DNA from: Rhodopseudomonas palustris
GTDB taxonomy: Bacteria; Pseudomonadota; Alphaproteobacteria; Rhizobiales; Xanthobacteraceae
Assembly: GCF_034479375.1 (NCBI RefSeq)
Contig: NZ_CP140155.1
Span: forward strand, 2,232,001 to 2,296,000
Length of the DNA: 64,000 nt
Direction: 5' to 3'
The position numbers were made by a program, and so were the translations under genes. The notes under the pieces are model-generated. The model saw nothing but the letters and a program-made list of their open reading frames with translations, was not told the DNA's origin and did no database searches. Every line of letters begins with the position of its first letter. Position 1 is the first letter of the stretch. Positions 1-64,000 of this stretch are shown here, piece by piece.

Positions 1-245
1 TTTCCGATCGATCGTGCCAGCCGACGGGCCGCCAGGCAATGCCGCGGACCCGACGCTTGGGTCGCGGAACGATGATGATCGTCCAAAGATTTCGCGCGGT
101 GCTGCGAATCCATTGCGCTATTCTCGATCTGCTCTGATTCGCCGCGTGCATTTCATCGCCTGCCGATCCGAGCCCGTGTGGTCGCCGCGTTGGTGTTGCT
201 CAAGTGTCTTTGCGCGCTCGGCGCCGAAGACGGAATGAACCCGAG
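1..245. other. Leading segment without a supported gene
   Basis: Short open frames here overlap each other in several frames and show no domain, signal peptide or good ribosome binding site. The segment may be an intergenic region shared with a gene lying left of the window. I see no clear promoter, hairpin or repeat in it. Confidence 0.4.
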
Positions 246-1277
246 ATGCTTCCCGGAGTCCGTTTCCTGTTCGCGGCGGTTGCGCTTGCGGTTTCGATGC
301 TGGTGTTTGGACTTGGCGCCGCGGCGTTGCTGCGCACCGCGCATGAACAATTTGCCAGCGCCCGGTCGATCCGGCCGGCCCAGACCACCCTCGCGATGCG
401 GCCGGTCGAGCCGGCGATGCCGACGCTCAGCCTGTTGCGAGTCGAGCCTCAGGTGATCGAGCCGAGAGCGCAGGACGAACAGCCGATCGCGGCCAAGGCC
501 GTTCAGGCGACGGAGCCATCGCTGCAAGCCGCCGATCTGGGCGCATCCGAAGCTGCGGGGCCGGCCCTACCGGATGCGATCGCGGCGCTGCCCAGGGCCG
601 AGCCGGAGCGACCCGAGACCAACGAGCCGCATCAGCGCGCCCTGCCCGCGACCGAGCAGATTATGACCGAGCAGACCATGGCCAAGCCGGTGTTGGCCGA
701 GCAGAACAGGCCGCAGGAGGCCGGCCAACAAGTTGGACCGGCGGCTCTGGCAACGCAGGAGGCCGCCGCCCCGGCGCATGTCCCCGAGACCGCAACCAAG
801 CCGGAGCCGGCCCCTTCGGAAGCCGCCGCGATGGAAGCCGAAAAGCCGGCAGCGCCCGCGACGGCGATCGAACAAGACCCACCGCACGCGTCCACCGAAA
901 TTGCGACGCCGGAGCCGGCCAAGAGCGAGCCCGTAGCGCTCGATCTGCCGCAGGTCGCAGCGCTCACTGGCCCGATCCCGACGCCGAAGCCCGATCCGCG
1001 AGCTCCGACCAAGCCAGCCGCGCAGTCATTCGAGCAGCCGGCCAAGCCTGAAGCGGAGGCGGCAGATCAAGCCGCCAAGCCCGGCGGCCAGGAATCGACC
1101 GGCTCGATCCGCGAGCCTGAACCGAAAGCGGAGCGGCCGGCGGCGACAGGGCCGAAGGCCGGCAAGCCGGCGCAGGCCAAGGTCAAGCGTCGCCGGCAGG
1201 TCGAGGGGCGGCGCGCGCGCCCGGTGGCCAACCGACCGTCGACGGAGCTATCGCCGTTCGGCCTGCCCCCGACCTGA
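246..1277 (+). CDS. Membrane-anchored Pro/Ala/Glu-rich protein of unknown function
   Basis: 343 aa from the ATG at 246. An in-frame start at 204 would add a basic leader (LRARRRRR) ahead of the same protein, so the exact start is uncertain. One hydrophobic segment (about residues 4-28, FLFAAVALAVSMLVFGLG) is followed by more than 300 residues rich in Pro, Ala, Glu and Gln, ending in a basic patch (KVKRRRQ) and a short Pro-rich tail. No catalytic domain is visible. The shape, an N-terminal anchor plus an extended low-complexity arm, resembles periplasm-spanning or TonB-like linkers, but no TonB C-terminal domain is present. Function unknown. It is convergent with sseA, 13 bp away. Confidence 0.6.
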   Translation: MLPGVRFLFAAVALAVSMLVFGLGAAALLRTAHEQFASARSIRPAQTTLAMRPVEPAMPTLSLLRVEPQVIEPRAQDEQPIAAKAVQATEPSLQAADLGASEAAGPALPDAIAALPRAEPERPETNEPHQRALPATEQIMTEQTMAKPVLAEQNRPQEAGQQVGPAALATQEAAAPAHVPETATKPEPAPSEAAAMEAEKPAAPATAIEQDPPHASTEIATPEPAKSEPVALDLPQVAALTGPIPTPKPDPRAPTKPAAQSFEQPAKPEAEAADQAAKPGGQESTGSIREPEPKAERPAATGPKAGKPAQAKVKRRRQVEGRRARPVANRPSTELSPFGLPPT

Positions 1278-1290
1278 CAAAGCCCTCAAC

Positions 1291-2148
1291 TCAGGCCGGT
1301 CCCGTCGCGATCGGCGGCCCCTCGGGCAGGCCCCATTCGGACCACGAACCGTCGTAGAGCGCGGTGCCGCGGACGCCGAGCCGATACAGCGCCAGCGTCA
1401 ACACCAGCGCAGATACACCGGAGCCGCAACTCGTGACGATCGGACGACCGAGATCAACGCGCGCGCGGGCGAAGGCCTGGCGCAACTCGTCGCGCGACTT
1501 CATCAGACCCGTGCTTGCGTCGAACAATTCATTGTACGGCAGATTGCGGCTGCCCGGGATGTGCCCGGCCCGCAGGCCGGGACGCGGCTCCGGCACGCGG
1601 CCTTCGAAGCGATCGGCGGCGCGGGCGTCGATCACCTGCTCGGCGCCGCTTTCGAGATTGGCGACCATCTGCTGCTGGCTGCGCAGATAGTTCGGATCGA
1701 GCTTTGCATTGAACGTGCCGGGCTCAGGCGACGGTTTGCCGGGCTCGGTCCGCCGGCCTTCCGCCTGCCACTTCTTCAATCCGCCTTCGAGAATACGAAC
1801 ATTGTCGTGACCGAACGACAAGAACATCCACCACGCCCGCGGCGCCGCGACCCAGCCGCCGGCATCGTACACCACCACGGTGTCGCCGGACGACACGCCC
1901 ATCGCTGCGACGTCGCGTGCGAACTGCGCGGCGTCCGGATACATATGCGGCCGCGCATCGCCGCGATCGCAGACCTCCTCGACGTCGAAATACACCGCGC
2001 CGGGAATGTGCGAAGCGAGATAGTCGTCGCCGGGCCGCGGCAGCACGCCCGGCATCTTGAACGACGCGTCGAGCACCTTGACCCTGGGATCACCGAGGTG
2101 CGCGGCAAGCCATTCGGTGGAGACCAGCGGGTCGTCGGTAGCAGTCAT
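1291..2148 (-). CDS. sseA: 3-mercaptopyruvate sulfurtransferase (two-rhodanese-domain protein)
   Basis: 285 aa, the usual length of the family. Two rhodanese domains: an inactive N-terminal one (about residues 8-130, with SHIPGAVYFD) and a catalytic C-terminal one (about 160-280, with AGHIPGSRN). The active-site loop is CGSGVSA with Cys241, which is the mercaptopyruvate type rather than the thiosulfate type. The enzyme moves sulfur from 3-mercaptopyruvate to thiols or cyanide in the cytoplasm. I start at the ATG at 2148; the open frame runs on to 2727, but that part is out of register with the family and overlaps the next gene. A second rhodanese gene lies just upstream on the same strand, so the two may share a transcript. 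Confidence 0.88.
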   Translation of the reverse strand: MTATDDPLVSTEWLAAHLGDPRVKVLDASFKMPGVLPRPGDDYLASHIPGAVYFDVEEVCDRGDARPHMYPDAAQFARDVAAMGVSSGDTVVVYDAGGWVAAPRAWWMFLSFGHDNVRILEGGLKKWQAEGRRTEPGKPSPEPGTFNAKLDPNYLRSQQQMVANLESGAEQVIDARAADRFEGRVPEPRPGLRAGHIPGSRNLPYNELFDASTGLMKSRDELRQAFARARVDLGRPIVTSCGSGVSALVLTLALYRLGVRGTALYDGSWSEWGLPEGPPIATGPA

Positions 2149-2261
2149 CGGGAAATCTCCGCCGCAGGCGCATGAAAGACAGCATCGCCGGACGCTGTCC
2201 GGAACGACACCGTCATTGAGAAAACCGCCGCGCCGGTCAAGCCCGCGCGCGCCGCTTCGGC

Positions 2262-2687
2262 TCAGCCTTTCGGCTTCTTCGGCACCCAGGCCTCGATCGG
2301 CCCGCCGGCGTCGCGCCAGGCGGCGAAGCCGCCTTCGATATGCGCGACCGGCTTCAGCCCCATGTCCTGCGCGGTCTTCGCCGCCAGCGCCGAGCGCAGG
2401 CCGCCGGCGCAATAGAATACGAACTTCTTGTCGCCCTGAAACACCGGCTTGGCATAGGGGCTTTCCGGATCGATCCAGAATTCCAGCATGCCGCGGGTAC
2501 AGGCGAACGATCCGGGGATGCGGCCGTCGCGTTCGATCTCGCGCGGATCGCGGATATCGACGATCACCACGTCGCTGGCCGGGCCGGCCTGATGCAGCGC
2601 GATCGCGTCGGCGGTGCCGATAGTTTCGATCTCGGCATTGGCCTCGTCGAGCAGCGCCTTGATGCCGCGCGTGATAGTCTGGGGCAT
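2262..2687 (-). CDS. Single-domain rhodanese-like sulfurtransferase
   Basis: 141 aa, one rhodanese domain (about residues 20-135). DIRDPREIERDGRIPGS is the typical CH2A region, and the active-site loop FYCAGGLRSA contains Cys93, so the protein should be able to carry a persulfide. The C-terminus ends in a Lys/Pro tail (VPKKPKG). It lies upstream of sseA on the same strand with a 113-bp gap. The ATG at 2687 follows a weak ribosome binding site. The substrate is unknown; sulfur relay with the neighbouring SseA is a guess from position only. Confidence 0.8.
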   Translation of the reverse strand: MPQTITRGIKALLDEANAEIETIGTADAIALHQAGPASDVVIVDIRDPREIERDGRIPGSFACTRGMLEFWIDPESPYAKPVFQGDKKFVFYCAGGLRSALAAKTAQDMGLKPVAHIEGGFAAWRDAGGPIEAWVPKKPKG

Positions 2688-2722
2688 GGTCGTTCCTTGC
2701 GTCGTTTCTTATCAGTTGCTCA

Positions 2723-2818
2723 GTCATTCCGGGGCGCGCGAAGCGCGAACCCGGAATCTCGCTGTTTTGATCGCAGAGATTCCGGGTTCACGAGCTGGCG
2801 CTCGCGCCCCGGAATGAC
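2723..2818. repeat. Intergenic palindrome, CATTCCGGGGCGCGC family
   Basis: An imperfect inverted repeat of about 96 bp. The outer arms are GTCATTCCGGGGCGCGCG and its complement ending GCCCCGGAATGAC; an inner pair is CCGGAATCTC / GAGATTCCGG. It sits between the rhodanese gene and the VWA gene. A relative with the same arms is at 53377-53524. Short intergenic palindromes of this kind are common in Bradyrhizobiaceae genomes. It could also terminate transcription of the VWA gene. Confidence 0.75.
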
Positions 2819-2835
2819 GCCTGGAAGATAGTCGC

Positions 2836-4011
2836 TCAGCGCACCAGCTCGCGCATCGCGCCTTCCAGGCCCTCGATCGTGATCGGATACATCCGCTCTG
2901 AAAACAGCCGGCGGATGATCGTGGTCGACTCCGAGTAGTCCCAGTGCCGCTGCGCCACCGGATTGAGCCAGACGGCATGCGGATAGGTCCGCAGCACGCG
3001 GTCGAGCCAGACCGAGCCGGCCTCCTCGTTGACGTGTTCCACCGAGCCACCCGGCACCATGATCTCGTAAGGGCTCATCGAGGCGTCGCCGACGAACACG
3101 ACCTTGTAGTCGTGCGGGAACTTGTGCAGCACGTCCCAGGTCGGGGTGCGGTCGGTGAAGCGCCGCTTGTTCTGCTTCCACACGCCTTCATAGAGGCAAT
3201 TGTGGAAGTAAAAATATTCCATGTGCTTGAATTCGCTCTTCGCCGCCGAGAACAGTTCCTCGACCTGCGCGACGTGCGAATCCATCGAGCCACCGATATC
3301 GAAGAACACCAGCACCTTGACGGCGTTGCGCCGCTCGGGCCGCATATGCACGTCGAGATAGCCGTGATTGGCGGTTTCGCGGATCGTGGTGTCGAGATCG
3401 AGTTCGTCCGGGGCGCCGGTCCGGGCGAATTTGCGCAGGCGGCGCAGCGCCACCTTGATGTTGCGGATGCCGAGTTCGACGTTGCCGTCGAGATCCTTGA
3501 ACTCGCGCTTGTCCCACACCTTGACGGCGCGCTGGTGGCGGCTCTTTTCCTGGCCGATCCGCACGCCTTCCGGATTGTAGCCTTCGGCACCGAACGGCGA
3601 GGTGCCGGCGGTGCCGATCCACTTGTTGCCGCCCTGGTGCCGCTCCTTCTGTTCCTCGAGGCGCTTCTTCAGCGTCTCCATGAGCTTGTCCCAGCCCATC
3701 GCCTCGATCTGCTTCTTCTCTTCCTCGGTGAGATATTTCTCCGCCAGCTTCTTCAGCCATTCGGCGGGAATGTCCGCCTTCTCCATGGCGTCGAGAAGGT
3801 TCTCGAGCCCCTTGAACACGCTGCCGAAAACACGATCGAACTTATCGAGATTGCGCTCGTCCTTCACCAGCGCGGCGCGCGACAGATAGTAGAAATTCTC
3901 CACGCTCTGATCCGCCAGGTCGGCGTCGAGCGCCTCCATCAGCGTCAGATATTCGCGGAGCGTGACCGGGACCTGGGCGTCGCGCAGCGACGTGAAAAAC
4001 TGAAGGAACAT
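2836..4011 (-). CDS. VWA domain (CoxE-like) protein, probable partner of a MoxR AAA+ ATPase
   Basis: 391 aa from the ATG at 4011 (MFLQFFTSLRDAQVPVTLREY). The N-terminal half, with many helices and a KKLAEKYLTEEEKK stretch, matches the CoxE/YehP type of VWA protein. The C-terminal half holds the VWA fold, with a degenerate metal-ion site: FFDIGGSMDSHV replaces the classic DxSxS with DIGGS. VFVGDASMSPYEI lies near the end. Such proteins work with MoxR ATPases to assemble or insert metals into large complexes. A MoxR gene is 2.6 kb away at 6588-7430, on the other strand. The target complex cannot be named from this window. Confidence 0.8.
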   Translation of the reverse strand: MFLQFFTSLRDAQVPVTLREYLTLMEALDADLADQSVENFYYLSRAALVKDERNLDKFDRVFGSVFKGLENLLDAMEKADIPAEWLKKLAEKYLTEEEKKQIEAMGWDKLMETLKKRLEEQKERHQGGNKWIGTAGTSPFGAEGYNPEGVRIGQEKSRHQRAVKVWDKREFKDLDGNVELGIRNIKVALRRLRKFARTGAPDELDLDTTIRETANHGYLDVHMRPERRNAVKVLVFFDIGGSMDSHVAQVEELFSAAKSEFKHMEYFYFHNCLYEGVWKQNKRRFTDRTPTWDVLHKFPHDYKVVFVGDASMSPYEIMVPGGSVEHVNEEAGSVWLDRVLRTYPHAVWLNPVAQRHWDYSESTTIIRRLFSERMYPITIEGLEGAMRELVR

Positions 4012-4182
4012 GGCCGACAGATTGCCCGACCCTGCGCGCTCGTCAAGGTGCAATACCTTCGCAGCGGCTGTTGAAAACTCCGGCCGGAACCGCGAATGCC
4101 CTCAATCGGACCGATCGGATTATCGGTTGGGTAATCTAAGCCGGTGCACTGCTGTGCCTGCAACGAAGCCCCCTGCAGGCCG

Positions 4183-6117
4183 ATGATTTCCCCTATTCTC
4201 CCATCGTCCAATCCGATCGGCCGGCTGTCGACGCCGGCCCTGATCGTCACGCTGTTCGTGCTGGCGATGAGCGCCTGCGTGCTCGCGCTAGTGGTTTGGA
4301 AGGGTTACGACGCGAGGCGCAACGCGCTGGCGCAGAGCGAGACGGAGATGCGCAATCTGGCGCATTCGCTCGCGGAACACGCCAACCACACGATGCAGGC
4401 GGCCGACGTGGTGATGGACGACATCGTCGCCTTTCTTCGGTTCCAGCCGTTTCCCGATCGCGCATCGTTCAACGCGCGGCTGCGCGAAATTTCGGACAAG
4501 CTGCAGCAGATCAAGGAACTGGCGATCCTCGACGCGAAGGGCGACGTCGAATACGCGTCGATCACCCCGCTTCCTCCTATCAACAATGCCGACCGTGACT
4601 ACTTCACCTATCACCGGGATCACGCCGACCCCAAACCGCTGATCACCGGACCGGTCGTCTCCCGCACGTCCGGGCAACCGGTGATTGCAGTGACTCGGCG
4701 CCTCGAAACGGCGAACGGCGACTTTGCGGGCATTGTCATCGCGACGATCGAGAGCGACTATTTCAACGACTTCTACAAGACCTTCGACCTCGGCGCCGGC
4801 GGTGGAATCACGTTGTCCAGCAGCGACGGCAAAGTCGTGATTCGCTGGCCGCCGACGAAGGACGGACGTGACCTGTCGAAGAGCCAGTTGTTCGAGCGTC
4901 TGCTGCCGCGCAGCCCCGTCGGATACAATCTTGCAACCTCTCCGTTCGACGGCCTCCAGAAATACTATGCCTACGAGCGACTATCCCTTTATCCGCTCGT
5001 CGTCACGGTCGCACGCACCGAAGTGTCGGTGCTGGCGGACTGGCGCGAGGCGATCCGCTCCGACGCGGTGGTGGCGATGGCGGTGCTCGCCTGCATCGTG
5101 CTGCTGGCTGCCGGGCTCGCGGTGCAACTGCGCAACCGCGAGCGCTTCGAGAAGCTGCTGCGCGAGCGCGACGCGCGTCATCGCCTGATCGACGCGAACA
5201 TCGGCGACGTCGTCGTTGTGCTCGACGGCCAGGGCGTCCTGACCTTCGTATCGATGTCGGTCGAGACGGTGCTCGGCTTCAGCCCCGAGGAGATGCTCGG
5301 CCGCGTGTATCTCGACATGATGCACCCCGACGACGTCGCGGGACTACGGTCGATCGGCAAGCGTCTGCCTCATGCCCCCAACGGCCTGCGCGCCGAGTTC
5401 CGCATGGAACGAGCCGACGGCACGCTCGTCTGGCTCGAGGCCAATTTCAGGTTCACTCGCCAGGACAGCCGGCCGGAACGCAATATCGTCTGCACGCTGC
5501 GCGACGTCACTCGCCGCAAGGAGGTGGAGGACGAAGTCGAGGCCCTGAATTCCCGCCTCGCGGAAATGGCCAGAACCGACGCCCTCACCGGCCTACCGAA
5601 CCGCCGAGCGCTCGATGATTTCATCGCCAGCGAATTCAAGGCGAGGCGAGATCTGTCGGTGCTGATGATCGACGTCGACGATTTCAAAGGCTTCAACGAC
5701 CGTCTCGGCCACCATGCCGGCGACGAGGCTCTCCGACAACTCGGTGGATTGCTGGCCGGGACCGCAGCGAGTGCAGGCGGCTTCGCCGCGCGCTACGGCG
5801 GCGAGGAGTTCACCATCGTCCTGCCCGGCATAGCGATGGCGGCCGCATTCGTCTTCGCCGAAGACCTGCAGGCAGCCGTCCGGTCGCTCGGTATCGTCAA
5901 CCCCAGCGCGACGCGCGGCAGACTGACCGTGAGCATCGGCATCGCCGGCAAGGTCTCCGCCGTCTGCGATCCTGCAACGCTGCTTCGCTGTGCGGATATC
6001 GCGCTGTACGAGGCGAAGCGGCGCGGCCGCGATTGCAGCGTGGTGGCGCCTGCCTATGTCGGCGACGCCGGATCGCTGGTCCCCGACGTATCCACCCGGA
6101 CCGGCACGCCCGCCTGA
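4183..6117 (+). CDS. Membrane-bound diguanylate cyclase with periplasmic sensor, PAS and GGDEF domains
   Basis: 644 aa from the ATG at 4183; a GTG at 4144 would add 13 residues. Order: TM helix (about residues 15-36), a periplasmic Cache-like sensor (about 40-290), a second TM helix (about 293-316), PAS (about 345-455) and GGDEF (about 475-630). The active-site signature is RYGGEEF (about 536-543), so synthesis of cyclic di-GMP from two GTP is expected. No RxxD inhibitory site is seen just before the signature, where the sequence reads GGFAARY. The periplasmic domain has DRDYFTYHRDHADPKPLITGPV, typical of double-Cache sensors. The ligand is unknown. It is divergent from the VWA gene. Confidence 0.87.
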   Translation: MISPILPSSNPIGRLSTPALIVTLFVLAMSACVLALVVWKGYDARRNALAQSETEMRNLAHSLAEHANHTMQAADVVMDDIVAFLRFQPFPDRASFNARLREISDKLQQIKELAILDAKGDVEYASITPLPPINNADRDYFTYHRDHADPKPLITGPVVSRTSGQPVIAVTRRLETANGDFAGIVIATIESDYFNDFYKTFDLGAGGGITLSSSDGKVVIRWPPTKDGRDLSKSQLFERLLPRSPVGYNLATSPFDGLQKYYAYERLSLYPLVVTVARTEVSVLADWREAIRSDAVVAMAVLACIVLLAAGLAVQLRNRERFEKLLRERDARHRLIDANIGDVVVVLDGQGVLTFVSMSVETVLGFSPEEMLGRVYLDMMHPDDVAGLRSIGKRLPHAPNGLRAEFRMERADGTLVWLEANFRFTRQDSRPERNIVCTLRDVTRRKEVEDEVEALNSRLAEMARTDALTGLPNRRALDDFIASEFKARRDLSVLMIDVDDFKGFNDRLGHHAGDEALRQLGGLLAGTAASAGGFAARYGGEEFTIVLPGIAMAAAFVFAEDLQAAVRSLGIVNPSATRGRLTVSIGIAGKVSAVCDPATLLRCADIALYEAKRRGRDCSVVAPAYVGDAGSLVPDVSTRTGTPA

Positions 6118-6226
6118 GTCGACCCGGCCGGCGGCTTCACTGCCTAGACCTCGCGGGTTTTTCGACTAAAGTCCCCGGGCTTGGCCTCAAACGGCCGGTT
6201 GAACACAGAATCACTTGGGGGATGTC

Positions 6227-6481
6227 ATGGGGATCGATTCCATCATCGTCTGGCTGCTGGTCGGCGCGATCGCGGGCTGGCTCGCGGGACTGCTGGTGCG
6301 CGGCGGCGGGTTCGGCCTGATCGGCAACATCGCGATCGGCATCGTCGGCGCGGTCGTCGCCGGCTGGTTGCTGCCGTTCCTCGGCGTCAATCTCGGAACC
6401 GGCATCTTCCGCGCCATTATCAACGCGGCGATCGGCGCGGTGATCGTCCTGGTGCTGCTGGCTATGATCCGCAGAGCCTGA
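6227..6481 (+). CDS. GlsB/YeaQ/YmgE family small stress membrane protein
   Basis: 84 aa and almost entirely hydrophobic, with three predicted membrane segments and Gly-rich turns (VGAIAGWLAGLLVRGGGFG, then GNIAIGIVGAVVAGWLLP). This is the transglycosylase-associated (GlsB/YeaQ) family, usually linked to envelope or general stress. I place the start at the ATG at 6227, where TTGGGGGATGTC directly upstream serves as the ribosome binding region; a TTG at 6215 is also in frame. It lies 109 bp after the diguanylate cyclase and before moxR, all on the plus strand. No EcfG-type motif was found upstream. Precise function unknown. Confidence 0.8.
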   Translation: MGIDSIIVWLLVGAIAGWLAGLLVRGGGFGLIGNIAIGIVGAVVAGWLLPFLGVNLGTGIFRAIINAAIGAVIVLVLLAMIRRA

Positions 6482-6587
6482 TACCGAAGTTCACAGCGAT
6501 GTGCGGCCGCCGTCCGCGGCCGCGCGCTCACGACAAAAGCAACAAGAACGGGCGCGCGCGCCTGATGACAGACGAGGCAGAAAACGC

Positions 6588-7430
6588 ATGAAGTTCACCG
6601 GCACCAAGGATTACGTGGCGACCGACGATCTCAAGGTCGCCGTCAATGCGGCGATCGTCCTCGAACGGCCGCTCTTGGTGAAAGGCGAGCCCGGCACCGG
6701 CAAGACCGTGCTGGCCGAGGAAGTCGCCAAGGCGCTCGATGCGCCGCTGCTGACCTGGCACATCAAGTCGACCACCAAGGCGCAGCAGGGCCTCTACGAA
6801 TACGACGCCGTGTCACGGCTCCGCGACAGCCAGCTCGGCGATCCGCGCGTCTCCGACATTTCCAACTACATCAAGCGCGGCAAGCTGTGGGAAGCGTTCA
6901 CCCACGGCCAGCGCCCGGTGCTGCTGATCGACGAGATCGACAAGGCCGATATCGAGTTTCCGAACGACCTTCTGCTCGAACTCGACCGGATGGAATTCCA
7001 CGTCTACGAGACCGGCGAGACCGTCAAGGCCGAGAAGCGCCCGATCGTGATGATCACTTCGAACAACGAGAAGGAACTGCCCGACGCGTTCCTGCGCCGT
7101 TGCTTCTTCCACTACATCAAGTTCCCGGACGCCGACACTATGCAGGCGATCGTCGACGTGCACTTCCCCGGGATCAAGCAACGGCTGGTGGCCGAGGCGC
7201 TGAAGATCTTCTTCGAGGTGCGCGACGTACCCGGCTTGAAGAAGAAGCCGTCGACCTCCGAACTGCTCGACTGGCTGAAACTGCTGCTCAACGAGGAAAT
7301 GAGCCCGGAGCAGTTGCGCGAACGCGACCCTCGCAAGCTGATCCCGCCGCTGCACGGCGCGCTGCTCAAGAACGAGCAGGACGTGCATCTGTTCGAACGA
7401 CTGGCGTTTCTGAGCCGCCGCGAGGTGTGA
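6588..7430 (+). CDS. MoxR-family AAA+ ATPase
   Basis: 280 aa. Walker A GEPGTGKT at residues 33-40, Walker B VLLIDEIDKAD near 112, and a sensor-1 like MITSNNEKELPDAFLRRC. The protein begins MKFTGTKDYVATDDL, as in CoxD/MoxR-type ATPases that pair with CoxE-like VWA proteins; such a protein is at 2836-4011. Expected role: an ATP-driven chaperone for metal insertion or complex maturation. The frame is open upstream to 6501, but the ATG at 6588 starts the conserved region. The hairpin at 7478-7496 probably ends its transcript. Confidence 0.85.
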   Translation: MKFTGTKDYVATDDLKVAVNAAIVLERPLLVKGEPGTGKTVLAEEVAKALDAPLLTWHIKSTTKAQQGLYEYDAVSRLRDSQLGDPRVSDISNYIKRGKLWEAFTHGQRPVLLIDEIDKADIEFPNDLLLELDRMEFHVYETGETVKAEKRPIVMITSNNEKELPDAFLRRCFFHYIKFPDADTMQAIVDVHFPGIKQRLVAEALKIFFEVRDVPGLKKKPSTSELLDWLKLLLNEEMSPEQLRERDPRKLIPPLHGALLKNEQDVHLFERLAFLSRREV

Positions 7431-7477
7431 GCCGCGCAGCCGCCGGCTCGCCCGCGGTTTCGAACAAAGCTCGCAAG

Positions 7478-7496
7478 GCCCGGGTCTGTCCCGGGC
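7478..7496 (+). terminator. Hairpin terminator after moxR
   Basis: GCCCGGG, a 5-nt loop and CCCGGGC form a perfect 7-bp GC stem, followed by ATTGCCGTTTT. It lies 48 bp past the moxR stop and before the convergent DUF1963 gene, so it may serve both directions. Confidence 0.6.
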
Positions 7497-7539
7497 ATTG
7501 CCGTTTTCGTCACGTGCAGGCCACGGCGATCACCGCAAC

Positions 7540-8691
7540 TCACGTGAATTGGATTGCCAATTCGGCCGTCTCGAACCGCCGTCCGGCGAGGTCTTGCTTG
7601 GATAGGAAGTAGTAGAGGAACCCGCCTGGCCCCCAGCCGGCGATTTCGCTGCCGTTGGTGTAGCCGTCGAGCTGCATCAGCAATCGGTACTGATCGAACG
7701 GCTGATCCAGGGTGAACTCGAAACTCTCGCCCTGCAGCAGATCCGGCCAGCCGAGCAGCTTGCTGCGATTGCACGGATAGTCGAGTTCGGCGGGAAAACC
7801 ATAGCGGTGCAGATCGTCGCGGAAGCGCTTGTAGATGTCGCGCCGCGGCCGATCCGGCAGGATGGCCTCGATGATGCGACTTTCCGGGTCCGGCAGATCC
7901 CACATCGGCCGGAACGTCAGCTCGGCGCGTGGAAACACCGTGAGCATTTCCAGTGGCGGCTCCGCCGGCATCAGATTTTCGGTTTCGGGCCAATGATACA
8001 GCGCACCGCCCTGCCCGGTGAGCAGACATCCCATCACCGTGTCGTGGTCGCCGAAGCACGACAGCAGGCCTTGCGACGGCAACGCCTCCGCGCCCGGCAG
8101 GCCGCGTAGGTCGGCGCAGTTGATCTGGCCGAGGAACAGCATCGGCTCGGTCGCGGCGACCGGCCAGCGCCAATCCGGCGGTGCGCAGGGCATGCCGCCG
8201 AGCCGGGAGCCGTCGATCGGCGCGTGGGCGCGCGCCGTCTGAGGCCACAGCCCGATCGCGGGACGAAGCTGGCGCAGCAGCGCCGCGGCCTCCAGCGGCA
8301 ACGCGGCGATGAGGCGCTGCGCGATCTCGGAGACCTCCATCGCCGGTGGGGGCGGGTGGCGCGCGGGCCAGAATATCGGATGATCATCGAGGATGCCGGC
8401 GTCTGCCGAGCCGGGCGGGACCGCCGAGCGCCCTCGTCCGTCGGCGGCACAGGCGTCCGATCTCCGCAGCGCCTGCTCCACACTCAGGACGACCTCCGGA
8501 TCGGCATGCGTGAGCAATTCGCGCAGCCGATCGAGGCCGCCGACGTGCGCGACCAACTCACGCTCGATCCGCGCCTGTTCGTGGAACTGACGATTGAGCG
8601 CGCCAATATGCTCGATCGTGGCGCGACTGCGGACGTTGTCGAGCCAAGCTTGCAGCAGTTCGGCGTCGGATCGCTGGACCAGTTCGTTCAT
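7540..8691 (-). CDS. DUF1963 domain protein (YwqG-like)
   Basis: 383 aa from the ATG at 8691, which has a good Shine-Dalgarno (GGGAGG). The N-terminal 100 residues are helical and unassigned. From about residue 140 onward it matches the DUF1963/YwqG family: SRLGGMPCAPPDWRWP, LFLGQINCADL and, near the end, LLMQLDGYTNGSEIAGWGPGGFLYYF are hallmark segments. The family has no known biochemical function and is often found next to toxin-immunity or hydrolase genes. Here it is divergent from vanA and may share the intergenic GTATAC operators. A longer frame to 8772 is open but lacks a ribosome binding site. Confidence 0.75.
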   Translation of the reverse strand: MNELVQRSDAELLQAWLDNVRSRATIEHIGALNRQFHEQARIERELVAHVGGLDRLRELLTHADPEVVLSVEQALRRSDACAADGRGRSAVPPGSADAGILDDHPIFWPARHPPPPAMEVSEIAQRLIAALPLEAAALLRQLRPAIGLWPQTARAHAPIDGSRLGGMPCAPPDWRWPVAATEPMLFLGQINCADLRGLPGAEALPSQGLLSCFGDHDTVMGCLLTGQGGALYHWPETENLMPAEPPLEMLTVFPRAELTFRPMWDLPDPESRIIEAILPDRPRRDIYKRFRDDLHRYGFPAELDYPCNRSKLLGWPDLLQGESFEFTLDQPFDQYRLLMQLDGYTNGSEIAGWGPGGFLYYFLSKQDLAGRRFETAELAIQFT

Positions 8692-8778
8692 GCCCGCCTC
8701 CCATCGGAACAGGCTAACGGAACAAACAACGAACTTTCCAGTCAGGATTTTCCCGTCCGTCACTTCAACCATTACTCA

Positions 8779-8848
8779 GTATACAGAAACCCCCTTAAAT
8801 CTCGCACTTATTTGCCACTTGAGTTGCGTTCTCGCTTTTCCGGTATAC
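8779..8848. promoter_or_regulatory. Two GTATAC half-palindromes in the vanA / DUF1963 divergent promoter region
   Basis: GTATAC occurs at 8779-8784 (CAGTATACAG) and again at 8843-8848 (CGGTATACAA), 64 bp apart. GntR/FCD regulators bind GT-Nx-AC palindromes, and such a regulator is encoded right after vanA. The second site contains TATACA, a plausible -10 for vanA; on the minus strand the first contains TATACT, a plausible -10 for the DUF1963 gene. Binding by the local regulator is inferred. Confidence 0.5.
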
Positions 8849-8884
8849 AATCTGCACCCAATGATAATCCTCTGGGAGGCCACG

Positions 8885-9928
8885 ATGCCCGCCTTTCCGC
8901 TCAACGCTTGGTACGCCGCGGCGTGGGACGCCGACATCAGGCACGCGCTGTTGCCGCGCACGATTTGTGGCAAACACGTGGTGATGTATCGTAAGGCCGA
9001 CGGCAGCGTCGCCGCGCTGGAGGACGCCTGCTGGCACCGGCTGGTGCCACTGTCGAAGGGCCGACTCGAAGGCGACACCGTGGTCTGCGGCTATCACGGG
9101 CTGAAGTTCAATCCGCAGGGCCGCTGCACCTACATGCCGTCGCAGGAGACGATCAATCCGTCGGCCTGCGTGCGCTCCTATCCGGTGGTCGAGCGGCATC
9201 GCTTCGTCTGGTTGTGGATGGGCGATCCGGTGCTGGCCGATCCTGCGCTCGTCCCCGACATGCACTGGAACGATGATCCGGCCTGGGCCGGCGACGGCAA
9301 GACCATCCACGCCAAATGCGGCTGGCGGCTCGTCGTCGACAATCTGATGGACCTCACCCACGAGACCTATGTGCACGGCTCGTCGATCGGCAACGAGGCC
9401 GTGGCCGAGGCACCCTTCGACGTCACCCACGGCGACCGCACCGTCACCGTGACGCGCTGGATGCACGGCATCGAGCCGCCGCCGTTCTGGGCGGCGCAGT
9501 TGCGCAAGCCCGGTCCGGTGGATCGCTGGCAGATCATCCGGTTCGAAGCGCCCGGCACAGTAACGATCGACGTCGGGGTGGCGCCGGCCGGCTCAGGCGC
9601 GCCGGAAGGCGATCGCTCGCAAGGCGTCAACGGCTTCGTGCTCAACACCATGACGCCGGAGACCGACACCACCTGCCATTACTTCTGGGCGTTCGTGCGC
9701 AACTATCGGCTCGGCGACCAGCGCCTCACCACCGAAATCCGTGAAGGTGTCGCCGGGATCTTCCGCGAGGACGAAATCATCCTCGAAGCGCAACAGCGCG
9801 CGATGCTCGAGAACCCCGACCGGGTGTTCTACAATCTCAACATCGACGCCGGCGCGATGTGGTCGCGCAAGCTGATCGACCGCATGGTCGCGCAGGAGAA
9901 CGCGCCGAAGCTGCAGGCGGCGGAGTAA
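8885..9928 (+). CDS. vanA: Vanillate O-demethylase, Rieske oxygenase subunit
   Basis: 347 aa. The Rieske [2Fe-2S] site is C49, H51, C68 and H71 (CWH ... CGYH). The mononuclear iron site is DNLMDLTHETYVH, with H159 and H164 as ligands. With VanB it demethylates vanillate to protocatechuate and formaldehyde, using NADH and O2. Length and sequence agree with VanA-type aromatic O-demethylases; a related methoxybenzoate as substrate cannot be excluded. The ATG at 8885 follows CTGGGAGGCC, a good ribosome binding site; the frame is open much further upstream without family similarity. It is followed by a GntR regulator 3 bp later and then vanB. Confidence 0.88.
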   Translation: MPAFPLNAWYAAAWDADIRHALLPRTICGKHVVMYRKADGSVAALEDACWHRLVPLSKGRLEGDTVVCGYHGLKFNPQGRCTYMPSQETINPSACVRSYPVVERHRFVWLWMGDPVLADPALVPDMHWNDDPAWAGDGKTIHAKCGWRLVVDNLMDLTHETYVHGSSIGNEAVAEAPFDVTHGDRTVTVTRWMHGIEPPPFWAAQLRKPGPVDRWQIIRFEAPGTVTIDVGVAPAGSGAPEGDRSQGVNGFVLNTMTPETDTTCHYFWAFVRNYRLGDQRLTTEIREGVAGIFREDEIILEAQQRAMLENPDRVFYNLNIDAGAMWSRKLIDRMVAQENAPKLQAAE

Positions 9929-9931
9929 GCG

Positions 9932-10687
9932 ATGAACGACAAGGCCGCCGACCGGTCGACGTCACAGACGGTGCGCGCGCAGCTCGCCCTGCGCGACATG
10001 GTGCTGTCCGGCCAGCTCCGCGCCGGCGAGCGGATCTCCGAACTGCAGGCGGTCGAGATCACCGGGGTGTCGCGCACCCCGGTGCGGATGGCGCTGGTGC
10101 GGCTGGAGGACGAAGGCCTGCTGCAGGCGATTCCGTCCGGCGGCTTCATGGTCAAGGCGTTCTCCGAGCGCGACATCCTCGATTCGATCGAGCTGCGCGG
10201 CACCATGGAGGGCCTCGCTGCGCGGCTCGCCGCCGAGCGCGGCGTCAGCGCCCGGCAGCTCGAGCCGCTGAAGGAATGCCTCGGCGACATCGACCTGCTG
10301 GTGCAACAGGATCCGGTTTCGGTCGATGCGTTCTCGGCCTATGTGGCGCTCAACGCTCGATTCCACGCGCTGCTCAACGAACTATCCGGCTCGTCGCCGG
10401 TGATGCGGCAGATCGATCGCGTCGCCGCCCTGCCCTTCGCCTCGCCGAGCGCCTTCGTGATGGCGCAGTCGGCGCTGCCGGAGGCGCACCAGATCCTGGT
10501 CATCGCGCAGGACCATCACCGCATCGTCGTCGACGCGATCGAAAACCGTGAAGGCGCCCGCGCCGAAGCGGTGATGCGCGAACACGCCAGGCTCGCGGTG
10601 CGCAACCTGCGGCTGGCGCTGCGCAACCGCACCCATCTCGACCTGCTGCCGGCGCTGACGCTGGTGACCCAGGCCGCCGACAAATAA
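9932..10687 (+). CDS. vanR: GntR-family (FCD domain) transcriptional regulator, probable VanR
   Basis: 251 aa. N-terminal winged helix (about residues 10-75) with the GntR recognition segment VSRTPVRMALVRLEDEGLL, then an FCD effector domain with metal-binding-type positions (ARFHALL, HHRIVDAI-like and the REHAR helix). It lies between vanA and vanB on the same strand, 3 bp after vanA and 31 bp before vanB, so it is almost surely co-transcribed with the enzyme it controls. GntR/FCD VanR proteins are vanillate-responsive repressors in other Proteobacteria. The symbol is assigned by context. Confidence 0.8.
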   Translation: MNDKAADRSTSQTVRAQLALRDMVLSGQLRAGERISELQAVEITGVSRTPVRMALVRLEDEGLLQAIPSGGFMVKAFSERDILDSIELRGTMEGLAARLAAERGVSARQLEPLKECLGDIDLLVQQDPVSVDAFSAYVALNARFHALLNELSGSSPVMRQIDRVAALPFASPSAFVMAQSALPEAHQILVIAQDHHRIVVDAIENREGARAEAVMREHARLAVRNLRLALRNRTHLDLLPALTLVTQAADK

Positions 10688-10718
10688 CCGACCTCGAACA
10701 CATCGACAGGAGGCCGCG

Positions 10719-11711
10719 ATGCGTTTCGCCGAGCATTGGACCAGCAGCACCGTGGTGTCGACCCGCGACCTGACACCGTCGATCCGCGAGATCGTGCTCG
10801 AACCCGACGTCGCGGTCACAGCCTGTCCGCCCGGCAGCCACATCAACGTCGCGGTGCTGATCGACGGCCAGCCCGACAAACGCAGCTACTCGCTGGTCGG
10901 CGCGCCGGAACGTGGGCGCCTGCGGATCGCGGCGCGGCTCGCCGGCGACAGCCGCGGCGGATCCAAGGCGATGTGGGCGCTGAGGCCCGGACAGCGGATC
11001 GACATCACCCATCCGACCTCGCTGTTCGAGATCGACTGGAGCCGGCAGCACTACGCGCTGATCGCCGGTGGCATCGGCGTCACCCCGATGCTCAGCATCG
11101 CCGCCGCGCTCGCCCGCCGCGGCGCCGATCTGACGATGCACTACGCGGTGAAATCCCGCAGCGACGCCGCGCTCCACGACGAGCTCGGCGTGCTGCTCGG
11201 CGACCGGCTGCGGCTCCATGCCGGTGACGAAGGTGCGCGGCTGGATCTCGATGCCACGTTCCGCGCGCTTCCCGAAGGGGCGGTGTCGGTGCTGTGCGGT
11301 CCGCTGCGGATGCTGGAGGCGGCGCGGCTCGCCTGGCATCAGGCCGGCCGGCCGGCGAGCGATCTGTGCTTCGAGACCTTCGGCTCCAGCGGCCGGCTGC
11401 CGACCACCGAATTCCGCGTCCGCATCGCCGCCACCGGCAACGAGATCGTGGTGCCGCGCGACCGCTCGATGCTGGATGCGCTGAACGCGGCCGGCTTCGA
11501 GGTGGTATCCGATTGCGAGCGCGGCGAATGCGGCGTCTGCGCCGTCGACGTCACCGCCGTCGACGGCGAGATCGACCACCGCGACGTGTTCTTCAGCGAC
11601 CATCAGAAGCACGACAGCGGCAAGATGTGCGCCTGCGTCTCCCGCGCCCGCGGCACGGTGACGATCGATACGCTTTACCGACCGGATCGCTTGCCTGGGA
11701 CGGCGGCGTAG
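10719..11711 (+). CDS. vanB: Vanillate O-demethylase, ferredoxin-NAD(P)H reductase subunit
   Basis: 330 aa. Order: FMN-binding ferredoxin-reductase domain (RSYSLVG near residue 58), NAD-binding domain (LIAGGIGVTPMLS near 110), then a C-terminal plant-type [2Fe-2S] domain with CERGECGVC and a fourth Cys in KMCAC. This is the phthalate dioxygenase reductase type used by VanB. It passes electrons from NADH to the Rieske centre of VanA. A strong ribosome binding site (AGGAGG) lies 6 nt before the ATG. An inverted repeat follows the gene. Confidence 0.88.
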   Translation: MRFAEHWTSSTVVSTRDLTPSIREIVLEPDVAVTACPPGSHINVAVLIDGQPDKRSYSLVGAPERGRLRIAARLAGDSRGGSKAMWALRPGQRIDITHPTSLFEIDWSRQHYALIAGGIGVTPMLSIAAALARRGADLTMHYAVKSRSDAALHDELGVLLGDRLRLHAGDEGARLDLDATFRALPEGAVSVLCGPLRMLEAARLAWHQAGRPASDLCFETFGSSGRLPTTEFRVRIAATGNEIVVPRDRSMLDALNAAGFEVVSDCERGECGVCAVDVTAVDGEIDHRDVFFSDHQKHDSGKMCACVSRARGTVTIDTLYRPDRLPGTAA

Positions 11712-11725
11712 CAGCGCATCTCTCG

Positions 11726-11819
11726 CGTCATTGCGAGGAGGCGAAGCCGACGAAGCAATCCAGGAGCCCCGTGCATCATGGAGCCTCTGGATTGCTTCGC
11801 CTTCGGCTCGCAATGACGA
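11726..11819. repeat. Intergenic palindrome, CGTCATTGCGAGG family
   Basis: Imperfect inverted repeat of about 94 bp between vanB and the convergent DUF6894 gene. Outer arms CGTCATTGCGAGG / CTCGCAATGACG and inner arms GAAGCAATCCAG / CTGGATTGCTTC. It could act as a bidirectional terminator. Confidence 0.75.
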
Positions 11820-11837
11820 GGGCCGCCAACCTGAGAC

Positions 11838-12122
11838 TCAGCGCCAGCCTTCGTGCACGTCGGTCGGCTGATCGCACACCCACTCCGGCCGCAGCATCAC
11901 CTGGCAGCCTTTGTCGAACGGCAGCGCACAGACCTTGCGCTGGTCCTGCATAATCTCGATCGACCAGGTCAGCGGCACCGTCGGCTGCAACTGCACCAGC
12001 CGCTGGATCACGCCGGCGGCGAACAGGGTGGCGTCGATATCGTCGGCCAGCGCCGCCCCGTCGTGGCCAGGGCCATCGACGCGGTTGATCGGATCACGGA
12101 CGTGGAAGCGATAAAACGGCAT
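11838..12122 (-). CDS. DUF6894 family small protein
   Basis: 94 aa. It begins MPFYRFHVRD, the usual start of the DUF6894 family (small rhizobial-type proteins starting MPRYFFH...), and has the family pattern of an acidic stretch followed by a helix (DIDATLFAAGVIQRLVQL). Function unknown. A second member is at 20777-21034. Two FNR/FixK-type palindromes lie upstream, centred about 41 and 113 bp before the ATG, so oxygen or redox control is likely. No strong Shine-Dalgarno is visible. Confidence 0.7.
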   Translation of the reverse strand: MPFYRFHVRDPINRVDGPGHDGAALADDIDATLFAAGVIQRLVQLQPTVPLTWSIEIMQDQRKVCALPFDKGCQVMLRPEWVCDQPTDVHEGWR

Positions 12123-12156
12123 GGCAGCAAGATGGCGGCGTTGGGCACATCACAGA

Positions 12157-12170
12157 ATGATGTAGATCAA
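12157..12170 (-). promoter_or_regulatory. FNR/FixK-like box, proximal, before the DUF6894 gene
   Basis: ATGAT-GTAG-ATCAA on the plus strand matches the FNR/FixK consensus TTGAT-N4-ATCAA at 9 of 10 positions. Its centre is about 41 bp before the start codon of the 94-aa gene. Confidence 0.5.
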
Positions 12171-12228
12171 ACAATGGCTGATTAGCCGATCATTCTTTAG
12201 ACCGGCAAGCTGGTAGCAGCCCGGGGGC

Positions 12229-12242
12229 TTGATCGATATCAA
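12229..12242 (-). promoter_or_regulatory. Perfect FNR/FixK box, distal, before the DUF6894 gene
   Basis: TTGAT-CGAT-ATCAA is a complete match to the consensus. It overlaps the last codons and stop (12239-12241) of the acetyltransferase gene and lies 72 bp, centre to centre, from the proximal box. Confidence 0.6.
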
Positions 12243-12853
12243 CCGGAACCGGCGGTTTCCGGCCGAGGCTTGCCCGAGAGCTGGTAGTTGAGATGCGCCT
12301 TCGCCGTCGGCCATTCGGTGGCGATGATCGAGTACACCACGGTGTCGCGCAGCGTCCCGTTGGGGGCGATCTGGTGATTGCGCAGGATGCCGTCCTGCTT
12401 GGCGCCGAGCCGCTCGATTCCGCGCCGGGACTGATGGTTGAAGAAGTGTGTACGGAATTCGACGGCGATGCAGTCGAGCACCTCGAACGCATGCTGCAGC
12501 AGCAACAGCTTGCATTGCGTGTTCAGGCCGGTGCGCTGCACGCGCCGGGCGTACCAGGTGGAACCAATCTCGACCCGGCGGTTGGCGGCATCGACATTCA
12601 TATACGTCGTCATGCCGGCGATCCGGCCGTCTGCGTCCTTCACCGTCCAGGGCAGCATCGCGCCCTGCGCCTGCAGCGCCAGCCGGCGGGCGATCTCCGC
12701 CTCCATCCGGTCCGGTGCCGGCACAGCCGTGTACCACAGCTTCCACAGCTCGCCGTCCTGCACGGCCTCGATCAGCCCGTCGCGATGCGCAGGTTGAAGC
12801 GGCTCAAGTCTGGCATGGGGGCCGCTGAGGGTGATCGGTTCGAGCCAGGGCAT
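12239..12853 (-). CDS. GNAT-family N-acetyltransferase (RimJ/RimL-like)
   Basis: 204 aa. It begins with the typical LSGPHARLEPLQPAH strand-helix of RimJ/RimL-type acetyltransferases. It contains DGRIAGMTTYMNVD (the beta-hairpin core), VEIGSTWYARRVQRTGLN (acetyl-CoA binding region) and RRGIERLGAKQDGILRNH, a hallmark near the C-terminus. It should transfer acetyl from acetyl-CoA to an amine, either a protein N-terminus or a small molecule; the acceptor is unknown. Its last codons overlap a perfect FNR-type palindrome that probably belongs to the next gene. Confidence 0.82.
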   Translation of the reverse strand: MPWLEPITLSGPHARLEPLQPAHRDGLIEAVQDGELWKLWYTAVPAPDRMEAEIARRLALQAQGAMLPWTVKDADGRIAGMTTYMNVDAANRRVEIGSTWYARRVQRTGLNTQCKLLLLQHAFEVLDCIAVEFRTHFFNHQSRRGIERLGAKQDGILRNHQIAPNGTLRDTVVYSIIATEWPTAKAHLNYQLSGKPRPETAGSG

Positions 12854-12898
12854 TGCAGGTTCCTCGATGAATCGTGCCGGTCTTCCTTACTCCCTGAC

Positions 12899-12917
12899 GA
12901 CCGGGCCTGTCCCGGTC
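12899..12917 (-). terminator. GC hairpin downstream of the SMP-30 gene
   Basis: GACCGGG, a 5-nt loop and CCCGGTC form a perfect 7-bp stem about 100 bp past the SMP-30 stop codon. No T run follows, so this is only a possible terminator. Confidence 0.4.
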
Positions 12918-13016
12918 ATCGACGATGAAATTCGGGAGCGACGTGCTGAAACAATGGGCGCGCACGGGCACAAAGCCAGGGCACGACGTCACCCACGTTG
13001 CACCAGGACGGCGATA

Positions 13017-13946
13017 CTACTTGTTCAGGAAGTTCAGCGGCAGACCAGGCCGCGGCCAGTCCATCGCGATCAGCTCGCCCTTGCCGGACAGCGTGATGTA
13101 GGCGGTCTTCAAATCGGGGCCGCCGAACGCGATATTGGTGGTGACGCGGTCGCCGGTCGGCACCTGCTCGACCAGTGTGCCGTCCGGCGCGATCACCGAA
13201 ATGCAGCCCGACACCAGCGTCGCGACGCAGACATTGCCGCCGGCTTCGACCGCGAGCGAGTCGAACATCTGATAGCCGCCGAGCCCGGCGATCGGCTTGC
13301 CCTTCTCGCCACGATAGATCACGTCGCGCGGCTTCACCTCGCCGGGCGACACGATGTCGAAAGCCCACAGCCGCGCCGTCGGTGTTTCGGCTGCGTACAT
13401 CGTGGCCTCGTCGGGCGACAGGCCGATGCCGTTCAGCGGCAGCGTGCCGAACACCTGCTCGGTGATCTCGGTCATGCCGGGCTTGATGTAGTAGGCGGCG
13501 CCGACATCCATGTCGCGGGCGCGGCGCTTGCCGAGGTCGGTGAACCACAGCCCGCCATGCCTGTCGAACACCAGATCGTTCGGCCCTTTCAGCGGATGCT
13601 CGCCGCATTTGTCGAACAGCGCCTCGACCCGACCGCTGACGAGATCGATCCGCTGGATCGATCCGCCGATATATTCGTGCGGCTCAGGCGCGCCGGGCAT
13701 CATCGTGCCGCGCGAGGGAAACCAGCCGAACCCGCCATTGTTGCAGATGTAGCATTGGCCGTCGGGTCCGATCGCCGCGCCGTTGGGGCCGCCCGGCACC
13801 TTGGCGACGACCTCCTTGCGGCCGTCGGGCCAGATCCGCGTGAGCTGCTGCGCGCGGATTTCCACCAGCACCACCGAGCCATCCGGCATCACCACGGGGC
13901 CTTCTGGAAACGCCAGATCGGTGGCGAGAACGCGGATGTTGGACAT
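13017..13946 (-). CDS. SMP-30/gluconolactonase/LRE-like beta-propeller hydrolase
   Basis: 309 aa. Repeated beta-propeller blades with the family signatures FPEGPVV (first metal-ligand Glu), GGPNGAAIGPDG (Asn ligand), KGPNDLVFDRHGGLWFTD (Asn and following Asp) and PLNGIGLSPDE. These residues bind a divalent metal and open sugar lactones such as gluconolactone. The true substrate is not clear; some relatives act on other lactones. The start at 13946 has a strong Shine-Dalgarno (GGGAGG). It stands alone on the minus strand. Confidence 0.83.
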   Translation of the reverse strand: MSNIRVLATDLAFPEGPVVMPDGSVVLVEIRAQQLTRIWPDGRKEVVAKVPGGPNGAAIGPDGQCYICNNGGFGWFPSRGTMMPGAPEPHEYIGGSIQRIDLVSGRVEALFDKCGEHPLKGPNDLVFDRHGGLWFTDLGKRRARDMDVGAAYYIKPGMTEITEQVFGTLPLNGIGLSPDEATMYAAETPTARLWAFDIVSPGEVKPRDVIYRGEKGKPIAGLGGYQMFDSLAVEAGGNVCVATLVSGCISVIAPDGTLVEQVPTGDRVTTNIAFGGPDLKTAYITLSGKGELIAMDWPRPGLPLNFLNK

Positions 13947-14094
13947 GGATCCTCCCGATGGTTGTTATTATCGCAGGGCGGATTGAAGTCCCGCACGCGC
14001 TGCTCGTTGAACGGCGATGTTAGTTCATGTCGACCCGCATTGCCAAGCCGAGCCGCGCGGCGGAATTCCGCCGAACGGAATCGCCCCTTGCGTA

Positions 14095-14442
14095 CTACTT
14101 CGCGTCGGATTTCGGCGGCGTGGCGTCCTTGGCCGGCGCAGCCGCGGGTTCCGGCTTCTTCGACCCCGCCTGCAGTTGCGCGACGGTCTTCTGCATCGCC
14201 GCCAGCGCGATCTTCAGCGCCTCGATCTGACGATTGGCGGCGTCGAGCTTCTGCTGCTGATCGAGCCGCGTCTTGTCGATCGTTCTATGCAGGAAGTCGA
14301 CGTTGCTCTGCAGACAACTGGTGCGACGTTCCATGGTCTTCTCGGCAGTGCAAATCTCGATGCCGGGCACGTCCTGCGCCGCCGCCACGCTGCTCCAGCC
14401 GAGCGCCATCAGCATCGCCACCATCGTCGTTCGGCCGGTCAT
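14095..14442 (-). CDS. Secreted coiled-coil protein of unknown function
   Basis: 115 aa from the ATG at 14442, chosen because GGAGGAGATCATC precedes it. An N-terminal signal peptide (MVAMLMALGWSSVAAAQD, cleavage probably after AAA) is followed by a region with two Cys (EICTAEKTMERRTSCLQ). A likely coiled coil comes next (about residues 55-92, LDQQQKLDAANRQIEALK), then an Ala/Pro/Lys-rich tail (KKPEPAAAPAKDATPPKSD). It is probably periplasmic. I do not recognise a named family. It is divergent from the GIY-YIG gene. Confidence 0.65.
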   Translation of the reverse strand: MTGRTTMVAMLMALGWSSVAAAQDVPGIEICTAEKTMERRTSCLQSNVDFLHRTIDKTRLDQQQKLDAANRQIEALKIALAAMQKTVAQLQAGSKKPEPAAAPAKDATPPKSDAK

Positions 14443-14557
14443 GATGATCTCCTCCATACATCGTGGGCCACCAGCCAAGCGGGTCCGGTGCCCCGCTGTC
14501 AACGCGCAGAAGCCGCGGCGGATTGCCGGACCCGCCGCTGCGTGCGATTTTCGCCCG

Positions 14558-14839
14558 ATGCAGGATCCTCCCGCCGAAGAGTGTTTCGTCTATGTGCTCG
14601 GCTGCGCCGGCCCGAGCCGATACCTGACCTATGTCGGCTGGACGCTCGACCTCGACCGCAGGCTGTCGCAGCACAACGCCGGCACCGGCGCGCGCTCGAC
14701 GCGGGGCCGAAGCTGGGTGCTGCTCCATAGCGAGCGTTTCACCAGCCGGCAGGGCGCCATGAGCCGCGAATGGCACCTGAAGCGCGACCGCGCCTTCCGC
14801 CGCGGCCTCGCCGCCAGGGCGCAAGGCCTGAAGGACTGA
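14558..14839 (+). CDS. GIY-YIG domain nuclease-like protein (YhbQ/UPF0213 type)
   Basis: 93 aa, the usual size of the stand-alone GIY-YIG family. FVYVLGCAGPSRYLTYVGWT matches the GIY...YIG core, followed by DLDRRLSQHNAG and the SREWHLKRDRAFRRGLAAR segment, where the catalytic Glu is expected (REWHLKRD). Family members cut or bind nucleic acids; the cellular role is poorly known. The ATG at 14558 is the only start compatible with the domain. Confidence 0.8.
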   Translation: MQDPPAEECFVYVLGCAGPSRYLTYVGWTLDLDRRLSQHNAGTGARSTRGRSWVLLHSERFTSRQGAMSREWHLKRDRAFRRGLAARAQGLKD

Positions 14840-14869
14840 GAGCGCCGTAGCGCGATTTTCTGTACCGGT

Positions 14870-15071
14870 TTGTGACAGCCGTTCTGACCTATCTTAACGA
14901 TTGAAACGCGGGTGGAACGAAGCGGGGCCGAATCACCGCGACTGGGCTGTTTCGGCTGTTCACGCCCAAGATGTCGCGCCCATCAGCAAGCAAACCCCAC
15001 AAGCCCTCCCCGGCGCCGGTGGCTGATTTGGTCGTGGCAGCCGAAAATCGTTAACGGCCGGAGGAGAGCGC
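14870..15071 (+). repeat. Tandem repeat unit A (of three)
   Basis: Begins GTTTGTGACAGCC, then CTTAAC at 14893-14898 and GGTGGAACGAAGCGGGGCCG, one GAATC, CTGTTCACGCCCAAGA, CCCACAAG, and GTTAACGGCC at 15050-15059. It ends near GGAGGAGAGCGCG. The distance from the first TTAAC to GTTAAC is 156 bp. This is the most diverged copy at the GAATC element, which has only one GAATC. Confidence 0.75.
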
Positions 15072-15136
15072 GTGGTGTCCGTCGACCCTGCGAGCCTTGG
15101 CGGGCGCGCCCAAAGGGCCAGAACGAGGTGTCCCGA

Positions 15137-15345
15137 GTTGCGACAGCATGACTGACCATCTTAACGTCTGGAACGCGGGTGGAACGAAGCGAGGCCGAAT
15201 CACTGCGAATCGGCTGTTCCCGCCGTTCACGCCCAAGATCTCGGCTCGATCAGAGAGTGGCCCACAAGGCGTGCTCGTCTTGCTGGCGTGATTTCGCATT
15301 CACGCACCAAATTTGGTTAACGGCCCTGCGGAGAACGCGACTATC
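15137..15345 (+). repeat. Tandem repeat unit B (of three)
   Basis: Preceded by GGTGTCCCGA, it begins GTTGCGACAGC, then CCATCTTAACGTCTGGAACG (TTAAC at 15161), CGGGTGGAACGAAGCGAGGC, and CCGAATCACTGCGAATCGG with two GAATC. CGTTCACGCCCAAGATCTCG, CCCACAAG and GTTAACGGCC (15316-15325) follow. TTAAC to GTTAAC spacing is 155 bp. The start lies 267 bp after that of unit A. Confidence 0.8.
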
Positions 15346-15412
15346 GTCCGCATTGATGGTGTCTAACGCTCTGACCAGCGGAGCTCGAACGTCCGGGCCG
15401 CGAGTGTCCCGG

Positions 15413-15605
15413 GTTGCGACAGCCTTGCTGACCATCTTAACCTCTGGAACGCGAACGGAACGAAGCGGGGCCGAATCACTGCGAATCGGCCGCTCCGAAC
15501 GTTCACGCGCTATATCTCGTCGACGATCCAGATCGAGACCCGATATCTGCTCGGTCCCACAAGCCTCCAACGGAAAAAGGCGTTCAATCGTTAATGATCG
15601 GCGAT
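15413..15605 (+). repeat. Tandem repeat unit C (of three)
   Basis: Preceded by GAGTGTCCCGG, it begins GTTGCGACAGCC, then CCATCTTAACCTCTGGAACG (TTAAC at 15437), GGAACGAAGCGGGGCCGAAT, the double-GAATC element, CGTTCACGC, CCCACAAG and GTTAATGATCGG (15590-15601). TTAAC to GTTAA spacing is 153 bp. The start lies 276 bp after that of unit B. Confidence 0.8.
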
Positions 15606-15643
15606 GACCGTCGTCGGAGCAGCCTCGTGCCTATGCGAGACAA

Positions 15644-16297
15644 TCATAACGCGATCGCCAGCTCCTCGATCTCCGCCGGCTCCTGCCGCGCGGCTGCGAT
15701 CCATTCGCGCATCTCCGGCATGTCCATGATCGTTCGGGCGTAGCCCGCAAGCTGCGGATCGAGCTCGACGCCGTAGGTCATGAACCGCGTCACCACCGGC
15801 GCATACATCGCATCCGCCATGGTCCGCGCGCCGAACAGGAATGGTCCACCGGATCGGCTCAGGCATTCGCGCCAGATGGTGCAGACCCGGTCGATATCGG
15901 CCTGCGCGCGCGGCCAGATCTTGAAGCCGGGGAAGTGCGCTTTCAGGTTGACCGGCAGCGACGCGCGCAGCGTGGTGAATCCCGAGTGAATCTCGCCGCA
16001 GATCGAACGGCAATGCGCCCGCGCGATCCGCTCGGCCGGCAGCAATCCGGCTTCGGGCCTGACTTCGTGGAGATACTCGGCGATCGCCAGCGTATCCCAG
16101 ATCTCCGCGCCGTCGTGGCGCAGGCACGGCACCAGGATCGACGACGACAACAGCAGGATTTCGGCTCGAGCTGCGGCATCGTCGGGCGGGACGATGATCT
16201 CGTCGAATTCGAGCCCCGCGAATTTGGTGAGAAGCCAGCCTCGGAGCGACCAGGACGAATAATTCTTGCTGCTGATCGTCAGCGTGGCCTTCGCCAT
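15644..16297 (-). CDS. Glutathione S-transferase family protein
   Basis: 217 aa. N-terminal thioredoxin-like domain (about residues 2-80) with SSKNYSSWSLRGWLLTKFAG, where the catalytic Ser/Tyr is expected, then ILVPCL (cis-Pro) and EIWDTLAIAEYL (Glu-Ser/Thr glutathione site, here Asp-Thr). All-helical C-terminal domain (about 90-215). It probably conjugates or transfers glutathione; the substrate is unknown. The second of two adjacent ATGs (16297) has better spacing to GGAG than the first (16300). The protein ends close to the triple-repeat region. Confidence 0.82.
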   Translation of the reverse strand: MAKATLTISSKNYSSWSLRGWLLTKFAGLEFDEIIVPPDDAAARAEILLLSSSILVPCLRHDGAEIWDTLAIAEYLHEVRPEAGLLPAERIARAHCRSICGEIHSGFTTLRASLPVNLKAHFPGFKIWPRAQADIDRVCTIWRECLSRSGGPFLFGARTMADAMYAPVVTRFMTYGVELDPQLAGYARTIMDMPEMREWIAAARQEPAEIEELAIAL

Positions 16298-16516
16298 CAT
16301 TGTCTCCAGAGTGCCCATCACACCTCGAACCGAAGCCTTACGGACCGGCCAAAACGCGCCCGTGATTAGCCACTGATTGTTTCACGGTGATTTCGTCGGC
16401 GTAATCGCGGAGCACATCAGGTAGCGATTTTCGGCATGGCGCCGCTTGCGACCCCCTTCGGACGGTATGGATGAGGCTAGACGGAACCGTCCCCGCTCGA
16501 CTGCCGCACTTCGATG

Positions 16517-18292
16517 CTACGCAGTGCCGCGGGTCAGGCTCAGCACCTTGTTCCGGTGCACCACCGCCTGCTTAGCCGCAGCGGTCTGGGTGAACATCGC
16601 GAGCTCGGTCTCGTCGTCGTCGGACACCGGAGTCAGCGCCGCATCCATGTAGTCGTGGCGTTGCGGATCGCGGGCCACACGATAGGCGACCCTGCTCAGT
16701 CTCCCGGCCGTCGACAGGATCGCCCCGGTCTTGCGCGCCAGCTCCAGCGCGAGCCGCGGCCAGAACACGAGCGCATTCTCGCGCGCCAGGCCGGGCCGCC
16801 GCTCCGACGGATGCCGCAGCCGGAAGACGCCGCTCTGCAGCGGATGCACGTTCTCGAGCGACACCGCCAGCGAGAAAATCAGCAGCAACTTGACCATGCT
16901 GCCGAGCTTGATCCCCGTCTTCGCGGCGCGGCGCAGCAGCGTCTCGATATGAGCGGGCTCGTAATAGTGCCGCCAGGCCTGCTGATAGATGTCTTCCCAC
17001 GCCTGACGCGACATCTTCGGATGTGCGGTGCAGACGTGCTCGATATCGTATTTGTTGAGGTCGGCGTCCATCGCGACCCCGGCCTTCCACAGCGTCTGAT
17101 GGTCTTCCGAGCCCGGCAGCGGCGTCAGGCAGAAGAACTCCAGAATGTCGATCGGCAGTTCTCGCTTGATGATGTCGAGATCGGCGAGGATGCTCTGCGG
17201 CGTATCGGCCGGGAAGCCCAGGATGTAGCCCGCCAGCGTGATCACCCCCTGTGCCCGCCACGCCAGCAGCATCGCACGATATTCGGTGATCTTGTTCTGC
17301 CGCTTCTTGGCCTGCAGCAGATTCTCCGGATTGATGCTCTCGAGGCCGAGGAAGACGCGGGTGACGCCGGCGCGTTTGGACTTCTCGACGAAATTCGGGA
17401 TCTTGTGACACAGCGTGTCGACCTGGATCATCAAGCCGAGCGGGATGCCCTGCTCTTCCTTCAGCCAGATCAGCCGATCGAGGATCGCTTCCCAGTCCTT
17501 GTTGCGGGCGAAATTGTCGTCGGTGATGAAGAACTTCGAGACGCCCTGCTGCCAGTTGGCGCGGACCAGCGCCTCGACGTCGTCGGGCGAGCGATAGCGC
17601 GACTTGCGACCCTGCACATTGATGATGGTGCAGAACGAGCATTGATACGGGCAGCCGCGGCCGGCATCGAACGAGGTCGACAGGCCCATCGTGCGCTTGA
17701 CGTTGGCGAGCGGCAGGAATGGCACCGGCGTGCCTTCGATGCCGGGCAGATCGTCGAGGTAGTTGTACAGCGGCTGCAGTTCGCCCTTCGCCGCGTGCTG
17801 CAGCAGCAGATCGATCCGGCCCTCCGCCTCGCCGGCGAAGATCGACACGCCGAGCTCGCGGCAGGCGTCGAGATCGACCGCCTTGCCGTCCAGCATCGAC
17901 AGACAGCCCGAGACGTGGAAGCCGCCGATCGCGACGGGAATGCCGGCGTCCCGGAACGGTCGCGCGATATCGAGCGCGCGCGGATACTGGTTCGACTGCA
18001 CGCCGATCAGGCCGACCATGCCGAAATTGCCGTGCGCGGCGAGCCGCTTCAGCAGCTTCGCAATATCGATCCTGGTGTTGAACTCATCCATCGCCTCGAT
18101 GTCGATCTCGACGTCGGGGCCGAGCACCTGCCGCGCGGCGCTTTCCTGGGCGATGCCGTAGACGCTGGCCAGCGAATTGGAAGGGATCGTGGCACGCCAC
18201 CAGCGGATCACATAGCCATCGTCGCCATAGTGCGAGGGCTTGATCAGCAGGAGCTGAAAACGCCGCTTCGGCCGGCTCTCGGCGATCGACAC
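16517..18292 (-). CDS. B12-binding domain radical SAM enzyme of unknown reaction
   Basis: 591 aa with a GTG start at 18292 preceded by a strong AGGAGG. The N-terminal cobalamin-binding-like region (about residues 15-170) carries PSHYGDDGYVIRWWRA and GLIGVQSNQYPRALDIA. The radical SAM core (about 205-430) has the cluster motif CPYQCSFC (Cys-x3-Cys-x2-Cys) in GRGCPYQCSFCTI. The C-terminal ~120 residues are unassigned and partly hydrophobic (GSMVKLLLIFSLAVSLENV). Cobalamin-dependent radical SAM enzymes often methylate unactivated carbons or remodel lipids and cofactors; the product here cannot be deduced. It stands alone. Confidence 0.82.
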   Translation of the reverse strand: MSIAESRPKRRFQLLLIKPSHYGDDGYVIRWWRATIPSNSLASVYGIAQESAARQVLGPDVEIDIEAMDEFNTRIDIAKLLKRLAAHGNFGMVGLIGVQSNQYPRALDIARPFRDAGIPVAIGGFHVSGCLSMLDGKAVDLDACRELGVSIFAGEAEGRIDLLLQHAAKGELQPLYNYLDDLPGIEGTPVPFLPLANVKRTMGLSTSFDAGRGCPYQCSFCTIINVQGRKSRYRSPDDVEALVRANWQQGVSKFFITDDNFARNKDWEAILDRLIWLKEEQGIPLGLMIQVDTLCHKIPNFVEKSKRAGVTRVFLGLESINPENLLQAKKRQNKITEYRAMLLAWRAQGVITLAGYILGFPADTPQSILADLDIIKRELPIDILEFFCLTPLPGSEDHQTLWKAGVAMDADLNKYDIEHVCTAHPKMSRQAWEDIYQQAWRHYYEPAHIETLLRRAAKTGIKLGSMVKLLLIFSLAVSLENVHPLQSGVFRLRHPSERRPGLARENALVFWPRLALELARKTGAILSTAGRLSRVAYRVARDPQRHDYMDAALTPVSDDDETELAMFTQTAAAKQAVVHRNKVLSLTRGTA

Positions 18293-18430
18293 CAGCTATC
18301 CTCCTGCAAACATAGTCGTGACATGAAGTCTGACGGGCGGAGAACAAACAAATTCTGTTAGGATGCTGACGGGAATGACACGCGGCCGCAAGCGCAATCG
18401 GCAGGCTTCGGTCCCAGCCCTCGATGCGGC

Positions 18431-18465
18431 GCCGCAAAGTTGCGAAAATGACGCAACTTTGCGGC
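18431..18465. repeat. Perfect 14-bp inverted repeat between DUF3297 and the radical SAM gene
   Basis: GCCGCAAAGTTGCG (18431-18444), a 7-nt loop and CGCAACTTTGCGGC (18452-18465). It lies downstream of the DUF3297 stop and about 140 bp upstream of the radical SAM start codon, both on the minus strand. It could be a terminator without a U tract or an operator for the radical SAM gene. Confidence 0.65.
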
Positions 18466-18547
18466 CAAAACAGATCAGAAAAAACGTGAGGCCGTCATCA
18501 AGACGTAATCAGTAACAAAGTGACCGATGCGTCACGCGATGCACATG

Positions 18548-18817
18548 TCAGCTTCGCGGGCGGATATAGGGCTCGACCGGCCCATGGACCTTGATCGCGA
18601 GCTGATTGCCGAAGCGATCCTTGGCGGTGCCGGCCGCGACCCGAATCCAGCCTTCGCTGACGCAGTATTCGATCACATTGGTCTTTTCATGGCCCTTGAA
18701 GCGGATACCGACGTCGAGCTCGAGCAGCGCTTCGTTGTAGTAGGGGCTGTTCGGCTCGATCGACAGCCGGTCCGGCATTTCGATGGCATTGGCACTGGTG
18801 GTGGGCTTGTCGGTCAT
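18548..18817 (-). CDS. DUF3297 family protein
   Basis: 89 aa. NAIEMPDRLSIEPNSPYYNEALL followed by VGIRFKGHEKTNVIEYCVSEGWIRV is the core of the DUF3297 family, a small beta-rich protein common in Proteobacteria with unknown role. The sequence around the start reads ATGATGA: the stop codon of the upstream glutathione peroxidase lies between two possible start codons (18820 and 18817), so translation is coupled. It is the last gene of an amidase-gpx-DUF3297 operon. Confidence 0.8.
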   Translation of the reverse strand: MTDKPTTSANAIEMPDRLSIEPNSPYYNEALLELDVGIRFKGHEKTNVIEYCVSEGWIRVAAGTAKDRFGNQLAIKVHGPVEPYIRPRS

Positions 18818-19293
18818 CATAGCAGCGTCTCGATGTCTTTCGCGAGCGACTCCGGCGTGGTCGTCGGCGCGTGCCGCGATATCACATGCCCGGACCGATC
18901 GACCAGGAATTTGGTGAAATTCCACTTGATCGCCGAGCCGAGCAACCCGCCCTTCTCGTCCTTGAGAAAGGCGTACAACGGATGCGCCTGCGCGCCATTG
19001 ACGTCGATCTTGGCGAACATCGGAAAACTGACGCCGTAATTGACGGCGCAGAATTGCGCGATCTGCGCCTCGCTGCCGGATTCCTGCGCCCCGAACTGGT
19101 TGCAGGGAAAGCCGAGCACCGAAAATCCGCGCGCCCCATAGGTCTGCTGCAGTGCTTCGAGCCCCTTGTATTGCGGGGTGAATCCGCAGGCGCTGGCGGT
19201 GTTGACGATCAGAAGCACCTGACCTTCGAACTGCTTCAGCGCCAGCTCTTCGCCTGCCAGCGTCCTGGCCGAGAAATCATAGATCGACGTCAT
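18817..19293 (-). CDS. gpx: Glutathione peroxidase family thiol peroxidase
   Basis: 158 aa, typical of bacterial Cys-type Gpx. Peroxidatic Cys36 in NTASACGFTPQ, the second motif FPCNQFGAQE with the conserved Gln, and the Trp-Asn pair in KWNFTKFLVDRSG complete the active site. It reduces hydroperoxides using glutathione or thioredoxin. The frame is open to 19428, but the family starts at MTSIYDFSA, so I use the ATG at 19293. It is 16 bp after the amidase and overlaps the DUF3297 gene. Confidence 0.88.
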   Translation of the reverse strand: MTSIYDFSARTLAGEELALKQFEGQVLLIVNTASACGFTPQYKGLEALQQTYGARGFSVLGFPCNQFGAQESGSEAQIAQFCAVNYGVSFPMFAKIDVNGAQAHPLYAFLKDEKGGLLGSAIKWNFTKFLVDRSGHVISRHAPTTTPESLAKDIETLL

Positions 19294-19309
19294 CGCCGTC
19301 CGCCTCTGC

Positions 19310-20707
19310 TCACCGCACCGGATCGATCGGCGACGCCGGCGTGCCGCCGGCCTCGATCGCCTCGCCCGCGAGCAGGCACAGGTCCTCGCGATAGCGGCCG
19401 GCGACCAGTTGCACGCCGACCGGCACACGGCCGACCAGCCCGGTCGAGACCGTCAGCCCGGGGAGCCCCATGAACGGAATGCCGACCTGCGGCATCTGCG
19501 CCGCCCACACCCGCCTGAAGGAGGCTTCGTCCTTCAGATCGAGCCGCTGCGGGAAAGGCAATTCGCCCGACACCGGCATCAGCAGCACCGCGTAGCGCTC
19601 GAAGAAAAGCTGCCAGTCGCGGGTCAGCGTCGCCCTGCGGACGAGCAGTTTGGAAAAGGCGGTGGCATCGGGTATTTCCCGATCGCGATTGCCGTTGAGG
19701 CAGGCCAGCGCCCCCTCGTCACCTTCGCGCTCGGCGGCCGCGAGCATCGCCTGATAGCCGTCGCCGAGCCACAGCCGCGACTGCAAATCGGCGGCCTCGC
19801 GCAGCGGCGGGGTGTTCGGCAGTTCTTCCACGGTCCAGCCGGCCTGCTCCAGCCGGCGCGCGGCGTCGACCACCGCGTCGCTCACCTCGGGGACAACCTC
19901 GAGTCCATCGGGCGCGATACACAGCGCGGCGCGCTTCGGCATCGGCGGACCGTCCAGCGGCGCCGGCACCCACCACGGATCGCGCGCGTCCGGTTGCGAC
20001 ATCACCGCGAGCGCGAGCCGCAGATCGCCGATCGTTCGTGCCAAGGGACCCGACACCGCGCTGATCTGCGGACAGATCGGCCGCTCCGGCGACGAGGCGT
20101 TGTAGGCGGCGATCCGCCCCAGCGTCGGCCGCAGACCATGTACGCCGCAGGCATAGGCCGGATAGCGAACCGAGCCTGCAATGTCGGTGCCGTGCGCGAT
20201 ATGGCCGATGCCGGCCGCGACCGCCGCTCCGGCGCCGCCCGACGAGCCGCCCGGCGTGATCGACGGATCGCGGGGGTTCAGCGTTTCGCCATGAAGTTTG
20301 TTCGAGGTGAACCAGCGATAGGAAAACGCCGGCGTATTGGTACGGCCGACGATCACCGCGCCGGCCTTGCGCAGATTGTCGACCACCGGATTGTTGGACG
20401 CAGCGATCAGGTCGCGTTGCTGCGTCAGACCGTTGGTCGTCGCAAAGCCTTCCTGATCGATATTGACCTTGACGGTGACGGGCACTCCGGCCATCGGGCC
20501 TGCGTCATCGCCGCGCTTCAATGCCGCATCGACCGCATCGGCCTGGGCCAGCGCATCGTCGGGGCGATGATCGATCACCGCGTTGATCGCCGGATTGACG
20601 GCATCGAGCCGGTCCAGCGCCGCCTGTGCTGCTTCGCGCGCCGAAACTTTGCGCGTCCGGATCAACGCGGCGAGCTCGGCCGCGGACAATCGCCAGATTT
20701 CCTGCAT
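19310..20707 (-). CDS. Amidase (amidase-signature family)
   Basis: 465 aa. The amidase signature covers about residues 70-200. Catalytic Lys is in VPVTVKVN, the cis-Ser in SITPGGSSGGAGAAVAAG, and the nucleophile Ser in GTDIAGSVRYPA. It hydrolyses carboxylic amides to acid and ammonia, and GatA-like use in tRNA amidation is unlikely without GatB/GatC nearby. The start at 20707 has a clear ribosome binding site (GAGGGGAAC); an ATG at 20725 would add six residues. First gene of an operon with gpx and DUF3297. Confidence 0.83.
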   Translation of the reverse strand: MQEIWRLSAAELAALIRTRKVSAREAAQAALDRLDAVNPAINAVIDHRPDDALAQADAVDAALKRGDDAGPMAGVPVTVKVNIDQEGFATTNGLTQQRDLIAASNNPVVDNLRKAGAVIVGRTNTPAFSYRWFTSNKLHGETLNPRDPSITPGGSSGGAGAAVAAGIGHIAHGTDIAGSVRYPAYACGVHGLRPTLGRIAAYNASSPERPICPQISAVSGPLARTIGDLRLALAVMSQPDARDPWWVPAPLDGPPMPKRAALCIAPDGLEVVPEVSDAVVDAARRLEQAGWTVEELPNTPPLREAADLQSRLWLGDGYQAMLAAAEREGDEGALACLNGNRDREIPDATAFSKLLVRRATLTRDWQLFFERYAVLLMPVSGELPFPQRLDLKDEASFRRVWAAQMPQVGIPFMGLPGLTVSTGLVGRVPVGVQLVAGRYREDLCLLAGEAIEAGGTPASPIDPVR

Positions 20708-20776
20708 GTTCCCCTCGGTTGACAATGACGTGATAGCGCGACGCCCTATACGGCGCTACCGTAAATCGAGCGAGCG

Positions 20777-21034
20777 TCAATGCCTGTTTCGCGGCAAGGG
20801 GGGCATGTCGATCAGCGCTTCGCTGAAGGGAAAATCCAGCACGACGTCGCCGTCCTCGTCGGTGACTTCGAGGCTGGCGCGGATCAGATCGACCTGAGCC
20901 GCCTCCGTCTTGATGATTTCCTTGATCGTCGCGCGTGCGACTTGCCAGGCGTGATCCGCATCGCGCAAATCCTCGCCTTCCGGGTCTGGGATCAGTTCCT
21001 CACCGATCCGTGTATTGAAGAAATATCTCGGCAT
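20777..21034 (-). CDS. DUF6894 family small protein (second copy)
   Basis: 85 aa from the ATG at 21034. MPRYFFNTRIGEELIPDPEG and the following LRDADHAWQVARATIKEIIK are classic for the family, and VTDEDGDVVLDFPFSEAL is its C-terminal strand pattern. Function unknown. Unlike the copy at 11838-12122, I find no FNR-like box upstream. The annotated frame extends to 21172, but that part has no similarity to the family. Confidence 0.78.
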   Translation of the reverse strand: MPRYFFNTRIGEELIPDPEGEDLRDADHAWQVARATIKEIIKTEAAQVDLIRASLEVTDEDGDVVLDFPFSEALIDMPPLPRNRH

Positions 21035-21156
21035 CCATCGCTTCCGTCTTGTGCTCAGCAAAGGTGAGGGCAAGTCGCGCGATGCGCAACCCTGTCTCCC
21101 GCATGCCGCTTCATCGTCCGCTCGCCTCCGCTGCGGTTTCCCTGTAACGAAATGTG

Positions 21157-22146
21157 ATGGCACACGACGCAAAATCCGAGATCCGCCCCGACGACGGCGA
21201 CAAGGCCGCAGCGCCGCTCAGCTCTCGAATGGTCGCGGTCGGCGACGGCCACGAGCTCTATGTCGAAACCAATGGCAACGCCGACGGTCTTCCCGCAGTC
21301 TATCTGCACGGCGGGCCCGGCAGCGGTTGTCAGCCCGACCACCGGCGGCTGTTCGATCCGCAGCGATTTCATGCGGTCCTGTTCGATCAGCGCGGCGCCG
21401 GGCGCAGCCGGCCGAAGGGCGGGCGCGAGGCGAACACGCTGCCGCATCTGGTCGCCGATATGGAGATGATACGTACCATGCTCGGCATCGAGCGCTGGCT
21501 GGTGGTCGGCGGCTCGTGGGGGGCGACGCTGGCGCTGGCCTATGCGCAGGCGCATCCGCATCGCGTCAGCGGCATCGTGCTGCGCGCGACCTTTCTCGGT
21601 ACGCGCAGCGAACTCGAAGGTGCATTTCTTTCCAACCTGCCGCGGTTCTATCCGGAGCTGTCTGCTGATTTTCTAGGCGCACTTCCGGAATCCGAGCGCG
21701 CCGCGCCGTTGGACGCCTACTGGCGGCGCATCCTCGATCCCGACCCGGCGGTGCATGGCCCCGCGGCGCGAGCCTGGGGCGAGACCGAGGCGATCCTGTC
21801 GCAGATCGCGCCGAAACGGACGCGACTTGAAAGCTCCGGCAAGAACACGACCCGACCGATGCCGACGACGGCGTTCATGGAAGCGCACTACTTCGCCCAT
21901 GACTGCTTCATGCGCCCAGATCAGTTGATGCAGGGAGCGCACGCACTCGCCGGCATTCCGGGCATCATCGTGCAGGGCCGCTACGATCTGCTGTGTCCGC
22001 CCGCCACAGCGCATCGGCTGATCGCGGCGTGGCGGGATGCCGAACTCCGCACGATCGATGCCGCCGGGCATCTTTTGTACGACCCGGGCATTCGCGACGC
22101 GGTGATCGCTGCGATCAACGACGTCGCAGGCAAAACAGCAACGTAA
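21157..22146 (+). CDS. pip: Proline iminopeptidase-like alpha/beta hydrolase
   Basis: 329 aa. VYLHGGPGSGCQPDHRRLFD is the oxyanion-hole segment of prolyl iminopeptidases, FDQRGAGRSRP follows, and the nucleophile elbow is GGSWGATLAL. The acid (GRYDLLCPP) and the His (DAAGHLLY) are in their usual places. It should release N-terminal proline from peptides in the cytoplasm. A GTG at 21154 is one codon upstream of the ATG used. The next gene starts 12 bp later and is probably co-transcribed. Confidence 0.85.
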   Translation: MAHDAKSEIRPDDGDKAAAPLSSRMVAVGDGHELYVETNGNADGLPAVYLHGGPGSGCQPDHRRLFDPQRFHAVLFDQRGAGRSRPKGGREANTLPHLVADMEMIRTMLGIERWLVVGGSWGATLALAYAQAHPHRVSGIVLRATFLGTRSELEGAFLSNLPRFYPELSADFLGALPESERAAPLDAYWRRILDPDPAVHGPAARAWGETEAILSQIAPKRTRLESSGKNTTRPMPTTAFMEAHYFAHDCFMRPDQLMQGAHALAGIPGIIVQGRYDLLCPPATAHRLIAAWRDAELRTIDAAGHLLYDPGIRDAVIAAINDVAGKTAT

Positions 22147-22158
22147 GGACCATCGACG

Positions 22159-22833
22159 ATGCCGCTCGCCGACCAGGGAATGCTGCTGACCTCGATGGAC
22201 GTCGATCCGGCGGACGAGACCGACTTCAATCGCTGGTACGACCGCGAGCACATCGCCGAGCGCGTCGCGATCGAAGGCTTTCTCGAAGCGCGGCGCTACG
22301 TCGCGCATGACGCCTCCCCGAAATATCTCGGCCTGTATTCGACCCGAACCTTCGACGTGCTGAGCAGCCCGGCCTATCGCACCGCGCTCGCCAATCAGAC
22401 CGAATGGTCGAACCGCAACATCGCCAAATTCCAGAACATGATCCGCGGCGTGGCCCGGATCACGGCGAGCCGCGGCCAGGGCCGCGGCGCCGTGCTCGGC
22501 CTGGTCCGGATCCGCCCCGCCCCCGGCGGCGAGCCGGCATTGCGCGCGGCCATCGTCGGGCAGCTCGACCCGCTGCCGTTCGACGGCCTCATTTCGATGC
22601 ACCTTCTGGAAAACGACCCGGCGCTGTCGAAGCCGTTGACCGACCCGCCGGGCGTCACCAGCCCCGGGGCGTCGGACTGGTTCGTGCTGATCGACGGCAC
22701 CGGCATCGACGCCGTGCAGGCTGCGACGGCCGGACGTTTCGACCGAAGCGTCGCGGAAAGCGGTTCGACGCTGGTCTCGGCCGGGGTCTACAAACTGCTG
22801 TGGGATCTCTCGAAAAGCGATCTCGGCGGCTGA
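22159..22833 (+). CDS. Conserved protein, likely tandem dimeric alpha/beta-barrel (EthD/DUF4286-like)
   Basis: 224 aa. The N-terminal half (ADETDFNRWYDREHIAERVAI, then FLEARRYVAH) looks like the EthD-type ferredoxin-like fold, and the C-terminal half (about residues 110-220) seems to repeat the fold with LGLVRIRPAPGGEPALRAAI. No catalytic residues can be named. It follows the pip gene by 12 bp with AAGGA before the ATG. Function unknown. Confidence 0.6.
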   Translation: MPLADQGMLLTSMDVDPADETDFNRWYDREHIAERVAIEGFLEARRYVAHDASPKYLGLYSTRTFDVLSSPAYRTALANQTEWSNRNIAKFQNMIRGVARITASRGQGRGAVLGLVRIRPAPGGEPALRAAIVGQLDPLPFDGLISMHLLENDPALSKPLTDPPGVTSPGASDWFVLIDGTGIDAVQAATAGRFDRSVAESGSTLVSAGVYKLLWDLSKSDLGG

Positions 22834-22885
22834 CCCGACCGATGCTGTAATGTCGGCATCACACGATTGGGATAGAGGTCGACCC

Positions 22886-22910
22886 GGAACCGTTTGATGT
22901 TTCAAACGTC
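22886..22910 (+). promoter_or_regulatory. Weak EcfG-type promoter candidate before tal-pgi
   Basis: GGAAC at 22886-22890, 16 bp, then CGTC at 22907-22910, against the consensus GGAAC-N16/17-CGTT. The spacer contains the inverted repeat TTTGA-N4-TCAAA. The start codon is 155 bp further on. Confidence 0.35.
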
Positions 22911-23064
22911 ATTGACCCTCAGCGAGATCGGCTCACACGGCTCGATGGCGCGCGCACGCAAGCTCGAACCGAGCAAGCTGGCACTGAGGATGAGTTGACA
23001 AGCCTCCGCTCCCGGACGGAAATGCCCGCGAGGCCTCATCGCACCGAATGAACAGACCAGGCAC

Positions 23065-25917
23065 ATGAACCCCGTCAAAGCGCTCGAACAACACGGCCAG
23101 GCAATCTGGCTGGATTTCCTGGCCCGCGGCTTTATCGCCAAGGGCGACCTGAAGAAGCTGATCGACGACGACGGCGTGAAGGGTGTGACATCCAACCCGT
23201 CGATCTTCGAAAAGGCGATCGGCTCCTCGGACGAATATGACGGCGCGATCGGCGCGGCGCTGGCGCGGGGTGACCGCTCAGTCGGCGAGTTGTACGAGGC
23301 GGTCGCGGTCGAGGACATTCAGCACGCCGCCGATGTGCTGCGCCCGACCTACGATAAGCTGAAAGGTCGCGACGGCTTCGTCAGTCTGGAAGTCTCGCCC
23401 TATCTGGCGCTCGACACCAAGGCGACCATCGTCGAGGCCGAGCGGCTGTGGGGCGCGGTGAAGCGCGAAAATCTGATGGTCAAGGTCCCGGCCACGCGGC
23501 AGGGCCTGCCGGCGATCAAGCACCTGATTTCCAAGGGCATCAGCGTCAACGTCACGCTGCTGTTCTCGCAGAAAGTCTATGTCGAGGTCGCGGAAGCCTA
23601 TCTCTCCGGTCTTGAAGCGCTGATTGCGAGCGGCGGTGACCCGGCGCACGTCGCCAGCGTCGCCAGTTTCTTCGTCAGCCGGATCGACAGCGCGATCGAC
23701 AAGGAAATCGACGACAAGATCGCCAAGGCGAACGGTCCTGCCGAGAAGGCCCGGCTGGAGAAGCTGAAGGGCAAGGTCGCGATCGCCAACGCCAAGCTCG
23801 CCTATCAGGACTACAAGCGGTTGTTCTCCGGCGATCGCTGGAAGAAGCTCGAACTGTGCGGCGCCAAGCCGCAACGGCTGCTGTGGGCCTCGACCGGCAC
23901 CAAGAACAAAGCCTACAGCGACGTTCTCTATATCGAAGAGCTGATCGGCCGCGACACCGTCAACACAGTGCCCCCGGCGACGTTCGACGCCTTCCGCGAT
24001 CATGGCAAGCCGCGCGCCAGCCTCGAGGAAAACGTCGACGACGCCCGCGCTGTGTTGAAGGATCTCGACAATATCGGGATTTCGCTGGATGCGATCACCG
24101 ACAGGCTGGTCACCGAAGGCGTGCAGTTGTTCGCCGATGCGTTCGACAAACTGCTCGGTGCGGTGGCGTTCAAGCGCGAGACGGTACTCGCCAGCGGCAT
24201 CGACACGCAGGAGTTCGCGCTCGCTCCGGAGCTTGCGAAAGCCGTCAAGGATCATGGCGAAGACTGGCGCAACGCCGGCAAGATCCGGCGGCTGTGGGAT
24301 CGTGATAAGTCGGTGTGGACCGGCACCGACGAAGACAAATGGCTTGGCTGGCTGAATTCGGCCGCGGCTGAAAAGGCCAAGCTGGCCGACTACACCGAAT
24401 TCGCCAAATGGGTGAAGGCGCGCGGCTTCACCGATGCCGTCGTGCTCGGCATGGGGGGATCGAGCCTCGGCCCGGAAGTGCTGGCCAAGACCTTCGCACA
24501 GCAGCCGGGCTTCCCGAAGCTGCACGTGTTGGACTCGACCGATCCGGCGCAGGTGCGCACGCTGGAGCACAGCGTCACGCTCGGAACCACATTGTTCATC
24601 GTATCATCGAAGTCCGGCGGCACCACCGAGCCGAACGTGATGAAGGATTACTTCTTCGCCCGCGTCGGCGAGACCGTCGGCGCCGACAAGGCCGGCCAGC
24701 ATTTCGTCGCGGTCACCGATCCTGGCTCTTCGATGGAAAAGGTCGCGACCGAAGCGAAGTTCGCCCGGATCTTCCACGGCGATCCGACCATCGGCGGTCG
24801 CTATTCGGTGCTGTCGCCGTTCGGCATGGTGCCCGCCGCCGCGGCCGGAGTCGACCTCGGCCGACTACTCGACGTGACGCTGACCATGGTCCGCTCCTGC
24901 GGGCCCGACGTGCCGCCGCAGGAGAACCCGGGCGTGCAGCTCGGCCTCGCGATGGGCTGCGCCGGCCTCGAAGGTCGCGACAAGGTGACGATCACCTCGT
25001 CGAAGGCGATCGCCGATTTCGGCGCCTGGGCCGAGCAACTGATCGCGGAATCGACCGGCAAGGACGGCAAGGGCCTGATCCCGATCGACGGCGAGCCGCT
25101 GGCCGAGCCGTCGATCTACGGCAGCGACCGGCTGTTCATCGACCTGCGCACCGCGAACGAGAGTGACGCCGCGCATGACGCCAAGCTCGCCGCGCTCGAA
25201 CAGGCCGGACATCCGGTGGTGCGGATCGTGCTGAAATCACCCGACGCTATCGGCCAGGAGTTCTTCCGCTTCGAACTCGCCACCGCCGTGGCAGGCTCCA
25301 TCCTCGGTATCAACCCGTTCAACCAGCCGGATGTCGAATCCGCCAAGATCAAGACCCGCGAACTCACCGCGGCGTTCGAGACCTCCGGTGCATTGCCGCC
25401 CGAGAAGCCCGCGCTGACGACGGCGGACGCCGATCTCTACACCGACGAGTCCAACGCCGCGGCGCTGCGCAAGGCCGGCGCCGACGGCACGCTGGGCTCG
25501 TGGATCAAGGCGCATCTCGCGCGCACGCAGGGTGGCGATTATGTCGCGCTGCTGGCCTATATCGAGCGCAATGCGGCGCATATCGACAAGCTGCAGTCGA
25601 TGCGGCTCGCGGTGCGCGACGCCAGGCATCTGGCGACCTGCGCCGAATTCGGCCCGCGCTTCCTGCACTCCACCGGCCAGGCCTATAAAGGCGGCCCGGA
25701 CAGCGGCGTTTTCCTGCAGATCACCTCTGACGACGCCAACGACCTCGCCGTCCCCGGCCAGACCGCCAGCTTCGGCGTGATCAAGGCGGCGCAGGCCCGC
25801 GGCGATTTCGACGTGCTGACGGAACGTGGCCGCCGCGCGCTGCGCGTCCACATTAAGGGCGACCTCGGCGCCGGATTGAAGTCGCTGGATCAGGCGATCC
25901 GCGACGCACTGAACTAA
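23065..25917 (+). CDS. tal-pgi: Bifunctional transaldolase / glucose-6-phosphate isomerase fusion
   Basis: 950 aa, a fusion of two enzymes. Transaldolase covers about residues 1-365: GVTSNPSIFEK near 40-50 and the Schiff-base Lys140 in LMVKVPAT. Glucose-6-phosphate isomerase covers about 400-945: VVLGMGGSSLGPEV and FIVSSKSGGTTEPN, the sugar-phosphate sites. Such fusions are known in several alphaproteobacteria and actinobacteria. It links fructose 6-phosphate, glucose 6-phosphate and the non-oxidative pentose phosphate pathway. First gene of the operon running to 30607. A weak EcfG-type motif lies 155 bp upstream. Confidence 0.92.
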   Translation: MNPVKALEQHGQAIWLDFLARGFIAKGDLKKLIDDDGVKGVTSNPSIFEKAIGSSDEYDGAIGAALARGDRSVGELYEAVAVEDIQHAADVLRPTYDKLKGRDGFVSLEVSPYLALDTKATIVEAERLWGAVKRENLMVKVPATRQGLPAIKHLISKGISVNVTLLFSQKVYVEVAEAYLSGLEALIASGGDPAHVASVASFFVSRIDSAIDKEIDDKIAKANGPAEKARLEKLKGKVAIANAKLAYQDYKRLFSGDRWKKLELCGAKPQRLLWASTGTKNKAYSDVLYIEELIGRDTVNTVPPATFDAFRDHGKPRASLEENVDDARAVLKDLDNIGISLDAITDRLVTEGVQLFADAFDKLLGAVAFKRETVLASGIDTQEFALAPELAKAVKDHGEDWRNAGKIRRLWDRDKSVWTGTDEDKWLGWLNSAAAEKAKLADYTEFAKWVKARGFTDAVVLGMGGSSLGPEVLAKTFAQQPGFPKLHVLDSTDPAQVRTLEHSVTLGTTLFIVSSKSGGTTEPNVMKDYFFARVGETVGADKAGQHFVAVTDPGSSMEKVATEAKFARIFHGDPTIGGRYSVLSPFGMVPAAAAGVDLGRLLDVTLTMVRSCGPDVPPQENPGVQLGLAMGCAGLEGRDKVTITSSKAIADFGAWAEQLIAESTGKDGKGLIPIDGEPLAEPSIYGSDRLFIDLRTANESDAAHDAKLAALEQAGHPVVRIVLKSPDAIGQEFFRFELATAVAGSILGINPFNQPDVESAKIKTRELTAAFETSGALPPEKPALTTADADLYTDESNAAALRKAGADGTLGSWIKAHLARTQGGDYVALLAYIERNAAHIDKLQSMRLAVRDARHLATCAEFGPRFLHSTGQAYKGGPDSGVFLQITSDDANDLAVPGQTASFGVIKAAQARGDFDVLTERGRRALRVHIKGDLGAGLKSLDQAIRDALN

Positions 25918-25981
25918 CGACTGAACGGCGACAACGAGGCTCCGCATTCAAGCGGAGCCCGGACACACAGGAGATCCTTGC

Positions 25982-27019
25982 ATGCAGCTCGGCATGGTCG
26001 GCCTCGGACGAATGGGCGGCAACATCGTTCGCCGCCTGATGAAAGATGGCCACCACGCCGTGGTGTATGATCGGGATCCCAAAGCGGTCGACGCGCTGAC
26101 CACCGAAGGCGCTGTCGGCGCTCAGGGCCTGGAAGATTTGGTCCGCAAGCTCGACGCGCCGCGCGCGGTGTGGGTGATGCTGCCGGCCGGCCAGATCACC
26201 GAAACCACGATCGAAGCGCTCGGCAAGCTGCTCGCGCCGGGCGACGTCATCATCGACGGCGGCAACACCTTCTGGCAGGACGACATCCGGCGCGCCAGGA
26301 CGCTGAAGGAGAACAACGTCAGCTACGTCGATGTCGGCACCTCCGGCGGCATCTGGGGCTTTGAACGCGGCTACTGCATGATGATCGGCGGCGACAAACC
26401 GGTCGTCGACCGGCTCGATCCGATCTTCGCCACGCTCGCGCCGGGCATCGGCGACATTCCGCGCACGCCGGGCCGCGACGGCCGCGACCCGCGCGTCGAA
26501 CAGGGCTACATCCACGCCGGCCCCGTCGGTTCGGGGCACTTCGTCAAGATGGTGCACAACGGCATCGAATACGGCCTGATGCAGGCCTATGCCGAAGGCT
26601 TCGACATTCTCAAGAACGCCAATATCGACGCGCTGCCGAGCGAGCACCGGTTCGATCTCGACATCGCCGATATTGCCGAAGTGTGGCGGCGCGGCAGCGT
26701 GATTCCGTCCTGGCTGCTCGACCTCACCGCCTCCGCGCTCGCGCGCAATGGCGAGCTCGACACCTACTCCGGCTTCGTCGAGGATTCCGGCGAGGGCCGC
26801 TGGACCATCAACGCTGCGATCGAGGAAGCCGTGCCGGCCGAAGTGCTGACCTCGGCGCTGTTTGCGCGCTTCCGCTCGCGCAAAGAGCACACCTTTGCGG
26901 AGAAGATCCTGTCGGCGATGCGCGCCGGCTTCGGCGGGCACAAGGAGCCGCAGCAACATCCCGATGCCGAGCATCAGGCCGCGCCAGCAATCCTCGAGCC
27001 GAAAGCGGAGCGCGCGTGA
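25982..27019 (+). CDS. gnd: 6-phosphogluconate dehydrogenase, decarboxylating (short, NAD-type family)
   Basis: 345 aa, the short form, rather than the ~470-aa GndA type. N-terminal Rossmann motif [13 protein letters not shown], then the signature [14 protein letters not shown] and the catalytic region [20 protein letters not shown] with the conserved Lys and Asn. It oxidises 6-phosphogluconate to ribulose 5-phosphate and CO2. A good ribosome binding site (AGGAG) precedes the ATG. Its stop overlaps the GTG start of zwf (GTGA). The cofactor preference (NAD or NADP) is not certain from sequence. Confidence 0.9.
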
Positions 27020-28530
27020 CCACTCAAGTCAATCCCCAGGTGCCAGAAGGTTGCGCTTTCGTGATCTTCGGCGTCACCGGCGATCTCACTCACCGCCTGG
27101 TGATTCCGGCGTTGTACAATCTCGCCGAAGCCAATCTGCTGCCGGAAAAATTCTGCGTGGTCGGCATCACTCGCTCGGAGATGTCAAGCGAGGATCTGCG
27201 CGCCAGCCTGATGCACGGCCTGCGCAAATTCGCGACGCGGCCGGTGAACGAGGACATCGCCGACAAGCTGTTGTACTGCGTGACCGCGGTCAGCGCCGAT
27301 CCAGCCGATCCGCCATCCTTCGACCGGCTGCGCGAGCGGCTGGAAAAGCTCGAGGCCAACCGCAACACCGGCGGCAACCGGCTGTTCTATCTGGCGACGC
27401 CACCCGACGCCTTCGCGCCGATCGCGACCGAGCTCGGCCGCGCCGGCCTGCTCGAGGAAGACACCAAGGCATGGCGCCGGCTGGTGGTCGAGAAGCCTTT
27501 CGGCACCGATCTCGCCTCGGCCAAGGCGCTGAACGATCATCTCCTCAGCATCGTCACCGAGCACGAGTTGTACCGGATCGATCATTATCTCGGCAAGGAG
27601 ACGGTGCAGAACATCCTGGTGCTGCGCTTCTCCAACGGCATGTTCGAGCCGATCTGGAATCGCGATCACATCGAACACATCCAGATCACGGTGGACGAGA
27701 AACTCGGCGTCGGCCATCGCGGCAGCTTCTACGACAAGACCGGCGCGCTGCGCGACATGGTGCCGAACCATCTGTTCCAGTTGCTGTCGCTGGTCGCGAT
27801 GGAGCCGCCGGCGCATTTCAACGCGCATTCGGTGCGCTCGGCCAAGGCCGAAGTGCTCACCGCGATCCAGGTCCAGAGCGAACAGGAAGCGCTGCGCAAT
27901 TCGGTCCGCGCACAATACATCGCCGGCAAGGTCGGCGACACCGAGATCCCCGACTACCGCAGTGTCAAGGATGTCGCGCCGGGCAGCACCACCGAAACCT
28001 ATGCGGCGCTGAAGCTGACGATCGACAACTGGCGCTGGGCCGGCGTGCCGTTCTATCTTCGCACCGGCAAGGCGCTCGGCGCCAAGCGCACCGAGGTCGC
28101 GATCAAGTTCAAGCAGGCGCCGTTCGCGATGTTCCGCTGCACGCCGGTGGAGCAATTGTCGCAGAACTATCTGGTGATCGGCATCGAGCCGGTCGAGGGC
28201 ATCTCCCTGCAGTTCAACACCAAGATCCCCGGCCCGGCGATCGCGATCGACGGGGTCGAGATGACCTTCCGCTACAAGGATTACTTCAAGGTGGCGCCGA
28301 GCAACGGCTACGAGACCCTGCTGCACGATTGCATGATCGGCGACAACATCCTGTTCCAGCGCGCCGACGGCGTCGAGGCCGGCTGGCGCGCGGTGCAGCC
28401 GTTCCTCGATGCCTGGGAGAAGGCCGGCGCCGAGGGCTTACAGACCTACAGGGCCGGCAGCGAAGGGCCGGAGGATGCCGAGACCCTGCTCACCCGTGAC
28501 GGCCGCAACTGGCGCGGCTCGGCCAAATGA
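27016..28530 (+). CDS. zwf: Glucose-6-phosphate 1-dehydrogenase
   Basis: 504 aa with a GTG start overlapping the gnd stop by 4 bp; no ATG lies near the conserved N-terminus. The NADP site is [19 protein letters not shown] and the active site is [14 protein letters not shown], with His as the catalytic base and Lys as the phosphate ligand. It oxidises glucose 6-phosphate to 6-phosphogluconolactone and forms NADPH. The next gene, pgl, overlaps its stop by 4 bp, so the pathway order zwf-pgl is translated in a coupled way. Confidence 0.93.
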
Positions 28531-29273
28531 AGGTCGGCGACCGTCGCCAGATCGTCGTCGCCGCCGACGCCGAGGCGCTGGCGCGGGTCGCGGCACAACG
28601 GCTGATCGCCCGCGTCGCGCTGCATCATGAGCGCCCGGCGATCTGCCTGACCGGCGGCTCCGGGCCGCAGCGGATGTTCGAGCTGTTGGCGACCGAATTC
28701 GCGGACAGGATTCCCTGGTCGCGCGTGCACTGGTTCATCAGCGACGAACGTTTCGTGCCGCTCGACGACCCGCTGAGCAATATGGGGACGATCAGGCGCG
28801 TGCTGCTCGACGGCCGCGCGCCGCCGGACAACATCCACGCGATTCCCGCCGGCGACAGCGCCACGCCTGACGAGGCGGCGACGCGCTACGAACGCGACTT
28901 GCAGACGTTCTACGGCGCCACGGCGCTCGATCCGGCGCGGCCGCTGTTCGATCTGGTGCTCGGCGGCGTCGGCCCGGACGGCCACACCGCGTCGCTGTTT
29001 CCCGGCTGGCCGCAACTCGACGTGACCGATCGCTGGGCCGCAGGCGTCGATACGGCGCATGTCGCGCCGTTCGTGCCGCGCGTCACCCTCACCTTTCCGG
29101 CACTGGCATCGTGTAACGAGATGCTGTTCCTCGTCCACGGCGCGGCCAAACGCGAGATCGTCGGCCAAGTCTTCGAAGGCGCCGATCTGCCGGCCGGCCG
29201 CGCCCGCTCGAACGGCGAGACGGTGTGGCTGATCACCGAGGACGCACTGCCGGAGGCGGTCCGTGAAGGCTGA
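28527..29273 (+). CDS. pgl: 6-phosphogluconolactonase
   Basis: 248 aa, DevB/SOL family. ICLTGGSGPQRMFELLA is the phosphate-binding region, WFISDERFVPLDDPLSN the second signature, and GVGPDGHTASLFPG carries the likely catalytic His. It hydrolyses 6-phosphogluconolactone to 6-phosphogluconate, the step between zwf and gnd. It overlaps zwf by 4 bp and gntK by 11 bp. Confidence 0.93.
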   Translation: MKVGDRRQIVVAADAEALARVAAQRLIARVALHHERPAICLTGGSGPQRMFELLATEFADRIPWSRVHWFISDERFVPLDDPLSNMGTIRRVLLDGRAPPDNIHAIPAGDSATPDEAATRYERDLQTFYGATALDPARPLFDLVLGGVGPDGHTASLFPGWPQLDVTDRWAAGVDTAHVAPFVPRVTLTFPALASCNEMLFLVHGAAKREIVGQVFEGADLPAGRARSNGETVWLITEDALPEAVREG

Positions 29274-29790
29274 CGATCCGCAACCGCGAGTCCTGATCGT
29301 GACGGGCGTGTCCGGCTCCGGCAAGAGCACCATCGGCGAACTGCTCGCCGAGCGGCTCGGCTGGACCTACCAGGATGGCGACGACTTCCATCCTCCGGCC
29401 AATGTCGCGAAGATGAGCGCCGGCCAGCCGCTGACCGACGACGACCGCTGGCCGTGGCTGCGCGCGATCGCGGCCGAGATCGATCGGATCGCCGACGAAG
29501 GCCACCATGCCGTGATCGGCTGCTCGGCGCTGAAGCGGGCTTATCGTGATATCCTCGTGCATGGACGCGCCGACGTGCGCATCGTCTATCTCGACGGCAG
29601 CCGCGAGCTGATCGCCGCCCGGATGGCCGCTCGCAAGAATCACTTCATGCCGGGCGGGCTGCTCGACAGCCAGTTCGCGACGCTGGAACAGCCCGGCGCC
29701 GACGAACGCCCGATCACGGTCAGCATCGACGCCTCGATCGAACAGATCGTCGACGCGATCGTCACCCAACTCCACAGCAACAGGCCTTGA
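29263..29790 (+). CDS. gntK: Gluconokinase (GntK family)
   Basis: 175 aa with a GTG start inside the end of pgl (11-bp overlap). Walker A is GVSGSGKST, followed by YQDGDDFHPPANVAKMSAG, the gluconate site, and IGCSALKRAYRD. It phosphorylates gluconate to 6-phosphogluconate with ATP, letting free gluconate enter the same pathway. Length and motifs match GntK/IdnK. The next gene starts 4 bp later. Confidence 0.9.
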   Translation: MKADDPQPRVLIVTGVSGSGKSTIGELLAERLGWTYQDGDDFHPPANVAKMSAGQPLTDDDRWPWLRAIAAEIDRIADEGHHAVIGCSALKRAYRDILVHGRADVRIVYLDGSRELIAARMAARKNHFMPGGLLDSQFATLEQPGADERPITVSIDASIEQIVDAIVTQLHSNRP

Positions 29791-29794
29791 ACCG

Positions 29795-30607
29795 ATGAGC
29801 CGCATCGCGCTGGTGATTTCCGATGTCGACGGCACGCTGCTGACGTCCGACAAGCGACTGTCCGAACGCGCCCGCGCCGCGGTGGCAAAGCTGCAGCAGG
29901 CCGGCATCGGCTTCACGCTGACGTCGAGCCGGCCGCCGGTCGGGATGCGGATGTTCAGCGATCCGCTCGGCATCACGCTGCCGCTCGGGCCGTTCAACGG
30001 CAGCTCGATCGTCGACCCATCGCTCAGCGTGATCGAGCAGCACCTCATTCCCGCCGCGGCGGTGAAGACCAGCCTCGATCTGCTCGAGCGCCACGGCATC
30101 GACGTCTGGATCTTCACCAACGACAATTGGTACATCCGCCGCGACGACGGCAAATACGTGCCGCACGAACAGCGCACCATCCGGTTCGATCCGACGCAGA
30201 TCGACGATTTCACGCCGCTGGCCGACGACGCCTGCAAGATCGTCGGCGCCAGTCCGGATTTCGCATTGCTCGAACGCTGCGAAAAGGAGCTGCAGGCCGC
30301 GCTCGGCGACGCCGCGCTGGCGATCCGCTCGCAGGACTACTACCTCGACGTCACGCCGCCGGGCCAGAACAAGGGCACCTTCGTGCAGGCGATGGCGAAG
30401 CGTCTCGGGATTGCGACAGACGCGATCGCCACGCTCGGCGACATGCAGAACGATCTGGCGATGTTCCGGGTCAGCGGGCTGCCGATCGCAATGGGCAACG
30501 CCACCGACGACGTCAAGCGGCTGGCGTCGCACGTCACGGCCTCGAACGAGGACGAGGGTTTCGCGGCGGCGATCGACTTCATCCTCGCGCGCAACGCGCA
30601 GATCTGA
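29795..30607 (+). CDS. Cof-type HAD-IIB sugar phosphatase
   Basis: 270 aa. Motif I SDVDGTLLTSD (nucleophile Asp), motif II LTSSRPP, motif III Lys in GQNKGTFVQAMAK, and motif IV TLGDMQNDLAMFRVSG place it in the Cof/YbiV group of HAD phosphatases. These dephosphorylate sugar phosphates and related small molecules. It is the last gene of the pentose phosphate operon, 4 bp after gntK, and convergent with the GH15 gene 10 bp away. The substrate is unknown. Confidence 0.87.
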   Translation: MSRIALVISDVDGTLLTSDKRLSERARAAVAKLQQAGIGFTLTSSRPPVGMRMFSDPLGITLPLGPFNGSSIVDPSLSVIEQHLIPAAAVKTSLDLLERHGIDVWIFTNDNWYIRRDDGKYVPHEQRTIRFDPTQIDDFTPLADDACKIVGASPDFALLERCEKELQAALGDAALAIRSQDYYLDVTPPGQNKGTFVQAMAKRLGIATDAIATLGDMQNDLAMFRVSGLPIAMGNATDDVKRLASHVTASNEDEGFAAAIDFILARNAQI

Positions 30608-30617
30608 GCGCGGACGC

Positions 30618-32423
30618 CTATTTCGAGCGCTGCACCGCCGGCTTGCCGGTTGTGGACCTCGCCGCGCTGAGATTGTCAGCGGTGATGATCAGCGCGATGT
30701 GGGTCAGCGCCTGCGGGAAATTGCCCGTCTGCCGGCCCGCATCGGGGTCGTATTCCTCGGCGAGGAGACCGACGTCGTTGGCGATGCCGACAACGCGATC
30801 GAACAGCACTTTGGCTTCGTCGATCCTGCCGTCGAACACATAGGCGTCGGCCAGCCACAGGCTGCAGGCGAGAAACGCCCCCTCGACCGGGAGCGGCTCG
30901 TCGGGCGTTTCGCGCGGATCGTGACGAAGCACGAAGCCCCGATGCATCATGTGCGTCTCGATCGCCGCGACCGTGCCGCGCACCCGCGGATCGTCGGGCG
31001 GCAGGAAGCCGACCGCCGGGATCAGCAGCACGCTGGCGTCCAGCACATCGGCGCCGTAGTGCTCGACGAAGGCGTTCTGTTTCGCGTCGAAACCCTTGGC
31101 GCAGACGTCGCGATGGATCTCGTCGCGCAGCGCGCGCCATTTCGCGAGCGGGGCCTTCAGGCCGAATTTTTCCGCGCTCTTGACGCCGCGATCGAAGGCC
31201 ACCCAGGTCATGACCTTGGAAAACACGTAGTGTTTGGCGGGCCCGCGACGCTCCCAGATGCCGCTGTCCGGCTGATCCCAGATCGTCGCCAGATGCTTCA
31301 GCACCGCGCATTCCATCGCCCAGGAATCGCCGTCGAGTTCGAGGCCCGCCATTCGCCATTGATGGAAGGCGTCGATCAATTCGCCATAGACGTCGAGTTG
31401 CAATTGATCGTGCGCCGCATTGCCGATCCGCACCGGCTGGGCGCCCTCATAGCCGGGCAGCCAGTCGGCCTGCCACTCCAGTAGCCGGCGATGGCCGTCG
31501 ATCGAGTACATGATCTGCAATTTGGCCGGCGCGCCGGCGGCCGCGCGCAGCAGCCAATCGTGCCACGCTGCGGCCTCCGCGGTGTAGCCGTTGTTCATCA
31601 GCGCGAACAGCGTGAAGGTCGCGTCGCGAAGCCAGCAGAACCGATAGTCCCAGTTGCGGGCGCCGCCCAGCGTTTCCGGCAGCGAGGTCGTCGGCGCCGC
31701 GACGATGCCGCCGGTCGGTGCGAAGGTTAGCGCCTTCAGCGTGATCAGCGAACGCATCACCAGATCGCGATACTCGCCGGTGTAAGTCGAGCGGCCCGCC
31801 CAGTCGCTCCAGAACTCCTCGGTATCGCGCAACGCGGCGATCGGATCGATCGTCTCCGGCACCGGCAGATGCGACGGCCCGTAGGTCATCAGGAAAGGGA
31901 TGGTCTCGCCCTCGCTGACCGGGAAGTCGGCGACCGTCGTCATCCCCTCGCCGTGACTCACCACCCGCGATCGCAGCACCGTCATGTCCGGACCGCAGAC
32001 CGCAAGCAGTTCGCCGGGCTTTTCGCCGCGCTTCACCCAGGGAATGTCGACGCCGAAACCGAACCGCAGCACCAGATGCATCCGCAGCTCGACGCGGCCG
32101 ACGTCGCCGCGCACCAGCCGCACGATGTGGGAGGCCCTGCGGCGCAGCGGCATGAAGTCGATCAGCGTGGCGATTCCAGTTTCGGTCTCGAACCGCGTTT
32201 CCAGGATCAGGCTGTCGCCGCGATAGCGCCGCGTCGTCGATATCACCTGCTGCGACGGGCCGATCTGCCAGTGGCCGTGGGTCTCATCGCCCAAGAGCGC
32301 GGCGAAGCACGCATCGGAATCGAACGACGGCCAGCACAGCCAGTCGATCGAGCCGTCGCGTCCGACCAGCGCCGAAGTCTCGCAATCGCCGATCAGGGCG
32401 TAGTCTTCGATCTTACCCGGCAA
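30618..32423 (-). CDS. Glycoside hydrolase family 15 (glucoamylase- or trehalase-like)
   Basis: 601 aa. It begins PGKIEDYALIGDCETSALVGRDG, the usual start of bacterial GH15 proteins with an N-terminal beta-sandwich. The (alpha/alpha)6 catalytic domain has WDYRFCWLRDATFT, the catalytic acid region SGIWERRG, and LLAEEYDP near the C-terminus for the base. It removes glucose from alpha-glucans, or splits trehalose as some GH15 members do; the sequence alone does not decide. The start is TTG at 32423, 11 bp inside the end of malQ, so translation is coupled. It is convergent with the pentose phosphate operon. Confidence 0.83.
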   Translation of the reverse strand: MPGKIEDYALIGDCETSALVGRDGSIDWLCWPSFDSDACFAALLGDETHGHWQIGPSQQVISTTRRYRGDSLILETRFETETGIATLIDFMPLRRRASHIVRLVRGDVGRVELRMHLVLRFGFGVDIPWVKRGEKPGELLAVCGPDMTVLRSRVVSHGEGMTTVADFPVSEGETIPFLMTYGPSHLPVPETIDPIAALRDTEEFWSDWAGRSTYTGEYRDLVMRSLITLKALTFAPTGGIVAAPTTSLPETLGGARNWDYRFCWLRDATFTLFALMNNGYTAEAAAWHDWLLRAAAGAPAKLQIMYSIDGHRRLLEWQADWLPGYEGAQPVRIGNAAHDQLQLDVYGELIDAFHQWRMAGLELDGDSWAMECAVLKHLATIWDQPDSGIWERRGPAKHYVFSKVMTWVAFDRGVKSAEKFGLKAPLAKWRALRDEIHRDVCAKGFDAKQNAFVEHYGADVLDASVLLIPAVGFLPPDDPRVRGTVAAIETHMMHRGFVLRHDPRETPDEPLPVEGAFLACSLWLADAYVFDGRIDEAKVLFDRVVGIANDVGLLAEEYDPDAGRQTGNFPQALTHIALIITADNLSAARSTTGKPAVQRSK

Positions 32424-34386
32424 CGGTTTTCACCGCGGACCGGCGCTCCGAGGTTGCGGCGAGCAGCGCCTGCTGATTGATCGCCGACGCGATCTCGTCG
32501 ACTGCACGCGGCAAACGGCGGCGCCAGTTCGGATGCTGGAACACGGTGCCGGGCACGTTGGGCTGATCGATCACGCCGAGCAGGTCTTCCAGTGAAATCG
32601 CAAGCAGGCGCGAGCGCGTGCGCGCGAGGAAAGTGAGCACCGCATAAATATCCTCCTGTTCGATCCCCTGCCGGCGCAGCACGTCGGCGAGCATCGCGAA
32701 AGCGTATCGCCTGGCGTCGTCACTCTCGCCGGGATCGATACCGACCGAATGCTTGAACTTCAAGTCGGTCGAGGCGCGCCAGCCGGAATAGGTCGCGAGG
32801 TCGTGGGTGTTGAAGGTCACCAGCGCCTCCGGCAGATAGTGATCGACGCCGAAGAACCAGCCCTGATGGAAGTCGCGCTCGAACATCATCACGCGATACG
32901 ACCACACGCCCCACGCCGCCAGGCGCTCGCGGAAGCCTTCCGGCACCGTGCCGAGGTCTTCGCCGATCACCACGCAGCGATTGGCGACGCTCTCCTGCGC
33001 GGTGACCGCCAGCAGCGCTTCGAACGGCATCTGCACATACACGCCGCTGTCGGCGGCGTAGCCGTGCGGCACCAGATAGAGCCGGTTCAGGCCGAGAACA
33101 TGATCGAGCCGGATCGCGCCGGCATAACGCATCGCCGCGCGCAGCATCTCGCGGAATGACGCAAAGCCGGTGAGTTCGAGCCCCGCGGCGTTGAAGCCCG
33201 CGAGGCCCCAGTTCTGACCGGCCGAGTTCAACTGGTCGGGGGGCGCGCCAACCGACAATTGTCGGGAGATCGCGACCTGCTCGTTCCAGGCGTCGAAGCC
33301 GTCGCTCTGCACGCCGACGGCGACGTCGAGATACAGCCCGACGTCCATGCCGCGCTCAGCAGCGAGGTCGTGGCAGGCACGCAACTGATCGTCGGCGCAC
33401 CATTGCACATATTCGATGAATTCGATCTCGACGCCGTCCGGGCCGTCGCGCAATTGCGCGCAGCGGAGATCCTCGGGATGCTGCCATTCGTCCGGCCACT
33501 CCCACCACGGCTTCGCGAATTGATGCCGCAGCGCCTCGAAACAGGCAAACCGGGTCAGCAGCGGCGCACGCTCGCGGCGGAAGGCTTCGAATGCGGCGCG
33601 GCGACCGGACGTGGGCGTCGCGCGAAACGCCGCGTGAGCGCTCCTCAGCGCGCGCCATTTCAACTCGGCGACGGCCGGATAGTCGATCAGTTCGTCGCCG
33701 CGCAGCGTCGCGATCGCTTCGGCCGCGCCGGGCAGATCGGCGAGCTTGAACTCGGGCAATTGCTCGACGTCGATATACAGCGGGTTGAGAAACATCCGGC
33801 TGTTCGGCGAATACGGGCTGCAGTCGCCCGGCCGATCGTCGAACAGCGCATGCAATGGATTGAGGCCGATGCCGCCGGCGCCCCATCCGGCCGCCATCTC
33901 GATCAATCTCGCCAGATCGGTGAAGTCGCCGATTCCCCAATTGCGTGAGGAGCGCAACCCGTAGAGTTGCACCGCGATGATCCAGGAGCGATCGAACTCG
34001 CCACGAAAGGCGGTGGACGGCGCCACCAGCAGTGGCGCCTCCTCCGTGTGACCGCCCGCGTCTGCAAGATGCAGACGATAGCTGCCGACCGGCAAATGGG
34101 ACGGCCAGACGACACGGCGCTGCTGCGTCGTCCCTTCCGCCAGGCAGGCGTCGCCTGCGACAATTTTCCACGCCACCGGCAAGACCGCTGCATCACTCAG
34201 ATCTGCAGCAGCCTCTTCCCCGGCCCGAACAACGGCGATCCGGTCGAGCAATCGATGCGTCGACCGCGCCGGCATTGCATCGAGAACGATATGGAGGGCT
34301 TCGGGGGGGGTGACGTGGCGCTGCCCCTGCCCATCGAAGAATTCGGTCTGAATTCCGAGTTCTGCGGCTTTGGTAAATAGATTCAT
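32413..34386 (-). CDS. malQ: 4-alpha-glucanotransferase (amylomaltase)
   Basis: 657 aa, GH77. The N-terminal MalQ-specific domain (about residues 1-130) is followed by the barrel with LYGLRSSRNWGIGDFTDL. The catalytic residues are Asp in IRLDHVLGLNRLY, Glu in VVIGEDLGTVPEGFRERL, and Asp in FNTHDLATYSGW. It transfers maltodextrin chains between alpha-1,4-glucans and releases glucose. It overlaps the GH15 gene by 11 bp. A perfect EcfG-type promoter (34484-34460) is upstream, so stress induction is likely. It is divergent from glgE. Confidence 0.92.
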   Translation of the reverse strand: MNLFTKAAELGIQTEFFDGQGQRHVTPPEALHIVLDAMPARSTHRLLDRIAVVRAGEEAAADLSDAAVLPVAWKIVAGDACLAEGTTQQRRVVWPSHLPVGSYRLHLADAGGHTEEAPLLVAPSTAFRGEFDRSWIIAVQLYGLRSSRNWGIGDFTDLARLIEMAAGWGAGGIGLNPLHALFDDRPGDCSPYSPNSRMFLNPLYIDVEQLPEFKLADLPGAAEAIATLRGDELIDYPAVAELKWRALRSAHAAFRATPTSGRRAAFEAFRRERAPLLTRFACFEALRHQFAKPWWEWPDEWQHPEDLRCAQLRDGPDGVEIEFIEYVQWCADDQLRACHDLAAERGMDVGLYLDVAVGVQSDGFDAWNEQVAISRQLSVGAPPDQLNSAGQNWGLAGFNAAGLELTGFASFREMLRAAMRYAGAIRLDHVLGLNRLYLVPHGYAADSGVYVQMPFEALLAVTAQESVANRCVVIGEDLGTVPEGFRERLAAWGVWSYRVMMFERDFHQGWFFGVDHYLPEALVTFNTHDLATYSGWRASTDLKFKHSVGIDPGESDDARRYAFAMLADVLRRQGIEQEDIYAVLTFLARTRSRLLAISLEDLLGVIDQPNVPGTVFQHPNWRRRLPRAVDEIASAINQQALLAATSERRSAVKTVAG

Positions 34387-34459
34387 CAGTCACGCTGTCT
34401 GCATCGCCGCACGGGAGTGCGCCGCGAATCCGGCAATTCCGAACAGGATAGTCGTCTGC

Positions 34460-34484
34460 AACGCGATTGCGTAGGGTGAGTTCC
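34460..34484 (-). promoter_or_regulatory. EcfG-type (general stress sigma) promoter candidate for malQ-GH15
   Basis: On the minus strand GGAAC (34484-34480), 16 bp, CGTT (34463-34460) is a full match to the alphaproteobacterial EcfG consensus GGAAC-N16/17-CGTT. The malQ start codon lies 73 bp beyond the last T. Confidence 0.65.
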
Positions 34485-34485
34485 A

Positions 34486-34510
34486 GGAACCTTGGCGTTC
34501 CAGAAGCTTT
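34486..34510 (+). promoter_or_regulatory. Weak EcfG-type promoter candidate for the glgE operon
   Basis: GGAAC (34486-34490), 16 bp, CTTT (34507-34510). One mismatch to the -10 element, at the usually conserved G. It overlaps the malQ promoter region head to head. The glgE start codon is at 34575. Confidence 0.3.
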
Positions 34511-34574
34511 GTTACGGGACGACCGCCCGTATGTGATTTCCAGGGAATGGGACTGACGTCCTATACGCATCACC

Positions 34575-36530
34575 GTGAACCAGTCGACCCAAGCAATTCA
34601 GACCGTCGCGGCCGGCGGGGCTTTTCATATCGAAGACATCTATCCGATCATCGATAGCGGCCGATTTCCCGTTAAACGGGTCGTCGGCGAGCCGTTCGAG
34701 GTCTGGGCGGACGTCTACCGTGATGGCCATGAGGTGATCGCCGCAGCCCTGATCTGGCGCCGCGAGCAGGATCAGGACTGGCAGCGGGTCCCGATGCGGC
34801 ATGTGGTCAACGACCGCTGGACCGCCTCCTTCACGCCCGACCGTATCGGCCGATATGTCTATGCGATCGAAGCCTGGACCGACGAATTCGCGACCTGGCG
34901 GCACGGCATGGAGCTGAAGCAGAAGGCCGGCCAGGACGTCGCCCTCGACGCGCTGGAAGGCGCCGGGATGCTGACCAAGGCGCTCCACGGCAGCCGCGAT
35001 GCGCTGGCGGTCATTCAGCGACAATGCGAAGACTATCTGCAGACCGGAGAAGTCGCTCCCCTGCTCGCCCCAGAGCTGCGCGACGCGATGGGCGAGAGTC
35101 AGGCGCGGCCCGACGTCACCCGCTCGGTGCTGCTGCCGCTCATGATCGACCGCGAACGCGCCCGCAATGGCGCTTGGTACGAAATGGTACCGCGCAGCCA
35201 GAGCACGGTGCCCGGCCAGCACGGCACCTTCCGCGACTGCATCGCAAGGCTGCCGGACATCGCGGCGATGGGCTTCGATGTGCTGTATTTCACCCCGATC
35301 CACCCGATCGGCCGCGTCAACCGCAAGGGACGCAACAATTCGCTGAAGGCCGAGCCGGGCGATCCCGGCAGTCCCTACGCGATCGGCGCAGAGGAAGGCG
35401 GCCACGACGCGGTGCATCCCGAGCTCGGCACGCTCGACGATTTCCGCGCTCTGGTCGAGGCCTGCAAGCTGGTGAACATCGAAATCGCGCTCGACGTCGC
35501 GGTGCAGTGCTCGCCGGATCATCCGTGGTTGAAACAGCATCCGAGCTGGTTCAAGCGGCGCCCCGACGGCTCGATGAAATACGCCGAGAACCCGCCGAAG
35601 AAATACGAGGACATCGTCAATCCGGATTTCACCTGCGAGGACGCCGGCTCGCTGTGGAATGCGCTGCGCGACGTGATCCTGTTCTGGGTCGACCAGGGCG
35701 TGAAGATCTTCCGGGTCGACAATCCGCACACCAAGCCGCTGCGGTTCTGGGAGTGGATGATCCGCGAGGTTCAGCTCAGTCATCCCGACGTGCTGTTTCT
35801 GGCGGAGGCCTTTACCCGGCCGAAGCTGATGAAGGGCCTCGCCAAACTCGGCTTCAGCCAGTCCTATACCTATTTCACCTGGCGGACCCAGAAGTGGGAG
35901 ATCGAGGAATACCTGCGCGAGTTGACCGGCTATCCGGAGCGGGATTTCTATCGGCCGAACTTCTTCGTCAACACCCCGGACATCCTGCCCTTTCATCTGC
36001 AGGGCGGCGAGCCGTGGATGTTCAAATCCCGCCTTGCGCTCGCCGCGATGCTGTCATCGACCTATGGCATCTACAACGGCTTCGAGCTGATCGAACACGA
36101 GCCGATTGCCGGCAAGGAAGAATATCTCGATTCCGAGAAATACGAGATCAAGGTACGTGACTGGGACAAGCCCGGCAACATCAAGCCGTATATTCGCGAC
36201 ATCAATCAGGCCCGCCGCAGCAATCCTGCGCTTCAACAGACGAGCAACCTGCGCTTTGTCGATATTCAAGATCCCAACGTGACCGGCTTCATCAAATACT
36301 CCGCGGACCTGACCAATGTGGTGGCCGTCGCGATCGCGTTGTCGCGCGACTTTCATGAATTCTGGTTCCCGCTCGGCGACACCCAGATCGAGGTCGGCGG
36401 CGAGCGCCGCCCGGTGGTGGCGGTCGAGAATCTGCTCACCGGCGAGCGGCACGCCGTCGAATGGGGCGGCCTCACTCTACGGATCGATCCGCAACGCGAT
36501 CCTGCGCTGCTTTTCCGCTGCCTGGCGTGA
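34575..36530 (+). CDS. glgE: Alpha-1,4-glucan:maltose-1-phosphate maltosyltransferase
   Basis: 651 aa with a GTG start. N-terminal GlgE-specific domain (about residues 15-120, DIYPIIDSGRFPVKR), then the GH13_3 barrel with FTPIHPIGRVNRKGRNN. The nucleophile is Asp382 in IFRVDNPHTK and the acid/base Glu411 in LFLAEAFTRP. It adds maltose from maltose 1-phosphate to a growing alpha-1,4-glucan. The maltose 1-phosphate comes from the TreS-Mak protein encoded next, 11 bp downstream. Length and motifs agree with known GlgE. First gene of a tight six-gene operon. Confidence 0.93.
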   Translation: MNQSTQAIQTVAAGGAFHIEDIYPIIDSGRFPVKRVVGEPFEVWADVYRDGHEVIAAALIWRREQDQDWQRVPMRHVVNDRWTASFTPDRIGRYVYAIEAWTDEFATWRHGMELKQKAGQDVALDALEGAGMLTKALHGSRDALAVIQRQCEDYLQTGEVAPLLAPELRDAMGESQARPDVTRSVLLPLMIDRERARNGAWYEMVPRSQSTVPGQHGTFRDCIARLPDIAAMGFDVLYFTPIHPIGRVNRKGRNNSLKAEPGDPGSPYAIGAEEGGHDAVHPELGTLDDFRALVEACKLVNIEIALDVAVQCSPDHPWLKQHPSWFKRRPDGSMKYAENPPKKYEDIVNPDFTCEDAGSLWNALRDVILFWVDQGVKIFRVDNPHTKPLRFWEWMIREVQLSHPDVLFLAEAFTRPKLMKGLAKLGFSQSYTYFTWRTQKWEIEEYLRELTGYPERDFYRPNFFVNTPDILPFHLQGGEPWMFKSRLALAAMLSSTYGIYNGFELIEHEPIAGKEEYLDSEKYEIKVRDWDKPGNIKPYIRDINQARRSNPALQQTSNLRFVDIQDPNVTGFIKYSADLTNVVAVAIALSRDFHEFWFPLGDTQIEVGGERRPVVAVENLLTGERHAVEWGGLTLRIDPQRDPALLFRCLA

Positions 36531-36541
36531 GGAGCGCAGCC

Positions 36542-39500
36542 ATGAACGTGATGTCCCCCGTCGACGCGACCGATTCCAAGCCAGAAATCGATGCCACCGA
36601 CGAGCTTTGGTACAAAGACGCGATCATCTATCAGCTTCACGTCAAGGCCTTCGCCGACAGCAATAACGACGGCATCGGCGACTTCGCCGGCCTGACCGAG
36701 AAGCTGGATTATCTCCAGGACCTCGGCGTCACTGCGCTGTGGCTGCTGCCGTTCTACCCCTCCCCGCAGCGTGACGACGGCTACGACATCGCCGACTACG
36801 GCTCGATCAATCCCGATTTCGGCACGATGAAGGACTTCCGCCGCTTCATCGTCGAAGCCAAGAAGCGCAATTTGCGCGTCATCACCGAACTCGTCATCAA
36901 TCACACCTCCGACCAGCACGACTGGTTCAAGCGGGCGCGACGCAGCGGCAAGGGCTCCAGCGCGCGCGACTGGTACGTCTGGAGCGATTCCGACCAGAAA
37001 TACCAGGGCACCCGGATCATCTTCACCGACACCGAGAAGTCGAACTGGACCTGGGATCCGGAAGCCGGCCAGTATTACTGGCACCGCTTCTTCTCGCACC
37101 AGCCCGACCTCAATTTCGACAATCCGCACGTGGTCGGCGCGGTCGTGAAGGTGATGAAGCGCTGGCTCGACACCGGCGTCGACGGCTTTCGGCTGGACGC
37201 AATTCCCTATCTGTGCGAGCGCGACGGCACCAACAACGAGAATCTTCCCGAGACCCACACCGTCATCAAGACGCTGCGCGCCGAGCTGGATGCCTACGCC
37301 AAGGGCAAAGTCCTGCTCGCCGAGGCCAATCAGTGGCCCGAGGACGTGCAGGAATATTTCGGCGACAGTGACGAATGCCACATGGCCTATCACTTCCCGC
37401 TGATGCCGCGAATCTACATGGCGATCGCCCAGGAGGATCGCTTCCCGATCACCGACATCATGCGGCAGACCCCGGAAATTCCGGCGAACTGCCAGTGGGC
37501 GATGTTCCTGCGCAACCACGACGAATTGACGCTCGAGATGGTCACCGACGTCGAGCGCGACTATCTGTGGACGACCTACGCGGCCGATCCGCGCGCCCGC
37601 ATCAATGTCGGAATCCGGCGCAGGCTCGCGCCGCTGATGGACAATGATCGCCGCAAGATCGAGCTGATGAACTCGCTGCTGCTGTCGTTTCCCGGCACGC
37701 CGATCATCTATTACGGCGACGAGATCGGGATGGGTGACAACATCTATCTCGGCGACCGCAACGGCGTACGCACGCCGATGCAATGGTCGTCGGACCGCAA
37801 TGGCGGCTTCTCGCGAGCCGATCCGGCGCGGCTCTACGCCCCGCCGATCATGGACCCGGTCTACGGCTACGCTTCGGTGAACGTCGAGGCCCAGGCGCGC
37901 AGCCTGTCGTCGCTGCTCAGCGCCACCAAGCGCCTGATCTCGGTCCGCAAGTCCACCCTCGCCTTCGGGCGTGGCACGATGACCTTCATCCGGCCGGTCA
38001 ACCGGTCGGTTCTGTCCTATGTCCGACAGTACGAGGACGAAGTGATCCTCTGCGTCGCCAATCTGTCGCGCTCGGCGCAGGCGACCGAACTCGACCTGTC
38101 GCCGTGGAAGGATCGCGTGCCGCAGGAGATGCTCGGCCGCACCAAATTCCCCCCGATCGGCGAACTGCCCTATATGATCACGCTCGCGCCCTACGGGTTC
38201 TACTGGTTCAAGCTCGAAGAGCGCGACACCTCGGATCACGTCGCGCCCGCCGCGACGGTGCCGGAGTTCGAAACGCTGGTCGTGCCGCTGGGGTCGACCT
38301 GGATGACACTGGCGCGCACCCGCGGCGTGTTCGAGCGCGACGTGCTGCCGGCCTATCTGTCGCGAACGCGATGGTTTCCGGAGCGCTCGCCGCGCGCGAT
38401 CCATCCGCGCCTGACCTCGGCGATTCCATTCTCGGTCACCCACGACAACCGGCCCTGGCTGACGTTCTTCGAGGCCACCGTCCGCGGCGTGAATGCCCGC
38501 TACGTGCTCCCGATGCAGATCGACTGGGTGCGGTTCGATCGCGAGCGCTACAATCCGAGAGCATTCGCCGCGGTCCGCCAGGGCGCGCGTGAGGGAACCC
38601 TGCTCGACGTCGCCGCCGACACCGAATTCACGACGATGCTGCTCGACAATCTGCGTGAATCCCTCGTCGTGGAGAACGACGGCGACCGGCTGGAATTCCG
38701 GCCCGGCTCGCGGCTCGCCGACAAGCCGGCAGGCCCCTACAATCACATTCGCGCCGTGGACACGGAGCAGTCGAACTCGACCGCGCTGGTCGACGAGAGC
38801 TACGTCATCAAGCTTTATCGCCGGCTGGAGAGCGGCATCAATCCCGAGATCGAGATGGGCCGCTTCCTCTCCGAGGTCGCCGGCTTCGCCAATACGCCTT
38901 TCCTGCTCGGCAGCGTCGAGCTGGTCGAGGGCGACAAGGTCAGCGCGATCGGGGTGGTGCACGACTTCGTGGCCAACCAGGGCGACGGCTGGACCGTCAC
39001 CTCGGGCTATCTCGACCGTTATGTCGACGACCAGCGGCTGCTGATCAGCACGGAAGACGACAACGTCAGCGAGGAGCTGGCTCCGTATCTGCGCTACATG
39101 CAGCAGACCGGCAGGCGCGTCGCCGAGATGCATATCGCATTGGCGGCCCACCCCGAGGTGGCTGAATTCGCGCCGGAGCCGATCGGCGGCGACGACGCGC
39201 GGAAATGGTCCGGGATCGTGACGGACAACGCCAAGCGCGTCCTCGACGAGCTCGACCGCAAGCGCGACAGCCTGAGGGATGCCGACCGGGCCATGGTCGA
39301 CGATCTGCTGGCACAGCGCGATGGTCTCCTGGAACGGCTGCGCGGCCTGTTCGGCGACGATGGCGGGCTGAAGATCCGCCATCACGGCGACTTCCATCTC
39401 GGCCAGATGCTGATCGTCAAGGACGACATCTTCATCATCGATTTCGAAGGCGAACCCCGGAGATCGCAGGCTGAACGTCGCGCCAAGGCGCCGGCCGCGC

Positions 39501-39841
39501 GCGACGTCGCCGGATTGATCCGCTCGATCGACTACTCGACCACAGCCGCGCTGGAGCGCGCGCTGCGTTCATTGCCTGACGATTCCGGCAGGATCTCCGC
39601 CGCGCTCGATGTCTGGCGGACGCGCTCGACCGAGGCGTTCCTGGCCGCCTATCGCGAAACGATGGCCGACGGCCCGGTGTGGCCTGCGGATCGCGTTGCG
39701 GCCGATCGGATCCTGGACTTCTTCCTGATCGAAAAGGCGCTATACGAGCTCGAATACGAACTCGCCTATCGTCCCGATTGGCTCCGCGTGCCGCTGGCTG
39801 GCATCCTTCGCATCCTGACTCGGCAGCCCGAGGAGAATTAA
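36542..39841 (+). CDS. treS-mak: Trehalose synthase fused to maltokinase
   Basis: 1099 aa, two enzymes in one chain. TreS is about residues 20-560 (GH13_16): DGFRLDAIPYLCERDGT with the nucleophile Asp, LLAEANQWPEDV with the Glu, and MFLRNHDELTLE. The maltokinase is about 570-1095, an aminoglycoside-phosphotransferase fold with HHGDFHLGQM (catalytic loop) and IIDFEGEP (metal site). TreS interconverts trehalose and maltose; Mak makes maltose 1-phosphate for GlgE. The ATG at 36542 follows GAGGAGCGC. It is 11 bp after glgE and 3 bp before glgB. Confidence 0.93.
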   Translation: MNVMSPVDATDSKPEIDATDELWYKDAIIYQLHVKAFADSNNDGIGDFAGLTEKLDYLQDLGVTALWLLPFYPSPQRDDGYDIADYGSINPDFGTMKDFRRFIVEAKKRNLRVITELVINHTSDQHDWFKRARRSGKGSSARDWYVWSDSDQKYQGTRIIFTDTEKSNWTWDPEAGQYYWHRFFSHQPDLNFDNPHVVGAVVKVMKRWLDTGVDGFRLDAIPYLCERDGTNNENLPETHTVIKTLRAELDAYAKGKVLLAEANQWPEDVQEYFGDSDECHMAYHFPLMPRIYMAIAQEDRFPITDIMRQTPEIPANCQWAMFLRNHDELTLEMVTDVERDYLWTTYAADPRARINVGIRRRLAPLMDNDRRKIELMNSLLLSFPGTPIIYYGDEIGMGDNIYLGDRNGVRTPMQWSSDRNGGFSRADPARLYAPPIMDPVYGYASVNVEAQARSLSSLLSATKRLISVRKSTLAFGRGTMTFIRPVNRSVLSYVRQYEDEVILCVANLSRSAQATELDLSPWKDRVPQEMLGRTKFPPIGELPYMITLAPYGFYWFKLEERDTSDHVAPAATVPEFETLVVPLGSTWMTLARTRGVFERDVLPAYLSRTRWFPERSPRAIHPRLTSAIPFSVTHDNRPWLTFFEATVRGVNARYVLPMQIDWVRFDRERYNPRAFAAVRQGAREGTLLDVAADTEFTTMLLDNLRESLVVENDGDRLEFRPGSRLADKPAGPYNHIRAVDTEQSNSTALVDESYVIKLYRRLESGINPEIEMGRFLSEVAGFANTPFLLGSVELVEGDKVSAIGVVHDFVANQGDGWTVTSGYLDRYVDDQRLLISTEDDNVSEELAPYLRYMQQTGRRVAEMHIALAAHPEVAEFAPEPIGGDDARKWSGIVTDNAKRVLDELDRKRDSLRDADRAMVDDLLAQRDGLLERLRGLFGDDGGLKIRHHGDFHLGQMLIVKDDIFIIDFEGEPRRSQAERRAKAPAARDVAGLIRSIDYSTTAALERALRSLPDDSGRISAALDVWRTRSTEAFLAAYRETMADGPVWPADRVAADRILDFFLIEKALYELEYELAYRPDWLRVPLAGILRILTRQPEEN

Positions 39842-39844
39842 TTC

Positions 39845-41995
39845 ATGACCGCCCAATTGACCGATGACGCCTATGCGGTGCTCGAAGGCCGCCACGCCGA
39901 CCCGTTTCGCTATCTCGGCCCGCATCCCGAGGACGACCGCGTCGTCGTCCGCGCTCTGCTGCCGGATGCCACCGCCGTCGAGGCTGTCGGCGAGCACGGC
40001 GAGACGGCCACCCTGGAGCGCGTGCATGATGCCGGTTTGTTCGCCGGGCCGCTACCGAACGGCTCGCATCGTTACCAGCTCCGCGCCCGCTTCGGCGACA
40101 CCACCGTCGATCTCGAGGACCCCTACCGCTTTCCACCGATCCTGACCGAGTTCGACCTGTATCTGCTCGGAGAAGGCACCGACCAGCGGCTGTACGACAA
40201 GCTCGGCGCGCATCCGATGGTGCTGGAAGGCGTCAGCGGCGTCGCCTTCGTGGTGCTGGCGCCCAATGCGCGCCGCGTCAGCGTGGTCGGCGACTTCAAT
40301 TTCTGGAATCCGCTGCGGCACCAGATGAGGGTGCGTGGTAACGGCTATTGGGAACTGTTCATTCCCGGCGCCGCCGCCGACGATCACTACAAATTCGATA
40401 TGACCGGGCCGAACGGCGAAACCCTGCCGCAGAAGTCCGACCCGATGGCGTTCGCGGCCGAAGTGCGTCCGAAGACCGCCTCGATCGTCGTCGATCAGGC
40501 CAGGCTGCCGCTCCCCCGCCCTGCGCCGGACAACATCAATGCGCTAGGCGCGCCGATGTCGATCTACGAGGTGCATCTGGGCTCGTGGCGCCGCAAGGAC
40601 GGCGAGCAGTGGCTGACCTATCGCGAACTCGCCGAGCAGTTGCCGGCCTATGTGCGCGACATGGGCTTCACCCATGTCGAGTTCCTGCCGGTCAGCGAAC
40701 ATCCGTTCGACGGCTCCTGGGGCTATCAGCCGACCGGGCTGTTTGCACCGACCAGCCGGTTCGGGACGCCCGAGGATTTCTGCGCGCTGATCGACGCCTG
40801 CCACGAGCACGGCATCGGCGTGTTGCTCGACTGGGTGCCCGGACATTTCCCCGACGATCCGCACGGGCTCGGCAATTTCGACGGCACCGCGCTGTACGAG
40901 CACGCCAATCCGCTTCAGGGCCGGCATCTCGACTGGGGCACGCTGATCTACAATTACGGCCGCACCGAAGTCGTGAACTTCCTGGTGTCGAACGCGCTGT
41001 TCTGGCTGGAGCGCTACCGCATCGACGGGTTGCGCGTGGATGCGGTGGCCTCGATGCTGTATCTCGACTACAGCCGGCCGGCGGGCGGCTGGATCCCGAA
41101 CAAGTTCGGCGGCCGCGAAAACATCGAGGCGATCGAATTCCTGCGTCGCTTCAACGCCGAGGTGTTCGCCAAATTCCCGCAGGCCACCACGGCGGCGGAA
41201 GAGTCCACCGCATGGCCGCAGGTGTCGCGGCCGGTCGAATTCGGCGGGCTCGGCTTCGGCTACAAGTGGAACATGGGCTGGATGCACGACACGCTGAACT
41301 ACATCAGCAAGGATCCGATCCACCGCAAATATCACCACGGCCAGATCCTGTTCGGGCTGCATTACGCCTTCTCGGAGAACTTCATCCTGCCGCTGTCGCA
41401 CGATGAAGTCGTGCACGGCAAACGCTCGATCCTCGGCCGGATGCCGGGTGACGAATGGCAGCGCTTCGCCAATCTGCGGGCGTACTACGCCTTCATGTTC
41501 GCCCACCCCGGCAAGAAGCTGATGTTCATGGGCTGTGAGTTCGGCCAGGAGCGGGAGTGGAATCACGACCGCTCGCTCGACTGGCACCTGCTCGATACGC
41601 CGAAATATGCCGGCATCCAGGCGCTGGTCCGGGACCTCAACAGGCTGTACCGGGATCTGCCGGCGCTGCACCAGCTCGACTGCGATCCGTTCGGCTTCGA
41701 ATGGGTCATCACCGAGGACTCCGCGCGCAACGTGTTCGCCTGGATGCGCAAGGGCAACGACACCCGCGCGCGCTGCCTGGTGATCGCGAACTTCTCGCCG
41801 AACGTCTACCCGGACTATCGGGTCCGTGTGCCGTTCCCCGGTCGCTGGCGTGAGGTGTTCAATTCCGACGCCGCGACCTATGGCGGCGGCAATGTCGGCA
41901 ATGGCGGCGAGGTCCGGACGCTTGACGGGCTGGTGCCTGAGCTTAGTCTGACCATTCCGCCCTTGGCGGTGATCTTTCTGACGCCGGAAGACTGA
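39845..41995 (+). CDS. glgB: 1,4-alpha-glucan branching enzyme
   Basis: 716 aa. An N-terminal region and a CBM48 module (about residues 1-225) precede the GH13_9 barrel. The catalytic set is Asp in [18 protein letters not shown], Glu in [11 protein letters not shown], and Asp in [12 protein letters not shown]. It forms alpha-1,6 branches in the glucan made by GlgE. The gaps are 3 bp to treS-mak and 2 bp to glgX, so it is translated from the same message. Confidence 0.94.
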
Positions 41996-41997
41996 GC

Positions 41998-44073
41998 ATG
42001 CGCCTCACTGCCGGAAGCTGCTCGCGCCTCGGGGCCACCTGGGACGGCCGCGGCACCAATTTCGCCTTGTTCTCCGCCAACGCCCACAAGGTCGAGCTGT
42101 GCCTGTTCGACAGCCAGGGCCGTCGCGAACTGGAGCGGATCGAACTTCCCGAGCGCACCGAGGACGTCTGGCACGGCTATCTCAACGACGTTTCGCCCGG
42201 CCAACTCTACGGCTACCGGGTCTACGGCCCCTACGATCCCGAGGGGGGCCATCGTTTCAATGCGCACAAGCTGCTGCTCGATCCCTACGCCAAGCGGCTG
42301 TTCGGTCGGCTGGTTTGGAGCGACGCACACTTCGCCTATCGCGCCGGCAGCCCGCGCGAAGATCTGTCGTTCGACCGCCGAGACAACGCCCGCGGCATGC
42401 CGAAGGCGGTGGTGGTCGACGAGACCGGCGGCTTCTCGCGCCACGAGAACCGCCCCGGCATCCCGTGGGAAGACACCATCATCTACGAAGCCCACGTCAA
42501 AGGACTGACGCAACTGCGCGAGGACGTCCCGCCCGGCCTGCGCGGCACCTTCGGCGGCCTCGCTGCGCCGGCGATGATCGACCATTTCAAACGTCTCGGC
42601 GTCACCGCGATCGAACTTTTGCCGGTTCACGCGCTTATCGATGACCGCGTGCTGGTCGAGAAGAAGCTGGTGAACTACTGGGGCTACAATACGATCTCGT
42701 TTTTCGCGCCGGAGCCGCGCTACGCGCCGGACAATCCGCTCGACGCGTTCCGCACCACCGTGGCGCGGCTGCACGACGCCGGCATCGAAGTGATCCTCGA
42801 CGTCGTCTACAACCACACCGCCGAGGGCAATCACCTCGGCCCGACGCTGTCGTTTCGCGGCATCGACAACGCCTCGTATTACTGGCTGATGCCGGACAAT
42901 CCACGCTTCTACGACGACTTCACCGGCTGCGGCAGCTCGGTCAATCTCAATCATCCGCGCGTGCTGCAGATGGTGATGGACAGCTTGCGCTACTGGGTCG
43001 AGGTCTGCCACGTCGACGGCTTCCGCTTCGACCTCGCCACCACGTTGGCGCGTGGCCCGAACGGCTACGAACGCAATTCCGGGTTCTTCACCGCGCTCCG
43101 TCAGGACCCCGTGCTCGCCTCGGTGAAACTGATCGCCGAGCCATGGGATCTCGGCATGGGCGGCTATCAGGTCGGCGCGTTCCCGTCGCAATGGTCGGAA
43201 TGGAACGACCGCTATCGCAGCGCGATGCGGCGCTACTGGAGCGGCGAAGGCAGCCTGATCGGCGAAGTCTCGCGGCGGATGACGGGCTCGTCCGACATCT
43301 TCAATCACGACAGCCGGATGCCGCGCGCCAGCGTCAACCACGTGACCGTCCACGACGGTTTCACGCTCGCGGATCTGTTCAGCTACAACGACAAGCACAA
43401 CCTCGCCAACGGCGAGGACAATCGCGACGGCTCCAACGACAATCTCAGCAACAATTGCGGCCACGAAGGCCCGACCGACGATCCGAAGATCGTCGCGCTG
43501 CGCCGCCAGCTCCGCAAGAACCAGCTCGCCTGCCTGTTTCTCGCCCAGGGCGTCCCGCTGATGCTCGCCGGCGACGAAGTCGGAAACTCGCAGAACGGCA
43601 ACAACAACGCCTATTGCCAGGACAACGAGATCGGCTGGGTCGGCTGGGACGGCCTCAATCGCGAAGACGACATGGTCGAATTCGTCGGGCTGATGAGCGA
43701 GATCCGCCGCCGCTTTCCGCAGATTCGCTCGCGTCGATGGGTCGACGGCCGACGCGCCGACGGGTCCTATGGTGTGTTGTGGCTGACGCCCTCCGCCACC
43801 GAAATGACGGAGCAGGATTGGGCGTTTCCCGACGGGCGGTTTCTCGCTTACGTGCTGAGCCCCATGGAGCCCGACGCCGACGCGATCTTCATCGTGCTCA
43901 ACTCGGGCGTCGAGACGATCAAGTTTCACTTGCCGAAGCTGTCCGAATATCAAAACTGGCATCAGCTATTCGACACCACCAAGGACTCCGTCCAGGTCGC
44001 GCCGCTGCCGACGGGCAGCGAGACGTCCGCTCCGCCGCGCTCCGTGTTGGCGTTTTCCGGAGCCTGTGCATGA
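41998..44073 (+). CDS. glgX: Glycogen debranching enzyme (isoamylase type)
   Basis: 691 aa. N-terminal CBM48 (FALFSANAHKVELCLFD), then GH13_11 with NYWGYNTISFFAPEPRY, DVVYNHTAEGNHLGPTLSF, nucleophile Asp in DGFRFDLATTLAR, Glu in LIAEPWDLG and Asp in NHVTVHDGFTLAD. It cuts alpha-1,6 branches and frees linear maltodextrins, the substrate of TreY and MalQ. Its stop overlaps the treZ start by 4 bp. Confidence 0.93.
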   Translation: MRLTAGSCSRLGATWDGRGTNFALFSANAHKVELCLFDSQGRRELERIELPERTEDVWHGYLNDVSPGQLYGYRVYGPYDPEGGHRFNAHKLLLDPYAKRLFGRLVWSDAHFAYRAGSPREDLSFDRRDNARGMPKAVVVDETGGFSRHENRPGIPWEDTIIYEAHVKGLTQLREDVPPGLRGTFGGLAAPAMIDHFKRLGVTAIELLPVHALIDDRVLVEKKLVNYWGYNTISFFAPEPRYAPDNPLDAFRTTVARLHDAGIEVILDVVYNHTAEGNHLGPTLSFRGIDNASYYWLMPDNPRFYDDFTGCGSSVNLNHPRVLQMVMDSLRYWVEVCHVDGFRFDLATTLARGPNGYERNSGFFTALRQDPVLASVKLIAEPWDLGMGGYQVGAFPSQWSEWNDRYRSAMRRYWSGEGSLIGEVSRRMTGSSDIFNHDSRMPRASVNHVTVHDGFTLADLFSYNDKHNLANGEDNRDGSNDNLSNNCGHEGPTDDPKIVALRRQLRKNQLACLFLAQGVPLMLAGDEVGNSQNGNNNAYCQDNEIGWVGWDGLNREDDMVEFVGLMSEIRRRFPQIRSRRWVDGRRADGSYGVLWLTPSATEMTEQDWAFPDGRFLAYVLSPMEPDADAIFIVLNSGVETIKFHLPKLSEYQNWHQLFDTTKDSVQVAPLPTGSETSAPPRSVLAFSGACA

Positions 44074-45833
44074 TGGGACGCGGCTTCGGACCCCGGCTGA
44101 CCGCGCGTGGCGTCGAGTTCCGGCTGTGGGCGCCGAACGCCGATCGCGTCGACGTCGTGCTCGATCGCCCCCATGCGATGCAGCGGGACAAGGACGGCTG
44201 GTTCAAGGTCGAGATCGAAGGTGCGCGGGGCGGCACGCGCTATCGCTTCCGCATCGACGACGCGACCGACGTTCCCGATCCCGCATCGGCCTTCCAGCCC
44301 GAGGATATTCAGGGCCCGAGCGAAGTGATCGATCATTCCGCCTATCCTTGGCGCGCCGCCGAATGGCGTGGTCGGCCGTGGCACGAGACGGTGCTGCTGG
44401 AAGCGCATGTCGGCAGCTTCACGCCGCAGGGGACGTTCCGGGCGATGATCGACCGGCTCGATCATCTGGTCGACACCGGCGTGACCGCGCTGGAGCTGAT
44501 GCCGCTGGCGGATTTTCCCGGGCGACGCAATTGGGGCTATGACGGCGTGCTGTGGTACGCGCCCGACAGCGCCTATGGCCGGCCGGAGGATCTCAAGGCG
44601 CTGATCGACGCGGCGCACGAGCGCGGCCTGATGATGTTCCTCGACGTCGTCTACAATCATTTCGGCCCCGAAGGAAACTACATCGGCCAATACGCGCCGC
44701 CGTTCTTCTCGGATTCGCACACGCCGTGGGGCAACGGGATCAATTACTACGTCGAGCAGGTCCGGGCTTTCGCGATCGAGAACGCCGTGTACTGGCTGCG
44801 CGAATATCATTTCGACGGGTTGCGCCTCGACGCCGTGCACGCCATCCCGGACCAGGGCGAGATTCCGATGCTTTACGAGCTGAGCCGGGAAGTCGGAAAG
44901 CTCGCCGCGGAAACCGGCCGCCACATCCATCTGGTGCTCGAGAACGACGACAATATCGCCGCCGTGCTCGATCCTGTCGTCGATCCCCCGCGCGGACAGT
45001 ATCGCGCGCAATGGAACGACGACTATCACCACGCCTGGCACGTCGCCCTGACCGGCGAGAAGCAGGGGTACTATTCCGACTATGCCGAATCGCCGCTGAA
45101 CGCCATCGCCCGCGCGCTCGGCTCGGGCTTCGTCTATCAGGGAGAGCCGTCGGAGCATCGCGGCGGCCAGCCGCGTGGCGAACCGAGCGACAAGCTGCCG
45201 CCGCTCGGCTTCGTCAATTTCCTGCAGAACCACGATCAGATCGGCAATCGCGCGCTCGGCGACAGGCTGGAAAGCCTGACGAAGCCGAAGGCGGTGGAAG
45301 CCGCGCTCGCGATCACGCTGCTGGCGCCGACGATTCCGATGTTGTTCATGGGCGAGGAATGGGGTTCGCAGGCGCCGTTTCCGTTCTTCTGTGATTTCCA
45401 CGGCGAACTCGCCGATGCGGTCCGCCGGGGTCGGCGCAAGGAATTCGCCGGCGCTTACGAGAAATACGGCGACGAGGTCCCCGATCCGCTCGACGAATCG
45501 ACTTTCAAGAGCGCGGTCATCGACTGGAGCGAACGTGACGGCGGCCGCGGCGCAGCGCGGCTGGCGCTGGTGAAGCGGCTGCTCGACATCCGGCGCAACA
45601 GCATCGTGCCGCGCCTGCCCGGCGCCCGCTTCGGCAACGCCGAGATCGCCGACGACGGCCTGCTCCGCGCCCGCTGGCGGCTCGGAGACGGCGCCACCCT
45701 GAAGCTCGTCGCCAATCTGTCGGACCACGACGTCGCCTTCAAGGCAACGCCCGATGGAACTAATTTGTGGGGCGACGATTGGAACGGGATGATTCCGCCG
45801 TGGGCGGTGACCTGGCGCCTCGAAGAGTCCTGA
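44070..45833 (+). CDS. treZ: Malto-oligosyltrehalose trehalohydrolase
   Basis: 587 aa, GH13_10. An N-terminal immunoglobulin-like domain (GVEFRLWAPNADRVDVVL) leads into the barrel with LELMPLADFPGRRNWGYDGV. The active-site residues are Asp in DGLRLDAVHAI, Glu in HLVLENDDN, and Asp in FLQNHDQIGNRALG. It releases trehalose from maltooligosyl-trehalose made by TreY. Two ATGs in a row (44070 and 44073) overlap the glgX stop; either may be used. Its own stop overlaps the treY ATG by 1 bp. Confidence 0.93.
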   Translation: MMGRGFGPRLTARGVEFRLWAPNADRVDVVLDRPHAMQRDKDGWFKVEIEGARGGTRYRFRIDDATDVPDPASAFQPEDIQGPSEVIDHSAYPWRAAEWRGRPWHETVLLEAHVGSFTPQGTFRAMIDRLDHLVDTGVTALELMPLADFPGRRNWGYDGVLWYAPDSAYGRPEDLKALIDAAHERGLMMFLDVVYNHFGPEGNYIGQYAPPFFSDSHTPWGNGINYYVEQVRAFAIENAVYWLREYHFDGLRLDAVHAIPDQGEIPMLYELSREVGKLAAETGRHIHLVLENDDNIAAVLDPVVDPPRGQYRAQWNDDYHHAWHVALTGEKQGYYSDYAESPLNAIARALGSGFVYQGEPSEHRGGQPRGEPSDKLPPLGFVNFLQNHDQIGNRALGDRLESLTKPKAVEAALAITLLAPTIPMLFMGEEWGSQAPFPFFCDFHGELADAVRRGRRKEFAGAYEKYGDEVPDPLDESTFKSAVIDWSERDGGRGAARLALVKRLLDIRRNSIVPRLPGARFGNAEIADDGLLRARWRLGDGATLKLVANLSDHDVAFKATPDGTNLWGDDWNGMIPPWAVTWRLEES

Positions 45834-48619
45834 TGCCTCCCGCGATCCCGACTGCGACCTACCGTATCCAGTTCACCGCCGCCTTCGGCTTCGACGATGC
45901 GGCCGCGATCGTGCCATATCTCAAAGAACTCGGGATTTCGCATCTCTATGCGTCGCCCTTCACCAAGGCGCGTCGCGGATCGACCCACGGCTACGACATC
46001 GTCGATCACACCAGGCTCAACCCCGAGCTCGGCGGCGAAGAGGCGTTCGCGCGACTGTCCGAAGCGCTGAAGAGCAACGATATCGGCCTGATCCTCGATT
46101 TCGTCCCCAACCATGTCGGCGTGCACTTCGCCGACAATCCATGGTGGCTGGACGTTCTCGAATGGGGCCCGGCGTCGCCGCATGCCGCCTCGTTCGACAT
46201 CGACTGGGAGATGCTGCCGTTCCGCAACCGCGGCGGCGTGTTGCTGCCGATCATCGGAACGTCCTACGGCAAGGCGCTGGAGAGCGGCGAGATCGAGCTG
46301 CGCTACGATGCCGGCGAAGGCAACTTCTCGGCCTGGTACTTCGAGCACCGGCTGCCGATCGCGCCGCAACGCTACAGCGAGATCCTGCGCACGATCGTGC
46401 GCGAGGCCGATGCCGCCGATCATCCTGCCGGCAAGGCGATCCTCGAGCTCGCCGCGCGCTATCGCGGATTGCGCCACCCGGATCGCAAGGAAGCGCCGGA
46501 CTTCAAGGCGGCGCTGAAGGCTATTCCGGGCAGCGCCGAGCTGATCGACAAGGGCCTCGCCGCCTATCGCACAGGCGAAGGCCGCAATACGCAGATCCAG
46601 GCGCTGCACAATCTGCTCGAACGCCAGCACTACAAGCTCGGCCATTGGCAGCTCGCCGCGAGCGAGATCAACTATCGCCGCTTCTTCGACGTCAACACCC
46701 TCGCCGGCCTGCGCGTCGAGGACGCCGGCACGTTCGAGGCAATCCACACGCTGGTCAAGCGGCTGATCGCAAACGGCCAATTGCAGGGCCTGCGGCTCGA
46801 CCACATCGACGGTCTGCGCGACCCCGCGCAATATTTCCAGCGGCTGCGCCGCCTCACCCGCGAGGCGCAGGGCCCCGCAGCCGCACCGCTCTACATGGTG
46901 ATCGAGAAGATCCTCGGCGACGGCGAGCCGTTGCGGCGCTTCGCCGGCGTCCACGGCACCACCGGCTACGAATGGCTCAATGTGATCACCCAGGCACTGG
47001 TCCACGGCGCCGGGCTGCAGCCGCTCGACGAGGTCTGGCGGCAGGTGAGCAACACCTCGCCGGATTTCCCGCCGGTGCTGATGCGCGCCAAGCGCCGCGT
47101 GCTGGAGACACTACTGCTCAGCGAATTCACCGTGCTGACGCGCCTGCTGGCCCGGATCGCCAGCGGGCACTATTCGACGCGCGACTTCTCAGCCGACAAT
47201 CTGCGCCAGGTGTTCGAACTCTACGTGCTGCACTTCCCGGTGTATCGCACCTATATCAGCGGCTCCGGCCCGAACGGGCCCGATCGCGAACTGATCGCCC
47301 AGACCATCGAGAAGGCGCGCGCCGACTGGTTCGGCGCCGACGATGGCATTTTCGACTTCCTGCAGGACGCGCTGACGATGGACCTGCTGAAGCGCCGGGC
47401 CGCGCACAGCAAGCCGCGGGTCCGCCGCTTCGCGCTCAAGGTCCAGCAGTTCACCGGGCCGACCATGGCGAAGTCGCTCGAGGATACTGCGTTCTATCGA
47501 TACCATCGCCTGCTCGCGCTCAACGAGGTCGGCGGCGAACCCGCCGCGCACGCGCTGGCGCCCGATGCCTTCCATCAGTTGATGACGCAGCGGGCGCAGG
47601 ACTGGCCGCACGGCATGACCTCGACCATGACCCACGACGCCAAGCGCGGCGAAGACGCGCGAACGCGGCTGCTGGCGCTGGCGGAGATGCCGGGCGAATG
47701 GGCGAGCCTGGTCGCCAAATGGAAGCTTCTGAACGCAGCCCATCTGGTGACCGACGGCGCGATGCGGGCGCCGTCCGCGACGTTCGAATACATGCTGTAT
47801 CAGGGCCTGGTGGGCGCCTGGCCGCTCGAACCCGACCCGGACTTCACCGACCGGATTCAGGGCTACGCGCTGAAAGCGGCGCGCGAGGGCAAGCAGGAGA
47901 CCAACTGGATCAACCCCAACCTCGCTTACGAGGAGGGCATCCGCATTTTCATCGACCGGCTTCTCGACCCGGCGCAGTCCGGCGCCTTTCTGGAGTCGCT
48001 TCAGAATCTTTCGGAGCGCGTCTCCGTGATCGGCGCGTTGAATTCGCTGAGCCAGATCACTCTCAAGACGACGATGCCCGGGGTGCCGGACTTCTATCAG
48101 GGCACCGAATTCTGGGACTTCTCACTGGTCGATCCCGACAATCGCCGCCCGGTCGATTTTGCCGCCCGCGAGAATGCGCTTGCCGCGCTCGCCGAGCCGG
48201 ACTGGGATGCGCTCCTGCGGAACTGGCGCGACGGCCGCGTCAAGCTGGCGTGGACGCGGCGGCTTCTCGCGATCCGCAACGAACTCCGCAGCGTGTTCAC
48301 CGACGGCGACTATCGGCCGCTCGACGTCTCCGGCCCCCATCGCGACCATGCGATCGCTTTCGCCCGCACCCGCGGCGCAGAGGCCGTGATCGTGGTGGTC
48401 GGAAAGAACTTCGCGCCGCTGTCGGACAACGGCCGGCAATGGCCGCGCGGCGACGCGTTCGACGCCACATTGGATGTTTCCGGATTCACCGTCGAAGGCA
48501 CGACCGGAAGCGACGTGAAGCTCTCCGAGCTGTTTCCCAATCTGCCGGTCGCGGTCCGTCAGGCGCGCCTGAGCAATCTCGCCGGCTCGGCTCGGCCACG
48601 CCGAAGGACAGGCGCCTGA
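45833..48619 (+). CDS. treY: Malto-oligosyltrehalose synthase
   Basis: 928 aa, GH13_26. The N-terminal segment PTATYRIQFTAAFGFDDAAAI and YASPFTKARRGSTHGYDIVDH are family hallmarks. The catalytic residues are Asp in GLRLDHIDGLRDP, Glu in YMVIEKILGDGEPL and Asp in TSTMTHDAKRGED. It turns the reducing end of a maltodextrin into an alpha,alpha-1,1 bond. Last gene of the operon; its ATG overlaps the treZ stop (TGATG). A hairpin follows the stop at 48647-48677. Confidence 0.93.
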   Translation: MPPAIPTATYRIQFTAAFGFDDAAAIVPYLKELGISHLYASPFTKARRGSTHGYDIVDHTRLNPELGGEEAFARLSEALKSNDIGLILDFVPNHVGVHFADNPWWLDVLEWGPASPHAASFDIDWEMLPFRNRGGVLLPIIGTSYGKALESGEIELRYDAGEGNFSAWYFEHRLPIAPQRYSEILRTIVREADAADHPAGKAILELAARYRGLRHPDRKEAPDFKAALKAIPGSAELIDKGLAAYRTGEGRNTQIQALHNLLERQHYKLGHWQLAASEINYRRFFDVNTLAGLRVEDAGTFEAIHTLVKRLIANGQLQGLRLDHIDGLRDPAQYFQRLRRLTREAQGPAAAPLYMVIEKILGDGEPLRRFAGVHGTTGYEWLNVITQALVHGAGLQPLDEVWRQVSNTSPDFPPVLMRAKRRVLETLLLSEFTVLTRLLARIASGHYSTRDFSADNLRQVFELYVLHFPVYRTYISGSGPNGPDRELIAQTIEKARADWFGADDGIFDFLQDALTMDLLKRRAAHSKPRVRRFALKVQQFTGPTMAKSLEDTAFYRYHRLLALNEVGGEPAAHALAPDAFHQLMTQRAQDWPHGMTSTMTHDAKRGEDARTRLLALAEMPGEWASLVAKWKLLNAAHLVTDGAMRAPSATFEYMLYQGLVGAWPLEPDPDFTDRIQGYALKAAREGKQETNWINPNLAYEEGIRIFIDRLLDPAQSGAFLESLQNLSERVSVIGALNSLSQITLKTTMPGVPDFYQGTEFWDFSLVDPDNRRPVDFAARENALAALAEPDWDALLRNWRDGRVKLAWTRRLLAIRNELRSVFTDGDYRPLDVSGPHRDHAIAFARTRGAEAVIVVVGKNFAPLSDNGRQWPRGDAFDATLDVSGFTVEGTTGSDVKLSELFPNLPVAVRQARLSNLAGSARPRRRTGA

Positions 48620-48646
48620 TCGCGGTCGCAGGGAGATTACAGAGCG

Positions 48647-48677
48647 AAGCCGCCCGGGATCTCGCGCCGGGCGGCTT
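48647..48677 (+). terminator. Terminator of the glgE-treY operon
   Basis: AAGCCGCCCGG, a 9-nt loop and CCGGGCGGCTT form a perfect 11-bp stem starting 27 bp past the treY stop. The tract that follows is not T-rich. Confidence 0.6.
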
Positions 48678-48832
48678 GGCGGATCTCGTGCCGATTCGTC
48701 ATCGGTTCCCTCCTCCGCTTCCAGATGATTTCAGCCAGCGGTTACGCGAACCTTAAGACGCAGATGCAATAGATTCGACGACTGACTTGCTGCGTAGCAG
48801 CACGCATTCCTGTCGCGATGCCGCGATACGCG

Positions 48833-49144
48833 CTACTTCTTCTTTTCCAGCAGCAGATGACCGCGCTTGCGAATCGCCTGCTGCGCGACGTCGCCGAACT
48901 TCTGCAGCAGCCATGGTAGTCGCACTTCCAGCAGGACGTGATCGTCGGCGATATCGACGTGGCCGGCCGCGACCTGGCCCAGCGCGCGCACTCTGAAAAT
49001 CATGCGGTCGCCCTGCCAGATCTCCTCGTCGAGCGTCAGCACAGGCACGCTGATCGCCGCCTGGCCCAATCCGCTCTTTAGACGGCGCGCGGCTTCGTCC
49101 CGTCCCAGCCGATGAGGTATCGATATGACAAGCGGAGCTGACAT
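48833..49144 (-). CDS. Polyhydroxyalkanoic acid system family protein
   Basis: 103 aa. SIPHRLGRDEAARRLKSGL at the N-terminus and the hydrophobic strands FRVRALGQVAAGHVDIADD and LLEVRLPWLLQKFGD match the small putative PHA granule-system protein family. It ends in a Lys-rich tail (LLEKKK). It may associate with PHA granules or regulate them, but no phasin or PHA synthase is in the window. It is divergent from the DUF3309 gene, so the two share 171 bp of upstream sequence. Confidence 0.75.
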   Translation of the reverse strand: MSAPLVISIPHRLGRDEAARRLKSGLGQAAISVPVLTLDEEIWQGDRMIFRVRALGQVAAGHVDIADDHVLLEVRLPWLLQKFGDVAQQAIRKRGHLLLEKKK

Positions 49145-49235
49145 CAGTACTTCCTTCCGTCATCGGGGCGTTGCGTCGGTCGTTATTTAGGGCGCTCCAC
49201 CGGAAATAACAGAGCATGCGGCCGGTTCAACCTAT

Positions 49236-49260
49236 GGAACCTTCACTCTCGCCGCGTGTT
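49236..49260 (+). promoter_or_regulatory. EcfG-type promoter candidate for the DUF3309 gene
   Basis: GGAAC (49236-49240), 16 bp, TGTT (49257-49260), one mismatch to the consensus. The start codon is 56 bp further on. Confidence 0.5.
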
Positions 49261-49315
49261 TCCGCTCTGACAGAGGCGGAGCATTCGGGCGACCCGTCGC
49301 GACAAGGAGAGCGAG

Positions 49316-49480
49316 ATGTCTATCGGCACAATCATCCTGATCATTCTGATCATTGCCCTGCTGGGCGGTTTCAGCGGCATCGGCGGCGGACCGTTCTACG
49401 GCACCGGCTATTATGGCGGCGGCGGCCTCGGCCTGATCATCATCATTCTGGTGATCCTGCTCCTGCTCGGCAAGATCTGA
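49316..49480 (+). CDS. DUF3309 family small membrane protein
   Basis: 54 aa: a hydrophobic helix (TIILIILIIALLGGF), a Gly/Tyr-rich loop (GIGGGPFYGTGYYGGGG) and a second helix (LGLIIIILVILLLLGKI). This is the pattern of the DUF3309 family, found widely in alphaproteobacteria. The start ATG at 49316 follows AAGGAGAGCGAG, a strong ribosome binding site. Function unknown. The EcfG-like promoter upstream suggests a role under general stress. It is convergent with ligD. Confidence 0.78.
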   Translation: MSIGTIILIILIIALLGGFSGIGGGPFYGTGYYGGGGLGLIIIILVILLLLGKI

Positions 49481-49497
49481 TCCCACTTTACGCGATC

Positions 49498-52245
49498 TCA
49501 AGCCCCGCTGGATGCGAGCGCCTCGAGCGCCGCCCTCAGCGGGGCCGCTGATTTGTCGTAGTCCGCCCACGCCTTGGTCTTGCGAAGCAGACCTGGCACC
49601 GTCGCCAGCGTGAACCGCTTCGGATCGAGGCCGGCTTTGACCTGACTCCAGGTCACCGGCATCGACACAGTGGCTCCCGCGCGCGCCCGGGGTGACAGCG
49701 GCGCAACCGCCGTCGACATACGGTCGTTGCGCAGATAGTCGAGGAAGATCTTTCCCTTGCGCTGCTGCTTCGACATGTTCAGCAGATAGCGCTCCGGACT
49801 GTCGTCGGCCATTTGGGCGCATACCGTCTGGGCGAAGGTCTTGGCCTGCTTCCAGTCGACATCGTCCTTCGGCGTCAGCGGGACGACGACGTGCAATCCC
49901 TTGCCGCCGGTGGTCTTGCAGAACGTCGCAAGCCCGATCGCCTCCAGCCGTTCCTTCATCTCGCGCGCCGCCACGATCACCTCGTCGAAGCCGACGTTCG
50001 GGGCGGGGTCGAGATCGAACACCAGCCGGCCGGGAACCTCATAGGCGCCCGGCGCGCAATTCCATGGATGCAGTTCGAGGCCGCCGATCTGTGCCACCGC
50101 GATCAGCGCCTCGACGCGATCGATCTGGACATAGGGTTTGCGGTCGCCCGACACTTTCGCGAGGTCGATCAGGTTGGACATGCCCGGCATCGCATGGCGC
50201 TGGAAGAAAAGCTCGCCGTCGATGCCATCCGGCGCCCGCACGATCGAGCATGGCCGCCCCTTGATATGTGCGATCAGCCAGTCGCCGACCGCCTCGTAGT
50301 AATGCGCGAGGTCGAGCTTGGTGACGGCATCGCCGATCTCACTCGCGGGCCATAGTTGCTTGTCGGGCTTGGAGATCACGACGCCCATCACCTCGGCGCG
50401 GCCGGCGGCCCTTGCAGGCGCGGCCTTTGGCGCTTTCCGCGCCGTCGGCGCCGCCTTTGCTGACGTCTTCGCCCTGCCCTTCGGCTTCGGATTCGTGATC
50501 GCGACCGTCGTCGGCTCCTCGGCCTCGACCTCCTCGGCAGGCTTGTCCGCGCGCAGTCCCTTGAACGCTGCCTGCCGCACCATGCCGGCGCCTGTGAAGC
50601 CGGCGAATTCGATCTCGGCGACCAACTCGGGCGTCACCCAATGCACGTCGCTGGTCTTGCGCGGCGCGTTGTTGCCGGCGAACGGACTCTCCTTCGATTC
50701 GTGCGCCTTCAACTCGGACAGGATACGCTTCACCACGTCCTGGCCGAATCCGGTCCCGACCAGACCGACGTAGGCGAGATGATCGTCGCGGTGCACGCCG
50801 ACCATCAGCGAGCGGAATTTTCCGGCGGTGGTCTTCCAGCCGCCGATCACCACCTCGTGCCCGGCGCGGCACTTCGCCTTGGTCCAGTTGTCGCTGCGGC
50901 CGGAGCGATACGGCGCGTCGAGCTTCTTGGAGACGATGCCTTCCAGCGACAGCTTGCAGGCGGATTGCAGGATCGCGTCGCCGCCGGTCTCGAAATGCTC
51001 GACATAGCGGATCAGGCCTTCCTTGCGCCGGCCGCGCGCGGACTTGAGCAGATCCTGGAGGCGCTGCTTGCGCTCGGACAGCGGCAGAGCCCGCAAATCC
51101 TCGCCGTCGGCATAGAGCAGGTCGAACGCAAAGCAGATCAGTCTGTCGCTGTCGCCGTCCGATAGCGCCGCCTGCAGTGCGGCGAAATCCGGGTGGCCGT
51201 GATGATCGAGCGCGACGATCTCGGTATCGATGATCGCGTCGGGCAACCCGGCGGCCTCGTCGGCGATCGCCCGAAATTTCGCGGTCCAGTCCAGCCCCTT
51301 GCGCGTTCGCAGCGTCGCCTCGCCGTCTTCGACGCGGAGCTGCATGCGGTAGCCGTCGAACTTGATCTCGTGACCCCAGCCGTCACTGCCGGGCGGGCGC
51401 TCCACCGAGGTACACAACTGCGGTGGTACGAAATCCGGCATCGTGACGGCCTTCGGCGCTTTGCGCGCGGCCTTCGCCGGCTTCGTCCTTGCTGATTTGG
51501 TGGTTTTTGCAGCAGCCTGTTTCGTCTTGGCCGCCGACGCCGCTGGCTTGCCCGAACCATTCGCCGTTCGCGCGTCCGCAGCCAGTCCCTCGTTCGAATC
51601 CCACACTGCGTCGGCCTTCACCTTGCCGGTCTTGCCGGTCATGAACGGCTTCGGCGCACGGCCCTTGCCCTCGGCGATCTGCTTCATCGGCCGCCCCGAC
51701 GCCACCGAGCGGTCTTCGTCCAGAATGTCGTTGGCCTTGCCCTCGCGCGCGTCGTCGTCGCGATGCTTGATCAGCAGCCAGTTGGTGCGCTTGCCGCCAT
51801 TGCGGTCGTGGCGCATCCGCACCAGCACCCAGCTTCCATGCAGTCGCTCGCCATCGAGCGTGAATTTGAGATCACCCTTCTTGAAGCCGCGCTCGGGATC
51901 GTCGCAATCCCAATAGCCACGATCCCAGAGCTGCACCGTGCCGCCGCCGTATTGCCCCTCGGGAATGGTGCCTTCGAAATCGCCGTAATCGAGCGGATGA
52001 TCCTCGACCTCGACAGCGAGCCGCTTGTCGTGCGGATCGAGCGACGGGCCGCGCGTCACCGCCCACGACTTGAACACGCCGTCATATTCGAGCCGGAGGT
52101 CGTAATGCAGCCGCGTCGCGTCGTGCTTCTGGATCACGAACCGCCGCCGTTTCGAGGGCGCGACCGCGGCGTCGCCGCGAGGCTCGGCGGTCTGCGCGAA
52201 GTCGCGCTTGTTGCGGTACAGGGAAAGCGTCTTGTTCACCGCCAT
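49498..52245 (-). CDS. ligD: Multidomain DNA ligase D for non-homologous end joining
   Basis: 915 aa with three domains. The 3'-phosphoesterase covers about residues 30-190 ([18 protein letters not shown], with His/His/Asp metal ligands). After an Ala/Lys-rich linker, the ATP-dependent ligase covers about 270-580, with the adenylated Lys in KFDGYR near 294. After a second linker, the primase-polymerase covers about 620-910 ([34 protein letters not shown]). It seals and processes double-strand breaks together with Ku, encoded divergently 133 bp away. An EcfG-type promoter candidate is at 52317-52293. Confidence 0.94.
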
Positions 52246-52284
52246 TCATCGTCTCCGCAATGGCGCCCAGGCAACCTCAGCACC

Positions 52285-52309
52285 GGAACCAAAACCCCAC
52301 CGCAGGGTT
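52285..52309 (+). promoter_or_regulatory. EcfG-type promoter candidate for ku
   Basis: GGAAC (52285-52289), 16 bp, GGTT (52306-52309). One mismatch to GGAAC-N16-CGTT. The ku ATG is 70 bp beyond. Confidence 0.5.
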
Positions 52310-52317
52310 GAAGTTCC
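52293..52317 (-). promoter_or_regulatory. EcfG-type promoter candidate for ligD
   Basis: On the minus strand GGAAC (52317-52313), 16 bp, GGTT (52296-52293). One mismatch to the consensus, and overlapping the ku promoter by 17 bp. The ligD ATG is 48 bp beyond. Confidence 0.5.
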
Positions 52318-52378
52318 CGATCGGACGCCGCCGTCCGGTCCTCGCCGCGTATCTATCATATCGCCTTCGGAGAGCATC

Positions 52379-53263
52379 ATGGCCCCGCGCCGCGCCTACT
52401 GGAAGGGCTCGCTGAAACTGTCGCTGGTGACCTGCCCGGTGGCGCTGTATCCAGCCTCGACCAGCGTCGAGAAGACCCGCTTCCACATGATCAACACCGA
52501 AACCGGCAATCGGCTGAAGCAGCAGATGATCGACGAGGACACCGGCGAAGTCGTCGAAAAAGACCAGAAGGGCCGCGGCTACGAAGTCCGCAAAGGCAAG
52601 TATGTGCAGATCGAGAAGGAGGAGCTCGAAGCCGTGCAGATCGAGAGCAGCCACACCATCGAGATCGACAGCTTCGTGCCGGCCGAAGAGATCGACAAGC
52701 GCTATCTCGACCACCCGTACTACATCGCGCCGGAAGGCAAGGCCGGGGTCGAGGCCTTCGCGGTGATCCGCGACGCGATGAAGGACAAGGGCCGCGTCGC
52801 GCTGGCGCGGATCGTGCTGACCAACCGCGAGCACGTGATCGCGATCGAGCCGCTCGGCAAGGGGCTGCTCGGCACCACGCTGCGCTATCCCTACGAGCTG
52901 CGCGACGCCGATGATTATTTCGACGACATCAAGAGCCCGAAGATCTCGAAGGACATGGTCGAACTCGCCGGGCACATCCTCGACACCAAGGCAGCGCATT
53001 TCGACCCGTCGAAATTCAAGGACGATTACGAGACCGCGCTGAAGGCGCTGGTCAAGCGCAAGGCCGCCGGCAAGTCGATCAAGATCCCCGAGCCGGAAGA
53101 GAAATCCGACAACGTCGTCAGTCTGATGGACGCGCTGAAGCAAAGCCTGAAAGGCAACAAAGGCGGCAAGCCGGCGCAGCGCCGCCCCCCCTCCGCGCGC
53201 AGCGGCGGCCGCGCCGCCAAGAAGGCCCACCGTTCGGCGGCACGGGCGCGCAAGGCGAGCTGA
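52379..53263 (+). CDS. ku: Ku protein for non-homologous end joining
   Basis: 294 aa, typical bacterial Ku. It begins MAPRRAYWKGSLKLSLVTCP, then has the ring-forming core (SHTIEIDSFVPAEEID, YYIAPEGKAG). The C-terminal tail (about residues 240-294) is rich in Lys, Arg and Ala (RRPPSARSGGRAAKKAHRSAARARKAS), as in Ku proteins that bind DNA by the tail and recruit LigD. It binds broken DNA ends. I start at the ATG at 52379, which has GGAGAGCATC before it; the frame is open upstream without similarity. Confidence 0.94.
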   Translation: MAPRRAYWKGSLKLSLVTCPVALYPASTSVEKTRFHMINTETGNRLKQQMIDEDTGEVVEKDQKGRGYEVRKGKYVQIEKEELEAVQIESSHTIEIDSFVPAEEIDKRYLDHPYYIAPEGKAGVEAFAVIRDAMKDKGRVALARIVLTNREHVIAIEPLGKGLLGTTLRYPYELRDADDYFDDIKSPKISKDMVELAGHILDTKAAHFDPSKFKDDYETALKALVKRKAAGKSIKIPEPEEKSDNVVSLMDALKQSLKGNKGGKPAQRRPPSARSGGRAAKKAHRSAARARKAS

Positions 53264-53564
53264 GGCTGAAGGCGGCAGAGAAAGCAGACAAGAGAAAGCA
53301 GGCGAGAGCCAACAACTAGCCGGCGTGAGGTATTGGACATCGCTACAGCGCCCGCCGCCTGCTTCACCTCTCATCCGTCATTCCGGGGCGCGCGCAGCGC
53401 GAACCCGGAATCCATATCCCCTAGCATACGTGGAGGGTAGAACCGTTTCGACGCTCTGCCTTGATCAGCGCACTGGGCTTATGGATTCCGGGTTCGCTCG
53501 CTTGCGCGAGCGCCCCGGAATGACGAATGCGAGGACATTTGTGAACGGAGCCCCTTTACAGACC
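53264..53564. other. Intergenic region between ku and the histone-like gene
   Basis: 301 bp with no supported gene. Its middle is taken up by the CATTCCGGGG-type palindrome at 53377-53524. The two flanking genes converge here. Confidence 0.6.
53377..53524. repeat. Intergenic palindrome, CATTCCGGGGCGCGC family (second copy)
   Basis: Outer arms GTCATTCCGGGGCGCGCG and GCGCCCCGGAATGAC; inner arms CCCGGAATCCAT and ATGGATTCCGGG, about 148 bp overall. It has the same arms as the element at 2723-2818 with a longer centre. Confidence 0.75.
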
Positions 53565-53924
53565 TCAGCTCTTCTTCGACGCCTTGCGCTTGCGGCCCGC
53601 TGACGACTTGCGCGACGTCTTTTTCGCCGACGATTTCTTGGCCGTCTTCTTCGCCGTCTTCTTGGTCGTCTTCTTGGCCGTCTTCTTGGCCGTCTTCTTC
53701 GTCGTCGACTTCTTAGCCGTCTTCTTCGCCCCCGCCTTCTTCGCGCTCTTCTTGCTCGGCACCTTCTTGCCTTCGGCGCGCGCTTCCGACAGGCCGATGG
53801 CGATCGCCTGTTTGCGGCTCTTCACCGTCTTGCCGGAGCCGCCGCTCTTGAGCGTGCCGGACTTGCGCTTCTTCATCGCGCGCGCGACCTTGGCCGACGC
53901 CTTCTTCGAATATTTCCGGGCCAT
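53565..53924 (-). CDS. Histone H1-like lysine/alanine-rich protein with DUF6496-type N-terminus
   Basis: 119 aa from the ATG at 53924, which has GGGAGGTAGGC upstream. The N-terminal 55 residues ([20 protein letters not shown], then [20 protein letters not shown]) match the small basic DUF6496 family. The rest is a repeated [11 protein letters not shown] tail, like eukaryotic H1 tails and bacterial HctA/AlgP-type proteins, encoded by near 12-bp DNA repeats. It probably binds DNA. It lies beside the NHEJ genes but on its own transcript, with a weak EcfG-like motif upstream. Confidence 0.75.
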
Positions 53925-53953
53925 GCCTACCTCCCATTGCAACAGGGAAATCA

Positions 53954-53978
53954 ATCGATCCGGACGATAATTAGTTCC
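53954..53978 (-). promoter_or_regulatory. Weak EcfG-type promoter candidate for the histone-like gene
   Basis: On the minus strand GGAAC (53978-53974), 16 bp, CGAT (53957-53954), one mismatch in the -10 element. The start codon is 30 bp further on. Confidence 0.3.
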
Positions 53979-53987
53979 CGGCGGTGT

Positions 53988-54236
53988 TCAGCCCTCGGCG
54001 CGATCCGCCGCATCGGCCTTCTCGATGACGAACACGATCGCCGCTTCGCTGCGCGTCGTGCTGTCGATCCGGTCGCCGGTCTGCTGGATCAGCACCGGGA
54101 TGTCGATCAGCGACATCGGATCGGTGCAATGCACTTCCAGCCGGTCGCCGCACTTCAGCGTCGTCAGCGCCTTGCGCGTCTTCAACACCGGCATCGGGCA
54201 TTTCAGCCCGGTCAGATCGAGTTTGATTGTCGCCAT
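53988..54236 (-). CDS. tusA: TusA-family sulfur carrier
   Basis: 82 aa. The CPMP motif with the persulfide-bearing Cys13 ([14 protein letters not shown]) and the hydrophobic strand pattern [21 protein letters not shown] define the family. TusA-like proteins pass sulfur from desulfurases to tRNA thiolation, molybdopterin synthesis or sulfur oxidation. The divergent neighbour is mobA, 117 bp away, which hints at molybdenum cofactor, but this is only position. Confidence 0.88.
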
Positions 54237-54353
54237 GGCCGCGGACGATGGCGAAGCGCAGCGCCTGCGTCAATCGTTCAGCCGTTCGCCTTATTGCGAA
54301 TGCGCGCCGCCGCCTGTACCACGGTGATGCGCCCTGAATGCTGGAAACGCTCG

Positions 54354-54980
54354 ATGGCCGACCATCCCGCCACACCTGCAATCATTCTCGCCGGCGGCCT
54401 CGCGCAGCGGATGGGCGGCGGCGACAAGGCGCTGCGCACCATCGGCGGCCGGAGTCTGCTGGCGCTCGTGATCGAGCGTCTCGCGCCGCAATGCGATACG
54501 CTGGCGCTCAGCGCCAACGGCGATCCGGCGCGTTTCGCGGACTACGAGCTGCCGATCATCGCCGATCCGGTCGATGGCTTTCGCGGTCCGCTCGCCGGCG
54601 TGCTCGCCGGACTGGACTGGATCGCCGAACACCGGCCGACGGCCCGATGGATGCTGAGCGCGCCGGCCGATTGCCCGTTCCTGCCGCGCGATCTGGTCGC
54701 GCGGCTGCATCAGGCGCGGATCGATCAGCAGGCCGACATCGCGGTCGCGGCGTCGGCCGACCGCTCTCATTCCGTGATCGCTCTGTGGCCCGTCGGTCTG
54801 CGCCTCGACCTGCGCCGTGCGCTGCTCGCGGACGACATCCGCAAGGTCGACCGCTTCACCGCGCGCTACCCGCGCGCGATCGTGGAATGGCAGGCGGATC
54901 CGTTCGATCCGTTCTTCAACGCCAACACGCCGGAAGACCTCGCCGAGGCCGAACGGCTGGCGGCGCGCGCGCCGGACTGA
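54354..54980 (+). CDS. mobA: Molybdenum cofactor guanylyltransferase
   Basis: 208 aa. The nucleotide-binding signature [18 protein letters not shown] is at residues 10-27, followed by [20 protein letters not shown] and [13 protein letters not shown]. It attaches GMP to molybdopterin to make the dinucleotide cofactor. An in-frame ATG at 54327 would add nine residues (MRPECWKRS) without similarity, so I prefer 54354. It ends directly against the convergent alcohol dehydrogenase. Confidence 0.88.
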
Positions 54981-56033
54981 TTACGGCGTCAGCACCGCGC
55001 GCCCGACCAGTTTGCCCTGCTGCAGATCGAGCAGTGCCTGGTTGGCTTTCGGCAGCGGCAGCGGCGTCACCGGAATCGGCGCGATCTTGTTGGCGCGCAC
55101 CAGATCGAGCAGTTCCTGGGTCTCGCGCAGATTTCCGACATACGAACCCTGGATCGTGATCGCCCGCATCGGGATGAACGGTAGCGCCCACGGCGCACCG
55201 CCGCCGAACAGGCCGACGATCACCAGCTTGCCGCCCTTGGTGAGGCAATCGAAGCCGAGCTGCGCGGTCTGCGAATTGCCGACCAGATCGAGCGCACCGC
55301 GCACCGGCGCGCCGGCCTTCGCGGCGATCTGCTCCAGCGCATCGGGCGCCGCGCCGTCGACCGTCGCCATCGCGCCGGCCTGCTCCGCCGCCTCACGCTT
55401 CTTGGCGTCGATATCGACCATGATGGCGCCCTTGCCGCCCATCGCCTTCAGCAGCGACAGCGCCATCAGGCCGAGGCCGCCGGCGCCGAACATCACGATC
55501 GGGCCGTCGAACGCGAATTCGAGTTTCTTCAGCGCGCTGTAGGTGGTGACACCCGAACACGCATACGGCGCCGCGGTCACCGGATCGAGCCCATCGAGGC
55601 TGAGCAGATAGCGCGGATGCGGCACGATCAGTTCGTCGGAATAGCCGCCGTCGCAATACACGCCGAGAAACCTCGGCTTCAGACACATGTTCTCGTCGCC
55701 GGCGCGGCAGACCGCGCATTCCCCGCAGCCGATCCACGGATACACCAGCACGACGTCGCCGATCTTGGCGTCCTTGGCGTCCGGCCCGGCCGCGACGATC
55801 TCGCCGACGGTCTCGTGCCCCATCGTCAGCGGCAGCGCCACGCCGCGATCGGCCAGCGACAGTTTCTTGCGGCCGTGGCCGAGTTCGTAGCCGCCTTCCC
55901 AGATATGCAGATCGCTGTGGCAAATGCCGGCAGCCTTGACGCGGAGCAGCACCTGCGTGCCGGTCAATTCCGGCGTCGGCCGGTTCTCTTCGCTGAGCGG
56001 CTGGCCGAAGCCCGAAACGCGAAAGCTCTTCAT
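54981..56033 (-). CDS. Zinc-dependent alcohol dehydrogenase (MDR family)
   Basis: 350 aa. Catalytic zinc ligands are Cys38 (ICHSD) and His73 (GHETVGE). The structural zinc site is CGECAVC...ENMC with four Cys. The NAD-binding motif is GAGGLGLMAL. It oxidises alcohols or reduces aldehydes with NAD(P); the substrate is not known. I use the ATG at 56033 because GGAG precedes it and the first 15 residues of the longer frame are not conserved. Its stop abuts the mobA stop. Confidence 0.86.
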   Translation of the reverse strand: MKSFRVSGFGQPLSEENRPTPELTGTQVLLRVKAAGICHSDLHIWEGGYELGHGRKKLSLADRGVALPLTMGHETVGEIVAAGPDAKDAKIGDVVLVYPWIGCGECAVCRAGDENMCLKPRFLGVYCDGGYSDELIVPHPRYLLSLDGLDPVTAAPYACSGVTTYSALKKLEFAFDGPIVMFGAGGLGLMALSLLKAMGGKGAIMVDIDAKKREAAEQAGAMATVDGAAPDALEQIAAKAGAPVRGALDLVGNSQTAQLGFDCLTKGGKLVIVGLFGGGAPWALPFIPMRAITIQGSYVGNLRETQELLDLVRANKIAPIPVTPLPLPKANQALLDLQQGKLVGRAVLTP

Positions 56034-56114
56034 GGCGTGGTCTCCCCGATTATTCTTGTTGTCCGACAGATATGCCATGGCGCAGCACTGCCGTCGACTG
56101 GCGTCAGGGCACGC

Positions 56115-57077
56115 TTATCCTGCACTGCGGAATTCCTGCGCCGTCTGCGCGATCAGCTCGGCGACCGGCACGATGCCGCCGACGCCCGAGGTCGAATGCC
56201 CCGCGCTCCAGATATCGCGCCAGCGCTGCGGCCGGTTCTCGCGCGCGCCGACGTCGATGTCCTTGCCGATATCGATCGCGCCGCGCTCGGGCAGCGCGTC
56301 CGGATCGAGCCCGGCGGCGACGATCGACGGCCGCAGCATGCTGGTCTGCAGGCCGGTGAAGGCTTTGGTCAGCAGGATGTCGTCGGCCGAGGAATCCACC
56401 AGCATCGCCTTGTAGCGCGGATCGGCCGCGCTCTCCTGCGTCGCGATGAATTTGGTGCCCATGTAGCCGAGGTCGCAGCCGAGCGTCATCGCCGCGCGCA
56501 GCGCGACGCCGTCGCTGATTCCGCCGGCCAGCACGATGACGCCGTCGAAGAACTGACGCACGGCACGGACGAAAGCGAACGGATTGAGCCACCCGGTCTG
56601 CCCGCCCGCGCCTGCGGTGAGCAGCACCAGCCCGTCCGCGCCCGCCGCCGCCGCGCGTTCGGCATGGCGGATGCTGGCGACGTCGGCCAGCACCATCGCG
56701 CCGACATCATGCAACGGCCCGATCACGGGCTGCGGCGAGCCAACGCTGGCGATCACGATTTCGGGCTTGTGCATCAGCAGCACCGCGAGGTCGTCGGCGA
56801 GCCGCGCATTGGAGCGGTGCACGATCAGGTTCGGACACCATGGCGCCGCGCGACGGCCTGTTGCGTCTTCATGCGCCGCGAGCCGCTGGGCGATCGTCCC
56901 GATCCAGCCCTCGAGTTGTTCCGTACTACGGCAATTCACCGTCGGAAACGATCCGATCACGCCGTTGCTGCATGCGGAGGCGACCAGATCGACGCCGGAT
57001 ACCAGAAACATCGGCGCCGCGATCAGCGGCAGTTCGAGCCGGCCTCGAAAACGGACGAGACGATCGGATAATTCCAC
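56115..57077 (-). CDS. Nitronate monooxygenase-like FMN enzyme
   Basis: 320 aa with a GTG start and a strong AGGAGG before it. TIM-barrel signatures: LPLIAAPMFLVSG (N-terminal strand), ADGLVLLTAGAGGQTG, VLAGGISDGVALRAA and MGTKFIATQESAADPRY, the FMN-phosphate region. Family members oxidise alkyl nitronates or act on related toxic nitro compounds; many have unknown substrates. It is divergent from the acyl-CoA synthetase gene, 107 bp away, which may hint at a shared pathway. Confidence 0.82.
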   Translation of the reverse strand: MELSDRLVRFRGRLELPLIAAPMFLVSGVDLVASACSNGVIGSFPTVNCRSTEQLEGWIGTIAQRLAAHEDATGRRAAPWCPNLIVHRSNARLADDLAVLLMHKPEIVIASVGSPQPVIGPLHDVGAMVLADVASIRHAERAAAAGADGLVLLTAGAGGQTGWLNPFAFVRAVRQFFDGVIVLAGGISDGVALRAAMTLGCDLGYMGTKFIATQESAADPRYKAMLVDSSADDILLTKAFTGLQTSMLRPSIVAAGLDPDALPERGAIDIGKDIDVGARENRPQRWRDIWSAGHSTSGVGGIVPVAELIAQTAQEFRSAG

Positions 57078-57184
57078 GGCAATTCCTCCTGCTCTGTTTG
57101 CATCTTCCGCGCAGCGGCGTGCTAGGTTCGTCGCCTAACATTGGCACGCGCAATGGCCGATGACAAAGATCCGGGAGAACGCCC

Positions 57185-58747
57185 ATGACCGACGCCCTCT
57201 ACGCCTTCCCCACCGCCGGCACGCAGACGCTGCGTGCGCTGTCGCGCTATCCGTCGCGCATCGCGTTCGCGTGGCCGAGCGGCAGCATGAGCTATCGCGG
57301 CGCCGTCGACACGATCGGCAGCATCCAGAAAGTGTTCATGGCGCTCGGCGCGCAGCCCGGCACGCGCGTCGCGCTGCTCACCGCCAATCGCGCCGAGAGC
57401 TGGTGCGCGGGCGTCGCCGCGCAATTGTCCCGCTTCGCGGTCACCTGGCTGCATCCGCTCGGATCGCTGCAGGACCAGCTCGACCAGATCGAGGATTCCG
57501 AGGCGGCGATCCTGGTGATCGACGCCGCCGCCTTCCTGCAGCGCGGCGGCGAGCTCGCGGCGCGAGCGACCGGCCTGCGCCATGTGTTCACGCTGGGCCG
57601 CGCCGATTACGGCCTCGATTTGCTGGTCGCGATGGACAAGGCCGGCGCCGCCACGCCGCGCGATTTCGCGCGGATCGACGACGTCGCGGTGCTGAACTAC
57701 ACCGGCGGCACCACCGGCAAATCGAAGGGCGCTCTGCGCCGGCATCGCGAGAACGCCGGCTTCGCCGCGGCGATCCTCGCAGACTTCGAAATCCCCGCCG
57801 ACCCGCGCTATCTCACGGTGGCACCAATCAGCCACGTCGCGGGCACCAAGGTGCTGCCTGCGCTGATGCGCGGCGGCACCGTGCACATGCTGAAAGGGTT
57901 CGATCCGGAAGCGGTGCTCGCCACGATCGCGCGCGAGAAGATCAACTTCACGCTGTTCGTGCCGACGATGATCTACGTGCTGCTCGACCATCCGAAGCTG
58001 GCGACCACCGATCTGAGTTCGCTCGACCTCGTGCTGTACGGCGCCTCGCCGATGTCGCCGACGCGGCTGGTCGAAGGCATCGAACGGATCGGCCCGGTGT
58101 TCTCGCAGCTCTACGGCCAGACCGAGTGCTATCCGATCTCGGTGCTGCGCAAGGCCGATCACGATCCGAAGGACCCGGAGCTGTTCCTGTCCTGCGGCTT
58201 TCCGATCGCCGCCTGCGACGCGCGGATCCTCGACGAGAACGATCAGGAGGTCGCGACCGGCGAGTCCGGCGAAATCTGCGTGCGCGCCCCGCATGTGATG
58301 GCGGAATACTGGAAGCGCCCGGAGCAGACCGCCGAGACGCTGAAGAACGGCTGGCTGCACACCGGCGACATCGCCCGGCGCGACGATCGCGGCTACATGT
58401 ACATCCTCGACCGCAAGAAGGACATGATCGTATCCGGGGGCTTCAACATCTTCCCGCGCGAGGTCGAGGACGTGCTGTCGACGCATCGCGACGTCGCGAT
58501 GGTCGCCGTCGTCGGCGTGCCCGACGACAAATGGGGCGAAGCCGTCACCGCGATCGTCGTCGCCCGCGCAGGTAGCAAGCCGGACGAGCAGGAATTGATC
58601 GAACTGGTGAAGAGCCGCAAGGGCTCCGCGCACGCGCCGAAGCAGATCAAATTCGTCACCGAACTGCCGATGACCGGCGTCGGCAAGATCGACAAGAAAG
58701 TGCTGCGCGCCGACTTCTGGAAAGGCCGCGACCGGATGGTGGGCTGA
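57185..58747 (+). CDS. AMP-dependent acyl-CoA synthetase
   Basis: 520 aa. P-loop LNYTGGTTGKSKGALRR, LYGQTECYPISVL (adenylate site), GWLHTGDIARRDDRGY and the A8-type hinge DRKKDMIVSGGFNIFPREVED, and the catalytic Lys near the end in GVGKIDKK. It activates a fatty or aromatic acid to its CoA thioester through an acyl-AMP. The acid is not evident. RBS GGGAGAACGCCC precedes the ATG. A 200-bp spacer with palindromes follows before ureF. Confidence 0.88.
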   Translation: MTDALYAFPTAGTQTLRALSRYPSRIAFAWPSGSMSYRGAVDTIGSIQKVFMALGAQPGTRVALLTANRAESWCAGVAAQLSRFAVTWLHPLGSLQDQLDQIEDSEAAILVIDAAAFLQRGGELAARATGLRHVFTLGRADYGLDLLVAMDKAGAATPRDFARIDDVAVLNYTGGTTGKSKGALRRHRENAGFAAAILADFEIPADPRYLTVAPISHVAGTKVLPALMRGGTVHMLKGFDPEAVLATIAREKINFTLFVPTMIYVLLDHPKLATTDLSSLDLVLYGASPMSPTRLVEGIERIGPVFSQLYGQTECYPISVLRKADHDPKDPELFLSCGFPIAACDARILDENDQEVATGESGEICVRAPHVMAEYWKRPEQTAETLKNGWLHTGDIARRDDRGYMYILDRKKDMIVSGGFNIFPREVEDVLSTHRDVAMVAVVGVPDDKWGEAVTAIVVARAGSKPDEQELIELVKSRKGSAHAPKQIKFVTELPMTGVGKIDKKVLRADFWKGRDRMVG

Positions 58748-58758
58748 GCCGCTCTCCG

Positions 58759-58925
58759 CCATGGTTCGAGACGCATCGCTTCGCGATGCTCCTCACCATG
58801 AGGCGCTGTGCTCGTATCGCACTTCCGTCACGCTCATCTTGCCACCGGGCCTCTCCGCCTTCTCGGCCCTCATCCTGAGGAGCCCTGCTTCGCCTGGAGG
58901 CGAAGCAGGGCGTCTCGAAGGATGG
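58759..58925. repeat. Nested intergenic palindromes, CTCGAGACGC / GCGTCTCGAAGG family
   Basis: Two palindromes, CCATGGTTCGAGACGC with CTCACCATGAGG (58759-58803) and CCTCATCCTGAGGAGC with GCGTCTCGAAGGATGG (58868-58925), stand in inverted orientation to each other. The outer 16-bp ends pair with two mismatches. The second also contains GCTTCGCC-N3-GGCGAAGC. It separates the acyl-CoA synthetase from the convergent ureF. Confidence 0.7.
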
Positions 58926-58947
58926 CCGCGGGTCCACGTCGCCGCAA

Positions 58948-59679
58948 CTACGACCTGAACAGCCGCGTGTACTGCGTCTCGTGGCGCAGGCCGGCGAGGT
59001 CGGCGCGGAAGGTGGCGCTGCCGAGGTCGTCCAGCGAGGCATTGAGCGCGCGGTCGCCGGTGGCGATCACGGCGGGCTCCAGCGCCGCCAGCAGGCGCTG
59101 GCTGTCGGTCTGGCCGAGCGGGACCAGACGTGCACCCGCGGAGATCCAGTTCGAGACCACGGCATGGAGAAACGCGTGCAGCGTCGCGGCGAGCGGCACG
59201 CCGTGCACGGCGCTGACGAGGCCGACCGCGACCGGATAAGCGAGCGCGCCGTTGCACGCAGTCACCGCGCGGGCAAGCCCGTCGCTCGCCCAGGCGTTGC
59301 GGACGATCTCGATGAAGGCGCGGCCCTGCGCCGTGGTTTCGAGATGGCGCTCGGCCGAGGTCACGAACGCAGCCGCGAGTTCGGCGACGTCGCGCAGCGC
59401 AGCGTCGTCGCCGTGCGCGACCGCGCGATAAGCGTGCGCGAGAAACACGCCGTCGCAAAAGCCGGAGCCGTGTTCGAGCATCGCCCCAAGCCAGTCGCGC
59501 AACGACGCCGCGTCGGTGACATCGCCGGCCTCGACCGCCCATTCGATGCCGCTGGAATAGGAGAACGCGCCGACCGGAAACGCCGGCGACAGCCAGGTCA
59601 TCAGCCGGTACAGCGACGCGCCCTGCTCCGCCGACAGCGGCTCGGCGGCGGCCGCCTCCGGCGTATTACTTGTGGTCAT
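58948..59679 (-). CDS. ureF: Urease accessory protein UreF
   Basis: 243 aa. All-helical protein with the UreF pattern [25 protein letters not shown] near the N-terminus. Next comes [19 protein letters not shown], and [20 protein letters not shown] lies near the C-terminus. It works with UreD and UreG to load nickel and carbamate into urease. The ATG at 59679 lies 14 bp inside the end of ureE, so the two are coupled. No ureG or ureABC is found next to it. Palindromic repeats follow the gene. Confidence 0.9.
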
Positions 59680-60295
59680 GCTTGTGGGAATGGCCGTGCC
59701 CGTGATCGTGGCCGCAATGCTCGTCGTGGACGTGATGCTCGTGGCCGTGATCATGCTTGCCGTGATCATGCTTGCCGTGATCATGATGGGCATGGTCGTG
59801 ATGATCGTGATCATGATGCCCATGCTCATGACCGCCGTGATCATGATGACCCGCGCTTTCGTGCGCCGGCGCATAGGCGCCGCCTTCGGGATCGAACGGC
59901 GCCTCGATCTCGACCGCCTTGCCGCCGAGCCCTGTGACCATATCGGCGATGACGTGATCGCGGCGGATGCGCAGCGCCTTGGCCATGATCTGGGTCGGCA
60001 GATGGCGGTTGCCGAGGTGCCAGGCGAGCCGCACCAGATGCTGCGGATCACGGCCGCGGATTTCCAGCAGCGGCTCCGGCGCCGCGACGACTTCGACCAG
60101 CCGTCCGTCGTCGAGCACCAGCGCGTCGCCGCCGCGCAACGCGGTGGCGTGCTCGAGATCGAGCAAGAATTCAAGCCCACGGGTGCCGGTCATCGCCATG
60201 CGGCGGCGATGCCGGTCGTCGAAATCGAGCACGACGGTGTCGGCCGCAGGCTCCTTCCAGTGATATTGCCCGTGGACTTTGCCGGCTCGGATCAT
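59666..60295 (-). CDS. ureE: Urease nickel metallochaperone UreE with long His-rich tail
   Basis: 209 aa. N-terminal and middle domains ([41 protein letters not shown] with the conserved His, and [10 protein letters not shown]) match UreE. The last ~65 residues contain about 30 His mixed with Asp and Gly ([14 protein letters not shown]), a large nickel store. The DNA for this tail has visible tandem repetition around GTGATCATGC. It delivers Ni to urease. It overlaps ureF by 14 bp. The rest of the urease operon is absent here. Confidence 0.9.
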
Positions 60296-60331
60296 GCTCG
60301 CTCTCGTTCGGTTCCGGGCGCGCGATGCGCG

Positions 60332-60631
60332 CTACAGTTTCTCGACCTTGCCGTCGCTGATGATCTCGATCACCGTCGGCGCGGCCTTCAGCGGGGTGGA
60401 TAGTTCACGCCACGCCTTCATGTGCGGGGCGCGGGCGTGGGCGTTGAGATCGTCGCGGCTCTCCCAGCGCTCGACCACGACGAAAATGTTGGGGTCATTG
60501 ATGCTGGTGTGGCTGTCATAGGCGATGCAGCCCTTCTCCTTGCGGGTCTCGGCGATGCAGGCCTTGGCGCCCTCGATGAAGGCCTCGCGGGACTCCGGTT
60601 TCACCTGCGTGGTGGCGACGACATAGATCAT
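60332..60631 (-). CDS. Putative quinol monooxygenase (ABM domain), copy 1
   Basis: 99 aa. MIYVVATTQVKPESREAFI and the pattern NDPNIFVVVERWESRDDLNAH mark the antibiotic-biosynthesis monooxygenase fold, a cofactor-free dimeric barrel like YgiN. It probably oxidises a quinol or similar phenol with O2. It is a clear relative of the next gene upstream (60656-60955), 24 bp away. Confidence 0.82.
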   Translation of the reverse strand: MIYVVATTQVKPESREAFIEGAKACIAETRKEKGCIAYDSHTSINDPNIFVVVERWESRDDLNAHARAPHMKAWRELSTPLKAAPTVIEIISDGKVEKL

Positions 60632-60655
60632 GGCGTTTCCCTTTTCTTGTTGTTG

Positions 60656-60955
60656 TTACTTCACGTCGACCTTTTCGGGCGTGATGATCTCGATCTTCGG
60701 CGGCGCCGACAGGCACTTCGCGGCGATCCGGCCGAACGCCTTGAAGTGCTCGGCCTTGCCGTGCGGGCCGAGCGCCTCGGCGTTCTCCCACTGTTCGACG
60801 AACACCATCTTGGTCGGATCGCTGACGCTCTCGTGCATGTCGTAGGCGATGTTGCCCGGCTCCTTGCGGGTCTCGGCGATGCAGTCCTTCGCTCCGGCAA
60901 TCAGTTCGGCACGCATTTCAGGCTTCACGGTCAAAGTGGCGACGACATAGATCAC
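60656..60955 (-). CDS. Putative quinol monooxygenase (ABM domain), copy 2
   Basis: 99 aa with a GTG start at 60955, preceded by GGGAGGAATATTC. Its sequence (VIYVVATLTVKPEMRAELIAGAKDCIAETRKEPGN) closely matches copy 1 in the first half and diverges in the second, so it is a tandem duplication. VFVEQWENAEALGPHGKAEH corresponds to VVERWESRDDLNAHARAPH. Function as for copy 1. The long open frame upstream of the GTG (to 61339) has no family and I exclude it. Confidence 0.8.
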   Translation of the reverse strand: MIYVVATLTVKPEMRAELIAGAKDCIAETRKEPGNIAYDMHESVSDPTKMVFVEQWENAEALGPHGKAEHFKAFGRIAAKCLSAPPKIEIITPEKVDVK

Positions 60956-61100
60956 GAATATTCCTCCCGATGGGTTTTTGTGGCGCAAGCGCCGCGCGGA
61001 CATTAGGCGCTGGGAAGGCTGGTGCAAAGCCCATTCCCCGCCCGGCAAACGGCTTTGCGGCAGCGGCCTCGACCCGAAAGGCGCGACCGCCGGCGTCGTC

Positions 61101-62003
61101 CTAAGCCGTGAAGAATTCGAGCAGCGCCTGCGCGGTCTGCTCCGGCGCTTCCTCGGTGAGGAAGTGGCCGGAATCGACCGGGCCGCCTCGCACGTCGTCC
61201 GCCCAGTTTTTCCAGGTGTCGAGCGGCGTCGCGGCGGATTGCGCAATGCCGGCGTCGCCCCACAGCGCCAGCATCGGCACCGGGATCTTGCGGCCGGCCT
61301 CCACGTCCGCCTTGTCGTGCGCGAAGTCGGCATGCGCACCGGCGCGATAATCCTCGCACATCGCGTGCAGCCGCATCGGATCGCGGAACGGCGCGAGATA
61401 GTGCTCCATCGCGCGCGGATCGAAGCAGGACAGGTCCTTCGTCTTCGCCCAGCTCGCGAGCTTGTTCTTGAGATAGAAATCCGAACTCGCGCCGATCAGC
61501 GTCTCCGGCAGCGGTGCGGGCTGGGCGAGGAAGCTCCAATGATAGATCTTCAGCGCGTAGGCGCGGTCCATCCGCATCCAGTACTCGTAGGTCGGCAGGA
61601 TGTCGAGCACCGCCAGCTTCTTCAGCCGGCCGGGATGATCGAGTGCCAGCCGATAGCTGACGCGGCCGCCGCGATCGTGCCCGGCGAGCGCAAAGTGCAC
61701 ATGGCCCAGCCGCTCCATCGCCTCGATCAGTTGCTCCGCCATCGCCCGCTTGGTGTAGGGCGTGTGCTCGGCATCGCTCTCCGGCATGTCGGACCAGCCG
61801 TATCCGGGCAGATCGGCGATGATCAGCTTGAACTTCTCCGCGAGCTTCGGCGCAACGCGGTGCCACATCACATGGGTTTCGGAGAAGCCGTGCAGCAGCA
61901 ACAGCGGCGGCCCGTCGCCGCCGGTGCGGGCGAAGATGCGGCCGGACGAGGTGTTGATCCACTCCGAGCCGAAGCCCGGAAACAAATCGGCGAGATCGGG
62001 CAT
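61101..62003 (-). CDS. Fluoroacetate dehalogenase-type alpha/beta hydrolase
   Basis: 300 aa. All residues known for R. palustris fluoroacetate dehalogenase RPA1163 are present at the same numbers: nucleophile D110 in GHDRGGR with R111 and R114 (carboxylate binding), D134, the fluoride pocket H155, W156 and Y219, and catalytic H280 (SGHFL). From memory the whole sequence also resembles RPA1163 closely. It should hydrolyse fluoroacetate to glycolate and fluoride. Whether that is the natural substrate is open. It stands between the ABM pair and purD, all on the minus strand. Confidence 0.85.
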
Positions 62004-62044
62004 CAGTTCATCCTCGCGCGTGACCGACGATCAGTTTAAGCACC

Positions 62045-62134
62045 CGTCATGCCCGGCCTTGTGCCGGGCATCCACGTCTTGCTGCAGACGCCGCGAGAAA
62101 GACGTGGATGGCCGGGACGAGCCCGGCCATGACG
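62045..62134. repeat. Intergenic palindrome, CGTCATGCCCGGCC family
   Basis: Outer arms CGTCATGCCCGGCC / GGCCATGACG (with GAGCCCGGCCATGACG on the far side) and inner arms ATCCACGTCTT / AAGACGTGGAT, about 90 bp. It lies between purD and the dehalogenase gene and may end the purD transcript. Confidence 0.72.
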
Positions 62135-62169
62135 AATGGTGAGCAAAGCGACCGTAAGCTTCAACGTCG

Positions 62170-63453
62170 TTACTTCCCTCGCCGTTCCCGCGCCACCGCC
62201 TGCCAGCCGATGTCGCGGCGGCAGAAGCCTTCGGGCCAGTTGATCACGCCGATCGCCTCGTAGGCGCGGCGCTGCGCTTCGGCCACCGTGTTCGCCGATG
62301 CGGTGACCGCGAGCACGCGGCCGCCATTGGCGAGCACCCAGTCGCCCGACGCCATGGTGCCGGCATGGAAAATCTGCACGCCCGGGATCTTCTCGGCGCG
62401 TTCGAGCCCGGCGATCCGCGTACCCTTCTCGTAGGCGCCGGGATAGCCCTTGGCGGCCATCACCACCGTCAGTGCCGGCTCGCCGATCCAGCGCAGGCTG
62501 AAATGCGCGAGCTGGCCGTCGCAGCAGGCGAGCAGCGCCGGCACGATGTCGGACATCATCCGCATCATCAGCACCTGGCATTCCGGATCGCCGAACCGGA
62601 CGTTGTATTCGATCAGTTGCGGGCCGTCCTCGGTGATCATCAGACCGGCGAACAGCACGCCCTTGAACGGCGCGCCCATCGCCTTCATCGCCTTCAGCGT
62701 CGGGTTGATGATGCGCTCCATCGCCTGCGCGCAGATCGCGTCGGTCATCACCGGCGCCGGCGAATACGCGCCCATGCCGCCGGTGTTCGGCCCCTTGTCG
62801 CCGTCGAAGGCGCGCTTGTGGTCCTGCGCGGTGGCGAGCGGCAGCGCGTGCTCGCCGTCGCACAGCACGAAGAACGACGCCTCCTCGCCGACCAGGAAAT
62901 CCTCGACCACGACCTCGACGCCGGCGTCGCCGAGCCCGCCGCCGAACATCATGTCGACCGCATCTTCCGCCTCGGCCAGTGTCATCGCCACCACGACGCC
63001 CTTGCCGGCGGCGAGCCCGTCGGCCTTGACCACGATCGGCGCGCCCTGGACGCGGATATAGGCCTTGGCGTCGTCGGGCGAGCTGAAGCGCTCATAGGCG
63101 GCGGTGGGAATGCCGTGCGCCTTGCACAGGTCCTTTGTGAAGCCCTTGGAGCCTTCGAGCTGCGCGGCCTTGCGGGTCGGCCCGAACGCCTTGATGCCGG
63201 CGTCCGCGAGATCGTCGACGATGCCGGCCGCGAGCGGCGCCTCCGGCCCGACCACCACCAGCTCGATCGCATTCGCCTTGCAGAACTCGATCACCGCGCG
63301 ATGGTCGGTGACGTCGAGCGCGATGCAGCTCGCCTCGCGCGCGATCCCGGCATTGCCCGGCGCGCAAAACAGCTTGGTCACCAGAGGCGAGGCCGCGATC
63401 TTCCAGGCCAGCGCGTGTTCGCGGCCGCCCGAACCGAGCAACAAGATGTTCAT
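62170..63453 (-). CDS. purD: Phosphoribosylamine-glycine ligase
   Basis: 427 aa. It begins [19 protein letters not shown], has the ATP-grasp signature [39 protein letters not shown], and [14 protein letters not shown] for metal and ATP binding. It joins glycine to phosphoribosylamine, the second step of purine synthesis. I use the ATG at 63453, where the family starts; the frame is open to 63615. It is divergent from xseA. Confidence 0.94.
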
Positions 63454-63688
63454 CGCAAGCCTGACCGTGCCCCGTGGATGGTGCGCGAGGTGTAACACGG
63501 CGGGGGTTCCGGGCAACGAGGGCTTGGGTCCGGATGTGGATATGTCGTAAACCGGGCAGGAAAACCGGCCGCAGCGCGCGCACGGCACGCCGGCTGCGTG
63601 GCTGTGGCAGCACAATGTGGCCCGGCCGGTTGGCGTCGGCTGCGAAAGTCCCTATTTTCCGCAGCAACCCAAACAACTCGCGAATCGC

Positions 63689-64000
63689 ATGGCCCGACTG
63701 CTCGCTCCCGACACGCTCGTCAATGTCGCCGAATTCACCGTCTCCGAGCTGTCGCAGGCGCTCAAGCGGACGGTGGAGGACACCTATGGGCACGTCCGCG
63801 TGCGCGGCGAGATCTCCGGCTTTCGCGGCGCGCATTCGTCGGGGCATTGCTATTTCGCGCTGAAGGACGAGAGCGCCAAGATCGAGGCGGTGATCTGGAA
63901 GGGCGTCGCCGGGCGGATGCGGTTCAAGCCGCAGGAGGGCCTCGAGGTCATCGCCACCGGCAAGCTCACCACCTATCCCGGCTCGTCGAAATATCAGATC
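63689..64000 (+). CDS. xseA: Exodeoxyribonuclease VII large subunit, 5' part
   Basis: 104 codons, cut by the window end. [20 protein letters not shown] followed by [25 protein letters not shown] and [20 protein letters not shown] is the N-terminal OB-fold of XseA. The full protein would be several hundred residues longer. With XseB it degrades single-stranded DNA. The ATG at 63689 begins the conserved region. purD is divergent, with 235 bp between. Confidence 0.9.

Follow-up and report, generated by a model that had tools for sequence, protein, structure and literature searches.

The 64,000-nucleotide stretch of Rhodopseudomonas palustris DNA analyzed here (contig NZ_CP140155.1, positions 2,232,001 to 2,296,000; hereafter the window) carries three tandem copies of a ~200-bp unit that is a real, old, non-coding, DNA-level element. 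We see about an even chance that this unit is an old protein-binding compound operator bearing NrdR-type boxes outside the promoters of ribonucleotide reductase (RNR) genes. The array lies among the following features, its units being delimited from the sequence, a repeat search and an alignment:

14095..14502, minus strand: open frame (putative start) for a conserved hypothetical protein, a recurrent neighbor in other genera
14558..14839, plus strand: GIY-YIG gene (PF01541), directly upstream of the array, its ATG start read from the sequence
14861..15057, plus strand: unit A, from TGTACC to GTTAACGG
15129..15325, plus strand: unit B, from TGTCCC to GTTAACGGCC
15405..15599, plus strand: unit C, from TGTCCC to GTTAATGATC
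15644..16321, minus strand: GST-family gene, right border of the array

The GST-family gene is convergent with the GIY-YIG gene, the array sitting between the two, and the product of the 14095..14502 frame has no Pfam match. An original prediction had placed three tandem ~200-bp units here, and the repeat search located the same units as three copies of a 116-nt ungapped core (D1) starting at 14861, 15128 and 15404, with identities of 71% and 85% between the outer copies and the middle one. The search also reproduced the periods of 267 and 276 nt, and the TTAAC-to-GTTAA distances of 156, 155 and 153 bp were recovered from the sequence. The most conserved 23-nt block of the units, GGAACGAAGCGGGGCCGAATCAC, has three matches in the window at up to three mismatches versus none in 100 shuffles. 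The units do share an ordered set of blocks, as had been described, but the blocks are not exact in every unit: unit A carries the variants TTTGTGACAG, TATCTTAAC and TGTTCAC, unit B carries GCGAGGCC, unit C ends in its own terminal block, and CCCACAAG lies farther from the core in unit C than in units A and B. Similarly, a GTGTCCC-type block precedes units B and C, but it is not limited to them, since unit A has the counterpart TGTACC; the block is therefore part of the unit. Comparison of the array with its own genome by blastn returned the three window copies plus three short matches (E 0.09-0.31), and a sequence-only profile added two further full matches, one upstream of a PEP_mutase gene (G000:C1:2450504, locus L064) and one at G000:C1:3911190 (see below).

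Within the genus, 39 units from 13 genomes formed a near-ungapped alignment in which indels are nearly absent. A DNA similarity search found the unit in 13 of 16 genus genomes and the sequence-only profile in all 16, a result that holds by construction for the 13 genomes whose 39 units served to build this profile (R1). In each of these 13 genomes the same GIY-YIG gene is followed directly by two or three units; a second locus, present in four of the 13, accounts for six of the 39 units, and the profile found five tandem units in each of G001 and G003. R1 also matched 135 of 149 family genomes (44 of 47 genera), leaving 14 without a match. In genus g23, all six genomes drawn (G037, G076, G097, G115, G131 and G146) lack an R1 match, which suggests loss or divergence of the element. 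Within the order, a second profile (R2), built from 50 genus and family matches, matched 198 of 297 genomes and left 99 unmatched, the matches covering 83 of 123 genera; in a class-wide draw it matched 17 of 289 genomes, 14 of the 17 lying outside the order. Searches of more than 40 genomes ran under stricter filters that lose weak matches. A phylum draw yielded 35 matches among 299 genomes, all 35 within the class, and as a control it comprises an unstated number of genomes outside the class. An exact degenerate pattern retrieved at least 120 stretches in named genomes, and the specific names among the 80 matches listed are, we presume, alphaproteobacterial, including Bradyrhizobium, Nitrobacter, Afipia, Stappia, Amorphus and Cohaesibacter. 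The plasmid and phage collections searched gave no match to the element, and we rejected an origin from either.

Matching genomes contain one to seven matches, up to five of them in tandem. Over all loci examined we counted 40 tandem pairs (some twice, as the loci overlap), spaced 124-311 bp apart with a median of 229.5. A tree built from the 39 genus units joins first units with first units and third with third across six related species (support 100/100 and 100/99); because this grouping follows position and not genome, the arrays of these six species predate the species themselves. The window's own units fall outside the positional groups, and several branches of the tree are long or weak. 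We give very little credence to the view that these are ordinary dispersed intergenic repeats without function. Many genomes do have more than one locus, as that view predicts, but copy number is low, the unit recurs at a fixed place across the order, and the six species keep orthologous units that have not been homogenised. Random scatter without conserved spacing, which had been named as the refuting outcome, was not observed, and the constrained spacing, the conservation in much of the order and the recurrent syntenic home support the view of a functional module as opposed to slippage.

The GIY-YIG gene adjoins the array in all 13 aligned genus genomes, but it is not a general partner of the unit. 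In three loci (L044, L055 and L061), the GIY-YIG gene lies beyond the hypothetical gene and a unit lies directly upstream of the latter, an order indicating that the GIY-YIG gene moved relative to the units. A short GIY-YIG-like fragment (L048:1093-1194, covering query residues 67-100 only at 53% identity) between the hypothetical gene and a unit suggests decay of the gene in that locus. At most of the loci fetched from the order and class, the neighbor is instead a gene of ~1150 aa coding for a Suv3-type helicase, present beside the unit in 55 of 57 loci. These loci (L078-L122 and L126-L137; 30 from the order, 15 from the class draw and 12 from 14 chosen genomes) are best matches and not a random sample, several share one genus, and the own copy is included. 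In all 55 cases, the unit is upstream of and divergent from the helicase gene, at a median of 133 nt from its start region (range 31-900). Among class loci outside the order, the helicase gene was found at 12 of 14, the exceptions being L110 and L116. Five genomes of 1.2-1.5 Mb (L132-L135 and L137) retain the locus with weak profile scores (E 2e-5 to 5e-4), and tandem copies of the unit also occur at the helicase locus. Weaker extra copies, such as L138, L146, L148 and L150, lie away from the helicase gene. Given the breadth of its distribution, the position upstream of the Suv3-type helicase gene is likely to be the ancestral one in Alphaproteobacteria. The own-genome copy of this locus is the match at 3911190 (L065), where the helicase has DEXQc_Suv3 and Helicase_C domains by Pfam and is followed by a DUF3108 gene and then by a gene that we take to be that of ribosomal protein L28 (rpmB). 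An SMC identity for the ~1150-aa protein was ruled out by its sequence and Pfam domains.

A protein-coding repeat was rejected, as no open frame runs through the units; stops interrupt all six frames in 27-39 of the 39 genus units. A structured RNA, one of the kinds of module originally suggested, found no support as the main reading. Unit B folds with the same energy as its shuffles (z -0.23 and 0.14), and RNAalifold returned 0 pairs for the 39 genus units and about -3.9 and -6.5 kcal/mol for the plus and minus strands of 70 broader cores. Since sequence-based alignments could miss a hairpin with a variable loop, we tested the GAAC/GTTC arms directly. GTTC was at its expected place in 94 of 130 distinct units, at exactly 45 bp in 68 of the 94, and the units hold a weak inverted repeat, GAACgAA/TTcGTTC. 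Across 82 distinct arm pairs, shuffled partners reached the true Watson-Crick total in 0 of 2000 trials and the true run length in 22 of 2000, whereas with G-U wobble allowed they did so in 143 and 684 of 2000, respectively. An excess seen with Watson-Crick pairs but not with wobble allowed suits an inverted repeat in DNA better than an RNA stem, and we rejected a structured RNA as the main reading. The Rfam search that had been proposed gave no match at gathering level in the window or over the units in 13 other loci; the only such hit beside units among these loci was a cobalamin riboswitch in L075, and loose settings gave four chance-level matches far below gathering.

Rhizobia have families of tandem small RNAs, which the units resemble in being tandem, intergenic and ~200 nt long. 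If each unit were a small-RNA gene with its own promoter (TGCGAC-N17-TTAAC) producing a ~150-nt trans-acting RNA, then the tandem copies, the intergenic position between convergent genes, the spacing near 17 from TGCGACA to TTAAC and the association at the fifth position of the arms (Fisher p 0.007 for that position alone) would find an explanation. We nevertheless think this unlikely in view of the near absence of indels among the genus units, the failure of the inverted repeat in the wobble control, the lack of conserved structure noted above and the lack of Rfam matches at gathering level, the last two of which set the units apart from those families. Among the kinds of module first put forward, it is the protein-binding array that fits.

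NrdR is above all a repressor of RNR genes, and the 3′ half of the unit looks like its operator. It contains two palindromic cores of the form C-N8-G, spaced 31-32 bp, with the pattern C-w-A-n-A-T-n-T-w-G. In the window the pairs are:

14967..15009, plus strand: degenerate NrdR-box-like pair of unit A, CAAGATGTCG and CAAGCCCTCC, 33 bp apart
15234..15274, plus strand: NrdR-box-like pair of unit B, CAAGATCTCG and CAAGGCGTGC, 31 bp apart
15510..15550, plus strand: NrdR-box-like pair of unit C, CTATATCTCG and CGATATCTGC, 31 bp apart

When units were anchored by GTTC only, 94 of them showed C.A.at.t.G a few bases downstream. Cores scoring at least 6 of 7 numbered 226 in 166 distinct units compared to 27.6 from shuffles, and they cluster at two offsets; pairs of cores 30-33 bp apart numbered 65 in these units (58 of them at 31-32) compared to 0.0. 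Among the genus units, 33 of 39 have a pair at 31-34 bp and 24 of 39 at 31-32 bp, a count made without a control. The geometry agrees with that of NrdR boxes in RNR promoters, which likewise have two palindromic cores with C and G nine apart and centers 31-32 bp apart: the available text of PMC9110341 places the key GC pairs at positions 9/18 and 40/49 and the two boxes about three turns apart, and that of PMC12051234 includes, among the arrangements bound by NrdR, 16-bp boxes with 14-17 bp between them.

We compared the units with RNR loci of the same order, in which open frames of more than 1200 aa were taken as nrdJ and the scan covered the 1500 bases ahead of the domain match. At a pair score of at least 11.5, 13 of 14 nrdJ-type loci (own nrdJ included) carry a pair versus 1 of 17 other RNR loci, two of which are on short contigs where the scanned stretch may not be upstream; six of the 17 do so at a looser cut-off of 11.0. 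In six of the 14 nrdJ loci, the second box runs into TTGACG, which is -35-like. Upstream of the own nrdJ (L273:1655-1695, G000:C1), CCACATTTAG and CTATTGCTTG lie 31 bp apart and run into TTGACGG. With a matrix trained on 13 nrdJ-type promoter pairs, the top-scoring pair fell at offset 51-54 in 91 of 130 units; with 100 position-permuted matrices, applied to every third unit, it did so in 4.2% on average and 18.2% at most. The nrdJ-trained matrix missed the expected offset in 39 of 130 units, among them unit A of the window. Its score was above the 95% point of 400 segments from recA loci in 83 of 130 units and above that of shuffles in 82 of 130; the core and matrix tests are partly circular because the core pattern, drawn up with the units already in view, was also used to pick the nrdJ training pairs. 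Minus-strand scores nearly equal plus-strand scores (median 6.27 versus 6.59), as palindromic boxes score alike on both strands, so that no direction follows. The units are like an NrdR operator in two of the features tested and also in their sequence, which is similar to that of the boxes at nrdJ-type genes, but they do not lie at an RNR promoter. The own genome yielded a single gene for an RNR large subunit (G000:C1, ~1.58 Mb), with its own pair upstream, and none of the five units of this genome is at an RNR promoter. By eye, a GAGTCAA...GATTC block recurs beyond the second box at the helicase locus (L046, L080, L081, L083-L086 and others); it adds two GANTC sites and reads TTGACTC on the other strand.

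The 5′ half has a layout of its own, with two GGAAC half-sites 11 bp apart, followed by CCGAATC and often GACTC, in the format GGAACG-N5-GGAACGAA...GTTC, where the inverted GTTC is usually 45 bp downstream. In the window these cores are:

14903..14934, plus strand: 5′ core of unit A, GAAACGCGGGTGGAACGAAGCGGGGCCGAATC, with the first GAAC degenerate and one GANTC at 14930
15171..15211, plus strand: 5′ core of unit B, with GAAC-N7-GAAC at 15171-15185 and GANTC at 15197 and 15207
15447..15487, plus strand: 5′ core of unit C, with GAAC-N7-GAAC at 15447-15461 and GANTC at 15473 and 15483

Methylation by CcrM at GANTC controls cell-cycle promoters, and clustered GANTC sites are what the unit has in common with these. 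The frequency of GANTC is 2.94 per 175 nt in units compared to 0.59 in shuffles, one site per unit being imposed by the pattern used to locate units, which 130 of 132 distinct candidates fitted.

The direct repeat GAAC-N7-GAAC is that of the alphaproteobacterial LexA box and has the format of the Caulobacter SOS box, GTTCN7GTTC in the available text of PMC9578287. Of 119 distinct units, 85 have it without a mismatch, the second GAAC being partly imposed by the unit-locating pattern. If it were an SOS operator, LexA, with or without NrdR, would control the adjacent genes. We regard this as quite unlikely, since the match does not extend beyond the repeat: recA boxes, found at 14 of 30 loci, mostly have GAACA and A/T-richer spacers, whereas the units mostly have GGAACG and G/C-rich spacers. 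A LexA matrix built from recA gave the units a median of 10.6 against 16.2-24.6 for the training recA boxes, and the part of the score outside GAAC had a median of -3.4 in units, 5.0 in training recA boxes and -7.9 in random G/C-rich sequence. A LexA box would also account for only 15 of ~200 bp, leaving the other conserved blocks aside. Elsewhere in the window, GAACAAACAACGAAC at 8720-8734 is an A/T-rich GAAC-N7-GAAC match that resembles an SOS box, and at least four identical GAACATATCATGAAC sites are present in the genome (G000:C1:425425, 1310343, 1426959 and 2207840).

We propose that the ~200-bp unit would be a DNA module read by proteins, neither an RNA gene nor coding. Its 3′ half would be two NrdR-type boxes separated by three helical turns and its 5′ half a second putative protein site made of GGAAC half-sites, the inverted GTTC and CcrM-type GANTC. 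An NrdR tetramer loaded with dATP/ATP would bind the box pair and a putative factor the 5′ half, and the bound unit would set transcription from the flanking intergenic region by dNTP level, presumably through repression. At the helicase locus, a plausible target would be the helicase operon. The unit would then have been duplicated in tandem and copied elsewhere, and the window array would be a set of such copies. As that array lies between convergent genes, its downstream target is not evident; it may act remotely on the gene pair to its left, titrate its binders or persist as a less constrained relic. Several facts speak against an operator with NrdR-type boxes. The units are away from RNR genes, the defining place of such boxes, the boxes leave the conserved 5′ half unexplained, the 39 of 130 units noted above lack the pair at its expected offset, no evident promoter lies beside the window array for it to control, and the profiles left 99 of 297 order and 14 of 149 family genomes unmatched. 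Unlike RNR-promoter boxes, those of the unit sit within a tandemly repeated ~200-bp module that also holds a second conserved site.

The datA locus, a titration site for DnaA, offers a model of how arrays might store binding sites for NrdR and the putative 5′ binder without acting as promoters. The window array between convergent genes, the one to seven matches per genome and the positional identity retained by array units in six species would suit such a chromosomal store. At the fetched helicase loci, however, the unit stands just upstream of a gene start, as an operator does, and we assign storage a similarly low probability to that of an SOS operator. A fuller version of the compound-operator reading would have the dNTP sensor NrdR, a putative GGAAC-binding protein and CcrM sites read together at the Suv3-type helicase gene, with the tandem arrays forming a dNTP- and cell-cycle-responsive switch or an NrdR titration site outside RNR genes; we rather doubt this version as a whole while granting it some plausibility.

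The paper of Rodionov and Gelfand (2005) is reportedly the original description of the NrdR regulon. NrdR regulons have since been reconstructed in 20 groups of Proteobacteria (PMC5343134, available text), and effects of NrdR beyond RNR, on chemotaxis and topoisomerase, have been reported in other bacteria (PMC4898720, available text). The titles and abstract openings returned by literature searches describe neither the element nor NrdR boxes at a Suv3-type helicase gene, a gene that the target lists of PMC5343134 may name, and the terms searched are absent from PMC12176259 and PMC3927594. If confirmed, a module conserved in much of an order and carrying NrdR-type boxes beside a helicase gene would bring a further process under dNTP sensing. 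The conserved 5′ half is a concrete target for finding its reader protein, and the unit is an unusually long bacterial cis-element without a gathering-level Rfam entry.

Locus L075 (G107:C1:2971400-2979800) contains three tandem units at 4027-4718, just upstream of the cobalamin riboswitch (3766-3958, minus strand) and of a gene for a TonB-dependent receptor. Cobalamin is the cofactor of NrdJ, and the context of this one locus possibly links the element to B12-dependent NrdJ.
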